A stretch of 43,803 bases of DNA from Gemmatimonadota bacterium (GTDB lineage Bacteria; Gemmatimonadota; Gemmatimonadetes; Gemmatimonadales; GWC2-71-9), in NCBI GenBank assembly GCA_003223395.1, contig QHUZ01000028.1:1-43803 (forward strand), read 5' to 3'. Positions 1-43,803 of this stretch are shown one piece after another. The notes below the pieces were generated by a model, which was not told the DNA's origin, made no database searches, and was given only the letters and a program-made list of their open reading frames with translations. Every line of letters begins with the position of its first letter. Positions within the stretch are counted from its first letter, which is position 1. The position numbers were made by a program, and so were the translations under genes.

Positions 1-1
1 C

Positions 2-721
2 CTTCCCCGCGCGCCCGATGTCCGTGAGTCAGTCTGGACCACTATCATGGACACCATCGCACAGGGCAGCCGGACGGCCTATCGCGCGCTCGTGTACGAC
101 GACTCGCAGTTCGTGGAGTATTTCCGCCTGGCGACGCCGATCGACGTCATCCAGCGCATGGAAATCGGCAGCCGCCCTGCGTCACGCCCCAGCACCGAGC
201 AAAGCGAAATCGAACAACTGCGCGCGATTCCGTGGGTGTTTGCGTGGACGCAGAGCCGTCATGTGCTGCCCGGCTGGTACGGTCTGGGCACGGCGCTGGA
301 TGGCGCGACCCGGCGCTACGGTGCGGACGCGCTGGGGGAGATGGCGCGCGAATGGCCGTTCCTGAAGGCCCTGCTCGACGACGTGGAGATGGTGCTCGCG
401 ACGGCCGATCTCGCCATCGCGGCGCGCTATGCGCGGCTCGCCGGGAAGCTGGGCGATCGTTACTTCCCGTTGATTCGAGCGGAGTTCGATCGCACGGTTG
501 CCCACGTGCTCGCATTGAAACGCGCCACGGCGTTGCTCGATTCCGATCCCGCGCTCCAGCGGTCGATTCTGTTGCGCAATCCATACGTGGACCCGATGAG
601 CTTCCTGCAGATCGATCTGCTGGAGCGGTGGCGCGCCGCGGGGCGGCCGGACAACGAACTGTTCCGGGCGCTGCTGGCGAGCGTGCGCGGCATCGCGCAA
701 GGGTTGCAGAGCACGGGTTGA
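2..721 (+). CDS. ppc: Phosphoenolpyruvate carboxylase, C-terminal part (5' truncated by window edge)
   Basis: PEP carboxylase adds bicarbonate to phosphoenolpyruvate to make oxaloacetate, refilling the TCA cycle in the cytoplasm. The frame is open from base 2, so this is the last 239 codons of a gene that begins outside the window; the ATG at 47 is internal. Family hallmarks of the C-terminal half are visible: FVEYFRLATP, the GSRPASR loop, and LRAIPWVFAWTQSRH followed by LPGWYGLG. In known enzymes this region forms part of the active site and the substrate-binding loop. The protein ends in a short STG tail where many family members end in NTG. The next gene follows after 18 bases. Only the start lies out of view; identity is near certain. 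Confidence 0.95.
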   Translation, partial: LPRAPDVRESVWTTIMDTIAQGSRTAYRALVYDDSQFVEYFRLATPIDVIQRMEIGSRPASRPSTEQSEIEQLRAIPWVFAWTQSRHVLPGWYGLGTALDGATRRYGADALGEMAREWPFLKALLDDVEMVLATADLAIAARYARLAGKLGDRYFPLIRAEFDRTVAHVLALKRATALLDSDPALQRSILLRNPYVDPMSFLQIDLLERWRAAGRPDNELFRALLASVRGIAQGLQSTG

Positions 722-739
722 AAGGTTTAACGTCGTGCC

Positions 740-2236
740 ATGACACAAGCGACGACACTCGGTGAGCTGAAGAAAACGGAGTGGGCCAGTCCGGCCCGAC
801 GCCAGCGCACCGTCAAAGATGAAATGCGCGAGAATCTCATCTGTTTGCTCGAGAACGGCTCGCCGCTGTTCCCGGGCATCGTGGGATACGAAGAGACGGT
901 GCTCCCGCAGCTCGTAAACGCCATTCTCTCGCGCCACAACTTCATTCTGCTGGGGCTGCGCGGTCAGGCCAAAAGCCGGATCCTGCGCCAGCTCGTCACG
1001 CTGCTCGATGAAGAGATTCCGATCATCGGGGGCAGCGAGGTCAACGACGATCCGTTCGATCCGATTTCCAAATACGGACGCGAGCTCATCGCCGAACGCG
1101 GCGACGCCACACCGATCGCCTGGCTATCGCGCGAGCTGCGGTTCGTCGAAAAGCTTGCGACCCCGGATGTCACGATCGCCGACATCATCGGCGACGTCGA
1201 TCCGATCAAGGCGGCGCGCGGCGGGCATCTCCTGTCGGACGAGCTCACGATGCATTTCGGCCTGCTGCCGCGCGCCAATCGCGGGATTTTCGCGATCAAC
1301 GAGCTGCCGGACCTGGCGGGCAAGATTCAGGTGGGTCTCTTCAACATCATGCAGGAAGGCGACGTCCAGATCAAAGGTTACCCCGTCCGGCTGAACCTCG
1401 ACGTCGCGCTGGTCTTTACCGCGAACCCCGAGGACTACACGGCGCGGGGCAAGATCATCACGCCGCTGAAAGACCGCATCGGTTCGGAGGTCACGACGCA
1501 CTACCCGCTCAGCGTGGAGCTCGGCTCGACGATCACGCAGCAAGAGGCGTGGGTCGAGCGGAACGGCGCGCGATCCGTCCGCGTCCCCGATTTCATGGCC
1601 GAGTTGATCGAGCGGATCGCGTTCGAAGCGCGCGAGGACAAGCGGGTGGATCGTCGCAGTGGTGTGTCACAGCGCCTGCCGATCAGCGTGCTCGACAACG
1701 TCGTGTCGAACGCCGAGCGGCGCACGATTCTCACCAAAGAAAAAACCGTCGTGCCGAGGATCTCGGACGTCTATGCGGCGTTGCCCGCGATCACCGGCAA
1801 GCTCGAGCTCGAGTACGAGGGCGAGTTGCAGGGCTCCGAGACGATCGCGAAGGACCTCATCCGGCGTGCCGCCGGCCGCACGTTCGAAGGCCGCGTGGGC
1901 GGCGCCAACGTGGACGACATCGTGCACTGGTTCGATGAGGGCGGCGCGCTCAAGATCACGCCCGACGAGCGGTCCGAGGCGTTGCTCAAGGGCTTTACCG
2001 TCGTACCCGGCCTCCTCGCGCTGATCGATCAGGTCGGGCTGGCGGGCAAGAAAGATCCGGCCACGATGGTGTCGGCGTGTGAGCTCGTGCTCGAGGGGCT
2101 CGTCGCCGAGAAGCGGATCGCGCGCAGCGAGGAGCTGGGGTACGTGCGGGCGCGTGCAGAGCAGAAACCGCCGTTCGGCAAAGGACCGATGGGGACCGGC
2201 GGGGGACCTGGCACAGGACCCAACCTCTTTACGTAA
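740..2236 (+). CDS. MoxR-type AAA+ ATPase (magnesium-chelatase-like), partner of a VWA protein
   Basis: A 498-residue AAA+ ATPase of the MoxR / magnesium-chelatase I branch. These act as cytoplasmic chaperones together with a von Willebrand A (VWA) partner that delivers substrates. Walker A is GLRGQAKS (residues 72-79). The Walker B region reads IFAINELPD (about 183-191), with Asn-Glu in place of the usual Asp-Glu. Sensor 1 is in FTANPED (about 227-232) and an arginine-finger candidate is in PLKDRIG (about 242-248). A C-terminal helical lid follows and the protein ends in a Gly-rich tail. The likely VWA partner is at 5226-6524, separated from it by three genes rather than adjacent. The ATG at 740 lies 18 bases after ppc. 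The biological substrate cannot be told from sequence. Confidence 0.88.
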
Positions 2237-2269
2237 TCCGCAGCATCCCTTTCACATCCGGGAGTCGCC

Positions 2270-3196
2270 ATGGGCAAGCTCGTCTTTGGTTTCGCACTCC
2301 TCGCGGTCGCCTTCTTCCTCCGCCTCGGCGCTGCCACCGTCCGCAGCGAAAGTGCGGCGGGGCGGCCGATCGGCGGCACACTACGCATTCTCAGCTATGT
2401 CGCCCTGGTCGTCGGCGTGATCATCGTGCTCGGATCGACGACCGTAGTCATCAACGCCGGCGAAGTGGGCGTGCGGCATGCCTTCGGCACCGTCGATCCC
2501 AAACCGCTGCTGCCGGGGATCAGGCTGGTCACTCCGTGGTCCTCGGTCGAGCGCTTCACGACGCGTGAAGAGCAATACCCGTTCTCGGGTGAGCAGGTCG
2601 AAGAAATCGCAGCGCTGTCGAGCGAGCAGATGGGCATGACGGTGGACGTGGGACTGCGGTGGCAGATCGATCCGCAGCAGGCGTCACGCATCTACACCGA
2701 AATCGGCATCGAAGATCAGATCCACAGTGCGGTCCGCAACGCCATTCGCAAGGGCGTCCGTGACGGCATGGTGCAGTACTCGATCAACGACATCTCCAAG
2801 CGCACCCAAATTGCCAGAACGATGGAGGCGCTCGTGGATTCGGCGCTCGTCACCCAGCCGCGCGCCGGCGGGCCGCCGTTCCGCATCGCGACCGTGACGG
2901 CGTTCTTCCTGCGGGATTTGCAGCCGCCCGCGCAGGTGGTCCAGGCCATCAACAACAAGATCGCGCAGGAGCAGCAGGTAGAGACCGAGCGCCACCGCGT
3001 CGAGGTCGCGCGGCTTCAGGCGGAGCAGCAGCGGCTGCTCAATACGACGCTGACGCCGGAAGCGCTCACGCGGCAGTATCTCGAGGTCCTGCGCGACATG
3101 AAGACGGGCAACAACCTCGTGATCCTGGTGCCGACCCAGGGCGGCATTCCGATCCTCAACATCGGAGATCTCCGACGCAATCTGCGCCAGCAGTAA
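2270..3196 (+). CDS. SPFH/band-7 (prohibitin-like) membrane protein
   Basis: A 308-residue SPFH-domain protein. Family members form large membrane-bound rings that organise membrane microdomains and often modulate membrane proteases. Two hydrophobic segments are visible: residues 3-20 and about 44-63 (YVALVVGVIIVLGSTTVVI). The SPFH domain follows, beginning near INAGEVGVRHAFG and continuing through LLPGIRLVTPWSSVERF. A coiled-coil-prone stretch rich in Gln, Glu and Arg spans about 225-262 (KIAQEQQVETERHRVEVARL), as in prohibitins. The C-terminus carries a hydrophobic NLVILVPTQGG strand typical of the family. It starts 33 bases after the AAA+ ATPase gene and runs directly into the kinase-like gene, so all three are probably co-transcribed. 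A role beside the ATPase in membrane quality control is inference. Confidence 0.87.
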   Translation: MGKLVFGFALLAVAFFLRLGAATVRSESAAGRPIGGTLRILSYVALVVGVIIVLGSTTVVINAGEVGVRHAFGTVDPKPLLPGIRLVTPWSSVERFTTREEQYPFSGEQVEEIAALSSEQMGMTVDVGLRWQIDPQQASRIYTEIGIEDQIHSAVRNAIRKGVRDGMVQYSINDISKRTQIARTMEALVDSALVTQPRAGGPPFRIATVTAFFLRDLQPPAQVVQAINNKIAQEQQVETERHRVEVARLQAEQQRLLNTTLTPEALTRQYLEVLRDMKTGNNLVILVPTQGGIPILNIGDLRRNLRQQ

Positions 3197-3204
3197 GGCC
3201 GCTC

Positions 3205-3834
3205 GTCACCATCACGCGCCAATACGCCTCGGGCGGGTCGGAGATCGCGCGGCGGGTCGTCGAACGCCTCGACGCGGGCTGGATGCTGGTCGACAACGAG
3301 TTCGTCGATCAGGTCGCGCGCCTCGCCGGGCTCCCGCGCGAGGAGGTGGCGCGCCACGAGGAGCGGGCACCTGGCCTGCTGGAGCGATTGGCGCGCACCC
3401 TGGCCGTCGCGTCGCCGGAGATGTTCATCACGACCGGTGAGACACGGGTGCCTGTCGAGACCGAAGAAGAGCTGGTCGCCCAGATGACCGAGCGCGTGAT
3501 CGCCGAGGCGGCAGCAGAGGGCCGCGTGGTACTCGTCGGGCGGGGCGCGCAGGCCGTCCTCGCGACGCGGCCGAATGCGCTGCACGTCTATGTCGTCGCG
3601 TCCAAACCGTTCCGGCGGAAAGTCGCGATCGAGCGACTCGGCGTCGATCCGGCGAAGGTCGATAAGGTGATCGACGAGACCGATCAGCACCGCGACCAGT
3701 ACGTCAAGACGCACTACGGGCGCGACCGGCAGGACCTCACGCAGTACGATCTGGTGCTGAATGCGGAACGGCTGGGGTTTGAAGGGGCGGCGGAACTGAT
3801 TGTCGCGGAGATCAAGCGTCGGAAATGGATGTAG
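3205..3834 (+). CDS. Cytidylate-kinase-like P-loop protein, start codon unresolved
   Basis: A roughly 200-residue protein of the cytidylate-kinase-like family. Its homology begins upstream of the first ATG (3283): the frame reads VTITRQYASGGSEIARR from 3205, which is the nucleotide-binding loop region of this family (compare ITISRQ-GSGG-EI). Later landmarks are MLVDNEFVD, VLVGRGAQAVL and FRRKVAIERLGVD. Between the previous in-frame stop (2761) and 3283 I find no ATG, GTG, TTG or CTG in this frame. The coding start must therefore be a rare codon (GTA at 3193 overlapping the upstream TAA, GTC at 3205 or ATC at 3211), a frameshift fusion with the SPFH gene, or a sequence error. The coordinate given is the minimum homology extent. 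The true substrate is unknown, since many relatives are not proven CMP kinases. Confidence 0.72.
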   Translation, partial: VTITRQYASGGSEIARRVVERLDAGWMLVDNEFVDQVARLAGLPREEVARHEERAPGLLERLARTLAVASPEMFITTGETRVPVETEEELVAQMTERVIAEAAAEGRVVLVGRGAQAVLATRPNALHVYVVASKPFRRKVAIERLGVDPAKVDKVIDETDQHRDQYVKTHYGRDRQDLTQYDLVLNAERLGFEGAAELIVAEIKRRKWM

Positions 3835-3842
3835 AAGAAGCA

Positions 3843-3962
3843 GGTCCTTCGCGCCTACGGCGCTCAGGATGACAGCTTCACTTACTTTTTTAAAAGAAGA
3901 AAACAAGAGCGGCTTGTCATCCTGAGCGAAGCGCGCGGAAACGCGCGCGGAGCGAAGGATCT
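3843..3962. repeat. Inverted pair of CATCCTGAGCG-type extragenic repeats between convergent genes
   Basis: Two related copies face each other in the gap between the convergent kinase and MFS genes. The left copy (3843-3875) reads, on the minus strand, TGTCATCCTGAGCGCCGTAG then GCGCGAAGGACC. The right copy (3915-3962) reads TGTCATCCTGAGCGAAGCG, then a GC-rich insert that is itself palindromic (CGCGCGGAAACGCGCG), then GAGCGAAGGATC. They can pair as a long stem with a T/A-rich loop (CTTACTTTTTTAAAAG), so the pair may act as a bidirectional terminator. The right copy runs into the TAG stop of the MFS gene. Similar CATCCTGAGCG repeats are, from memory, widespread between genes in several phyla; a mobile origin is inference. 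Confidence 0.7.
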
Positions 3963-5184
3963 AAGCCGTTCGGATCTCCGGCGCCAACCACGCCGCAATC
4001 GTCACCGCCAGCATGACGATCGCCCCACCCGCCGCGAGCGTGGTCGGCACGCCGATGTGCTCCGCTACGACGCCGAACAGAAACGCACCGAACGGCGCCA
4101 TTCCCACGAAGACGAACGAATAGAACCCCATGATGCGCCCCCGCAGGTGATCGGGTGCGCTCGTCTGCAGCAGCGTGTTGGTAATCGAGTTGTTCACGAT
4201 CATCGCGCAGCCGGTGAGCGCGAGCAGCACCATCGAGAGCGGCAGCACGCGAGACGTCGAGAAAAGAATCAGCAGCAGACCAAACACAGTGCCGCCCAGG
4301 AGCATGAGACGGCCGCGCCGCCGGATGCGCGCCGAGGTGAGCGCGATGGCGAGGGCCCCGATGACCGCACCGATCCCGATCGATGACGTCAGGGCCCCAT
4401 ACCCGGCGGCTCCGCGGTGCAGGACATCGCGCGCGAATACCGGCATCATCGCGATATAGGGAAACCCAAACACGCTGATGATGGCCGTCAGAGTCATGAG
4501 CACGCGCGAACGCCGGTCGCCGCGCAGATACGCCAACACCTCGCGGAAACCGGTCCACGCGGACGTGGTCTTGGCCGGGCGCGGGTTGCTCGGGAGCCGC
4601 ATCATCAGCAGGCCCGCAATCACCGCGATGTAGCTCACGCCATTCAGGAAATAGCACCACGCGATGCCGAGGGCGCCGATCAGGAAGCCCGCGATCGCCG
4701 GGCCGAGCACGCGCGCGGCGTTGAACAGCGACGAGTTCAGCGCGATCGCGTTCATCAAGTCGTCTTTGCCGACCATCTCGACGATGAACGCCTGGCGCAT
4801 CGGAATGTCGAACGCGCTGGCGAGGCCGAGGATGGTGGCGAGCACGAGGACCTGCCAGACTGCCACCACGCCGGTCCACACCAGAATCGAGACGGTGAAC
4901 GCCTCGAGCATGAAGGCGACCTGCATGAAAATGATCACGCGCCGCTTGTCCACGCGGTCGGCGATGACGCCGGCATACAGGCTGAACAAGAGAACGCCAA
5001 GTGAGCTGAGGGCAGCGGTCAGGCCGACGTAGAATGGCGAGTTGGTCAGCGTGAGGATCAGCCACCCCTCGCCGACATTTTGCAGCCACGTACCGACGAG
5101 GGAGATGCCTTGACCGACGAAGAAGAGGCGGAAGTTGCGGTGGGCGAGTGCCCCAAATCCGTAGCGTCGCGCAGCTTCGGTCAT
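3961..5184 (-). CDS. MFS transporter (EntS-like exporter family)
   Basis: A 407-residue major facilitator superfamily protein with about 12 hydrophobic segments, most like the enterobactin-exporter (EntS / MFS_3) branch of proton-driven efflux pumps. The N-terminus reads FGALAHRNFRLFFVGQGISL, a typical opening of this branch. The first cytoplasmic loop has AGVIADRVDKRRVI, the MFS signature between TM2 and TM3, and a second basic loop RIRRRGRLM lies before TM8. The MTEAARRYGFG start at 5184 is the first ATG in frame, 41 bases from the divergent VWA gene. It lies on the opposite strand between the AAA+ ATPase cluster and the VWA gene, so it interrupts an otherwise expected operon. The cargo cannot be predicted. 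Confidence 0.88.
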   Translation of the reverse strand: MTEAARRYGFGALAHRNFRLFFVGQGISLVGTWLQNVGEGWLILTLTNSPFYVGLTAALSSLGVLLFSLYAGVIADRVDKRRVIIFMQVAFMLEAFTVSILVWTGVVAVWQVLVLATILGLASAFDIPMRQAFIVEMVGKDDLMNAIALNSSLFNAARVLGPAIAGFLIGALGIAWCYFLNGVSYIAVIAGLLMMRLPSNPRPAKTTSAWTGFREVLAYLRGDRRSRVLMTLTAIISVFGFPYIAMMPVFARDVLHRGAAGYGALTSSIGIGAVIGALAIALTSARIRRRGRLMLLGGTVFGLLLILFSTSRVLPLSMVLLALTGCAMIVNNSITNTLLQTSAPDHLRGRIMGFYSFVFVGMAPFGAFLFGVVAEHIGVPTTLAAGGAIVMLAVTIAAWLAPEIRTA

Positions 5185-5225
5185 TGCGTGAAAGGTCGCG
5201 AGCGCACGACATTGTGGGTAGACAC

Positions 5226-6524
5226 ATGAAATACACGACCTACAGCCGTTACGTCCCCGGGCTGCTCGAGACGCTCAACCTGCAAGCGTTGCTCGATCAG
5301 CTCGCCGACTTCCTGCTCCAATCCGGATTCGCGGGAGGCCCGTACTCGCATCCGTTCTGGGGCGAATTCGGCGAGGAGGATCCCGACCGCTCACTCGATG
5401 CGCTGCGCCAGGCGATTCTCCAGGCGTTGATGGACTCGGGCCAGCTCACGCCCGACATGCTCAACGTCTTGCGCGGCGAATCGACCGGCGACACGCAGAA
5501 GGACCAGGAGCTGCAGAAGCAGCTTGCCGATCTGCTCGATCAGATCGTGCAGAAACTGATCGACGAGGGCTACCTGAATCTCCAGCAGGCGCCCAAGATG
5601 CCCGGCGCGCAGCAGCCCGTCCTCGGCCCGGGGGGCATGGCCAAAGAAGCGGCGCAGCAGGTGCAGTTCAATCTCACCGACAAGGGCATCGATTTTCTCG
5701 GCTTTCGAACGCTCAAGCACCTCCTGGGGAGTATCGGGAAGTCGAGCTTTGGCGCGCACGAGACGGAGCACCTGGCGACCGGCGTCGAGGCCGAATCCGC
5801 GAGCAAGCGCTACGAGTACGGCGACACGCTCAATCTCGACGTCAACGCCACGTTGTCGCACGCGCTGAAGCGCGAGGGCCTCGGCGTCCCGATCAACCTC
5901 GAGTACGACGACCTAATGGTGCATCAGGCCGAGTATCGCTCGTCATCGGCGACGGTGCTGATGCTCGACTGCTCGCATTCGATGATTCTGTACGGCGAGG
6001 ATCGGTTCACGCCGGCCAAGAAAGTCGCGCTCGCGCTGACGCACTTGATTCGCACGCAATTTCCGGGAGACACGCTGCGCGTCGTGCTGTTTCACGACAC
6101 GGCGGAGGAGATCCCGCTGGCGCAGCTCGCGCATGCGCAGGTGGGGCCGTATCACACGAACACGACGGAAGGGCTGAAGCTCGCGCGCCGCATCCTGATG
6201 GGGCAGCGCAAGGACATGCGGCAGATCATCATGATCACGGACGGGAAGCCGTCCGCGCTGACGCAGCCGGACGGCCGGATCTACGTGAATTCGATGGGAC
6301 TCGACCCGCACATTCTGCAGGCGACCTACCGCGAAGTCGCGCTGTGCCGCCGCAGCGGCATCCTGATCAACACGTTCATGCTGGCGCGCGACCGCAGCCT
6401 GGTCGAGTTCGTGAAGAAGGTCTCCGCGATTTGCCGCGGCAAAGCCTACTTCACCAACACGATGACGCTCGGCCAGTTCATCCTCATGGACTTCATGAGA
6501 AGGAAGACTCGGCGCGTCAGCTAG
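5226..6524 (+). CDS. VWA-domain protein, probable partner of the MoxR-type ATPase
   Basis: A 432-residue protein with a C-terminal von Willebrand factor A domain. The N-terminal half ([15 protein letters not shown]...) is helical and acidic. The metal-binding MIDAS site is complete in outline: DCSHS (D248, S250, S252), a Thr in the HTNTTEGL loop, and D339 in MITDGKPS. MoxR-type ATPases with VWA partners are known to work in pairs as chaperones for protein maturation or metal insertion, and the ATPase gene lies at 740-2236. No signal peptide is seen, so it should be cytoplasmic. The ATG at 5226 fits the family start better than upstream codons, which would overlap the MFS start. The stop codon overlaps the end of the convergent PAP2 gene by four bases. 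Confidence 0.88.
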
Positions 6525-7750
6525 TAGCGCGGCGTCAGCACTGAGCTGCCCGAGGCATCGGCGGCAATCGCGAACCGCGCCACGCTTCGTCCCAACGCTT
6601 GGCCGGCTTCGATGTCGAACCGGTAATGAATGCCGGCGTACATGCGCGACAACCCCGCCTCAATGACCATCGCGTCGAGCTGCTCGCGCTCTTCAGGGAA
6701 GAACGCGCTCAGCACTGCCGCCGTTGAAGCAGACACGCAGCTGTGACCCGAGGGATAAGACGGGTGGTTGGGCATCCCGACTGCGGGGACGACCGTGATC
6801 CCCGGATCCGCCTTCCACGGCCGGATCAACCAGTAGGTCAACTTCGCGTCCCAGCAACCGATCTGGGCGTCCGCCATCGTCGCACTGACGAGCGCGAAGA
6901 CGTGTGTCGCCTCGCGCTCGGATAGGCCGTGCTGGAGAACGTCCTGCGACGCGAGTTCCATCCAGAACCCCGACCCAGTGATTGTGCCGGCGTTCAACGC
7001 CCAGAACGTGGCGATCCGCACCTGCTCGGCCGTGCGGGTGTCCGAGATCTGCCGGATCTCGGCGAGCGCGGTCCCGAAGTCCGCGGAGCCGAACGCAGGC
7101 GGGGGCGCGGGGCGGAACTGGCTCGCGGAGGTCAGGAACCAGGGGAGCACTCCCGGTAGTTGCCCGCCGTTGACCCGCTGAGGGGGGATCGCACTGCTGG
7201 TCCAGAAGCCGGGTCCCACCCGTGGCGTCGCGGTGTTGGGATTGGTGAACCCGTCGGTAATCGCCCGCGCGACGATCTCGGCGCCGACAGCGCGACCGAT
7301 CGCCTCGCCTGCCACGAACGCGGGGTGCGGCTGCCCAGGACCCGCAGCCGCTTGCGCCGTCACCGAGTCCTCGAGGGCCTGCGCCTGGCCGGGGAACAGG
7401 TAGCTCAACACCACGACCGACGCGCCTGCGACGGCGCCGCGATCGGTCTCGAGCAGTGCGCGGCCACCGACAGGGTCTGCGTCCTCGGCCCGCTGTACCG
7501 CCAGATACTGAGCGACGCCGAGGAGCGGGTACGCATGGGCTGCGGGGATCGGCCCGAGCCTCGCCTGCACGACGAGGTTGCGTGCGGTCAGTTGCCAGCC
7601 GGGGCTCGACAAGCCTTCAGCAAATGGGACGCCTTCGCGCGATGCGGACAGCGCGGGAGTGTTCGGCCCGAGTGGCCGGCCGTCGGGCTCGCACGCGAGC
7701 GCCAGGGTGACAAAGGTCGCGAGCCCGAATCGCCAGGTGTGGGTGTTCAT
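6521..7750 (-). CDS. PAP2-superfamily lipoprotein, vanadium-haloperoxidase-like
   Basis: A 409-residue exported lipoprotein. The signal peptide ends in a lipobox (TLALAC), predicting an anchor on the outer face of a membrane. The C-terminal PAP2 domain has the phosphate/vanadate-binding motifs: PSYPSGHS (His about 336) and SRMYAGIHYRFDIEAG, where the conserved SRxxAGxHYxxD motif is intact. A lysine in the PWKAD segment may be the first motif. The long N-terminal helical region (HAYPLLGVAQYLAVQRAEDA and AYPL context) resembles vanadium-dependent haloperoxidase-like proteins rather than small phosphatidic acid phosphatases. It may be a phosphatase or a haloperoxidase; sequence alone does not decide. 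It overlaps the upstream propeller lipoprotein gene by four bases (ATGA), so the two are translationally coupled. Confidence 0.88.
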   Translation of the reverse strand: MNTHTWRFGLATFVTLALACEPDGRPLGPNTPALSASREGVPFAEGLSSPGWQLTARNLVVQARLGPIPAAHAYPLLGVAQYLAVQRAEDADPVGGRALLETDRGAVAGASVVVLSYLFPGQAQALEDSVTAQAAAGPGQPHPAFVAGEAIGRAVGAEIVARAITDGFTNPNTATPRVGPGFWTSSAIPPQRVNGGQLPGVLPWFLTSASQFRPAPPPAFGSADFGTALAEIRQISDTRTAEQVRIATFWALNAGTITGSGFWMELASQDVLQHGLSEREATHVFALVSATMADAQIGCWDAKLTYWLIRPWKADPGITVVPAVGMPNHPSYPSGHSCVSASTAAVLSAFFPEEREQLDAMVIEAGLSRMYAGIHYRFDIEAGQALGRSVARFAIAADASGSSVLTPRY

Positions 7751-8826
7751 CGTCCGCCTCCAGAGAGTGTGCGTGAGTTGCGTTCTCTGATTGAACGGAT
7801 GGAGGCGGAGGCATTGATGCGCTGCCGCATCGTGACGTACAGATCTCTCTTGCCGAGGCCACCGGCACGCTCGGAGAAGAAGTACAGCGTCGTGCCGTCG
7901 AAGGAGAGCGCAGGGGCGCCGTCGAACGCCGTGCTGTTGACTGTGGCGCCGAGGTTGACCGGCGTCGACCAGGGATCGAGCGTGCTTGCGCGCGTCGACA
8001 CCCAGATGTCCTGACTGCCGATGCCGCCGACCCGACCAGATCCATCGGACGACAGGAACATCTCGAGCCCATCGCGACGGATTGCGGTTCGCGTATCGCG
8101 ACCCGGCGCGGAGAGCTCCGCGACGAGTACGGCCGGCCCGAACTCGCCATCGTCGCCCACCCGCGTGCTCGCGTAAATATCGTAGTCCCCGGGTCCGCCG
8201 AGCCGGGTGCTGGTGAAGTAGAGCGTGGTGATCCCCGTGGTCTCGTCCTCGAAATACGTGGGCCCGTTGTCGTTGGCCGGACCATTCACCACGCAACCGA
8301 GGTTCTCGGCGGGCTCCCAACCGAAGTCGTCCCGCTTGTCGTGACGCCGCGCCACGTACAGGTCCGCGAGACCACAGAACCCCGGCCTTGTGCTGTGGAA
8401 GTACATGCGGTGCCCGTCAGGCGTGAACGTGGGCGACCCCGTGTTGCTGCCGACGATGTTGATGGCCGGTCCGAGATTCACTGGCTGTCCCCACTCGGCG
8501 TCCAGACTGGGGCGCCGTGAGACCCAGATCTCTTCTGCCTGAAGGGCGTTGACACCGTTGACGCCTCCCGGGCGACCCGAGGTGATATACAGGCTGAGGC
8601 CATCTTTCGAGATCGCGGGGTGGTTGTCGTTGAATGTCGAATTGACGCCCGGGCCCAGATTGACCGGCGCGGACCAGGCGGACCAGACTGGGGCGTCGCT
8701 GCCCTCCGCATCAGCCATCAGCCCACCAACGGTCGGCCCAGCGGGGCCAGGGCGTTCGGCGGGATCGCAGGCGATCGCCAGAGCACACAGCAAAAGGATT
8801 GCGTTCTGAGATTTCGTGGCGTTCAC
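7747..8826 (-). CDS. PD40/TolB-like beta-propeller lipoprotein
   Basis: A 359-residue lipoprotein with signal peptide and lipobox LAIAC at about residue 20. The rest is a WD40-like/PD40 beta-propeller with recurrent blade motifs such as NDNHPAISKDGLSLYITS, SPTFTPDGHRMYFHS, GPTYFEDETTGITTLYFTST, AIRRDGLEMFLSS and APALSFDGTTLYFFSERAGG. Blades start with phrases like PVNLGP or PVNLGA, which repeat four times. Such proteins sit in the periplasm or on the outer membrane and are thought to bind proteins or glycans; no enzyme activity is evident. It lies 22 bases downstream of a second propeller lipoprotein and overlaps the PAP2 gene by ATGA. This ties the three into one surface-protein operon. Confidence 0.85.
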   Translation of the reverse strand: MNATKSQNAILLLCALAIACDPAERPGPAGPTVGGLMADAEGSDAPVWSAWSAPVNLGPGVNSTFNDNHPAISKDGLSLYITSGRPGGVNGVNALQAEEIWVSRRPSLDAEWGQPVNLGPAINIVGSNTGSPTFTPDGHRMYFHSTRPGFCGLADLYVARRHDKRDDFGWEPAENLGCVVNGPANDNGPTYFEDETTGITTLYFTSTRLGGPGDYDIYASTRVGDDGEFGPAVLVAELSAPGRDTRTAIRRDGLEMFLSSDGSGRVGGIGSQDIWVSTRASTLDPWSTPVNLGATVNSTAFDGAPALSFDGTTLYFFSERAGGLGKRDLYVTMRQRINASASIRSIRERNSRTLSGGGR

Positions 8827-8848
8827 GGTCAGTCTCCTTGACGAGGCC

Positions 8849-10870
8849 TCACGGCCTCCACGTCGGATCGATATCCAGCCCGGTAGAGGTGCCGAGGAGC
8901 TGCATCATGGCGGAGCCATCGGCATTCATCACGTAAATGCTGGTGAAGTCCCAGCAGTCGTAGTCGTCACATCCGAATACGTTCTTTGTAAAGGCGATCT
9001 TAGAGCCGTCCGACGACCACGCCGGGTGCCAGTCGGAGTCGTAGTTGTTGCTCAGCCTGGTCACGCCCGATCCGTCGGCGTTCATGACGTAGATCTGGGG
9101 ATTGCCGTCGCGCATGCTCGAGAACGCGATCCGGAGACCGTCTGGCGACCACGCGGGGTCGGCATCAGCGGCCTGATTGTTGGTAATCCGAGTGACCCCG
9201 GAGCCGTCGGCGTTCATCACGTAGATCTCGTCTTGGCCGTCGCGCTCGCTCTGGAACGCGATCTTGGTCCCATCTGGCGACCACGCCGGCTCCCCGTCGA
9301 AGGCCGGGTTGTCGGTGAGCCGTACGACGCCCGAGCCGTCGGCGTTCATCACGTAGACTTCAATGTTGCCGTCGCGGCCGCTCTGGAACGCGAGCTTGGT
9401 CCCATCAGGCGACCAGGCCGGCCTCCCATCGAAGGCCGGGTTGTTGGTCAACCGGCTGACGCCGGAGCCGTCGGCGCTCATGACGTAGATCTCGGCATTG
9501 CCAATGCCGTCGCGCTCGCTCTTGAAGGCGATCCGCGTTCCGTCGGGAGACCAGGCGGCCTGACCGTACGACGCAGAGGCCGAATTGGAGGTCAGCCGTG
9601 CGGCGCTCTGCCCGTCGGCGTTCATCACGTAGATGCCGTCATAGTACGAGGAAGTGAACGCGATGCGTTGTGTGCGAACGCACGCGACATCGAATGTCAC
9701 CGGAATCGTGTCGCCACCCATGACGCTAATCGTCACTGGGTTCGGCCCGCTGACCGTGCAGTTGCTCGCCACCTGGCCCAGCACGATGCTGCGACTTCCG
9801 GGCACGATCCTGGTGAGCTTTACCGTCCCATTGATCCCGACCGGCTGTGACCCGTCCCAGCGGCCGTCCACGTAGGCGCGATAGCCATCGAGATCGACAT
9901 CGACCCCGGAAGTGGCCACGGTGACGCGCGCGACACCCGCCCGCTGCACGATGACGTGCGCCGAGCCGCTCGCGCCGGCCGCGGTGGCGGTGATCGTCGC
10001 CGTCCCCGCGGAACCGGTGGTGACCTTCCCCGAGTCGGAGACAATCGCCACCCCCGGCTGGTCGCTCGCCCACGCGATCGTCCGGAACACGCGATGCCCT
10101 GCCGCGTCGCGCAGCTGGACCGCGAGCTGCACCGTGGCGCCTTCCAGCAGGGTGTCCTGGAGCGGCGTGACGGCGACGGCGGCGACGGGCTGACCACGCA
10201 CCGCTTCCCAGGTGCCGGTCGAGGCGCCGCAGGTCGTCGTGCCGCTCAGATGATCAGGCGGCGCTCCCGTGATCGTCGCCGTGTAGAAGCAGAACGGGCC
10301 GTTCCCAACTTGGAAGGTGATCGTGCTCCCCGCGACTTGGCCAGCGCTGACGCGATCACCGGACGTCGTGTTGTCCCGAGTTCCGTCGGACGTCTGGCAG
10401 ATACCGACCTGGTCGGAGCGGCCCGCGAAAGTCGTTCCGCTTTGCGTGAAGACGTACGTCCCCGTGTCGTGGCAGACCGGATTGACGTACTGCTCCGTCC
10501 AGTCCCAGATCCCGGCGATGTCCACCCGGACGATCGCGGCACAGTTCACCGTGAAGCTCACCTGCGTCGTTTCGTTTGTCCCGACCTCGATGTCGCGGGG
10601 ATTCGTTCCCGCGACGGTGCAATTCGGGGCCAGGCCCGTCAGCAGCGCGCTGTGGCGTCCGGTAGACAGGCCGGAAATCGTGCGGCTGCCGTTCACCGCA
10701 ACGGCCATTCCCGCACCGCCATCGAGGGCGACCGTGTAGCCGTCGGGATCCAGGTCCGCGCCAGCGGTGACGACCGTGACTCGGACGTCACCGATGCGCG
10801 GCCCCGATGGCTCGCTGCACGCGACAGCCATTGACCCTAGTACCAGAACCGCGACGGCCCCGATTCGCAT
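8849..10870 (-). CDS. Multidomain lipoprotein: Big_2 domain, Cys-rich WDWTEQ module and TolB-like propeller
   Basis: A 673-residue lipoprotein with signal peptide and lipobox MAVAC near residue 18. In order it has: a beta-domain (about 25-110) centred on DPDGYTVALDGG; a Cys-containing module (about 118-228) opening with GIWDWTEQYV; a Big_2-type Ig domain (about 230-310; SGKVTTGSAGTATITATA); a second copy of the first domain (about 311-398; DLDGYRAYVDG); and a propeller (about 400-673) with repeats of the form AWSPDGTKIAFQSERDG and EIYVMNADGSGV. The propeller repeats are regular and nearly identical, as in TolB. The WDWTEQ module also occurs twice in the lipoprotein at 11046. A structural or ligand-binding surface role is likely; no catalytic residues are recognised. 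Confidence 0.85.
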   Translation of the reverse strand: MRIGAVAVLVLGSMAVACSEPSGPRIGDVRVTVVTAGADLDPDGYTVALDGGAGMAVAVNGSRTISGLSTGRHSALLTGLAPNCTVAGTNPRDIEVGTNETTQVSFTVNCAAIVRVDIAGIWDWTEQYVNPVCHDTGTYVFTQSGTTFAGRSDQVGICQTSDGTRDNTTSGDRVSAGQVAGSTITFQVGNGPFCFYTATITGAPPDHLSGTTTCGASTGTWEAVRGQPVAAVAVTPLQDTLLEGATVQLAVQLRDAAGHRVFRTIAWASDQPGVAIVSDSGKVTTGSAGTATITATAAGASGSAHVIVQRAGVARVTVATSGVDVDLDGYRAYVDGRWDGSQPVGINGTVKLTRIVPGSRSIVLGQVASNCTVSGPNPVTISVMGGDTIPVTFDVACVRTQRIAFTSSYYDGIYVMNADGQSAARLTSNSASASYGQAAWSPDGTRIAFKSERDGIGNAEIYVMSADGSGVSRLTNNPAFDGRPAWSPDGTKLAFQSGRDGNIEVYVMNADGSGVVRLTDNPAFDGEPAWSPDGTKIAFQSERDGQDEIYVMNADGSGVTRITNNQAADADPAWSPDGLRIAFSSMRDGNPQIYVMNADGSGVTRLSNNYDSDWHPAWSSDGSKIAFTKNVFGCDDYDCWDFTSIYVMNADGSAMMQLLGTSTGLDIDPTWRP

Positions 10871-10980
10871 GTTGTCTCCTCCGTGTGGACACGTCAGCCA
10901 CGCAACGCCGACGTGTTATGAAACGGAGCGAGGCGGAGCGATTTGCGCAGTGGAGAGGGAGTAGTTGTGACCGGTTCGCT

Positions 10981-11024
10981 AACAAAATGCGGCCCCGCGC
11001 AGGTCTTACTTGCGCCGAGGCCGC
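10981..11024 (-). terminator. Rho-independent-type terminator after the RCC1 lipoprotein gene
   Basis: Read on the minus strand just after the stop at 11046, the sequence forms a GC-rich hairpin: GCGGCC, then GCGCA, a short loop, TGCGC and GGCCGC, followed by ATTTTGTT. The stem plus T-rich tail fits an intrinsic terminator. It would end the sigma / anti-sigma / CHAT / RCC1 operon and separate it from the propeller lipoprotein genes, which then need their own promoter in 10871-10980. Confidence 0.65.
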
Positions 11025-11045
11025 GCTCGCCGACTGATCCCTACG

Positions 11046-14000
11046 CTACGGCTGGCCGCCCACCTTTACCGGTATGGTGCGATTGATAGTCGTGCCGTCG
11101 CCGAGTTCGCCAAACTGGTTATCCCCCCAACAGTAGGCGACGCCACCCGTGGTGATGCCACACGTCTGCGTCCCCTTGGACCACAATGACGCGAACGTCA
11201 GGCCTCCTACGACAGGGACTGGAGTGCTGCGCGATATCGTCGAGCCGTCACCGAGTTGGCCGACTGAGTTGGCGCCCCAGCAATAGGCGCTGCCACTGGG
11301 GGTGAGGCCGCAAGTGTGGTCGCCCCCAGTCAGCGACGTAAACGTCAGACCACCCGCGACCTTAACCGGCACGGCGCTGTTCGCGCTGGAGCCGTTGCCG
11401 AGCTGGCCGAAGCCGTTGTAGCCCCAGCAGTAGGCCTCGCCGGCGGCAGTGAGCGCGCACGTCGCGTACTCAGCATTGATTGCCGTGAAGCTGAGTCCCC
11501 CAACGACGGCGACCGGCACGAGGCGGTCGACAAAGGTCCCGTCACCAAGTGAGCCGAGGCCGTTGGCCCCCCAGCAATACGCTTGCCCGCCTCCCGTGAG
11601 GCCGCAGGTCTGATTGGCGCCGGCATCGATCGCCGTGAACGTGAGACCACCGGCAACGGCGACCGGGACTGGGCTGTTGCTCATCGTGCCGTTACCGAGC
11701 TGGCCCTGATCATTCGTTCCCCAGCAATAGGCTGCGCCTGCCGCGGTGAGCCCGCAGGTGTGGTACTCGCCGCCCGTCAGCGTTGTGAACACCAGGCCAC
11801 CGGAGACCGCTTGCGGCACCGAGCTATTCGCGAAGGCCCCGTCCCCGAGTTGCCCCGATCCGTTCGCACCCCAGCAATAGGCGGAGCCTGCGCTCGTGAG
11901 ACCGCAGCTGTGCAGGAAGTGGGCGGCGACAGATGCGAAGCTGATCCCACCAGTGACGACGCCCAGGGGCCACCGGCTCGAGGGCACCCAGGCGTTGCCG
12001 AGCTCACCGTACCCGTTGTAGCCCCAGCAATACGCTGTCCCAGCAGCGGTGAGGCCGCAGGTGCTCCAGTAACCGCCGCGCACCGAGGTGAATTGCGTTG
12101 GAGGAGCCACCGTGATCGCCGACGCAGCGCTCACCGGGTCCGCGGCCGCGGTAATTGTGGCCGTCCCGACCGAGGTTCCTGAGACCACCCCGGAGGAAGT
12201 CACCGCGGCGATGGCTCCGTTATCACTCGTCCAGGTGACTGGATGCGTGTACAGGGTATTGCCCGCTGCATCCCGGACTACAGCGGTCAATTGCAGCGTG
12301 GTTCCGCCGAGGATCGTCGCGGCGTCAGGCGTCACCGTGATGCTGGCGGGCGGTGCGGCCCGGACGGCCTGGATCGAGGCGGTCGACCCGTCGGTGCACG
12401 ACGCTCCACCATTCAGGCTGTCCGGAGCAGTCGTGAGCGTGACGTAATACTGGCACACTCCGGTGAAGAAGCTCACCGACTGATCCGAGATGACGCCGTC
12501 AGCGATCGGTCTTGGCGCCTCGGTGGCGCAATCGCCGGTCTGCCCCGCGCTCCCGTCGAACGTGAAACCGGTCTGGTTCAGGACGAACGATCCTGCATCG
12601 TTGCACAGCGGGACCAGGTTCCCAAAATCGTCGTACACGGTGAACTGCTCGACGAACGTCCACTCCCCGGCGACGTTGCCGGCGACTCTCGTAGAGACAG
12701 TGAGCCGTGCGCGTCCGGTCACCCCTTCACTGCTGGCCATGATCGTCGTCACACCGCCCGCCGACCCCCCCGACGCCAGTCCGGTGCCCCCGAGGGAGGC
12801 AGCTGTGGGGTTGGTGCTGGACCAGGTCACAGCGCGACCGGTGAGTGGGTTCCCTGCCGCGTCCCTCGGCGTTGCTGTGAACTGCACGCTCGCGCCCGGT
12901 GCGATTGTGTCGGTCGGGGGAGTCACAGTCACCGACGCTATAGGGACGAGAACGGACACGGCCGCCGAGCCGCTCTTCCCCCCGGAGCTAGCCGTGACGG
13001 TGGCGGACCCCGGCACCACCGCAGTGACCAGACCAGACGTCGAAACGGTGGCGACGCCTGGCTTATCGCTCGACCACACCACCGGCCGGAAGAACAGGCG
13101 ATTCCCCTGCGCATCGCTCACCGCGGCAACAAGTTGCGTAGTGGCGTTGGGTAGCAGGTTGACCGACGCCGGGCTGACCGTCACGGACGCGATGGGTTCT
13201 TGCCGTACCGCACTCCAACTTCCGGTCGAGCCGTCGCCGCAGGAGAGGGGGCCGCTCAGGCTCGAAGCAGGGGTTCCGGTCGCATGACCGGTGTAGTTGC
13301 ACGTGCTCCCTCCAGAGCCTACTCCGAAAGTGATGTCGTTCCCGTTGATGAGTCCGGTGGTGACGGGATCGGTATGAACGTTGTCGCCGGGCGTGCGACA
13401 GGTGCCAACCTGCTGAGATTGGCCTGTGAAATTCACGCCGACCTGAGTGAACGCGTAGGACCCGGTGTCGTTGCAGGTGTACGAGCTGCCGATGATCTGC
13501 TCGGTCCAGTCCCACACACCGTCGATGATCAGACTCGTCGGCGGAACCACCTGGATGATCGATTGCCCCGAGACACCGTTCACCGTGGCTCGGATGGTGG
13601 TCTGGCCCTGACCAACGGCGGTCACGAGGCCGGTCGCCGATACGGCAGCCACGCTCGGATTGCTGGAGACCCACGAAGCCGGACCTCCGCGGACGGCGTC
13701 GCCCGGCGCGGTCGTATCGGTGGCCGATCTCGTGACCGGGGTGGCGGTGAGTTGAATCGATCCGCCCACCACGATCCCCGCGGAAGTCGGCGTGACGATG
13801 ACGAAATTCACCGATCCGACGAACGTCCCGGTCGAGAACGTGGACACCTCAGCCTGCCCCAGCGGCTGCCCCTTGAGGCTCTTGACGGCCGTCGTGACAA
13901 CGAGCGTGTAGGTCGACTGGGGATCGAGCTGCACGTCAGGGATGAAGTCGACGCGGAGCCCACCAGGTTGCAGCACGGGCTGCCCCGGCACGAGCTGACC

Positions 14001-14831
14001 GTTCTTCACCAGCTGGACCGTTTGTTTGGAGATCGTCCGAGGGTCCACCGGCTCGCTGAAGACGAACGCCAGCACACTGTTCATCGGCACGTCCGTCTTC
14101 TTTCTGCCCGGGTGGCCGCGGATGACGATCGGTGCCGTGGCGCTGGATACTGGAACTCTGACCGTCCTCGTGACTCCGCCAGCAGTGGTCGTTACGACCG
14201 TGACCGTGTCCCCGGGCTTTGCGCCGACCGGCACGGGGTCGAGCCCGCCGTCATTCATGGCCGCGGTGACGAGAGACCCGGTGGCGGGATTGAACGCTTG
14301 CGCTGTGAGTCCGTCGAGCACTGTGCCTGGGGGAATGGCCACGTATGTCACACTGTCTTCCGCCGCGCTGCCCGCTTGCGCGACTCCAGGCGCCCGAGAG
14401 GTCGGTGATCCGACGGGGGCCTGCGGCGTCGGCTTCGGCGCGAGATCTGACACCAGTATGCCAGGACCAGACGGTTGCGCGTGACGTCGGACATCGAGAA
14501 CCGCGATGCCGGTCTGGCCACCGCTGGTGGCTGTAATCGTGTCGCGTCCAGAATCGACTGCCGTCACCAGCCCTGTCCCCGAGACGGTGGCGACCGACGG
14601 GTCGCGCGTGGCCCACGTGACGAGCTGAGAGCGCAACTCCTTCCCGTTAGCGTCCCAAACCGTGGCGGTGAGCTGGGCGGACTGACCTGTTAGGATCGTA
14701 AGCGTATCCGGAGAGATCTTGACGACTGCAGGGATCGAGGGGACCCCCTCGGGATTGGTGCAGCCACCGAACCAGCTGAGCAGGAAGACCAGCGCAACGG
14801 TGACGACCGCCCAGCGCCTACGACCTCGCAT
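11046..14831 (-). CDS. Large Big_2 / RCC1-repeat lipoprotein
   Basis: A roughly 1261-residue exported protein. A basic signal peptide (MRGRRRWAVV...) ends at lipobox WFGGC. Domains in order: Big_2 Ig fold (about 30-115), a region with a Big_5-like fold (about 235-340; VPMNSVLAFVFSEPVDPRTI), Big_2 (about 345-430), a Cys-rich module opening VWDWTEQ (about 440-550), two Big_2 domains, a second diverged copy of the module (GEWTFVEQF, about 730-835), another Big_2, and seven C-terminal RCC1-type repeats of the form CGLTAAGxAYCWGxNxxGQLG. The seven repeats should close a seven-bladed propeller. The start at 14831 is one base after the CHAT stop; an ATG at 14846 is an alternative that overlaps by 14 bases. 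It is probably a surface adhesin or ligand binder, with no enzyme motif. Confidence 0.85.
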   Translation of the reverse strand: MRGRRRWAVVTVALVFLLSWFGGCTNPEGVPSIPAVVKISPDTLTILTGQSAQLTATVWDANGKELRSQLVTWATRDPSVATVSGTGLVTAVDSGRDTITATSGGQTGIAVLDVRRHAQPSGPGILVSDLAPKPTPQAPVGSPTSRAPGVAQAGSAAEDSVTYVAIPPGTVLDGLTAQAFNPATGSLVTAAMNDGGLDPVPVGAKPGDTVTVVTTTAGGVTRTVRVPVSSATAPIVIRGHPGRKKTDVPMNSVLAFVFSEPVDPRTISKQTVQLVKNGQLVPGQPVLQPGGLRVDFIPDVQLDPQSTYTLVVTTAVKSLKGQPLGQAEVSTFSTGTFVGSVNFVIVTPTSAGIVVGGSIQLTATPVTRSATDTTAPGDAVRGGPASWVSSNPSVAAVSATGLVTAVGQGQTTIRATVNGVSGQSIIQVVPPTSLIIDGVWDWTEQIIGSSYTCNDTGSYAFTQVGVNFTGQSQQVGTCRTPGDNVHTDPVTTGLINGNDITFGVGSGGSTCNYTGHATGTPASSLSGPLSCGDGSTGSWSAVRQEPIASVTVSPASVNLLPNATTQLVAAVSDAQGNRLFFRPVVWSSDKPGVATVSTSGLVTAVVPGSATVTASSGGKSGSAAVSVLVPIASVTVTPPTDTIAPGASVQFTATPRDAAGNPLTGRAVTWSSTNPTAASLGGTGLASGGSAGGVTTIMASSEGVTGRARLTVSTRVAGNVAGEWTFVEQFTVYDDFGNLVPLCNDAGSFVLNQTGFTFDGSAGQTGDCATEAPRPIADGVISDQSVSFFTGVCQYYVTLTTAPDSLNGGASCTDGSTASIQAVRAAPPASITVTPDAATILGGTTLQLTAVVRDAAGNTLYTHPVTWTSDNGAIAAVTSSGVVSGTSVGTATITAAADPVSAASAITVAPPTQFTSVRGGYWSTCGLTAAGTAYCWGYNGYGELGNAWVPSSRWPLGVVTGGISFASVAAHFLHSCGLTSAGSAYCWGANGSGQLGDGAFANSSVPQAVSGGLVFTTLTGGEYHTCGLTAAGAAYCWGTNDQGQLGNGTMSNSPVPVAVAGGLTFTAIDAGANQTCGLTGGGQAYCWGANGLGSLGDGTFVDRLVPVAVVGGLSFTAINAEYATCALTAAGEAYCWGYNGFGQLGNGSSANSAVPVKVAGGLTFTSLTGGDHTCGLTPSGSAYCWGANSVGQLGDGSTISRSTPVPVVGGLTFASLWSKGTQTCGITTGGVAYCWGDNQFGELGDGTTINRTIPVKVGGQP

Positions 14832-14832
14832 G

Positions 14833-17800
14833 TTAGCGACCCCCATTGAGCGTGAACCCCGCCCAATAAAACGGATCGGCAGTCGCAGAATTGCGCAGGC
14901 TGAGCCGCTGCGCGATGGCCAACGCTTCGCCCTCCGGCCGTCCCGCGGCGAGCTCCGTGTAGAAGCGCTCGATTAGGCCCGCAGTCGCCCGGTCTTCGAC
15001 CGGCCACAACGTCGCCATCACGTTGGCGGAGCCCGCGTACAGGAATCCCTCGACGAGCCCTACCCAGTCGTCGCCCGCCGGGACATCGGCCAGCGAGCCG
15101 GCGCCGAGCGCCGTCTGACACGCGGAAAGCACCACCAGCCGCGCGTGCAAATCGAGGTTGAACACTTCGTGCACTTCCAGCCGACCGTCCTCACCGGGCT
15201 GCGGCGCGAGCTCCACGAACGAGAACAGCGGATTGTGCTTGTTGAGAACGCCGTACGTGGCGAAATGAATTATCCGTTGCCGCGACGCGGTGGCTCGGAG
15301 GGCGCGCTTCGTCGCGCGCCCCCCCAGGAGCACGCGCGTGCGCGACCCGTAGAGGCGGGCGATGGATCCGACCTCGATCCGCGTGCCAGGCAGCACGTCC
15401 GCCCGCGGGGCCAACGCCAGCACGCCGGCCCCCGGCGCCGGATCGCCCCGCTCGCGCAGCCGTAGCCACACCGACGCGGAAGGCACCGTCGTCACGACGT
15501 ATCGCTCGATGAGAAACGGGGCTGATGCCCCTGCCCTCCGCAGCGCGCCGAACGGCAGGTAATGCAATTCGGCGTGCGGCGCGATGACCAACGCGCGCTT
15601 GCCCTGCAGCAGGCCCGCCGCCTCGATCGGCTCGATGAGAAACCGATCGAGCCGCTCGAGCGGCGCCCGCCACGAGGGGCCATCCGCCGCGGCGCCGTGC
15701 GCCGGCCGCGTCAGGGCGCCACGCGTGAAGTCCACGAGCGACGCCAGCGCGTGCCGCCCGACCCCGAGATCGACGACCACGGCCGTGTCCGATGTCACCA
15801 CAAACACCAGCGCTGTCGAATCGGTGACGAGGTACTCCAACAGCGCCTCGTCGGGCGCCAGCCGATTTGCCACCTCCCGCAGCGTTGCGCCCTTGCCTTC
15901 CACCAGATGGGCGTACTCGGGCTTCGTTTCCTGTACCGCGGCGAGAAGCTCGGCGTACGCGGTCTGCGCTCGGGCCAGAGCCTCTCGAACAGCGGCCGCC
16001 TCCGCCACCACTGGCTCGCGCAACCCGCCGTCCGATGGAGGGTCCTCGAGCCGGCGCGTGAGGTCGGAAATGCGCAGTCGCAGGTCCTGCTCCCGAGAGC
16101 GCAGCGAGTCCTCACCGCCGGCCGTCCAGATGATGCGCCCACGGGCCAGCAGGTCGAGCATCTGCCGGGCACGCAGGCGCTCGCTCGCGGCGAACGCGGC
16201 CTCGATTCGTCCGCGCGCCCGCTCCGCGAGCGCGAGCTCTGCGTATACATCCCACTTGTCGGCGAGGTAGGACGCGCGCCGCTGCTCGAGCGGCAGACGG
16301 GCGGCCACTCGCTCGACGTCACTGGCAGCCGCTTCTAACTCCGTCACGGCATCGGGCAGCGCTCCGCGACTCCGCAACGCCGCGCCGAGACCAGCGTGCA
16401 ACGGCCAGGACACACTCGGCGCCGGTGCGAGCCCGAGCCGATCCAGTCCACGGCGATACAGGGACTCGGCAGTCAGGCCGGTCCCGGCGCGCACGGCCAG
16501 ATCCCCTAACGCCCCGAGGGCAGCCGCTTCACCTGCCGCGTCGCCCACCCCGCGTAGAGTGTCGAGCGCCGTCGTCACTGCTCGACGGGCGCCCCCCGTG
16601 TCGCCGCTCTGGCGGAGCGCGTATCCGACCAGCAGCCGCGTCAACGCCCGGCTGCGCGGATCCGACGACTCTTGTCCGCGGAGCGCCTGCTCGAGCACGT
16701 CACGGGCTTGGGCGTAGTCCTCGCGCAACAGGAACAGATACCCCCGACCTTGGAGGGCCTCTGCTTCGCCGGCGCCATCGTTGGCGCGGTGATACACCTG
16801 CTGCGCCTGCGCGTACGCGCGGTCCGCATCGGCGGGCGCATTGAGCAGCACCGCGAGGTCCCCGCGCGTGAGTGCGAGCCGAGCGCGCAGTCCGGCATCA
16901 GCGTCGCCCGTCTGCTGGATCGCTGTCTCGGCGCGCTGCAGCTCGCGGAGCGCGCCCTGGAGGTCGCCGATCGCCGCGCGCACGTCGGCGACATCGCGAC
17001 GCACGCTCGCGATCTCGGCCGGGGGGCCCGTGACCTCGTAGATTCGCAGCGCTGCCAGGAGCGCGGCGGTGGCGCCCGCGTAGTCACCCCGAGTCAGACG
17101 CAGCAGCCCGATGTCGTGCCACGTCTCGGCGACACCGACACGATTGTCCGCCGCGCGGTAGGCGGTCAGCGCCTCGCGATACCGGATGCCGGCGGCGTCG
17201 TAATCCCCCGAGAGGACCGCGAGGTTGCCGAGGTTGATGAGGTTCACCGCCTCGGGCTCTCGCCGGCCGGTCCGACGGTTGGCGGCCAACGCCATCTCGA
17301 ACGCGCGCCGCGCCCCGGCGAAATCGCCGAGGGTCTGCGCGATCAAGCCGCGGTTGTTCTCATCCGCGGCGAGTCCACGCCCGTCGCCCGAACGGCTGCG
17401 GATCGCTCCCGCCCGGACGTAGAGCGATTCCGCCTGCCGCAGGTCGCCGCGATCCTTCTTGACGCTCGCCAGATTGCCGACTGCGTTACCGGCGGTGCGG
17501 AGGTCGCCGATGCGCTCTGCGAGGTCCGCCGAGCGCTTCCAGTAGCCTTCCGCGCTGTCCAGCTCGCTCTCCTCGTAGAACCCGCGCCCGATGTTGCCGA
17601 GCGCGGCCGCCATCGCCGAGGTGTCGCCGATTCCGGCGGCGCGTCGCGCGCTCTCACGCCACAGCCGTGCGGCAGCGACGACGCCGTTACGACCAAGGGC
17701 TTCGTTGCCGGCGAGGCGCAGGCTGTCCGCCATCGCTTTGACACGCCGGTCCGCAGGCGACCACCGTCGGAATCGGGAGACTTGATGAAGCAGGAAGGAA

Positions 17801-18066
17801 TCGCGCCAAGCGACGGCATAAGCGGAGGCGAGTCGATCGGCCGCAGCGAGAGGAAGCGCGGCGGTACTGTCAACCGCTGCTGCCGCCGCCAGCGTCAACA
17901 GCTGGCGCAAGGCGTCCCGCACGTCGTCGGGATGATCCCGCACCTCTTGGATCAGGACGGCTTGCGGGCCGTCGCGCGCCAGCACGCGCAGCCGCTCGGG
18001 CCCGCCGACCACCTGCGCCTGCGCGAGCGCGGCGAGGAGCGACAGCACCGACAGCGCACCGTTCAT
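14833..18066 (-). CDS. Exported TPR-CHAT protein with Tyr in place of the catalytic His
   Basis: A 1077-residue protein: signal peptide (MNGALSVLSLLAALAQAQ), a long array of TPR repeats (about 110-640; for example NLGNLAVLSGDYDAAGIRYREAL), a helical linker, and a C-terminal CHAT domain (about 780-1077). CHAT domains are caspase/separase-fold proteases or their relatives with a His-Cys dyad. The Cys is present in VVLSACQTALG (C983). The usual HFATHG motif reads HFATYG: the residue before Gly is Tyr938, while the first His (934) is kept. The lost His suggests a non-proteolytic or altered enzyme. The gene overlaps the anti-sigma gene by four bases (ATGA), so it is the third gene of a sigma-factor operon. 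Its partners or substrates are unknown. Confidence 0.88.
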   Translation of the reverse strand: MNGALSVLSLLAALAQAQVVGGPERLRVLARDGPQAVLIQEVRDHPDDVRDALRQLLTLAAAAAVDSTAALPLAAADRLASAYAVAWRDSFLLHQVSRFRRWSPADRRVKAMADSLRLAGNEALGRNGVVAAARLWRESARRAAGIGDTSAMAAALGNIGRGFYEESELDSAEGYWKRSADLAERIGDLRTAGNAVGNLASVKKDRGDLRQAESLYVRAGAIRSRSGDGRGLAADENNRGLIAQTLGDFAGARRAFEMALAANRRTGRREPEAVNLINLGNLAVLSGDYDAAGIRYREALTAYRAADNRVGVAETWHDIGLLRLTRGDYAGATAALLAALRIYEVTGPPAEIASVRRDVADVRAAIGDLQGALRELQRAETAIQQTGDADAGLRARLALTRGDLAVLLNAPADADRAYAQAQQVYHRANDGAGEAEALQGRGYLFLLREDYAQARDVLEQALRGQESSDPRSRALTRLLVGYALRQSGDTGGARRAVTTALDTLRGVGDAAGEAAALGALGDLAVRAGTGLTAESLYRRGLDRLGLAPAPSVSWPLHAGLGAALRSRGALPDAVTELEAAASDVERVAARLPLEQRRASYLADKWDVYAELALAERARGRIEAAFAASERLRARQMLDLLARGRIIWTAGGEDSLRSREQDLRLRISDLTRRLEDPPSDGGLREPVVAEAAAVREALARAQTAYAELLAAVQETKPEYAHLVEGKGATLREVANRLAPDEALLEYLVTDSTALVFVVTSDTAVVVDLGVGRHALASLVDFTRGALTRPAHGAAADGPSWRAPLERLDRFLIEPIEAAGLLQGKRALVIAPHAELHYLPFGALRRAGASAPFLIERYVVTTVPSASVWLRLRERGDPAPGAGVLALAPRADVLPGTRIEVGSIARLYGSRTRVLLGGRATKRALRATASRQRIIHFATYGVLNKHNPLFSFVELAPQPGEDGRLEVHEVFNLDLHARLVVLSACQTALGAGSLADVPAGDDWVGLVEGFLYAGSANVMATLWPVEDRATAGLIERFYTELAAGRPEGEALAIAQRLSLRNSATADPFYWAGFTLNGGR

Positions 18067-18641
18067 CTTTGCGGCGGCGCGCGACTGAGCGTGAACGACG
18101 TGAGGTCGGAGGCGACCCACCGGCCCGGCTCCGTGCGGGCGGCGACCTTCCAGTAGTGCGGCACGCCGACAACGATGCGGAGGCTGGGGGGCACCACCGC
18201 CGTGGTGTCCGCAGTCTGAGTCTCCCAGAGCACTGAGCCATCCGCATCGAAGAGGGTCACCTTGTAGCGATCTGCAAGCGGCACCCTGGACCATGTGAGC
18301 GACGGCAGCGCCGTCACAGCGCCGTGCGGAGCAATGGGAGTCGGGGCCACGATCGTCGTGACGCCGGGCTCGCGTAACACTGGGGCAGTCGAATCGGAGG
18401 GGCCCTGCCACGGAGCGATGTATAGCACCAACGCGGCGGCCGCAGCGAGCGGAACGAGGGCCATCCAGCGTCGCCGGCCCGTTCTGGCCAGCCGTGCCAC
18501 TGCAATCACCTCGCCGCGGCATTCATCGCATTCGGCAACATGGCTTCGCACACGCGCGCGCGCGGCGGCTTCGAGGCCGTTGTCGACGTAGGCGGCGACT
18601 TCCATCGCCGTCAGGTGGGCTTCGATCTTTTCACCAGGCAT
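18063..18641 (-). CDS. Membrane-bound zf-HC2 anti-sigma factor with Ig-like C-terminal domain
   Basis: A 192-residue anti-sigma factor. The N-terminal zinc-finger domain has HVAECDEC (HxxxCxxC), the zf-HC2 signature that holds an ECF sigma factor inactive. A single membrane helix follows (about 60-78; ALVPLAAAAALVLYIAP). The C-terminal half outside the membrane looks like a fibronectin-type beta-domain (LTWSRVPLADRYKVTLFDAD...HYWKVAA). It lies 48 bases downstream of the sigma-factor gene and overlaps the CHAT gene by ATGA, so the sigma, its inhibitor and the CHAT protein form one unit. The outer domain could be the sensor for release of the sigma factor; that is inference. Confidence 0.87.
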   Translation of the reverse strand: MPGEKIEAHLTAMEVAAYVDNGLEAAARARVRSHVAECDECRGEVIAVARLARTGRRRWMALVPLAAAAALVLYIAPWQGPSDSTAPVLREPGVTTIVAPTPIAPHGAVTALPSLTWSRVPLADRYKVTLFDADGSVLWETQTADTTAVVPPSLRIVVGVPHYWKVAARTEPGRWVASDLTSFTLSRAPPQR

Positions 18642-18689
18642 GCGAGTGCCTCCGCAGCATTGAACGGATCGTCCGCCTCGGTTTGCGCC

Positions 18690-19349
18690 TCACGGCTCGG
18701 CCCCGTGGATGCCGCGCTCCCGTAGCGCCCCGCGTAACTCGCCAAACAGGAACGTCAGGCGGCGGTACACGTGGAACGGCGTGGAAAGACCCAGCAGGCG
18801 AGCGATTTCCGGGGCTGACAACTCGTCGTCGAACCGCAGCTTGAGCAGGAGGCGATCGTCCGCGTGGAGTCGGCTCGTCAGCTGCGTCAGCGTCCGACTG
18901 ACCTCGGCGGCGTTCAGGGAGTGAGTCGGGTCCCCGCCCGGGGCCGCGATGTCGTCTGGATCGCCTCCCGCCACGAGATCGACGAGCCGCCGCCTCGCCG
19001 CCCGCTGGACGGCGGGATCCCTTCCCGCCGACGCCGGAGGCGACCGACCATAGCGACGGCGCAGCAGGTCGAGGCACAGACGGCGGGCGACGACTACCAG
19101 CCACGTCGTGAACTTCGTGCGGCCATCGGGCGCGTAGTCCCTCAGCCGACGGCAGTCGTCGGCGCGGAGTCGCTCGAGCACGTAGGCGTAGGCGTCCATG
19201 ACGGTATCGTGATCGGGATTGATTGATCGCGCGACGCGAATGATCAGGCGGCTATGTGCGGCTACGAAACTGCCCCACACTTCGTCCCGCTTCACGCCAG
19301 CGGGGGCGTCGAACAAACGGGAGAGTTCAGGAGGAACTGCGGCCCCCAT
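18690..19349 (-). CDS. ECF-type RNA polymerase sigma factor
   Basis: A 219-residue sigma-70-family protein of the extracytoplasmic-function type. Region 2 is recognisable in VMDAYAYVLERL and FTTWLVVVARRLCLDLLRRR (about 50-95). Region 4 is RLLLKLRFDDELSAPEIARLLGLS with helix-turn-helix character (about 165-200). The ATG at 19349 (MGAAVPPELSR) is preferred over a TTG extension to 19421 that adds only low-complexity residues. The linker between regions 2 and 4 is longer than usual (about 60 residues, RSPPASAGRDPAVQ...). It heads the operon with the anti-sigma and CHAT genes and probably controls it. Its promoter targets are unknown. Confidence 0.84.
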   Translation of the reverse strand: MGAAVPPELSRLFDAPAGVKRDEVWGSFVAAHSRLIIRVARSINPDHDTVMDAYAYVLERLRADDCRRLRDYAPDGRTKFTTWLVVVARRLCLDLLRRRYGRSPPASAGRDPAVQRAARRRLVDLVAGGDPDDIAAPGGDPTHSLNAAEVSRTLTQLTSRLHADDRLLLKLRFDDELSAPEIARLLGLSTPFHVYRRLTFLFGELRGALRERGIHGAEP

Positions 19350-19450
19350 CAGCGCCTGCCTCTGTGCGCGTACAGGACGAGACGAGCGCCTCGAACCTAC
19401 AGTCGGAGCGACGTGGCGCAACCAGCGAAACGGTGCAAGAGGCTACCGGT

Positions 19451-19497
19451 GGGCTAGCGATCCTCCGGCGACCCTGAGGGGCGAAGGTTGGCTAGCC
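19451..19497 (-). terminator. Possible hairpin terminator downstream of the P-II-like gene
   Basis: Directly after the P-II-like stop (19508) on the minus strand, GGCTAGCC and GCTAGCCC flank a smaller GC-rich hairpin. The GGCTAGC / GCTAGCC arms can pair over seven bases. There is no clear T-run, so it may be a rho-type stop, part of the 5' region of the sigma gene, or chance. Confidence 0.3.
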
Positions 19498-19507
19498 GGG
19501 GCCTGCG

Positions 19508-19903
19508 TCACGCTTCGTCGGCGGCGCGCAACGCCGCCCGCTGCACCTCGTTCGCGTTCACCGCCGTCAGCGCGTCGTTGTTTTGCTCGCCCGTCCGGAT
19601 CCGGATCACGCGCTCGATCGGCTGCACGAAGATCTTGCCGTCGCCCACTTCTCCGGTGCGGGCCGACGACAGGATCGCGTCGATGCAGGGCTGCACGAAC
19701 GGCTCCGAACAGACCATCTCGATTTTCACTTTTTCATGGAATTCCATGACGACGGTCGTGGCGCGGTACTGGCTCACGATTTCATGCTCCCCGCCGTGGC
19801 CGCTCACGCGGCTCAGCGTGATGCCGGTGATGCCCGCCCGAAACAGCGCCGCCTTGACCTCCGGCAGCACCTCCGGGCGTACGATCGTCGTGATCAGTTT
19901 CAT
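19508..19903 (-). CDS. P-II family regulator (GlnB/GlnK-like) without the uridylylation Tyr
   Basis: A 131-residue P-II-family signalling protein. These trimers sense ATP/ADP and 2-oxoglutarate and control nitrogen metabolism. The start MKLITTIVRPEVL and the signature ARTGEVGDGKIFVQPIERVIRIRTGE are unmistakable, and KVKIEMV closes the T-loop. Numbering matches E. coli GlnB without gaps up to the T-loop: Tyr46 and Arg47 are kept, but position 51, the uridylylated Tyr in proteobacteria, is Val (YRATTVVMEF). The C-terminus extends about 19 residues past the usual end (NDALTAVNANEVQ...). A strong GGAGGTGA ribosome-binding site precedes the ATG and overlaps the stop of the beta-lactamase-like gene. 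No amtB or glnA is nearby. Confidence 0.9.
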   Translation of the reverse strand: MKLITTIVRPEVLPEVKAALFRAGITGITLSRVSGHGGEHEIVSQYRATTVVMEFHEKVKIEMVCSEPFVQPCIDAILSSARTGEVGDGKIFVQPIERVIRIRTGEQNNDALTAVNANEVQRAALRAADEA

Positions 19904-19905
19904 CG

Positions 19906-20775
19906 TCACCTCCGAGCGTCGAACACGAGCCGCGATATGTCGCGTACCAGTGCGTGGGAGTCTGCGTCCTTCTGAATGCCACCCGTCAACACCACGAGGA
20001 CGTAGCGGCCGCGCCCAGCCGGCTCCACCAGCGCCGCGTCGTGGTAGACCACCTGCCCGATCCAGCCGGTCTTGTGATAGACCTGCGTGCCCGGCGGCAG
20101 GCCAGCGGGAATCCCCTCGTTGAACTGCTGCCGGCCGAGAATGGCGAGCATTTCCCGGCACGATGCCGCCGATGCCGCCGTCCCGTTCGCGATCGCCGCC
20201 AGGAGCATGCCGAGATCGCGCGCGGTCGTCGTGTTGTTCAAGCCCGCGCGATAGGCTTTGCCGTCTTCGACCCCGCGCAGCACCAGAATCGAATCGGCGC
20301 CGAGCGCGTGTGCAGTCGCATTGGCGCGCGTTGCGTTCACCTTCGCGATCAGCAGGTTGGTCGCGAGATTGCTCGACACCGTTTCCATCAGCTCGATCAA
20401 CTCGCGAATCGAGGCACGCTGCCCGAGTCGCTTGTACAGCGACGAATCGGAGTCGTCCGTGACGTCGAGTAGATAGGGCGAGCTGTCCGCGATCGAGCGA
20501 AACGTGTTGGTGATGGTGATCGAGTCGTCGAGTGACAGCACTCCGGCGTCGCGATCGCGGTACAGCTGAATCATGACCGGGATCTTCATGGTGCTCGCGG
20601 CGTGGAACCGCACGCCAGAGCCGACGGTTAGGGAGTCGCCGGTTGCCAGATCGCGGTAGTAGACACCGACCGCACGCGCGGGCGCCCGGGCGATGCGCGC
20701 TTCAACCTGGGATCGAAGAGAGGCATTGGGAGCTTGGGTTTGCAGCAGGATCAGCATAAGGGAGAGCGATGGCAT
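19906..20775 (-). CDS. Class A beta-lactamase-fold serine hydrolase
   Basis: A 289-residue serine hydrolase of the class A beta-lactamase type, probably exported by a short hydrophobic N-terminus (MPSLSLMLILLQTQA). All catalytic motifs are in place: STMK (Ser61, Lys64), SSN (134-136, matching the SDN motif), Glu170 in LRGVEDG (matching Glu166), and KTG (235-237). Family members hydrolyse beta-lactams or act on related substrates; substrate range cannot be predicted. It lies two bases upstream of the P-II-like gene in the same operon. Its start is 34 bases from the divergent 2-oxoglutarate dehydrogenase gene, so the two share a very short promoter region. Confidence 0.9.
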   Translation of the reverse strand: MPSLSLMLILLQTQAPNASLRSQVEARIARAPARAVGVYYRDLATGDSLTVGSGVRFHAASTMKIPVMIQLYRDRDAGVLSLDDSITITNTFRSIADSSPYLLDVTDDSDSSLYKRLGQRASIRELIELMETVSSNLATNLLIAKVNATRANATAHALGADSILVLRGVEDGKAYRAGLNNTTTARDLGMLLAAIANGTAASAASCREMLAILGRQQFNEGIPAGLPPGTQVYHKTGWIGQVVYHDAALVEPAGRGRYVLVVLTGGIQKDADSHALVRDISRLVFDARR

Positions 20776-20809
20776 CCTGTCTCATAAGATACCTTATAGA
20801 TTCCATCCC

Positions 20810-23800
20810 GTGAGCGAATTCGCTTTCGGCACCTACGACGCCGCCTTCGTACAAGCCATGTACGAGGAATACCTCCGCGATCCTGCCTCTGTGGGATCCG
20901 AGTGGCGGGAGCTGTTTGAGAACGGGAAGCTCGCGGAGCTCCCGGTGATCCCGGTAGAGCGTGCGCCGTCCGCCGTGAGCCGTACGCCGGCAAGCGCTGC
21001 GACGCCAAGTCTTCCGGCGCACGGCGCACCGCTCACGGCGCACGCAGTTCCAGCGAATGCCGTTCCCATCGCCGGCCCCGCCGCTCGGTTAGTCGCGAAC
21101 ATGACCGAGTCGCTGACCGTCCCCACGGCGACCTCCTTCCGCGACATCCAGGCAACCACCCTCGACGCGCGGCGCAAAGCGCTCAACTCCCAGCTCGCCG
21201 CGAGTGGTAAGAAGGTGTCGTTCACGCACCTGATCGGGTACGGAATCGTCCAGGCTGCCAAGCGCTTCCCGATCATGACGCACCACTTCCAGGACGTCGA
21301 CGGCAAACCCTACCGCGTCGATCCTGGCGCCATTGGCCTCGGGCTCGCGGTGGACGTCGAGAAGAAGGACGGCAGCCGGGCGCTGGTCGTGCCCGTCATC
21401 AAGCACGCCGAAACGATGGATTTCGCCGCTTTCCACGCGGCGTACGAGGCGTTGGTCGAGAAGGCGCGGACCAACCGCCTGATGCCCGACGACTTTGCGG
21501 GCGGCACTATCCAGCTGACCAATCCCGGCACCCTCGGCACCGTCGCGTCCGTACCGCGCCTCATGAAGGGCCAGGGCTCGATCATCGCCACGGGGACGAT
21601 TCGCGAGATCGCCGGCGCGAAGATCGTCACGATCACGAGCACCTACGATCACCGGATCATCCAGGGCGCGGAGTCCGGGATGTTTCTCCGGCACCTGGAT
21701 TCCCTCTTCCAGGGAGAGGAACGGTTTTATGAGGGAGTGACGGAGAGCCTTGGTAAAGCGGGAAACGAGAAACGGGAAACGGGAAACGTGGTGGCACCTG
21801 AACCTCCCGCTGCACCCACGTTTCCCGTTTCTCCTGTCCCGTTTCCCGACGATCTCAAATACGTGGCGGCGGCCTACGCCCTCGTTCGAGCGCACCGCAA
21901 CTTCGGCCACCTCGCCGCCCATCTCGACCCGCTCGGCAGCGAGCCGCCCGGCGATCCGTCGCTCGACCCCGGCCGTCTGGGACTTACGCCGGACATCATG
22001 GCGCGCATCCCGGCGGAAGTGCTGCGCATCTACGTGCCCGGGCAGACGCTCGCCGAGGCGCTGCCGAATCTGCGCGCGACCTACTGCGGCACGATCGCCT
22101 ACGAAGTCGAACACATCGGCAGCCACGAGGAGCGACTCTGGCTGCGGCACGTGATCGAATCGGGGCAGCATCGCCGGCCGCTGTCGGCCGAAGGGAAGAA
22201 GCAGCTGCTGTCGCGTCTCATCGCCGTCGACGCGCTCGAGCGCTTCCTGCACAAGGCCTACCTTGGCCAGAAGCGGTTTTCGATCGAAGGCCTGGACATG
22301 ACCGTGCCGATGCTCGACTTCACGATCGAGCTGGCCGCCGCGCATCGGACGCGTATGACGATCATCGGGATGGCGCACCGCGGCCGGCTCAACGTGCTGG
22401 CGCACGTCGTGAACGTCCCGTATGAAACGATCCTGGCCGAGTTCGAAGGTGGGCGCAAAGAGGAGACCCCGGAAAACGAAGGCGCGACCGCCGGGACCGG
22501 CGACGTGAAGTACCACCACGGCGCGGAGGGCGTCTATCGTACGGCGACCGGCGTCGACATGGCCGTCAAGCTGTCGCCCAATCCCAGCCACCTCGAATCG
22601 GTGAATCCGGTGGTCGAGGGCCGCACCCGCGCGGACCAGACCGATCGGACCGGCCCTACCGCGAACCATGACATCGACGTCGCATTGCCGGTCTTGTTGC
22701 ACGGCGACGCCGCGTTCGCGGGCCAGGGCGTTGTCGCCGAGACATTCAACCTCGCGCGGCTGCGCGGGTACACAACCGGCGGCACACTGCACCTGATTCT
22801 GAACAACCAGATCGGCTTCACGACGGACCCGCGCGAGGGCCGCTCCACCGACTACTCGAGCGATCTCGCCAAAGGCTTCGACGTGCCGATCGTCCACGTC
22901 AACGCCGACGATCCCGAGGCGTGCCTGGCCGCCGTGCGGCTCGCGATGATGTACCGCGAGAAATTCCACGGCGACGTCGTGATCGATCTGGTGGGCTACC
23001 GCCGCTACGGGCACAACGAAGCCGACGAGCCCGCCTACACGCAGCCGACGATGTACGAGCGCATCAAGCAGACGCCGCCGGTGCGCGAGAAATACGCGGC
23101 GCAGCTCGTCAAGGAAGGGGTCGTCGAGCAGGCGCAGATAGACGCCGAAGCGGAGGCCGCCTATCAGCGCCTCGCCGCCGTCCAGCAGGCGGTCAAGTCG
23201 GGCCAGCGGGCCGAAGAACCGCAGCGCATTACGCGGCAGACCGCACCGGAGCCCGCCACCGCCGTCACCGCCGATCTGCTCAAGAAGCTCAATGGGGAAC
23301 TCCTCGCTTTTCCGGACGGCTTCGCGGTGCACCCCAAGCTGCTGAAGCAGCTCGAGCGCCGGCGCGACTCGCTCACGTCGGCCGAGGGGATCGAGTGGGC
23401 GCACGCCGAAGCGCTCGCGTTTGCATCGTTGCTGGTGGAAGGCACGCCGATTCGCCTGACCGGCCAGGACACCGAGCGCGGCACGTTCAGCCAGCGGCAT
23501 CTCGTGCTGCACGACATTCACACCGGCAACCGCTACGCGCCGATCCAGCACCTGCCCGACGCGAAGAGTCCCTTCGAGCTCTATAACAGTCCGCTCTCGG
23601 AATACGCGTGCCTGGGATTCGAGTACGGCTACGCCGTCGAGGCACAGAACGCGCTGGTGCTGTGGGAGGCACAATTCGGGGACTTCGCGAACGGCGCCGA
23701 AGTGATCATCGATCAGTTCCTGATCGCCGGACTGGCGAAATGGGGCGAGACGTCGCGCCTGGCGCTGCTCCTGCCCCATGGCTATGAAGGTCAAGGACCC

Positions 23801-24418
23801 GAGCACTCCAGCGCCCGGCTCGAGCGGTTCCTCGCCCTCGGCGCCGAGGGCAACATCCGGGTGGCGAACTGCACGACGCCGGCGCAGTACTTCCATCTGC
23901 TGCGGCGCCAGGCGCTGCACACCGAGATCCGTCCGCTGGTCGTGATGACGCCGAAGAGCCTGCTGCGGCTGCCCGCCGCGAACTCACAGCTCGAGGATCT
24001 CGTGCTCGGCAAGTTCCGGTCGGTGGTGTGGGATCGGGATCGCACGTGGCCCGAGAAGGTGACGCGCCTGATCCTGTGCAGTGGGAAGATCTACTACGAC
24101 ATCATCGCGTCGCCGCGCCGCGCCCAGGCGCCGCACGTCAAGATCGGTCGCGTCGAGCTGCTATACCCGTTCCCGGGTGCGGAGATCGGCGAGTACGCGC
24201 GCCGTTATCCGAACCTCAAGGAAGTCGTTTGGGTACAGGAAGAGCCGCGCAACATGGGGGCGCGGAAGTTCGTGATGCCGAAGATTCGGGACGTGCTAGC
24301 GCCCGGAGTCACGCTGCTGGACGACTCTCGACCGGAGCGCTCGAGCCCTGCCGAAGGCTATCCCGCGGCGCACAAAGCTGAACAGGAGCGGATCGTCGCC
24401 GCTGCGTACGGCTCTTAA
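20810..24418 (+). CDS. kgd: Multifunctional 2-oxoglutarate dehydrogenase/decarboxylase (E2-E1 fusion, Kgd type)
   Basis: A 1202-residue fusion like mycobacterial Kgd, which converts 2-oxoglutarate to succinyl-CoA in the TCA cycle. Order: E1 N-terminal helix (FGTYDAAFVQAMYEEYL, residues 4-20), linker, E2 succinyltransferase domain without a lipoyl domain (about 90-305; catalytic His281 in TYDHRIIQGAESG), linker, then the full E1 domain (about 345-1202) with IIGMAHRGRLNVL and the thiamine-diphosphate motif GDAAFAG...NNQIGFTT. The GTG at 20810 is chosen because homology begins there; no Shine-Dalgarno is seen and TATAGA at 20795-20800 may be a -10 box of a leaderless mRNA. Both linkers contain inverted heptamer repeats. 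The lipoyl carrier must come from another E2. Confidence 0.93.
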   Translation: MSEFAFGTYDAAFVQAMYEEYLRDPASVGSEWRELFENGKLAELPVIPVERAPSAVSRTPASAATPSLPAHGAPLTAHAVPANAVPIAGPAARLVANMTESLTVPTATSFRDIQATTLDARRKALNSQLAASGKKVSFTHLIGYGIVQAAKRFPIMTHHFQDVDGKPYRVDPGAIGLGLAVDVEKKDGSRALVVPVIKHAETMDFAAFHAAYEALVEKARTNRLMPDDFAGGTIQLTNPGTLGTVASVPRLMKGQGSIIATGTIREIAGAKIVTITSTYDHRIIQGAESGMFLRHLDSLFQGEERFYEGVTESLGKAGNEKRETGNVVAPEPPAAPTFPVSPVPFPDDLKYVAAAYALVRAHRNFGHLAAHLDPLGSEPPGDPSLDPGRLGLTPDIMARIPAEVLRIYVPGQTLAEALPNLRATYCGTIAYEVEHIGSHEERLWLRHVIESGQHRRPLSAEGKKQLLSRLIAVDALERFLHKAYLGQKRFSIEGLDMTVPMLDFTIELAAAHRTRMTIIGMAHRGRLNVLAHVVNVPYETILAEFEGGRKEETPENEGATAGTGDVKYHHGAEGVYRTATGVDMAVKLSPNPSHLESVNPVVEGRTRADQTDRTGPTANHDIDVALPVLLHGDAAFAGQGVVAETFNLARLRGYTTGGTLHLILNNQIGFTTDPREGRSTDYSSDLAKGFDVPIVHVNADDPEACLAAVRLAMMYREKFHGDVVIDLVGYRRYGHNEADEPAYTQPTMYERIKQTPPVREKYAAQLVKEGVVEQAQIDAEAEAAYQRLAAVQQAVKSGQRAEEPQRITRQTAPEPATAVTADLLKKLNGELLAFPDGFAVHPKLLKQLERRRDSLTSAEGIEWAHAEALAFASLLVEGTPIRLTGQDTERGTFSQRHLVLHDIHTGNRYAPIQHLPDAKSPFELYNSPLSEYACLGFEYGYAVEAQNALVLWEAQFGDFANGAEVIIDQFLIAGLAKWGETSRLALLLPHGYEGQGPEHSSARLERFLALGAEGNIRVANCTTPAQYFHLLRRQALHTEIRPLVVMTPKSLLRLPAANSQLEDLVLGKFRSVVWDRDRTWPEKVTRLILCSGKIYYDIIASPRRAQAPHVKIGRVELLYPFPGAEIGEYARRYPNLKEVVWVQEEPRNMGARKFVMPKIRDVLAPGVTLLDDSRPERSSPAEGYPAAHKAEQERIVAAAYGS
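20960..21044. repeat. Inverted heptamer repeat B inside kgd, first linker
   Basis: The left arm (20960-20990) is CGTGC followed by GCCGTCC, GCCGTGA, GCCGTAC and GCCGG. The right arm (21014-21044), read in reverse complement, is CGTGC, GCCGTGA, GCGGTGC, GCCGTGC, GCCGG. The arms agree at 26 of 31 positions and are 23 bases apart. The seven-base period does not fit codons, yet the frame stays open and gives an Ala/Pro/Ser/Thr-rich linker (VERAPSAVSRTPAS...). This is the stretch between the E1 N-terminal helix and the E2 domain. Confidence 0.8.
21759..21848. repeat. Inverted heptamer repeat A inside kgd, second linker
   Basis: The left arm (21759-21791) is C, then GGGAAAC, GAGAAAC, GGGAAAC, GGGAAAC and GTGG. 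The right arm (21816-21848) in reverse complement is C, GGGAAAC, GGGACAG, GAGAAAC, GGGAAAC, GTGG. They agree at 29 of 33 positions and are 24 bases apart. The whole element is 90 bases, a multiple of three, and encodes the linker GKAGNEKRETGNVV...PTFPVSPVPFPDD between the E2 and E1 domains. It is A-rich on one strand, unlike the surrounding GC-rich coding DNA, which supports an inserted origin. Confidence 0.85.
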
Positions 24419-24425
24419 GCAGAGC

Positions 24426-25004
24426 ATGCCCGAATCTCACGCAGGCCTCCGCTACGCCGTATTGGGTCTCGTCGTCCTCGCCGCCATCATTGCACTCGGC
24501 TCGTGGTTGGTTCGGACACGTCGAGTCTCCCCCTTTGGCATGCTCGGTCGAACCCTGCGGTCTACTACCGATCCGATCATCCGGCCCGTCGAGCGGCGGC
24601 TGGTGCGGATGGGAGGCAATCCCACACACGCCGGCGGCTGGCTCGTGGTACTCACGGCGGTCGCCGGAATCCTCCTGTTGTCACTGGCCGGCTGGCTCGT
24701 CGGGACATTTGAGACGGCGCGCGCCACCGCGAGTGGCGGCCCCCGCGGCACGGTCATCCTGATCGTTGACCTGGCTTATCGCATCCTGTTTGCGGCGCTG
24801 ATCGTGCGCGTGATCGCATCCTGGTTCGGCATGTTCCGCTACTCCAAGTGGATCCGGCCCTTCTACATCCTCACCGATTGGATCGTCGAGCCGATCCGCC
24901 GGATCGTGCCGGCGCTCGGCGCCATCGATCTCAGCCCGCTCGTGGCGATGATCGTGCTGAGCGTCGCGCGCCAAATCCTCCTCTCTATGCTGAGGCCCGG
25001 ATGA
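24426..25004 (+). CDS. YggT-family integral membrane protein
   Basis: A 192-residue membrane protein with four or five hydrophobic segments and two YggT-type units. The second is clear: LIVRVIASWFGM...WIRPFYILTDWIVEPIRRIVPALG, ending in a hydrophobic DLSPLVAMIVLSVARQIL segment. Family members are conserved in bacteria and plastids and linked to osmotic tolerance or division-related membrane organisation; the exact function is unsettled. The ATG at 24426 is seven bases after kgd and the stop overlaps the next small gene by ATGA, so it could be read through from kgd. Confidence 0.85.
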   Translation: MPESHAGLRYAVLGLVVLAAIIALGSWLVRTRRVSPFGMLGRTLRSTTDPIIRPVERRLVRMGGNPTHAGGWLVVLTAVAGILLLSLAGWLVGTFETARATASGGPRGTVILIVDLAYRILFAALIVRVIASWFGMFRYSKWIRPFYILTDWIVEPIRRIVPALGAIDLSPLVAMIVLSVARQILLSMLRPG

Positions 25005-25156
25005 GACTGCTCAAAACACTCGTCAGCTTCATCGTCGGCACGATCGCCGGCGCCGTCGGTAGCAAGCTCATCGGTCCGTTCGGCGCCGTACTCGGCTTTA
25101 TTGCGGGGGCATTGGCGGCGTGGTGGGTGGCACAGCGAATGGCCCTCTTCGAATGA
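25001..25156 (+). CDS. Small Gly-rich membrane protein (51 aa)
   Basis: A 51-residue protein beginning MRLLKTLVSFIVGTIAGAVG and followed by a second hydrophobic stretch (AVLGFIAGALAAWWVAQRM). Glycines recur in GxxxG-like spacing, as in glycine-zipper membrane peptides. The ATG overlaps the YggT stop (ATGA), the strongest sign that it is real, and codon use matches its neighbours. I do not recognise a named family. Its stop lies inside a 17-base palindrome shared with the convergent gene's end. Confidence 0.65.
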   Translation: MRLLKTLVSFIVGTIAGAVGSKLIGPFGAVLGFIAGALAAWWVAQRMALFE

Positions 25157-25168
25157 TCAGTGATCATT
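25152..25168. repeat. 17-bp palindrome overlapping two convergent stop codons
   Basis: AATGATCA, G, TGATCATT is a perfect inverted repeat that includes the TGA stop of the small membrane gene and the TGA stop of the convergent DUF2231 gene. On the plus strand it continues as TGATCAG, TGATCAT, TGGACAT, a run of seven-base units, so it may be a one-armed remnant of the heptamer repeats seen in kgd and at 42696. It may also simply act as a bidirectional transcript end. Confidence 0.6.
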
Positions 25169-26003
25169 GGACATTCTTTAGCCGCTCGTTGATGCGCGCT
25201 TGCATATCGGGATAAGCGTTGCCCAGTCGCTCCAGCACCACCCGCGCGGAGTCCGGCTTCCCCACCGCGGCGTACGCGTCGGCCTTCAGAAACCCGACGC
25301 GGAGCTGCAGCCGCCGATCGTCCGGGCGCATCGGAAACCGCGCCAGCGCGGTCAACGCCGCGCGCGCATTGTCCCGGTCGCGCATCAGCGATTCGATCGC
25401 GAGCAACCGCACGTTCGTATCGGTGGGGAACTCGCGCTCCAACTGCCCGAACAGGGCGGCCGCGCGCGCGCTGTCGTGCTGAGCCCGCGCCTGCTGTGCC
25501 GCCTGATACACGCCGGCCAGATACAGCCGGTTTACGTCCGCCGTGTCACCCGTGCGAATGCCGACGCCGCCGGCGTATTCGTAGACGAGATCGCCGCCCT
25601 TGTCAGCAGCTTTGAGTATGGCCGCGAAGCCGAAGATGCCCACCACGGCGGAGCCCCATAGCGCGACGCGCGCGACGTGCACGCTGCGCTTTTTGGCGAC
25701 AAGGGCCCCGATTTCGAGCAGTGCGACGACCAGGAACACGTTGCGTGCCCAGTGCCCCGCGTCCTCATGATCCATGACCGCCTGGCGGACTCCCGGAATG
25801 CGCTCGACCGGCCCGTGCGCGTCCGTTCCTGAGTGCACGGCCAGGAATGCGGCGGCGGCGCCGAGGAGCAAACAGGTCGCGGCAGCGGGGCCCGTGAAGG
25901 GCGCGCGGCCGGTGAGGGAGACCCAGCGAAAGACCACCCCGAGGGTGAGCAGCGCGATCGCGAAATGGACGATGATGGGGTGGTAGGCGCCGATGTTTGG
26001 CAT
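25164..26003 (-). CDS. DUF2231-type membrane protein with C-terminal TPR-like region
   Basis: A 279-residue protein. The N-terminal half has four membrane segments with the DUF2231 opening HPIIVHFAIALLTLGVVF, then TGPAAATCLLLGAAAAFLAV, ARNVFLVVALLEIGALVA and VALWGSAVVGIFGFAAIL. The DUF2231 fold is common in Bacteroidota-like and Gemmatimonadota genomes and is of unknown function. The C-terminal half (about 160-279) has helical repeat units such as AGVYQAAQQARAQHDSARAAA and LKADAYAAVGKPDSARVVLE, resembling TPRs, so it probably binds proteins in the periplasm or cytoplasm. It stands alone on the minus strand, convergent with YggT. Confidence 0.78.
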   Translation of the reverse strand: MPNIGAYHPIIVHFAIALLTLGVVFRWVSLTGRAPFTGPAAATCLLLGAAAAFLAVHSGTDAHGPVERIPGVRQAVMDHEDAGHWARNVFLVVALLEIGALVAKKRSVHVARVALWGSAVVGIFGFAAILKAADKGGDLVYEYAGGVGIRTGDTADVNRLYLAGVYQAAQQARAQHDSARAAALFGQLEREFPTDTNVRLLAIESLMRDRDNARAALTALARFPMRPDDRRLQLRVGFLKADAYAAVGKPDSARVVLERLGNAYPDMQARINERLKNVQ

Positions 26004-26036
26004 GGGCGCAAAACTACCCAGCGGTACGGAACGACG

Positions 26037-26660
26037 CTATCTCGGTCTTACCGCGTCCCGAATAATGTCATCGACCGCAAACTTGATGAACTCCGCACGC
26101 TTGTCGAGCCGTCGCTGCGTCTCCGCACGAACCTCACTCAGGCGCCGCTCGATATCCTTGATTTCGAAGAGGCGCAGCTGGTTCTCGTAGTCAAAATGCG
26201 CGGCAATCACCTTCTCGATCTGACTCCGGATCTGCTCGCGCTGCGTGTCCGCAGCAGCGCGGTAGGCGCGCTGCAGCGTGCGGGCCATGTACTCGAGGCC
26301 GAACAGTTGCGTAACGAGCGCCGCTCGTGTGCTGTCGCGCCGCACGAGATTCTGGACCACGTCGAACTGCACCGTGAGCTGCGCCACCTCCTGCCAGTAT
26401 GCTCCCAGGTCGTTGGCTTTCAGCGACTCGAGCCAGGCGACGTTTGTTTCCACCGAGCCCTGACCCCGCTGCATCGAAATCAGGTTCAGGAACGCGCGTG
26501 CCGCAGCCTCGGCTTCGCGGGGACGCTGCTCCGCGATCCGCTGCACCTGCATCTGCATCGCCTGAGGGTTGGGCATCGTCTGCCCAGGGTCCTGGGCGCC
26601 CGCCCGCGTAGCGGCGAAAACGACGAGGGCGAGAGCCAGGCCAACGTTACGGGCGACCAT
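26037..26660 (-). CDS. Exported coiled-coil protein of a sigma-factor operon
   Basis: A 207-residue protein with a signal peptide (MVARNVGLALALVVFAATRAGAQ) and a mature part that is almost entirely helical and charged, for example QREQIRSQIEKVIAAHFDYE and DIERRLSEVRAETQRRLDKR. This predicts an extended coiled coil in the periplasm. I do not recognise a named family. The ATG at 26660 is preferred over an in-frame extension upstream because it gives a clean signal peptide. It overlaps the anti-sigma gene by 14 bases, so it is the third gene of that operon, in the same position as the CHAT gene in the operon at 14833. It could be a stress-responsive periplasmic chaperone or sensor; this is inference. 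Confidence 0.7.
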   Translation of the reverse strand: MVARNVGLALALVVFAATRAGAQDPGQTMPNPQAMQMQVQRIAEQRPREAEAAARAFLNLISMQRGQGSVETNVAWLESLKANDLGAYWQEVAQLTVQFDVVQNLVRRDSTRAALVTQLFGLEYMARTLQRAYRAAADTQREQIRSQIEKVIAAHFDYENQLRLFEIKDIERRLSEVRAETQRRLDKRAEFIKFAVDDIIRDAVRPR

Positions 26661-27045
26661 AGGGCCACTCCTGTTCGAGTCGAGTGAGTCGGGCGTCGAT
26701 ATCCACCATCGCGTCTCCTCCGGCGACGTAGCCTGCAGTTGCTGACCACATCGTCGTCGGATTCCAGCCCCGCGCGGCCGCCTGGCCGGGCGGGTTGTTC
26801 CGGGTGAGCAACACGCCGGCGACAACCGCAGCCGCGGCGAGGCCGCCCAGCGCGGCCCAGCGGGCGACTGGTCGCCCCTGTTTGGGCCGCGCCACGTCGA
26901 GCGCAACCCGCGCGCGCTCGAAATGCGCCAGCTTGTCTCCGCACGTCGCGCACGCAGCGACATGGGACTCGATTTCGCTCGTGTCCGCACTTGGAAGCTC
27001 TCCGTAGGCAAGGAGCAGCAACTGATCGTCGGTCGGATGATTCAT
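26647..27045 (-). CDS. zf-HC2-type membrane anti-sigma factor
   Basis: A 132-residue anti-sigma factor. The cytoplasmic N-terminal domain has HVAACATC (HxxxCxxC), the zinc-binding signature of this class, after MNHPTDDQLLLLAYGELP. One membrane helix (about 66-82; WAALGGLAAAAVVAGVLL) precedes a short outer tail that ends in RLTRLEQEWPYGRP, a possible leucine-rich contact with the overlapping gene product. It overlaps the sigma gene by four bases (ATGA) and the exported coiled-coil gene by 14. Tight coupling of all three fits the standard sigma/anti-sigma control circuit. Confidence 0.85.
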   Translation of the reverse strand: MNHPTDDQLLLLAYGELPSADTSEIESHVAACATCGDKLAHFERARVALDVARPKQGRPVARWAALGGLAAAAVVAGVLLTRNNPPGQAAARGWNPTTMWSATAGYVAGGDAMVDIDARLTRLEQEWPYGRP

Positions 27046-27539
27046 CGATAGTTCTCCAATGCCGCGCTGATACGAGCGAGCGCGGCGCGCATTTGCGTGA
27101 GCACCGTGCCGAGCGGCTTGCCGAGCCGGTCGGCGATCGCCTGGAAGGTGACGCCGCGGTGCCGGAGCTCGACGACCTCGCGTTGCGCGGGTGGGAGCGC
27201 GTCTACCGCGCTGCGGACGGCGGCGCGCAGCTCACGCTCCAGGAGGCGCGCGTCGGCCGCGTCAGCCAAGCGCGGCTCTCCCGATTCCAGTACGACCGCT
27301 GCGCGACGCCGCACGAGCTCACGCCGCAAGTGGTCGCGCCAGACATTTGCGGCGATGCGAAACAGGTACGCCCGTGCGTTGCCATTCAACGAGAGCCGCG
27401 GGGTCGCCGTCACCAGGCGCGCAGCCACTTCCTGCAGCATTTCCGCGGTCAAATCGTCGTTCCGGCAGCGCGCGCCGAGGAAGTTGCGCAGCGCCGGCGT
27501 GTACTCTGCCAGGAGTTGCTCGGCCGCGATGTGGCTCAT
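27042..27539 (-). CDS. ECF-type sigma factor
   Basis: A 165-residue ECF sigma factor. Region 2 includes LTAEMLQEVAARLV and ARAYLFRIAANVWRDHLRRE (about 25-75), and region 4 has ALPPAQREVVELRHRGVTFQ with the helix-turn-helix AIADRLGKPLGTVLTQMRAA (about 110-155). The ATG at 27539 is used; a GTG two codons upstream (27545) is an alternative. It is divergent from the homocysteine methyltransferase gene 43 bases away. Together with the anti-sigma and exported protein it is the second sigma-factor operon in the window, distinct in sequence from the one at 18690. Confidence 0.88.
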   Translation of the reverse strand: MSHIAAEQLLAEYTPALRNFLGARCRNDDLTAEMLQEVAARLVTATPRLSLNGNARAYLFRIAANVWRDHLRRELVRRRAAVVLESGEPRLADAADARLLERELRAAVRSAVDALPPAQREVVELRHRGVTFQAIADRLGKPLGTVLTQMRAALARISAALENYR

Positions 27540-27567
27540 GGTCACCTAAGAGTACGCGCAAAGGGGG

Positions 27568-27582
27568 TTATTATTTTCCCCT
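27568..27582 (+). promoter_or_regulatory. Putative -10 box for a leaderless transcript of the MTHFR-fusion gene
   Basis: TTATTAT at 27568-27574 lies eight bases before the GTG start at 27583. A transcript starting about seven bases after this hexamer would begin at or beside the start codon. The only purine-rich run, GGGGG at 27563-27567, is too far upstream for normal ribosome binding. A -35 element is not recognisable. Confidence 0.45.
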
Positions 27583-29418
27583 GTGACTACCACCTTCCGA
27601 TCCCTCCTGGCCGACGGCCGCGTCCATGTTTTCGACGGGGCCATGGGCACGATGCTCTACGGCAAAGGCTTCTTCCTGAACGTCTGCTACGACGAGCTGA
27701 ACCTGAAGCAGCCGCGGCTCGTGCAGGAAGTGCACGCGGAATACGTGCGCGCCGGCGCGGAGATCCTGGAGACGAACACCTTCGGGGCCAACCCGCTCAA
27801 GCTCAACAGCTACGGGCTGGCGGACGAGACGGAGAAGATCAACCGCACCGCCGCGGAGCTGGCGCGCACGGCGTCCGGTGGCAAGGCGAGCGTTGTGGGC
27901 GCGATCGGACCGCTCGGCATCCGCATCGAACCGTTCGGTCCCACCTCCAAGCTCGAGGCGCAGGCGCTGTTCGCCCGCCAGGTCCAGGGCCTGCTCGGCG
28001 GCGGGGTGGACGGATTCATCCTTGAGACGTTCAGCGACCTGGACGAGATGCATGCCGCGCTGCTGGCGGTGCGCGCCGCGACGGACCTGCCCGTCGTCTG
28101 CCAGATGACCGTCGGCACCGACGGCCTGACCTATTACGGCACCGACCCCGATACGTTCACCAAGCAGCTCGCGGGGTGGGGCGCGGATGTGATCGGCGTG
28201 AACTGCTCCGTCGGGCCGGCGGGCGTGCTCGAAGCCGTCGAGCAGATGGTCAAGACGACGGAAAAGCCCGTCTCCGCACAGCCGAACGCCGGCCTGCCCA
28301 AAGACGTCGGGGACCGCAAGATCTATCTCGCGTCGCCCGAATACATGGCGAGCTACGCCCGGCGCATGATCGAGGCCGGTGCGCGCTTCGTCGGCGGCTG
28401 CTGCGGCTCGACGCCGGAGCACATCAAGAAGATTCGCGACTACGTCGCTAGCGTCGTGCCGCGCCAGCCGAGTGTCGTCGTCTCCCGCGCGCAGGTGCAA
28501 GCGCCGCCCGACATCACACCGGTGCCGCTCGCCGAGAAGTCGCGCTGGGGCGCGAAGCTCGCGCGCGGTGAGCTCGTCACGAGCGTCGAGATCGTGCCAC
28601 CCAAGGGCGTGGATCCGAAACCGATGCTCGAGCAGGTCCGGGCGCTGAAGGCCGCTGGCGTGGACGCCGTCAACGTGCCCGACGGGCCGCGCGCGCAGAG
28701 CCGCATGGGCGTGCTGCCGTCGGCGCTCCTGATCGAGCGCGAAGTCGGAATGGAGACGGTGATCCATTATTGCTGCCGCGACCGCAACCTGCTCGGCATG
28801 CTCTCCGACATCATCGGGGCGCATGCGGCGGGGTTGCGCAACATCTTGATCATCACCGGCGATCCGCCCAAGATGGGGCCGTATCCCGAAGCGACGGCGG
28901 TCTTCGACATCGATTCGATCGGGTTGACGAATCTCGTCTACCGCTTGAATCAGGGCCTCGACCCCGGCAACAACCCGCTGGGCGGCGCGACCCGGTGGGC
29001 GATCGGCGTGGGCGTGAACCCCGGCGCCAGCGATCAGGACCGCGAGCTGTCGCGCTTTGCCTGGAAGGTGGATGCGGGAGCGGAGTTCGCGGTCACGCAG
29101 CCGGTGTTCGACGCGCGGCAGCTCGAGGCGTTTCTGAAGCGCGTCGAGCAGTTCAAGACGCCGATCGTCGCCGGGATCTGGCCGCTCATCTCCCTCCGCA
29201 ACGCCGAGTTCCTCGCGAACGAGGTGCCCGGTGTGTCGGTCCCGGAGGATGTGCTGCAGCGGATGCGGAAGGCGCAGGAAAAAGGCAAGGAAGCCGCGCT
29301 GGCCGAGGGTGTGTCGATCGCGCGGGAGATGTTCACGCGCGTCAAAGAAATGGTGCAGGGTGTACAAGTGAGCGCGCCGTTCGGGCGGGTGGAAGTCGCA
29401 CTCCAGGTGTTCGCCTAA
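27583..29418 (+). CDS. Bifunctional homocysteine S-methyltransferase / methylenetetrahydrofolate reductase
   Basis: A 611-residue two-enzyme fusion like YitJ. The N-terminal half (about 1-300) is a zinc-dependent homocysteine S-methyltransferase with the FDGAMGTMLY opening and the zinc cysteines C208 (GVNCSVGP) and C273-C274 (VGGCCGST). The C-terminal half (about 320-611) is an FAD methylenetetrahydrofolate reductase with TSVEIVPPKG, NVPDGPRAQSRMG and ILIITGDPPKMG, the last being a family signature. Together they serve methionine synthesis and one-carbon folate metabolism in the cytoplasm. The GTG start has no close Shine-Dalgarno, and a TATTAT box sits a few bases upstream. It opens a long plus-strand run. 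Confidence 0.93.
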   Translation: MTTTFRSLLADGRVHVFDGAMGTMLYGKGFFLNVCYDELNLKQPRLVQEVHAEYVRAGAEILETNTFGANPLKLNSYGLADETEKINRTAAELARTASGGKASVVGAIGPLGIRIEPFGPTSKLEAQALFARQVQGLLGGGVDGFILETFSDLDEMHAALLAVRAATDLPVVCQMTVGTDGLTYYGTDPDTFTKQLAGWGADVIGVNCSVGPAGVLEAVEQMVKTTEKPVSAQPNAGLPKDVGDRKIYLASPEYMASYARRMIEAGARFVGGCCGSTPEHIKKIRDYVASVVPRQPSVVVSRAQVQAPPDITPVPLAEKSRWGAKLARGELVTSVEIVPPKGVDPKPMLEQVRALKAAGVDAVNVPDGPRAQSRMGVLPSALLIEREVGMETVIHYCCRDRNLLGMLSDIIGAHAAGLRNILIITGDPPKMGPYPEATAVFDIDSIGLTNLVYRLNQGLDPGNNPLGGATRWAIGVGVNPGASDQDRELSRFAWKVDAGAEFAVTQPVFDARQLEAFLKRVEQFKTPIVAGIWPLISLRNAEFLANEVPGVSVPEDVLQRMRKAQEKGKEAALAEGVSIAREMFTRVKEMVQGVQVSAPFGRVEVALQVFA

Positions 29419-29426
29419 GGACTCCT

Positions 29427-30863
29427 ATGCGTTGCCGTCTGATCATCCTCGCGCTGTGCGGCGCGATCGCCCTCGGTCTGCCGGCGCACGCGCCGGCGCA
29501 GCAATCCTCGTCCCCCGAGCGCGTGTTGCGCCGCGGGACCCTGGACAACGGGCTCGAGGTGATCGTGGTGGAGAACGCCGCGGTCCCGCTGGCCACGGCC
29601 CTCGTCGCCGTGCATAACGGCGCGTTCACGCAGGACACCGACGAAGCAGGCCTCGCGCACCTCTACGAGCACCTGCTGTTCCACTCCTTCCGCCACAACC
29701 CCTCGGCCTTCGGCATCGAAACCACCAAGCTGAAGGGCGTCTACAACGGCGCGACGTCGAACGAGGTCGTCAACTACTTCGTGACGGTGCCTTCGAATAA
29801 CATCGAGTCCGCCATCGGATTGCTCGCAGATCTCCTGATGAAGGCCGGGTTCTCGAACGGTGACCTGAAATCCGAGCGCCTGGTCGTGCTGGACGAGCTG
29901 CAACGCAACGAATCGGACCCGGATCAGGCGCTCGAACGGCAGGTCGAGCGCGCGCTCTGGGGCACGGCGTGGCACCGCAAGGATGTCGGGGGGGACTCGA
30001 GCTCGCTGCAGGGCATTTCGCTCGACCGTCTCAAGGCGACGTACGCCCGCTACTACGTCCCGAACAATGCGGCGCTCATTGTAACCGGCGACGTCCAGGC
30101 TGACCGCATTATCGAGGTGGTGCGGCGGAAATTCGGCGAGTGGAAAGCTGCCCCGAACCCGTTCGCGGACCGCGCGATCCCTGCGATCACGCCGCTCGAA
30201 AAGACGACGGCCGTCATGGTGGCGAAAGACGTGCTCGACGTCACGATCGTGGTCGCGATGTACGGGCCGAGCGTCCGGACCGACCCGGGTGCGACCTACG
30301 CCGCCGACGTGTTCTTCGACGTGTTCAACGATCCAACCTCTGCGTTCCAGCGCCGGCTCGTCGACGGCGGACCGTTCGTATCAATCTCCGGTAGCTATCT
30401 CACGCTCGACCACACCGGGCCGATCGAAATCCACGGCAAGACCACGCCGGAGCACGCACAGCAGGCCATCCTCAGCCTCCTCTTCGAGCTGCACGACGTC
30501 GATTTGCTCCAGGGGGTCACCGATGACGACCTTGCGATCGCCCGCAAGCGCCGTCAGGTCGGGGGTGCCCTCGCCCGCGAGCGCACGGCGTCATTGGCAC
30601 CCGGTCTGGCTTTCTGGTGGAGCGCCGCGGGGATGGATTATTACCTGGGCTACAACGACCACATGGCAACCCAGACGGCGGACTCGCTGCGTCGCTTCGC
30701 TCGTGAGTACCTGACCGCGGCGCCGCGTGTGATCGGCGTGCTGGGTACACCTGCGGTCACCGCAAAAATCGCCGACTGGCTGCGCACGCTGGGCCGCACA
30801 CCGGCCGCCACGGCGGCCCCAACGCCTCCACCTCCTCCGCCGTCTCCCTCCACACGACCATGA
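29427..30863 (+). CDS. Exported M16 zinc peptidase, catalytic subunit
   Basis: A 478-residue protein with signal peptide (MRCRLIILALCGAIALGLPA) and an M16 (insulinase/pitrilysin) fold. The inverted zinc motif HxxEH is intact as HLYEH (H78, E81, H82), and the downstream acidic helix ERLVVLDELQRNES carries the third zinc ligand region. It should act in the periplasm or at the surface. The C-terminus is Pro-rich (PTPPPPPPSPSTRP). It begins eight bases after the MTHFR fusion and overlaps the second M16 gene by ATGA. Such pairs usually form heterodimers in which only one chain is active, and this one carries the active site. Its natural substrates are unknown. Confidence 0.9.
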   Translation: MRCRLIILALCGAIALGLPAHAPAQQSSSPERVLRRGTLDNGLEVIVVENAAVPLATALVAVHNGAFTQDTDEAGLAHLYEHLLFHSFRHNPSAFGIETTKLKGVYNGATSNEVVNYFVTVPSNNIESAIGLLADLLMKAGFSNGDLKSERLVVLDELQRNESDPDQALERQVERALWGTAWHRKDVGGDSSSLQGISLDRLKATYARYYVPNNAALIVTGDVQADRIIEVVRRKFGEWKAAPNPFADRAIPAITPLEKTTAVMVAKDVLDVTIVVAMYGPSVRTDPGATYAADVFFDVFNDPTSAFQRRLVDGGPFVSISGSYLTLDHTGPIEIHGKTTPEHAQQAILSLLFELHDVDLLQGVTDDDLAIARKRRQVGGALARERTASLAPGLAFWWSAAGMDYYLGYNDHMATQTADSLRRFAREYLTAAPRVIGVLGTPAVTAKIADWLRTLGRTPAATAAPTPPPPPPSPSTRP

Positions 30864-32179
30864 GATGGCTGGCGCTGGGATTCGTGGCGCTGCTCGGCGC
30901 GAGCGGAGGTGGCCGCGGGGGCGCGCCGCGCGCGCGCCAGTCAGGGCCGGGGCCGGACACGCTGACGGTGGCTTACGCTGTTGCAGGGCTGCATGTCATT
31001 CAGCGCGTCAACCGGGGCACGGACATCGTGGCCGCGCGGCTCTATCTGCTGGGTGGAACGCGCCAGCTCACCGAGGGCACCGCTGGGATCGAAGCCCTCC
31101 TCCTGAACGCGTCGAGTTATGGGACCGCGCGCTATCCCGGCGACGAGGCGCGCCGCGCGATGGCGCGGACCGGCAGCGTGGTCCAGCTCGAGGTGGGCGC
31201 TGATTGGTCGGAATTCGGATTCACCGGGCTGGCGCAGGACTTCGACGCGGCGTGGGACGTGCTCGCCGAGCGCGTGGCGAAACCATCGCTCACGGCGCAG
31301 GCGGTTGGGCAGGCGCGCAGCAGGCTCGTGACCCGCGCGCATCTGCGCTATACCGATCCCGACGAGCGCATCCGGGTGATCGCCAATCGCGCGATGTTTC
31401 CCGATCACCCGTACTCGCTCGATCCTGAGGGGACCGAGGAATCGCTCAATGGCATCACCGTGGACCAGGTGCGGGCGTACGCGCGCGACCAGATGATCAC
31501 GTCGCGGATGCTGCTGGTGATCGTGGGCAACGTCGAACGGGCGCACGCGGAGTCGCTGGTCACGGCGACGTTGGGCCAGCTGCCGCACGGCGACTATCAC
31601 TGGGTCCTTCCGCCTCCGGCACCCAAGATCCCGGCGCGCTGGCTCGTGGAGCATCGCCTGATCCCCACCAACTACATTCTGGCCTACTTCACCGGGCCAC
31701 CACCCACGGAGCGCAGCTACTGGTCGTTCCGTGTCGCGACCGCGCTGCTGTCCTCGCAGCTCCACTACGTCATCCGCACGCAGCGCAGCCTGTCGTACGC
31801 CGCCTATGCGCCGTTCATCGATCAGGCGCTTCCCATTGGCGGCGCGTATGCGAGCACCGCTCGCCCGGATCAAGTGCTGCCGCTGATGCAAGACGCCGTA
31901 CGCACCTTGCAAACCTCGGAAATCGAGTATTTCGCGTTGAGCCGCTTCCTGGACAGCTACACCTTCGACTATCTGGAGCAAAACGCGACCGCCGCGGATC
32001 AGGCGGACTTTCTGGCCCATGCCGAGCTGTACCTCGGCGGCTTTCGGCGCGGGGACGAGTTTATGAAGCGCATGCGCGGCGTGTCGCCGAACGATGTGAT
32101 GACCGCCGCGAATCTGTATATGTCGAAGTTGCAATACGCGTACCTGGGCGACACCACGCGGATGAAGGGGCGCTGGTAG
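30860..32179 (+). CDS. M16-family peptidase-like protein without the zinc motif
   Basis: A 439-residue M16-fold protein with a hydrophobic N-terminus (MRWLALGFVALLGASGGG). In place of HxxEH it has GTAGIEALLLNASSYGT, so the zinc-binding His residues are missing. The second M16 domain is clear in LLVIVGNVERAHAESLVTA and RTQRSLSYAAYAPFID (the R/Y motif that helps hold substrate). Family knowledge: the inactive chain pairs with an active M16 subunit, as in mitochondrial processing peptidase and bacterial zinc peptidase dimers. It overlaps the active-subunit gene by four bases, consistent with equal production. It may shape the substrate chamber. Confidence 0.88.
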   Translation: MRWLALGFVALLGASGGGRGGAPRARQSGPGPDTLTVAYAVAGLHVIQRVNRGTDIVAARLYLLGGTRQLTEGTAGIEALLLNASSYGTARYPGDEARRAMARTGSVVQLEVGADWSEFGFTGLAQDFDAAWDVLAERVAKPSLTAQAVGQARSRLVTRAHLRYTDPDERIRVIANRAMFPDHPYSLDPEGTEESLNGITVDQVRAYARDQMITSRMLLVIVGNVERAHAESLVTATLGQLPHGDYHWVLPPPAPKIPARWLVEHRLIPTNYILAYFTGPPPTERSYWSFRVATALLSSQLHYVIRTQRSLSYAAYAPFIDQALPIGGAYASTARPDQVLPLMQDAVRTLQTSEIEYFALSRFLDSYTFDYLEQNATAADQADFLAHAELYLGGFRRGDEFMKRMRGVSPNDVMTAANLYMSKLQYAYLGDTTRMKGRW

Positions 32180-32186
32180 CGCAGGC

Positions 32187-33086
32187 ATGCCGGAGCTCCC
32201 CGACATCACGATTTACCTCGAAGCATTGGCACCGCGCATCGTCGGCCAGCCGCTCGAGCGCGCCCGCATCGTCAGCCCGTCGCTGCTCCGCACCGTTGCC
32301 CCGCCGCTGAGCGCGGCGGAAGGTCGCAAAGTCGTCCGATTGCGACGCCTGGGAAAGCGCATCGTGTGGGAGATGGAGGGGAACATCTTCCTCGTCTTCC
32401 ATCTGATGATCGCCGGCCGGTTCAAGTGGAGGCCCGAAGGCACGAAGTCTCCAGCCAAGGTCGGCCTCGCCTCGTTCGACTTTCCCACCGGAACGCTGCT
32501 CCTCACCGAAGCAAGTTCGAAAAAGCGGGCATCGCTGTACGTCGTCGCGGGGGAGTCTGCACTGAAGCAACACGACCCCGGCGGTCTCGATGTGCTCAAC
32601 TCCGACGTCTCAACGTTTGGGGAGCGGCTGCAATCCCAGTCGCACACGCTCAAGCGGGCGCTCACCGATCCCCATTTGTTCGATGGAATTGGCAACTGGC
32701 TGTCGGACGAGATTCTCCACGCGGCGAAGCTCTCGCCATTTCTGCTGACCGGGAAACTGAGCGACGCGGAGATCGGCCGTCTGCATGCGGCAACGCAACA
32801 GACCGTGCGCCTCTGGATCGACAAGCTGCGCGTCGAGGCCGGGGACAAATTCCCGGAGAAGGTGAGCGCGTTCAAGGAAGGAATGGCGGTGCACGGCCGC
32901 TACAAGCAGCCCTGCCCCGTCTGCGGTTCGCCGGTGCAACGCATTCGGTACGCGGATAATGAAGCCAATTACTGCGCGACCTGTCAGACGGGTGGGCGGG
33001 TGCTGGCCGACCGCTCGCTGTCACGCTTGCTCAAGGCCGACTGGCCGCGCTCGCTCGAAGAATGGGAAGCGAAGCTCGGGGGATGA
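32187..33086 (+). CDS. Formamidopyrimidine-DNA glycosylase / endonuclease VIII family
   Basis: A 299-residue base-excision-repair glycosylase of the Fpg/Nei family. The N-terminus is MPELPDI with the catalytic Pro2 and Glu3. The helix-two-turn-helix region is FDGIGNWLSDEILHAAKLSP. The zinc finger is CPVCG...CATC, and a further 25-30 residues follow it (GGRVLADRSLSRLLKADWP), longer than E. coli Fpg. These enzymes excise oxidised purines or pyrimidines; which is preferred cannot be told. It starts seven bases after the M16 pair and overlaps the GNAT gene by ATGA. Its placement among oxidant-related genes may be coincidental. Confidence 0.93.
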   Translation: MPELPDITIYLEALAPRIVGQPLERARIVSPSLLRTVAPPLSAAEGRKVVRLRRLGKRIVWEMEGNIFLVFHLMIAGRFKWRPEGTKSPAKVGLASFDFPTGTLLLTEASSKKRASLYVVAGESALKQHDPGGLDVLNSDVSTFGERLQSQSHTLKRALTDPHLFDGIGNWLSDEILHAAKLSPFLLTGKLSDAEIGRLHAATQQTVRLWIDKLRVEAGDKFPEKVSAFKEGMAVHGRYKQPCPVCGSPVQRIRYADNEANYCATCQTGGRVLADRSLSRLLKADWPRSLEEWEAKLGG

Positions 33087-33592
33087 CGCTCCGGCGCGCG
33101 GGGAGCGGCGACGCCGAAACCGTCGGCCGCATCCACGTCGAATCGTGGAATGTCGCGTACCGCGGCATCATGCCGGACGACGTCATCGCGCGCACCGACC
33201 TGACCTATCGCACGGCGTTCTGGGCGGAGCGGATCGCCGATCCCGAGTGGCCGGTCTATCTCATTGAGGAAGAGGGCCAGGGCGTCGCGTTTTGTCAGAT
33301 GATCCCCACGAAGGATCCCGATGACGACCCCACGCGCGTCGGCCACATCACGTCGCTGCACGTCTTGCCGCACCTGCGCGGCCACGGCTACGGCCGCGCG
33401 CTCCTGGATCACGTACTCCACGAATTCCAGCGCCGCGGATTCGCCGAAGTGACGCTCTGGGTACTCGAAGAAAACCGGAATGCCCGGCGGTTTTATGAGA
33501 AGTCCGGGTTCCGTCTGGATGGCGGAAATCGAAGATACCCGCGGACAACTGTCCCCGAGGTACGGTATCGGATCGGTTTGAACCGCGGTTAA
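33083..33592 (+). CDS. GNAT-family N-acetyltransferase
   Basis: A 169-residue GNAT acetyltransferase. The acetyl-CoA-binding region is ITSLHVLPHLRGHGYGRALL, containing the RGHGYG loop (Q/RxxGxG/A motif), followed by VTLWVLEENRNARRFYEKSG, the usual C-terminal GNAT signature. The start MTLRRAGSGDAETV at 33083 overlaps the glycosylase stop (ATGA). An upstream in-frame ATG at 33062 would add seven residues inside the glycosylase gene and is less likely. The acyl acceptor is unknown; relatives modify ribosomal proteins, small amines or antibiotics. Confidence 0.87.
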   Translation: MTLRRAGSGDAETVGRIHVESWNVAYRGIMPDDVIARTDLTYRTAFWAERIADPEWPVYLIEEEGQGVAFCQMIPTKDPDDDPTRVGHITSLHVLPHLRGHGYGRALLDHVLHEFQRRGFAEVTLWVLEENRNARRFYEKSGFRLDGGNRRYPRTTVPEVRYRIGLNRG

Positions 33593-33625
33593 CTTCCAAT
33601 TCCCCTCATCCATCAATTGGGAGTT
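33591..33625 (+). promoter_or_regulatory. Hairpin covering the ribosome-binding site of the M28 peptidase
   Basis: AACTTCCAATT (33591-33601) and AATTGGGAGTT (33615-33625) pair over 11 base pairs, counting one U-G wobble, with a 13-base loop. The 3' arm contains GGGAG, the Shine-Dalgarno candidate for the GTG start at 33631. If formed in RNA, the hairpin would hide the ribosome-binding site. The stem is AT-rich compared with its surroundings and overlaps the stop of the GNAT gene. Confidence 0.55.
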
Positions 33626-33630
33626 ACACC

Positions 33631-35298
33631 GTGCGACGCGTTCTTACCGCCACAGCCGTCGTTGCCAGCTTCGTCACGACGACGGCAACCGCGCAGTTCC
33701 CTCAAGCCTCCGGCTTCGCGGTCGAGGATCCCGTCCTGCGCCGCATCTGGGCGATCGAAACCGACAGCTCGCAGCTCCCGCACCTCGCGCAGGTACTCTT
33801 CGACTCGCTCGGCCCGCGGCTGACGGCTTCGCCCGGCATGACCGCGGCGCAGAACTGGCTGCTCGCGACCTACGCCGCCTGGGGCATCACGGCGCGAAAG
33901 GAACAGTACGGGACGTGGCGCAGCTGGCGACGTGGCAAGACACACATCGATCTCGTCACGCCACGGCAGCGCACGCTCGAAGGCACGGCGCTCGCGTGGA
34001 GCCCTCCGACGCCGCGTGGCCGCCCGTTGCGCGCGGCGGTCGTCATCCTGCCCGACTTCGCCGACAGCAACGCGTTGGTCGCCTGGCTGCCACAGGTGAA
34101 GGGCAAATTCGTACTCATCTCATTTGCGCAGCCGACCTGCCGGCCCGACGACAGTTGGGAGAAGTGGGCGACCCAGACCACGGCCGATACGATGAAGGCG
34201 CGCCGCACCGCCGCGCAGCAGGCGTGGCTGCAGCGCCTGCAGCGCACCGGCTACTGGGGAACCGGCGTCGCGGCAGCGGCGGGCCTGTCTCGCCGCCTCG
34301 AGGCGGCCGGCGCTGCCGGCATCATCGGCAGCCTCTGGTCACAGGGCTGGGGCGTGCAGAAGATCTTCACGGCGTATACCGACCGCGCGCCCGTTCTCGA
34401 CATTGCCTGTGAGGACTACGGGCTGTTGTACCGGCTCGCGGAGAACAGGCAAGGCCCGGTCATCGAATTGACCGTCGAGTCGCAGCCACTTGGTGAGGTG
34501 CCGGTCTTCAACGTGGTCGGCGAAATGAAGGGCACTCAGCTCCCCAACGAATACGTCATGCTCTCGGCGCACTTCGACTCGTGGGACGGCGGCTCAGGCG
34601 CGACCGACAACGGCACCGGTACGATCACGATGTTGGAGGCGATGCGGATCCTGAAACAGGTCTATCCGAATCCGCGGCGCACGATTCTCGTGGGCCACTG
34701 GAGCGGCGAAGAACAGGGACTGAATGGCTCACGGGGGTTCGTGAAGGATCATCCCGAGATCGTGAGCGGGCTCCAAGCATTGTTCAATCAGGACAATGGC
34801 ACCGGAAGAATCGAGAACATGAGCGCATCGGGATTCCCGGATGCAGTATCGAGCCTGGCGCGCTATTTGGCGCGCGTCCCGGCGGACATAACACGCAACA
34901 TCAAATTTGGCTTCCCCGGAAACCCGAGCGGTGGCGGGACGGATCACGCGTCCTTCGTCTCGTGCGGCGCGCCAGGCTTCGGCCTGGGGTCGGGCGACTG
35001 GGACTACGGCCGCTACACCTGGCACACGAATCGCGACACGTACGACAAAATCAGCTGGGACGACGTGACGAACAACGCAGCGCTCGCGGCGATGCTGGTC
35101 TATCTGGCGTCCGAAGACACTGTTCGGATGTCGCGCGAGAAGCGCACGGTGTTCTCGTTGACGCCGAGCGGCCAGCCGGGCGCGTGGCCGGAGTGCCGCG
35201 ATGCGCAGCGGACGACACCGCCGCTCGTCCCGGCGCCCCCACCGCCCCCACCGCCCCCTGCGCCGCCGCCGCCTGCGGCTCGCCCACCGTCACGATGA
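33631..35298 (+). CDS. Exported M28-family zinc aminopeptidase-like protein
   Basis: A 555-residue protein with signal peptide (MRRVLTATAVVASFVTTTATA) and a C-terminal M28 metallopeptidase domain. All metal ligands and the catalytic acid are visible: H314 (SAHFDSWDGG), D326 (GATDNGTG), the E360-E361 pair (SGEEQGLNGS), D388 (FNQDNGTG) and H465 (TWHTNRDTYD). An inserted PA-like domain lies before them. It probably cleaves amino-terminal residues from peptides in the periplasm. The C-terminus is a long Pro/Ala tail (PAPPPPPPPPAPPPP). The GTG start has its Shine-Dalgarno inside the hairpin at 33591. It overlaps the SAM methyltransferase gene by ATGA. Confidence 0.9.
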   Translation: MRRVLTATAVVASFVTTTATAQFPQASGFAVEDPVLRRIWAIETDSSQLPHLAQVLFDSLGPRLTASPGMTAAQNWLLATYAAWGITARKEQYGTWRSWRRGKTHIDLVTPRQRTLEGTALAWSPPTPRGRPLRAAVVILPDFADSNALVAWLPQVKGKFVLISFAQPTCRPDDSWEKWATQTTADTMKARRTAAQQAWLQRLQRTGYWGTGVAAAAGLSRRLEAAGAAGIIGSLWSQGWGVQKIFTAYTDRAPVLDIACEDYGLLYRLAENRQGPVIELTVESQPLGEVPVFNVVGEMKGTQLPNEYVMLSAHFDSWDGGSGATDNGTGTITMLEAMRILKQVYPNPRRTILVGHWSGEEQGLNGSRGFVKDHPEIVSGLQALFNQDNGTGRIENMSASGFPDAVSSLARYLARVPADITRNIKFGFPGNPSGGGTDHASFVSCGAPGFGLGSGDWDYGRYTWHTNRDTYDKISWDDVTNNAALAAMLVYLASEDTVRMSREKRTVFSLTPSGQPGAWPECRDAQRTTPPLVPAPPPPPPPPAPPPPAARPPSR

Positions 35299-36041
35299 GC
35301 TTCGCGGATCATTTTTCCGGCGTCTCGGCCGCCTACGCGGCGTTCCGGCCCCGCTACCCGGACGCCCTGTTCGAGTTCCTGTCACAGGTCGCGCCGGCGC
35401 GCGATGACGTGTGGGACGCGGGCACGGGTTCGGGCCAGGCCGCCGTCGGGTTGGCGCGGCATTTCAAGCGCGTCATCGCGACGGATGCCAGCGCGAACCA
35501 GATCGAGCACGCCACGCGCGATCCGCGAATTCAGTACCGGGTCTGCCCGGCGGAGGCCTGTGATTTGGGGGATGCATCCATGGATCTCGTCACCGCCGCG
35601 CAGGCGCTCCATTGGTTCGACCGCCCACGCTTCTGGACGGAGGCGCGGCGCATCCTCCGGCCCAACGGCGTGGTCGCGGTCTGGACCTACGTGATGCTTC
35701 AGATCGCGCCGCCGATCGACAAGATCGTGTACCGTTTTTACAAAGACGTCGTGGGTCCGTACTGGCCGCCGGAACGACGGATCACCGAGGAGCGTTACCA
35801 GACCATCGAGTTTCCATTCGCTGAATTCACCGCGCCCAACTTCGTGATCGAACAGGCTATGACGCTCGACGACCTCGCCGGCTACGTTCGCACCTGGTCG
35901 GCGACGCGCGCGTACCTCAAGCGACACGGCGAGGATCCGGTGGAACGTCTGGTGACCGAGCTCGCTCCCGTCTGGGGCGATCCGCAGCAATCACGACTGG
36001 GACGCTGGCCGGTGGCCATGCGCGTGGGGAGGATCGAATGA
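35295..36041 (+). CDS. Class I SAM-dependent methyltransferase
   Basis: A 248-residue class I methyltransferase. The SAM-binding glycine motif is VWDAGTGSGQAAVGLA (about 38-53), with the acidic residue in IATDASANQIEHA and the FDRPRFWTEARRILRPNG segment after it. Relatives include the UbiE/trans-aconitate methyltransferase-like group (LVTAAQALHWFDR is typical of this branch). The methyl acceptor is unknown. It is bracketed by ATGA overlaps with the M28 peptidase and the first DinB gene, so it lies in a strictly coupled operon. Confidence 0.88.
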   Translation: MSFADHFSGVSAAYAAFRPRYPDALFEFLSQVAPARDDVWDAGTGSGQAAVGLARHFKRVIATDASANQIEHATRDPRIQYRVCPAEACDLGDASMDLVTAAQALHWFDRPRFWTEARRILRPNGVVAVWTYVMLQIAPPIDKIVYRFYKDVVGPYWPPERRITEERYQTIEFPFAEFTAPNFVIEQAMTLDDLAGYVRTWSATRAYLKRHGEDPVERLVTELAPVWGDPQQSRLGRWPVAMRVGRIE

Positions 36042-36532
36042 AAGACTGGATTACCACGGTCATCGTGCGCGAGCTGAAGGCGCTGCGCCGCGAGATCGAA
36101 TCATACCCGAGCGAGGACGACCTGTGGGAGATTCCTGCCGGGATCGCAAATCCTGGCGGCAATCTCGCACTCCATCTCGCCGGGAATCTTCAGTACTTCC
36201 TCGGCAACGTGCTCGGCAAGAACGGCTACGTGCGCAATCGCGACGCCGAGTTCGGCAGCCGCGACGTGCCGCGCGCCGAGCTGTTACGCGAGATCGACAA
36301 CGCGATCGCGGCCGTGGAATTGGGGATGAGCAAAATCAGCGAGGCGGATCTCGCCAAGCCCTTTCCCGAGAAGGTCGGCGGCGTCAGCTCGTCCACGGGC
36401 GCGTTTCTCGCGCACTTCGCGACCCATCTCGCCTACCATCTCGGCCAGGTGGACTACCACCGCCGCATCATGACGCGCGAAGGGAAGACCGTGAAAGCGA
36501 TGACCCTCACGGAGCTCGAAGGGAAGTCGTGA
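36038..36532 (+). CDS. DinB-fold protein (DUF1572-like)
   Basis: A 164-residue four-helix DinB-superfamily protein of the DUF1572 type. Landmarks: NLALHLAGNLQYFLGNVLG, with His-containing helix, and FLAHFATHLAYHLGQVDYHR near the C-terminus. Conserved His residues (LHLAGN, HLAYHLGQ) match the metal site common in DinB-like thiol transferases. Family knowledge: related proteins use bacillithiol or mycothiol, but function of DUF1572 is not settled. It overlaps the methyltransferase gene by ATGA and the next DinB gene by one base. Confidence 0.82.
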   Translation: MKDWITTVIVRELKALRREIESYPSEDDLWEIPAGIANPGGNLALHLAGNLQYFLGNVLGKNGYVRNRDAEFGSRDVPRAELLREIDNAIAAVELGMSKISEADLAKPFPEKVGGVSSSTGAFLAHFATHLAYHLGQVDYHRRIMTREGKTVKAMTLTELEGKS

Positions 36533-37077
36533 TGAATCAGCGCGAGGTCGGACGTCCCGAGCCCGACGAGGTTCCGTCACACTATGTCGGCTACATCAAG
36601 CGCGTTCCGGAGCTGGATCCGGTGATGGTCTGCGCCGCGCAGATCGAGGACACGGCCACCCTGTTGCGCCCGCTGTCCGAAACGGACGCGATGTATCGCT
36701 ACGACCGCGGCAAGTGGAGCATCAAGGAGGTCGTGGGGCATCTCGCCGACGTCGAGCGCATCATGGCCTACCGGGCGCTGCGCATCGCTCGCGGCGACAC
36801 GACGCCGCTGCCCGGATTCGACGAAAACGCCTACGTCCCGATCGCCAAGTTCGATACCCGCTCGCTCGCCGATCTCATCGGGGAGCTGCGCACGGCGCGG
36901 GCCGCGACGCTCGCGCTGCTGCGCACGTTCGACGCCGACGCGTGGCGCCGCCGCGGCACGGCGAGCGGCAAGCCGGTGAGCGTGCGCGCACTCGCGTTCA
37001 TGATTCCGGGGCACGAGCGCCACCATGTCGAGACCCTGAGAACGCGGTACGGCGTGGGAGGCGTGGCATCGTCGTGA
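36532..37077 (+). CDS. DinB-family protein (YfiT-like)
   Basis: A 181-residue DinB-superfamily protein. The putative metal site is built from His residues in KWSIKEVVGHLADVERIMAY and FMIPGHERHHVETL, the pattern seen in YfiT-like metal-dependent hydrolases. The start ATG at 36532 shares one base with the stop of the preceding DinB gene (TGATG), and its own stop overlaps the next gene (GTGA). The two adjacent DinB proteins differ enough to be old paralogues rather than a recent duplication. A role in thiol-dependent detoxification is possible but unproven. Confidence 0.83.
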   Translation: MNQREVGRPEPDEVPSHYVGYIKRVPELDPVMVCAAQIEDTATLLRPLSETDAMYRYDRGKWSIKEVVGHLADVERIMAYRALRIARGDTTPLPGFDENAYVPIAKFDTRSLADLIGELRTARAATLALLRTFDADAWRRRGTASGKPVSVRALAFMIPGHERHHVETLRTRYGVGGVASS

Positions 37078-37667
37078 AAGTCGGCATCCTGGGCACCGGA
37101 CAAGTCGGGCAGTCGCTCGCCGCAGGTTTCACGAAGTACGGCCACGAGGTGAAGCTCGGTCACCGCGATCCGAAACAGTCGTTCGCCGATGCCGCGAAAT
37201 TCGGTGAGGTCGTCCTTCTCTGCACGGCGTGGGCCGGAACCGAGAGTGCGATCAAGCTCACCGACCCGAAGAATCTCGCGGGCAAAGTCGTAATCGACGT
37301 CACGAACCCTCTCAAGCCTACGGCGACGGACCCATTCGCGCTCGCCCTCGGGTTTGAGGACTCGGGCGGCGAACAGGTGCAGCGGTGGCTACCACAGTCA
37401 CGCGTGGTGAAAGCGTTCAACATCGTGGGTAACTCATTGATGGTCGATCCGAAACTCCCCGGCGGACCACCGGATATGTTCATCGCCGGCAACGACGCAG
37501 CCGCGAAGCAAACCGTCACGCGGATCTGCACGCAATTCGGCTGGCTGGTCGTGGACATAGGCGGGATCGAACGTTCACGAGTCCTTGAACCCCTGGCGGT
37601 GTTGTGGTGCGTCGTTGGTTCCAAGTTCGACTGGCGGGAACAGGCGTGGAAGCTGTTGCACAGGTAG
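37074..37667 (+). CDS. NADPH-dependent F420-reductase-like NAD(P)-binding protein
   Basis: A 197-residue protein with a Rossmann dinucleotide-binding motif at the very start (VGILGTGQVGQSLAAGF; GxGxxG). The following VKLGHRDPKQS ends the second strand with a basic residue, favouring NADP(H). GKVVIDVTNPLKP and VKAFNIVGNSLM are typical of F420-dependent NADP reductase-like proteins. Many relatives lack F420 and act as general NADP oxidoreductases. Translation starts at GTG 37074, overlapping the DinB stop (GTGA). It lies 31 bases upstream of the selenocysteine-type peroxiredoxin and may be co-transcribed with it. Confidence 0.84.
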   Translation: MKVGILGTGQVGQSLAAGFTKYGHEVKLGHRDPKQSFADAAKFGEVVLLCTAWAGTESAIKLTDPKNLAGKVVIDVTNPLKPTATDPFALALGFEDSGGEQVQRWLPQSRVVKAFNIVGNSLMVDPKLPGGPPDMFIAGNDAAAKQTVTRICTQFGWLVVDIGGIERSRVLEPLAVLWCVVGSKFDWREQAWKLLHR

Positions 37668-37698
37668 ATTGAGGGCGGGGTCAAACAAGGATTCCGTC

Positions 37699-38268
37699 GT
37701 GGTCATGACACTCGTTCTCGCGGCATTGATGCAGCAGCCGGCGGCACCCCCCGCACCGCCTCCAGGACCCGCAGCACTCGAAGTCGGCGCCGTCGCCCCC
37801 GACTTCGCGATCCCCGGCGCCACGCGCTACGGGACGCTCAAGAACCCAGTGCGGCTCAGCGACTACAAGGGCAAGACGGTCGTACTCGCGTTCTTCTTCA
37901 AAGCGCGCACCAAGGGCTGAACGATTCAAATGAATGCGTACCGTGATAAGTACGCACAGGTCTTCAACGATGGGCGCAAGGTCGTCCTGATCGCCATCAG
38001 CGCTGACGTGGACACGGCACTCGCGTCATGGGCGCGGGATGCGGATTATCCGGTTCTGTTTGGGAGCGATACCGGCTCAGCGGTGGGAAAAGCGTATGGC
38101 GCCTACAATGCCCAGTACAAGCTCGACAACCGCAATCTGTTCGTCGTAGCACCAGACGGAAAAATCGCCTACCGGGCGACGCCGTTCCGGGAGATCGATC
38201 CGACCTCCTACACGGACCTCGGAGCCGCGATCAGCAAACTGATGCCTGCTGACTCAACGGCGCGGTAG
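37699..38268 (+). CDS. Peroxiredoxin (AhpC/TSA type) with in-frame TGA at the peroxidatic position: probable selenoprotein
   Basis: Read through the TGA at 37918-37920, this is a 189-residue peroxiredoxin. Before the TGA: VGAVAPDFAIPG, then GKTVVLAFFFKARTKG; after it: TIQMNAYRDKYAQVF, then VVLIAISADVD and the C-terminal NLFVVAPDGKIAYRATPF. The peroxidatic Cys of this family sits exactly at the TGA (T-x-x-C becomes T-K-G-U). Both halves are in one frame and intact, and no other Cys exists in the protein, so it would be a 1-Sec enzyme (Sec about 74). A 7-bp hairpin with a G/U loop starts 14 bases after the TGA, as expected for a bacterial SECIS. GTG 37699 has AAGGA seven bases upstream; ATG 37705 is an alternative start. 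A nonsense mutation of a Cys codon is the main alternative. Confidence 0.8.
37935..37956 (+). promoter_or_regulatory. Candidate bacterial SECIS hairpin of the peroxiredoxin
   Basis: TGCGTAC (37935-37941) and GTACGCA (37950-37956) form a perfect seven-base-pair stem with the loop CGTGATAA. It begins 14 bases after the TGA, placing the apical loop about 21-23 bases downstream. Bacterial SECIS elements are known to lie inside the coding region just after the UGA, with a G, often followed by U, among the first loop bases; here G is second and is followed by U. The residues encoded (AYRDKYA) are partly palindromic by themselves, so some pairing could arise by chance. Confidence 0.65.
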
Positions 38269-38269
38269 G

Positions 38270-38318
38270 AGGCGGTAAAGGGGCGGTAGGTTACCGCCTC
38301 TTACCGCCCCCTACCGCC
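38270..38318. repeat. Inverted GGCGGTA repeat / bidirectional terminator
   Basis: AGGCGGTAAAGGGGCGGTAG (38270-38289) faces three copies of TACCGCC spaced ten bases apart (38292-38318). The arms can form a stem of about 20 bp directly after the peroxiredoxin stop. On the minus strand the right arm also encodes the last residues (AVGGGKRR) and TAA stop of the TlpA gene. It can end both transcripts. The unit is ten bases long, unlike the seven-base repeats elsewhere. Confidence 0.65.
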
Positions 38319-38812
38319 GTTTCAAGAGCAGCTTCGATCTCCTGGTCTGCTCCGACGCCAGTGTAAACGACGCGACCCTTGGCATCAAGCACCACGACGT
38401 ATGAAGTAGCGGGAGCGTCGAACGCTCTGACCGCCGCGCCATTACCATCCCACAAGAACGTGAACGGCATCGGATGCTTCTCGAGATGCCGGCGCACGGA
38501 ATTCTTGCTCTGATTCACCGCGACCGCGACGACAAGAAACTCCGCGCGATCCCCAAACTTCTTCTGCGCCGCCTCCATCCGCGGCAGCAGCTCGGCGCAG
38601 ATGGGGCACCACGTCGCCCAGAACTCCACGATGACCGGCTTCTTCCCGATCCATTGCGACAGCGCGACCGAATCGCCGGTGAGACTCTCGAGGGTAACCG
38701 GAGGAGGTGTTTCACCAACCGGGATGCCAATCACATCCTGCGCCCGCAGCACCGCGGGGGCAAGAAAAAGTAGTCCAGCGCACAGCGTACTGCGCACAGC
38801 GCACGCCGTCAC
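38291..38812 (-). CDS. TlpA-like exported thioredoxin-fold protein
   Basis: A 173-residue protein with a signal peptide (VRSTLCAGLLFLAPAVLRAQ) and a thioredoxin fold. The active site is EFWATWCPICAEL (WCPIC, a CxxC pair), and the cis-Pro region is APATSYVVVLDAKG. TlpA/ResA-like proteins reduce disulfides in the periplasm, for example in cytochrome c maturation. The GTG at 38812 overlaps the CcdA stop (GTGA), so the two are coupled and CcdA likely supplies its electrons. A second GTG at 38815 is an alternative start. The C-terminal tail is encoded by the inverted repeat at 38270. It is convergent with the peroxiredoxin gene. Confidence 0.88.
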   Translation of the reverse strand: MTACAVRSTLCAGLLFLAPAVLRAQDVIGIPVGETPPPVTLESLTGDSVALSQWIGKKPVIVEFWATWCPICAELLPRMEAAQKKFGDRAEFLVVAVAVNQSKNSVRRHLEKHPMPFTFLWDGNGAAVRAFDAPATSYVVVLDAKGRVVYTGVGADQEIEAALETAVGGGKRR

Positions 38813-39504
38813 CACACTTGCCCCGCTTTGACGAAGTAGTACTCAGCCATGAGCAGTAGAACCACGCCCGCCGCCCTTTTGATCCACACCATCCACGCGC
38901 CGGCACGCGGGAGTGCGGCGAGCGCACCCGAGAAGAATCCCACGACGACGAGCAGGACCGACATGCCCAGCGAGAACACGAACAGGTAGAGGAAGCCGAG
39001 CACCGCGCTGCGCGTCGTTGCCACCCAGGTGAGCACGGCGGCGAACGCCGGGGCCCCGCACGGCGCGGCGACGAGTCCCGACGTCGCACCCAGCAAGAAG
39101 ACGGCTGGATAGGAGCCGCCGCCCAGGCTCCCCGCCCAGGCGGAAAGCCGCGCGGGCAGCCGCACCGGAATCACCTCGAGCATCGCGAGGGCGAAGACGA
39201 GCAGCAGGTTTCCGATGACGAGCCGAGCCCAGAAGCTTGCGCCGATTGTGCCGAACAACGACCCGGTCATCCCGGCGATCATGCCGAGCAGCGCGTAGAA
39301 GAGCGCGAGCCCGGCAACGTAGGTGAGCGTCAGGCCAAGCGTACGGCGGCGCGTTCGTCCGGGCGCGTTGACGCCGGCGAGCGTCCCGGCGGTGATCGGG
39401 ATCATCGGGTAAATGCACGGATTGAGGCTCGTCACCACGCCGGCAGCGAACAGCAACCCCACGGCGAGGAGCGGTTGATTTTGCAACGCGTCGGAGATTC
39501 CCAC
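38809..39504 (-). CDS. CcdA/DsbD-type transmembrane electron-transfer protein
   Basis: A 231-residue integral membrane protein with six or seven hydrophobic segments. It has the two conserved membrane cysteines of the DsbD beta domain/CcdA: NPCIYPMIPITAG near the first helix and VAAPCGAPAFAAVL in the fourth. These proteins pass electrons from cytoplasmic thioredoxin across the membrane to periplasmic partners such as TlpA, whose gene follows with a GTGA overlap. The GTG at 39504 (MGISDALQ) is chosen; an in-frame TTG at 39531 would add nine unconvincing residues. TATTAT lies six bases upstream of this GTG, as in a leaderless promoter. Confidence 0.88.
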   Translation of the reverse strand: MGISDALQNQPLLAVGLLFAAGVVTSLNPCIYPMIPITAGTLAGVNAPGRTRRRTLGLTLTYVAGLALFYALLGMIAGMTGSLFGTIGASFWARLVIGNLLLVFALAMLEVIPVRLPARLSAWAGSLGGGSYPAVFLLGATSGLVAAPCGAPAFAAVLTWVATTRSAVLGFLYLFVFSLGMSVLLVVVGFFSGALAALPRAGAWMVWIKRAAGVVLLLMAEYYFVKAGQVW

Positions 39505-39516
39505 GGCGGGATAATA
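39505..39516 (-). promoter_or_regulatory. Putative -10 box immediately before the ccdA-like start
   Basis: On the minus strand TATTAT (39516-39511) is followed by six bases (CCCGCC) and the GTG start. No Shine-Dalgarno fits in between. The spacing implies a transcript beginning at the start codon. No -35 element is obvious. Confidence 0.45.
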
Positions 39517-39554
39517 ACGCCGTATCTTCAAACTGCATCCTCAACGGAGTTCGT

Positions 39555-40184
39555 ATGAAGACACGACACGCGTTCACCACAGCTCTGGTCCTCGCCGCTC
39601 TCGCGGTCGCGCCGCGGCTCAGTGTCGCACAGCAGTTCACGCGGCGGGCGCCCATCGCCACGGTGTCGGCGCCGGTCATCCTCGATACCACCGGCTTGTA
39701 CCAGGAGCGCGCCGCCCGCGTCGGCGAAGACATGTTCGTCACCGGTCAACCGACCGAACGCGCGCTCCGCGCGCTGAAAGCGCAGGGGGTGACGACCGTC
39801 GTGAATTTGCGGACGCCGGAAGAGATGACCAGGAACGTCCCGTTCGACGAGGCGGCGCTCGTGGCGTCGCTCGGGATGCAATACATCTATCTGCCCGTGC
39901 GAGGGAACGACCAATACCCCTATTCTCCCGCAACCCTGACGAAGTTCGCGGATGCCGTCAGCAACGCGAAGGGCAAAGTGTTGCTGCATTGCACGGTCGC
40001 GTGGCGGGCGAGTCACCTGTGGGCCGCATACCTGATCAACCGTGGCATCCCGGTTGACTCGGCGCTCGCCAACGCGCGGGCGATCAATCTCATGGACGAC
40101 CATCGCATGGGGTCGAACGGACGCCAACCGGTCGAGGACTTCCTCGACAAGGCGCTGCCCACGCTGGGCCACCCGCCGCGTTAA
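39555..40184 (+). CDS. Exported DUF442 / dual-specificity-phosphatase-like protein
   Basis: A 209-residue protein with a signal peptide (MKTRHAFTTALVLAALAVAP...VAQ). The domain resembles the DUF442/beta-lactamase-hydrolase-like phosphatase fold: FVTGQPTERALRALKAQGVT, VVNLRTPEEM, and the phosphate loop LLHCTVAWRAS. The loop has Cys146 and Arg151 (CxxxxR), the DUF442 spacing, but the usual Gly is replaced by Ala (TVAW instead of RSGT). It may be a periplasmic phosphatase with altered activity. The start ATG at 39555 has GGAG upstream. It is divergent from the CcdA gene and five bases from the next gene. Confidence 0.8.
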   Translation: MKTRHAFTTALVLAALAVAPRLSVAQQFTRRAPIATVSAPVILDTTGLYQERAARVGEDMFVTGQPTERALRALKAQGVTTVVNLRTPEEMTRNVPFDEAALVASLGMQYIYLPVRGNDQYPYSPATLTKFADAVSNAKGKVLLHCTVAWRASHLWAAYLINRGIPVDSALANARAINLMDDHRMGSNGRQPVEDFLDKALPTLGHPPR

Positions 40185-40189
40185 AGGGC

Positions 40190-40849
40190 GTGAGTCGCAC
40201 GGCACTGCTGGCAGGCGCGACCGGGCTGGTCGGCAGTCACGTCCTCGAGCGTCTGCTCGCCGACGCTCGCTGGTCCCGCGTCGTGACGGTGGGCCGCCGC
40301 ACGACGTCCCAGAAGCACGAGAAGCTCGAGCAACGCGTGCTGGACCTGGGGGAGCTCGAGATCGCGAGCGACCTGCCCCACGTCGACGACGTATTCTGTT
40401 GCCTGGGCACCACCATCAAGCGGGCAGGCTCGCAACCGGCGTTTCGGCTGGTCGATCACGACTTCGTTGTGGGATTGGCGCGCGCCGGGCTGCGCGCTGG
40501 GGCCACGCAGTTTCTCCTCGTCAGCGCAATCGGCGCCGATCCCGAGTCCCACGTCTTCTACAGTCGCGTCAAAGGCGAAACGGAGGCCGCGATCCGCAAG
40601 CTTCCCTACCGGGCCATCCAGATCTTCCGCCCTTCCCTCCTGCTCGGCGAGCGGCCCGAGTTTCGGCTTGGCGAGCGGATCGCCATGCTCGGCGCACCGG
40701 TGATGCCCGCGCTCCTCTTCGGCAGGCTGCGGCGCTATCGCCCGATTCAAGCCGCGACGGTCGCGCGGGCGATGGTCAGAATTGCGCGCGAAGCGCCGCG
40801 CGGCCCGAATGTCTTTGAGTACGACGCGATGCGTGTCGCCACGGCATGA
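40190..40849 (+). CDS. NAD(P)-binding oxidoreductase-like protein (atypical SDR)
   Basis: A 219-residue Rossmann-fold protein of the atypical short-chain dehydrogenase group, similar to HTATIP2/TIP30-like and NAD(P)H-binding proteins. The nucleotide-binding loop is ALLAGATGLVGSHVLERLL (GxTGxxG), followed by VVTVGRR after strand 2, suggesting NADP(H). The YSRVKGETEAA segment carries the Tyr-x-x-x-Lys pair of SDR enzymes, and VSAIGAD the preceding Ser. Relatives act in quinone or redox sensing; substrate unknown. The start is GTG 40190 with AAAGGG before it, and it overlaps the deaminase gene by ATGA. Confidence 0.85.
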   Translation: MSRTALLAGATGLVGSHVLERLLADARWSRVVTVGRRTTSQKHEKLEQRVLDLGELEIASDLPHVDDVFCCLGTTIKRAGSQPAFRLVDHDFVVGLARAGLRAGATQFLLVSAIGADPESHVFYSRVKGETEAAIRKLPYRAIQIFRPSLLLGERPEFRLGERIAMLGAPVMPALLFGRLRRYRPIQAATVARAMVRIAREAPRGPNVFEYDAMRVATA

Positions 40850-41289
40850 CCAGCGATCCATTCCTCCCGGCGGCCATCGCCGAGGCAGAACAGGGTCTCC
40901 GCGAGGGCGGCATACCCATCGGATCCGTGATCGTGTCGCAGGGCAAGATCATCGGGCGCGGGCATAACGCCCGAGTGCAAAAAGGCAGCGCGGTGCTGCA
41001 CGCCGAGATGGACGCACTCGAAAATGCCGGCCGGCAGCCGGCGTCAGTGTACCGCGAGGCAACGCTCTACACGACGCTGTCGCCGTGCGCGATGTGCAGC
41101 GGCGCGATTCTGCTGTATGGGATCCGGCGCGTCATCATTGGGGAGAACAAGACGTTTCTGGGTGAGGAGGCACTGCTCAAAAGCCGTGGAGTCTCACTCG
41201 AGGTGCGTCAGGATCCGACCTGCGTCCGCATGATGACCGAGTTCATCCGGATGCACCCCGAGCTGTGGAACGAGGATATCGGCGTCTAA
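40846..41289 (+). CDS. Nucleoside/cytosine deaminase family protein
   Basis: A 147-residue zinc deaminase of the cytidine/deoxycytidylate superfamily, closest in look to yeast-type cytosine deaminase. The catalytic motif is LHAEMDAL (His52, Glu54) and the second zinc motif is LSPCAMCSGA (Cys81, Cys84). PIGSVIVSQGKIIGRGHN is the expected N-terminal strand. Such enzymes convert cytosine to uracil, or act on guanine or tRNA adenosine; C-terminal FIRMHPELWNEDIG is typical of the Fcy1-like group. It overlaps the preceding gene by four bases and is followed by a short hairpin. Confidence 0.87.
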   Translation: MTSDPFLPAAIAEAEQGLREGGIPIGSVIVSQGKIIGRGHNARVQKGSAVLHAEMDALENAGRQPASVYREATLYTTLSPCAMCSGAILLYGIRRVIIGENKTFLGEEALLKSRGVSLEVRQDPTCVRMMTEFIRMHPELWNEDIGV

Positions 41290-41298
41290 CGACTCCGT

Positions 41299-41316
41299 CG
41301 GACCTTCATCGGTCCG
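41299..41316 (+). terminator. Short hairpin after the deaminase gene
   Basis: CGGACC (41299-41304) and GGTCCG (41311-41316) form a six-base stem with loop TTCATC, ten bases after the stop. There is no T-run, so intrinsic termination is uncertain. The 107 bases to the next start also contain TACAAT at 41370-41375, a possible -10 box for the amidohydrolase gene. Confidence 0.35.
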
Positions 41317-41396
41317 TTCGTCGTAACGAGGCGAATCGGCGGCTCGGCTAGGGTAGCATGCTGCGCCCCTACAATACCCGGGCTACCTTTCGGGCC

Positions 41397-42695
41397 ATGC
41401 GCCCAATCCTGCTGTCCCTCTTAGCTCTTGCACTAGCTACCCCGCTCCACGCTCAGAACAGGCGTCTCGACGCGGAAGTCGACGCCCGAGCCACGCAGGT
41501 CGCCGGCAAAGTCGTGGCCTGGCGGCGGGACATCCACGAGCATCCCGAGCTCTCCAACCGGGAGACCCGTACCGCCGATCTCGTCGCGCAGCACCTGCGC
41601 TCGCTGGGGTTGGAAGTCCGGACCGGAGTGGCACATACGGGCGTGATCGGTGTGCTGCGCGGTGGCAGGCCGGGTCCGGTCGTCGCCTTGCGCGCCGACA
41701 TGGACGCCTTGCCGGTCACGGAAGAAGTGGACGTCCCCTTTGCATCTAGGGTGCGCACCACCTACAACGGCCAAGACGTCGGCGTCATGCACGCCTGCGG
41801 CCACGATACGCACGTCGCCATGCTGATGGGTGTCGCCGAAGTGCTGGCGGGAATGCGCAGCGAGCTGCCGGGCACGGTCAAGTTCATCTTCCAGCCCGCC
41901 GAGGAAGGCGCGCCGGCGGGTGAGCGTGGCGGCGCCGCGTTGATGATCGAAGAGGGCGCGCTCGACGATCCCAAGCCGAGCGCCATCTTCGGACTCCACG
42001 TCTTCCCCTATCCGGTCGGAGAGATTCGTTATCGCCCGGGCGGGATCATGGCGGGCGCCGACGCGTTCCGCATCGTCGTCCGGGGTCGCCAAACCCATGG
42101 CGCGCTGCCCTGGGCGGGCATCGACCCCGTCGTGGTGGCGTCGCAGATCGTGCTCGGCCTGCAGACAATCACGAGCCGGCAAGTGAATCTGACGGAGGCA
42201 CCGGTCGTCGTGACGGTGGGAGCCATCAACGGCGGGGTGCGCTTCAACATCATCCCGGATAGCGTGGTGATGCTCGGGACGATCCGCACGTTCGACACGG
42301 CGATGCGGAGCGATATTCACCAACGGGTCCGCCGTACGGCAGAATCGATCGCGCAGAGCGCCGGCGCGACCGCCCAGGTCACCATCGATACGACCACCGC
42401 GGTGACATACAACGACCCCGCGTTGACTGAACGAATCTTGCCCACGCTCCGCGACGTCGCAGGCGCGAGCCATGTCACACTCGCGCCACCGATCACGGCG
42501 GCGGAGGATTTCTCACGCTATCAACAGCGTATTCCGGGCGTGTTCTTCTTCCTCGGCATCACGCCGCCGGGAACGGACCCGGCGAAAGCGGCGCCGAATC
42601 ACTCGCCAAGGTTCTATGTCGATGAAGCGGCGTTGCCGGTGGGTGTGCGCGCGATGGCGCATCTCGCGGTGGACTACTTGAGCGCTCAACGCTGA
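41397..42695 (+). CDS. Exported M20-family amidohydrolase
   Basis: A 432-residue metal-dependent amidohydrolase (M20D, hippurate/IAA-amino-acid hydrolase type) with a signal peptide (MRPILLSLLALALATPLHAQ). Metal-site landmarks: RRDIHEHPELSNRE, LRADMDALPV, MHACGHDTHVAML (bridging Cys and His), and FIFQPAEEG (catalytic Glu). The dimerisation domain has GRQTHGALPWAGIDPV, and the C-terminal NHSPRFYVDEAAL carries the last metal His. Likely substrates are N-acyl amino acids in the periplasm. The start at 41397 is preferred over ATG 41358, which precedes a clean signal peptide by 13 residues. It ends beside the left heptamer arm and overlaps the convergent S23-type gene by ten bases. Confidence 0.9.
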   Translation: MRPILLSLLALALATPLHAQNRRLDAEVDARATQVAGKVVAWRRDIHEHPELSNRETRTADLVAQHLRSLGLEVRTGVAHTGVIGVLRGGRPGPVVALRADMDALPVTEEVDVPFASRVRTTYNGQDVGVMHACGHDTHVAMLMGVAEVLAGMRSELPGTVKFIFQPAEEGAPAGERGGAALMIEEGALDDPKPSAIFGLHVFPYPVGEIRYRPGGIMAGADAFRIVVRGRQTHGALPWAGIDPVVVASQIVLGLQTITSRQVNLTEAPVVVTVGAINGGVRFNIIPDSVVMLGTIRTFDTAMRSDIHQRVRRTAESIAQSAGATAQVTIDTTTAVTYNDPALTERILPTLRDVAGASHVTLAPPITAAEDFSRYQQRIPGVFFFLGITPPGTDPAKAAPNHSPRFYVDEAALPVGVRAMAHLAVDYLSAQR

Positions 42696-43066
42696 GCCAT
42701 CGGCCGTCTGCCATCGGCCGTCAGCCGACGCCCCAGCCCGGTAAGCATTCGTTTGACGGAGATAATCGCAGACTCGAACTGCGAATACGCGCTGGCGGGA
42801 AACAGCCCAAGATCCGATGCGAGTAACAGTTCATACTCCAACTCGCTCGCCGACCCCAGTGCCATTTGGACGAACCGAGCGAAATCACGCGCCGTTCCTC
42901 GTCCGCACCCCTCCGCAATGTTTGCACCAACCGAGGCTGCGGCTCGTCGAATCTGAGAAGTGAGCCCATACTGTTCGTCGCGAGGGAAAGACTTCGTCAC
43001 ACGATAGAGATCGAGTGTCAGTTGATGCGTCTTCTGCCAGACGATTAGATCTCTAAATGCCCGCAT
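42686..43066 (-). CDS. Four-helix-bundle protein (S23/Avd-like)
   Basis: A 126-residue four-helix-bundle protein of the type once called ribosomal protein S23. Family landmarks are MRAFRDLIVWQKTHQLTLDL, LTSQIRRAAASVGANIAEGC, and a helix GSASELEYELLLASDLG. Family knowledge: such proteins occur in 23S rRNA intervening sequences and resemble the Avd protein of diversity-generating retroelements; the function elsewhere is unknown. The start at 43066 matches the family opening; 15 further upstream codons are unlikely. Its last 14 or so residues (RRLTADGRRPMAQR) are encoded by a heptamer repeat arm, and a matching inverted arm lies about 100 bases upstream, so the gene is bracketed by repeats. Confidence 0.86.
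   Translation of the reverse strand: MRAFRDLIVWQKTHQLTLDLYRVTKSFPRDEQYGLTSQIRRAAASVGANIAEGCGRGTARDFARFVQMALGSASELEYELLLASDLGLFPASAYSQFESAIISVKRMLTGLGRRLTADGRRPMAQR
42696..42730. repeat. Heptamer repeat C, left arm
   Basis: Five tandem seven-base units: GCCATCG, GCCGTCT, GCCATCG, GCCGTCA, GCCGACG. The first 31 bases match the reverse complement of 43165-43195 at 26 of 31 positions. The arm lies within the 3' end of the S23-type gene. Confidence 0.8.
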
Positions 43067-43164
43067 TGAGCCCTCGAAGAAGGGGACTCTCAAAACTCGG
43101 CAGTGGTGCACTTTCTGGAGTAACCGATTCTGACGCGAGGGTGGTCAAAAAAACGCGACGAGTT

Positions 43165-43195
43165 GGCTGATGGCCGACGGCAGAGTGCTGATGGC
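43165..43195. repeat. Heptamer repeat C, right arm
   Basis: Seven-base units GGCTGAT, GGCCGAC, GGCAGAG, TGCTGAT, GGC, inverted relative to the left arm at 42696. The two arms enclose about 440 bases that hold the four-helix-bundle gene and its upstream region. The arm ends four bases before the stop codon of the SRPBCC gene. Confidence 0.8.
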
Positions 43196-43199
43196 CTCT

Positions 43200-43724
43200 T
43201 CAAGAGTGTACCGGATTCACCCCCTCACCAAAGCGCGTGCCGAGCGCCTGGAGGTATTTGTCGAGGGAGCCGTAGGAGCCGAAGAGAAACCGTGACATGA
43301 ATCGAAAGATCGGGTTGCCGATCCACCCAGCTTCGGTCACGCTGACCCGCGTTCCGGTCGAGTCCGGATTCAGCTCGTAGGTCCACGTGCCGCCGAACGC
43401 GCCGCGCGCCGTAGGATCAATCTGCGTGACGAGCTTCCGCGGAGGCGACGACTCCAGCACGATGATCGGCACGTCGAAACCGCTCAGCTTCTGGTGCCAC
43501 ACCTCATGGCCGTCCCGGTCCGGCAGCCGCTCCGATTTCTGCATCGCGGAGAACCACGCGGGCGCGCCACCGATGTCCCGCACCACCCTCCAGACGCTGT
43601 CGGGCGACTGGCGCAGCGAAATCGTGCTCGTGGCGCGATGATCGCGCGAGATGAAGGCGCCGATCACCGCCATCACGGCGATGAGCGCGACGATGCCACC
43701 GACGCCTATCAGAACCCATCTCAT
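43200..43724 (-). CDS. Membrane-anchored SRPBCC-family protein
   Basis: A 174-residue protein with an N-terminal membrane helix (MRWVLIGVGGIVALIAVMAV) and an SRPBCC (START-like/polyketide cyclase) domain: STISLRQSPDSVWRVVRDIG, FGGTWTYELNPDSTGTRVSV, and an amphipathic C-terminal helix GSYGSLDKYLQALG. The fold binds hydrophobic ligands; the ligand is unknown. The ATG at 43724 fits the membrane helix; upstream codons only add a Pro/Arg-rich stretch. TATTAT lies nine bases upstream, shared with the divergent Hsp15-like gene. Confidence 0.85.
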   Translation of the reverse strand: MRWVLIGVGGIVALIAVMAVIGAFISRDHRATSTISLRQSPDSVWRVVRDIGGAPAWFSAMQKSERLPDRDGHEVWHQKLSGFDVPIIVLESSPPRKLVTQIDPTARGAFGGTWTYELNPDSTGTRVSVTEAGWIGNPIFRFMSRFLFGSYGSLDKYLQALGTRFGEGVNPVHS

Positions 43725-43747
43725 GGCGTTCGATAATACCTTTGGGT
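43725..43747. promoter_or_regulatory. Compact divergent promoter for the SRPBCC and Hsp15-like genes
   Basis: Only 23 bases separate the two divergent starts. GATAAT (43732-43737) can serve as -10 for the plus strand and, on the minus strand, TATTAT (43739-43734) for the SRPBCC gene. Both would give very short or no leader. The plus-strand gap also holds TTTGGG, a weak ribosome-binding candidate. Confidence 0.45.
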
Positions 43748-43803
43748 ATGGACGCCGATAGTGTGCGGCTGGACCGCTGGCTCTGGGCGGCACGCTTCTT
43801 CAA
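43748..43803 (+). CDS. Hsp15-like S4-domain RNA-binding protein, first 18 codons (truncated by window edge)
   Basis: The last 56 bases open a frame reading MDADSVRLDRWLWAARFF, the characteristic start of Hsp15-type S4-domain proteins (RLDRWLWAARFFKTR in relatives). Hsp15 binds stalled 50S ribosomes that carry peptidyl-tRNA after heat stress. Only the N-terminal edge of the S4 domain is visible; the rest lies outside the window. The gene is divergent from the SRPBCC gene. Confidence 0.75.
   Translation, partial: MDADSVRLDRWLWAARFF

Follow-up and report, generated by a model that had tools for sequence, protein, structure and literature searches.

Positions 37699–38268 almost certainly encode a 1-Sec peroxiredoxin whose in-frame UGA is read as selenocysteine. 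They lie in a stretch of 43,803 nucleotides, here called the window, which is positions 1–43,803 of contig QHUZ01000028.1 (assembly GCA_003223395.1) from a Gemmatimonadota bacterium (Gemmatimonadales; GWC2-71-9). This reading draws together a TGA codon that is conserved among relatives, a SECIS hairpin behind it, the presence of the selenocysteine machinery in the genome, the peroxiredoxin fold of the product, and the tracking of Sec forms with selA. From conservation we infer that selenocysteine is inserted at UGA 37918–37920, and the protein would presumably act as a peroxidase.

The reading frame and its active site

37687–37691, + strand: AAGGA, likely ribosome-binding site 7 nt 5' of the GTG, from reading of the sequence
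37699–38268, + strand: putative Sec-peroxiredoxin gene, GTG start and TAG stop, 189 residues with TGA taken as Sec
37699–37767, + strand: short hydrophobic N-terminus (MVMTLVLAALMQQ) and Pro-rich linker, recognized by eye
37897–37899, + strand: Phe67, where PxxxTxxC has Pro, from the alignment of Sec and Cys forms
37909–37911, + strand: Thr71 of T-x-x-U; 144 of 145 Sec forms have T or S here
37918–37920, + strand: TGA, predicted selenocysteine 74 (U74) at the peroxidatic position, from the translation and the codons of relatives
38131–38133, + strand: Arg145, candidate active-site Arg of peroxiredoxins, from the invariant column R122 of alignment A2

When translated with TGA as U, the gene has this single TGA and not one Cys among its 189 residues. 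The product matched PF00578 (AhpC/TSA) at 89.9 bits against a cut-off of 26, and as the match extends over residues 29–158 the two halves on either side of the TGA form one domain. The first-pass annotation had claimed as much: two intact halves of a single peroxiredoxin in the same frame, parted by a TGA where T-x-x-C has its catalytic Cys, in a protein with no other Cys and bound to be split by gene callers. The T-x-x-U part is as it described, and under the standard code the gene does fall into two ORFs (37585–37920 and 37930–38268). Its phrase "functional 1-Sec peroxiredoxin" stands as to the 1-Sec type; "functional" is an argument from conservation. It missed the Phe codon at 37897–37899 in place of the Pro of P-x-x-x-T-x-x-C; also beyond it are the SECIS and its synonymous-site covariation, the correlation of the Sec/Cys switch with selA, the spread through the phylum, the replacement of Pro by an aromatic residue and the TlpA-CcdA genes nearby. 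The GTG at 37699 fits the boundary seen in relatives of the same genus, where a nearby stop precludes a good earlier start.

An AlphaFold model of the protein (mean pLDDT 93.6) has a thioredoxin-like peroxiredoxin fold. Relatives keep both the Thr of T-x-x-U and, 71 residues on, an Arg (column R122, Arg145) that we take to be the catalytic Arg by analogy with known peroxiredoxin families. The active-site motif reads F-F-F-K-A-R-T-K-G-U-T-I-Q-M. Set against P-x-x-x-T/S-x-x-C/U, it keeps T-x-x-U and has Phe for the Pro, and as the Pro is missing we class the protein as a "variant" peroxiredoxin. An aromatic residue, Phe or Tyr, fills this position seven residues ahead of the nucleophile in 159 of 174 Sec forms and in 0 of 35 Cys forms; 13 of the 174 Sec forms and 34 of the 35 Cys forms have Pro there, with related copies counted separately. 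The Pro-bearing Sec forms come in part from genomes in which a Sec and a Cys copy lie side by side, and they also occur in a second family of the order. A strict rule by which Pro turns aromatic whenever Cys turns to Sec was therefore cut down, since such forms exist and the agreement amounts to about three of three independent family pairs (p 0.25); in the sequences aligned, the aromatic residue occurs only with Sec, and Sec does not require the aromatic residue.

Peroxiredoxins that carry Sec in a TxxU motif form a known selenoprotein family (PMC13188914, PMC9312934, PMC1794560), and the enzymes described so far are characterised by PxxxTxxU (PMC13188914); the first-pass annotation had stated that selenoprotein peroxiredoxins exist. 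The Gemmatimonadota protein is for this reason not a new kind; as judged from its sequences, it is a lineage far below the PrxU model that has a single Sec and lacks a resolving Cys. Like the window protein, PrxU (PF00578/COG1225; e.g., that of Eubacterium acidaminophilum) has Sec at the peroxidatic position, in T-x-x-U; however, the window protein scored 58.3 bits against the PrxU equivalog model, NCBIfam NF040737, far short of its cut-off of 270, and the Gemmatimonadota lineage mostly has Phe or Tyr for the Pro of PxxxTxxU, usually carries a signal peptide and comes from one phylum. None of the other NCBIfam models tested reached its cut-off for the window protein either. The best fold match in the PDB was AhpE, the 1-Cys peroxiredoxin of Mycobacterium tuberculosis (TM 0.77–0.81, 29–32% identity), which is a Cys enzyme, whereas the window protein has Sec and the aromatic residue. 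The top sequence-profile matches were of the Bcp type (2ywn, 3hjp, 2cx3), but the window protein is free of Cys throughout, the PrxQ resolving position included; it thus lacks the resolving Cys of the PrxQ/Bcp 2-Cys type, and most TGA relatives are also without other Cys. The bacterial Prx-like UxxC/UGC selenoproteins of the thiol:disulfide oxidoreductase type share the same Pfam domain (PMC13188914), but the window motif is TxxU-TIQ and is Cys-free after the Sec. We found no account of Gemmatimonadota selenoproteins in the open-access literature; subscription journals or public annotation may hold some.

Neighbouring genes, export and a candidate reductant

38259–38318, no strand: long, very stable GC-rich inverted repeat lying between the convergent genes (fold −50.9 kcal/mol, z −7.4), which probably terminates transcription in both directions
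38291–38815, − strand: TlpA/ResA-like thioredoxin with a WCPIC motif and a signal-peptide-like N-terminus (PF08534, 78.7 bits)
38809–39531, − strand: CcdA/DsbD-type membrane electron carrier (PF02683, 146.5 bits)

The inverted repeat is built of GGCGGTA/TACCGCC units and overlaps the 3' end of the TlpA gene; weak Rfam matches at 38250–38320 were set aside as chance matches to it. Of 105 distinct Sec loci, 56 retain the convergent TlpA and 51 have CcdA next to it, so that the pair was not found beside about half of them. In most other genera the Sec-peroxiredoxins have clear signal peptides, as judged by eye, and the protein is presumably exported; in the genus of the window the hydrophobic N-terminus is short with no charged start, which makes export of the window protein less sure than that of its relatives.

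Lacking a resolving Cys, the enzyme must be reduced by an external thiol, for which the convergent TlpA-CcdA pair is a reasonable candidate; we put the chance that TlpA provides the electron route at slightly below even. In the mechanism we propose, Sec74, flanked by Thr71 and Arg145, would attack the peroxide and be oxidised to the selenenic acid, which an external thiol would then reduce; the donor, as the conserved convergent pair suggests, may be an exported thioredoxin-like protein that is recharged across the membrane.

The same neighbours bear on the one alternative of some weight, namely that the protein is a selenoprotein but no peroxidase, its aromatic-for-Pro form working together with TlpA-CcdA in thiol-disulfide exchange or in some other redox role. 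That most Sec forms are without the Pro of PxxxTxxC, and that the neighbouring genes encode thiol-disulfide exchange proteins, would fit such a role; however, the active-site Thr and Arg of peroxiredoxins are retained, the closest fold is that of the 1-Cys peroxiredoxin AhpE, and there is no CxxC or UxxC motif, and we regard this alternative as unlikely.

A probable SECIS hairpin and the selenocysteine machinery

37935–37956, + strand: putative bacterial SECIS hairpin, stem TGCGTAC/GTACGCA (37935–37941 and 37950–37956), 8-nt loop CGTGATAA

The hairpin starts 14 nt 3' of the TGA. Bacterial SECIS elements have been modelled as an apical loop of 3–9 nt on a stem of 4–16 bp, 16–37 nt from UGA to loop, G within the first two loop positions, often followed by G or U, and a minimum free energy of −7.5 kcal/mol or lower (PMC13188914). 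Here the loop is 8 nt and the stem 7 bp, the loop (CGUGAUAA) has its G as the model expects, the UGA lies 21 nt from the loop (37921–37941), and the energy is −8.6 kcal/mol (z −3.6), which none of 200 shuffles equalled. A longer 71-nt fold was not significant (z −0.66), the local hairpin alone being so, and Rfam gave zero SECIS matches.

The core of the hairpin hardly varies at synonymous sites. Across 105 distinct loci its codons GCG TAC CGT GAT CAG TAC barely change, whereas those on either side vary freely; each of these six core codons has synonyms, and the neighbouring codons make use of theirs. In the window loop a single base departs from the consensus, with A where C is usual (CGTGATAA vs. 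CGTGATCA); this gives Lys for Gln, and it may affect how efficiently Sec is inserted here. RNAalifold returned an almost zero covariation term, a consequence of the nearly invariant stem, and for this reason we counted the outermost pair directly. This pair joins two third codon positions, and it is formed in 83 of 93 sequences (CG 31, UA 29, GC 23), compared with a mean of 40 and a maximum of 55 of 93 in 5000 shuffles, which carry no correction for relatedness; in part of the set it is an unpaired A-A. The codon combinations involved are CAT-GCA, CAC-GCG, AAT-GCA, AAC-GCG and GAG-GCC, and that the synonymous codons of His, and likewise those of Asn, alternate in this way would be hard to explain other than by pairing.

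Conceivably the hairpin is kept for some other reason, such as the peptide AYRDQYA alone or a DNA- or protein-binding site, with the UGA serving mainly as a regulated stop that yields a short product at low selenium. Selenoprotein mRNAs generally terminate partly at UGA, and an ATG at +4 codons is conserved, both of which count for such a stop. However, the half downstream of the UGA is strongly conserved as protein and holds the conserved Arg, and the Cys forms encode the same residues, in a near-identical peptide, by mixed codons that do not keep the conserved hairpin sequence; we consider this explanation very improbable. On the preferred reading of the hairpin as a SECIS element, SelB carrying Sec-tRNA(Sec) would bind it at 37935–37956 and read UGA 37918–37920 as selenocysteine.

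A genome devoid of sel genes would, according to the first-pass annotation, have refuted its proposal. Profile searches of the source genome (3.41 Mb, 97.6% complete) instead recovered all components above curated cut-offs: selA on contig C59 (516 bits), selB on C79 (353 bits for the frame, its C-terminal piece included), selD on C109 (392 bits; L018:1501–2433, genome G000) and tRNA-Sec on C50 (anticodon TCA, 77.6 bits, with which ARAGORN concurs). The Sec-decoding trait is thus complete in this genome. The selD gene has an in-frame TGA of its own at the usual Sec site (GAGUACK, in the context SHGAGUACKLGP; Sec18); the sequence behind this TGA is unlike the peroxiredoxin SECIS. A Prx-like reading frame terminates just upstream of this selD.

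Conservation of the TGA codon and its tracking with selA

TGA-type orthologs were present in 64 of the 102 genomes of the GTDB family. When the codon at the Sec position was read base by base at 84 family loci it was TGA at 66, TGC or TGT at 16 and neither at 2, the last being more distant relatives; the TGA relatives reach down to ~49% identity with frames intact on either side. In the named GTDB collection, which overlaps the family genomes in part (many are identical), TGA occupies the codon in all but one of the best 80 relatives (79 of 80), L139 having TGC, and nearly all matches are to Gemmatimonadota. Sister genomes hold the TGA rather than a decayed or Cys copy; a Cys codon in sister strains with a decayed copy in this strain was the outcome that the first-pass annotation had named as fatal to its proposal. 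Across the phylum the exact pattern of TGA plus hairpin was found in 226 of 395 sampled genomes, and the reversed control gave 0.

Within the family, selA was detected in 57 of 64 TGA genomes and in 0 of 8 with a close Cys homolog (Fisher p 5e-7); six of the seven TGA genomes without detected selA are ≤90% complete, and one is 92%. Among 60 further genomes of the phylum, mostly complete, selA was present in 29 of 30 with TGA and SECIS vs. 8 of 30 without (p 1.5e-8), neither p value being corrected for shared ancestry.

A lone TGA in a single genome could equally come from a pseudogene or a sequencing error, i.e., a Cys codon mutated in one strain or assembly; the conservation of the TGA (66 of 84 relatives, with both flanking frames intact) refutes this, the SECIS is invariant and selA correlates with the TGA, leaving such an origin a negligible chance. 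The TGA, in frame inside an intact gene, could also be a general sense codon (e.g., Trp) in this organism, but Pfam-supported genes of the window stop at TGA (Fpg, M28 peptidase, methyltransferase, DinB, CcdA and M20 peptidase), which refutes a code change, and homologs have Cys rather than Trp at the position, making this idea likewise exceedingly improbable.

A tree with 105 Sec sequences and 17 Cys sequences calls for at least three Sec/Cys changes. Two Cys forms (L075 and L139) fall inside the Sec clade and the others outside; if the root is assumed to lie outside the Sec clade, this would amount to a single gain of Sec and two returns to Cys. It is possible, if somewhat short of probable, that Gemmatimonadota have a lineage-wide exported 1-Sec peroxidase, in which an aromatic residue may stand in for the otherwise near-universal active-site Pro only where the nucleophile is Sec, supplied from the cytoplasm by a TlpA-CcdA relay, and interconverting between Sec and Cys with the gain and loss of the Sec machinery.

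Gemmatimonadota are common in soil, and annotation pipelines would split this gene in hundreds of their genomes, so that the phylum's use of selenium is easily missed. The natural Sec/Cys pairs, adjacent copies included, offer a set for asking what Sec gives a peroxiredoxin, and also bear on why the active-site Pro goes only in Sec forms, while the SECIS is a clean case of a coding-region RNA element read via synonymous covariation. Cys and Sec paralogs adjoin within one genome at five loci (L188, L211, L213, L217 and L224), and at another (L192; G308 C18) two Sec-peroxiredoxin genes stand in tandem with a SECIS in each. A further Sec-peroxiredoxin match (L060; G096 C25) was returned with two in-frame TGA codons and an open stretch of 651 residues. 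Gemmatimonadota-type copies were also found on two contigs named outside the phylum, "Acidobacteria" (L105) and "Terrabacteria ANGP1" (L111); both are probably misbinned, the latter because its protein is identical to that of a Gemmatimonadota locus.
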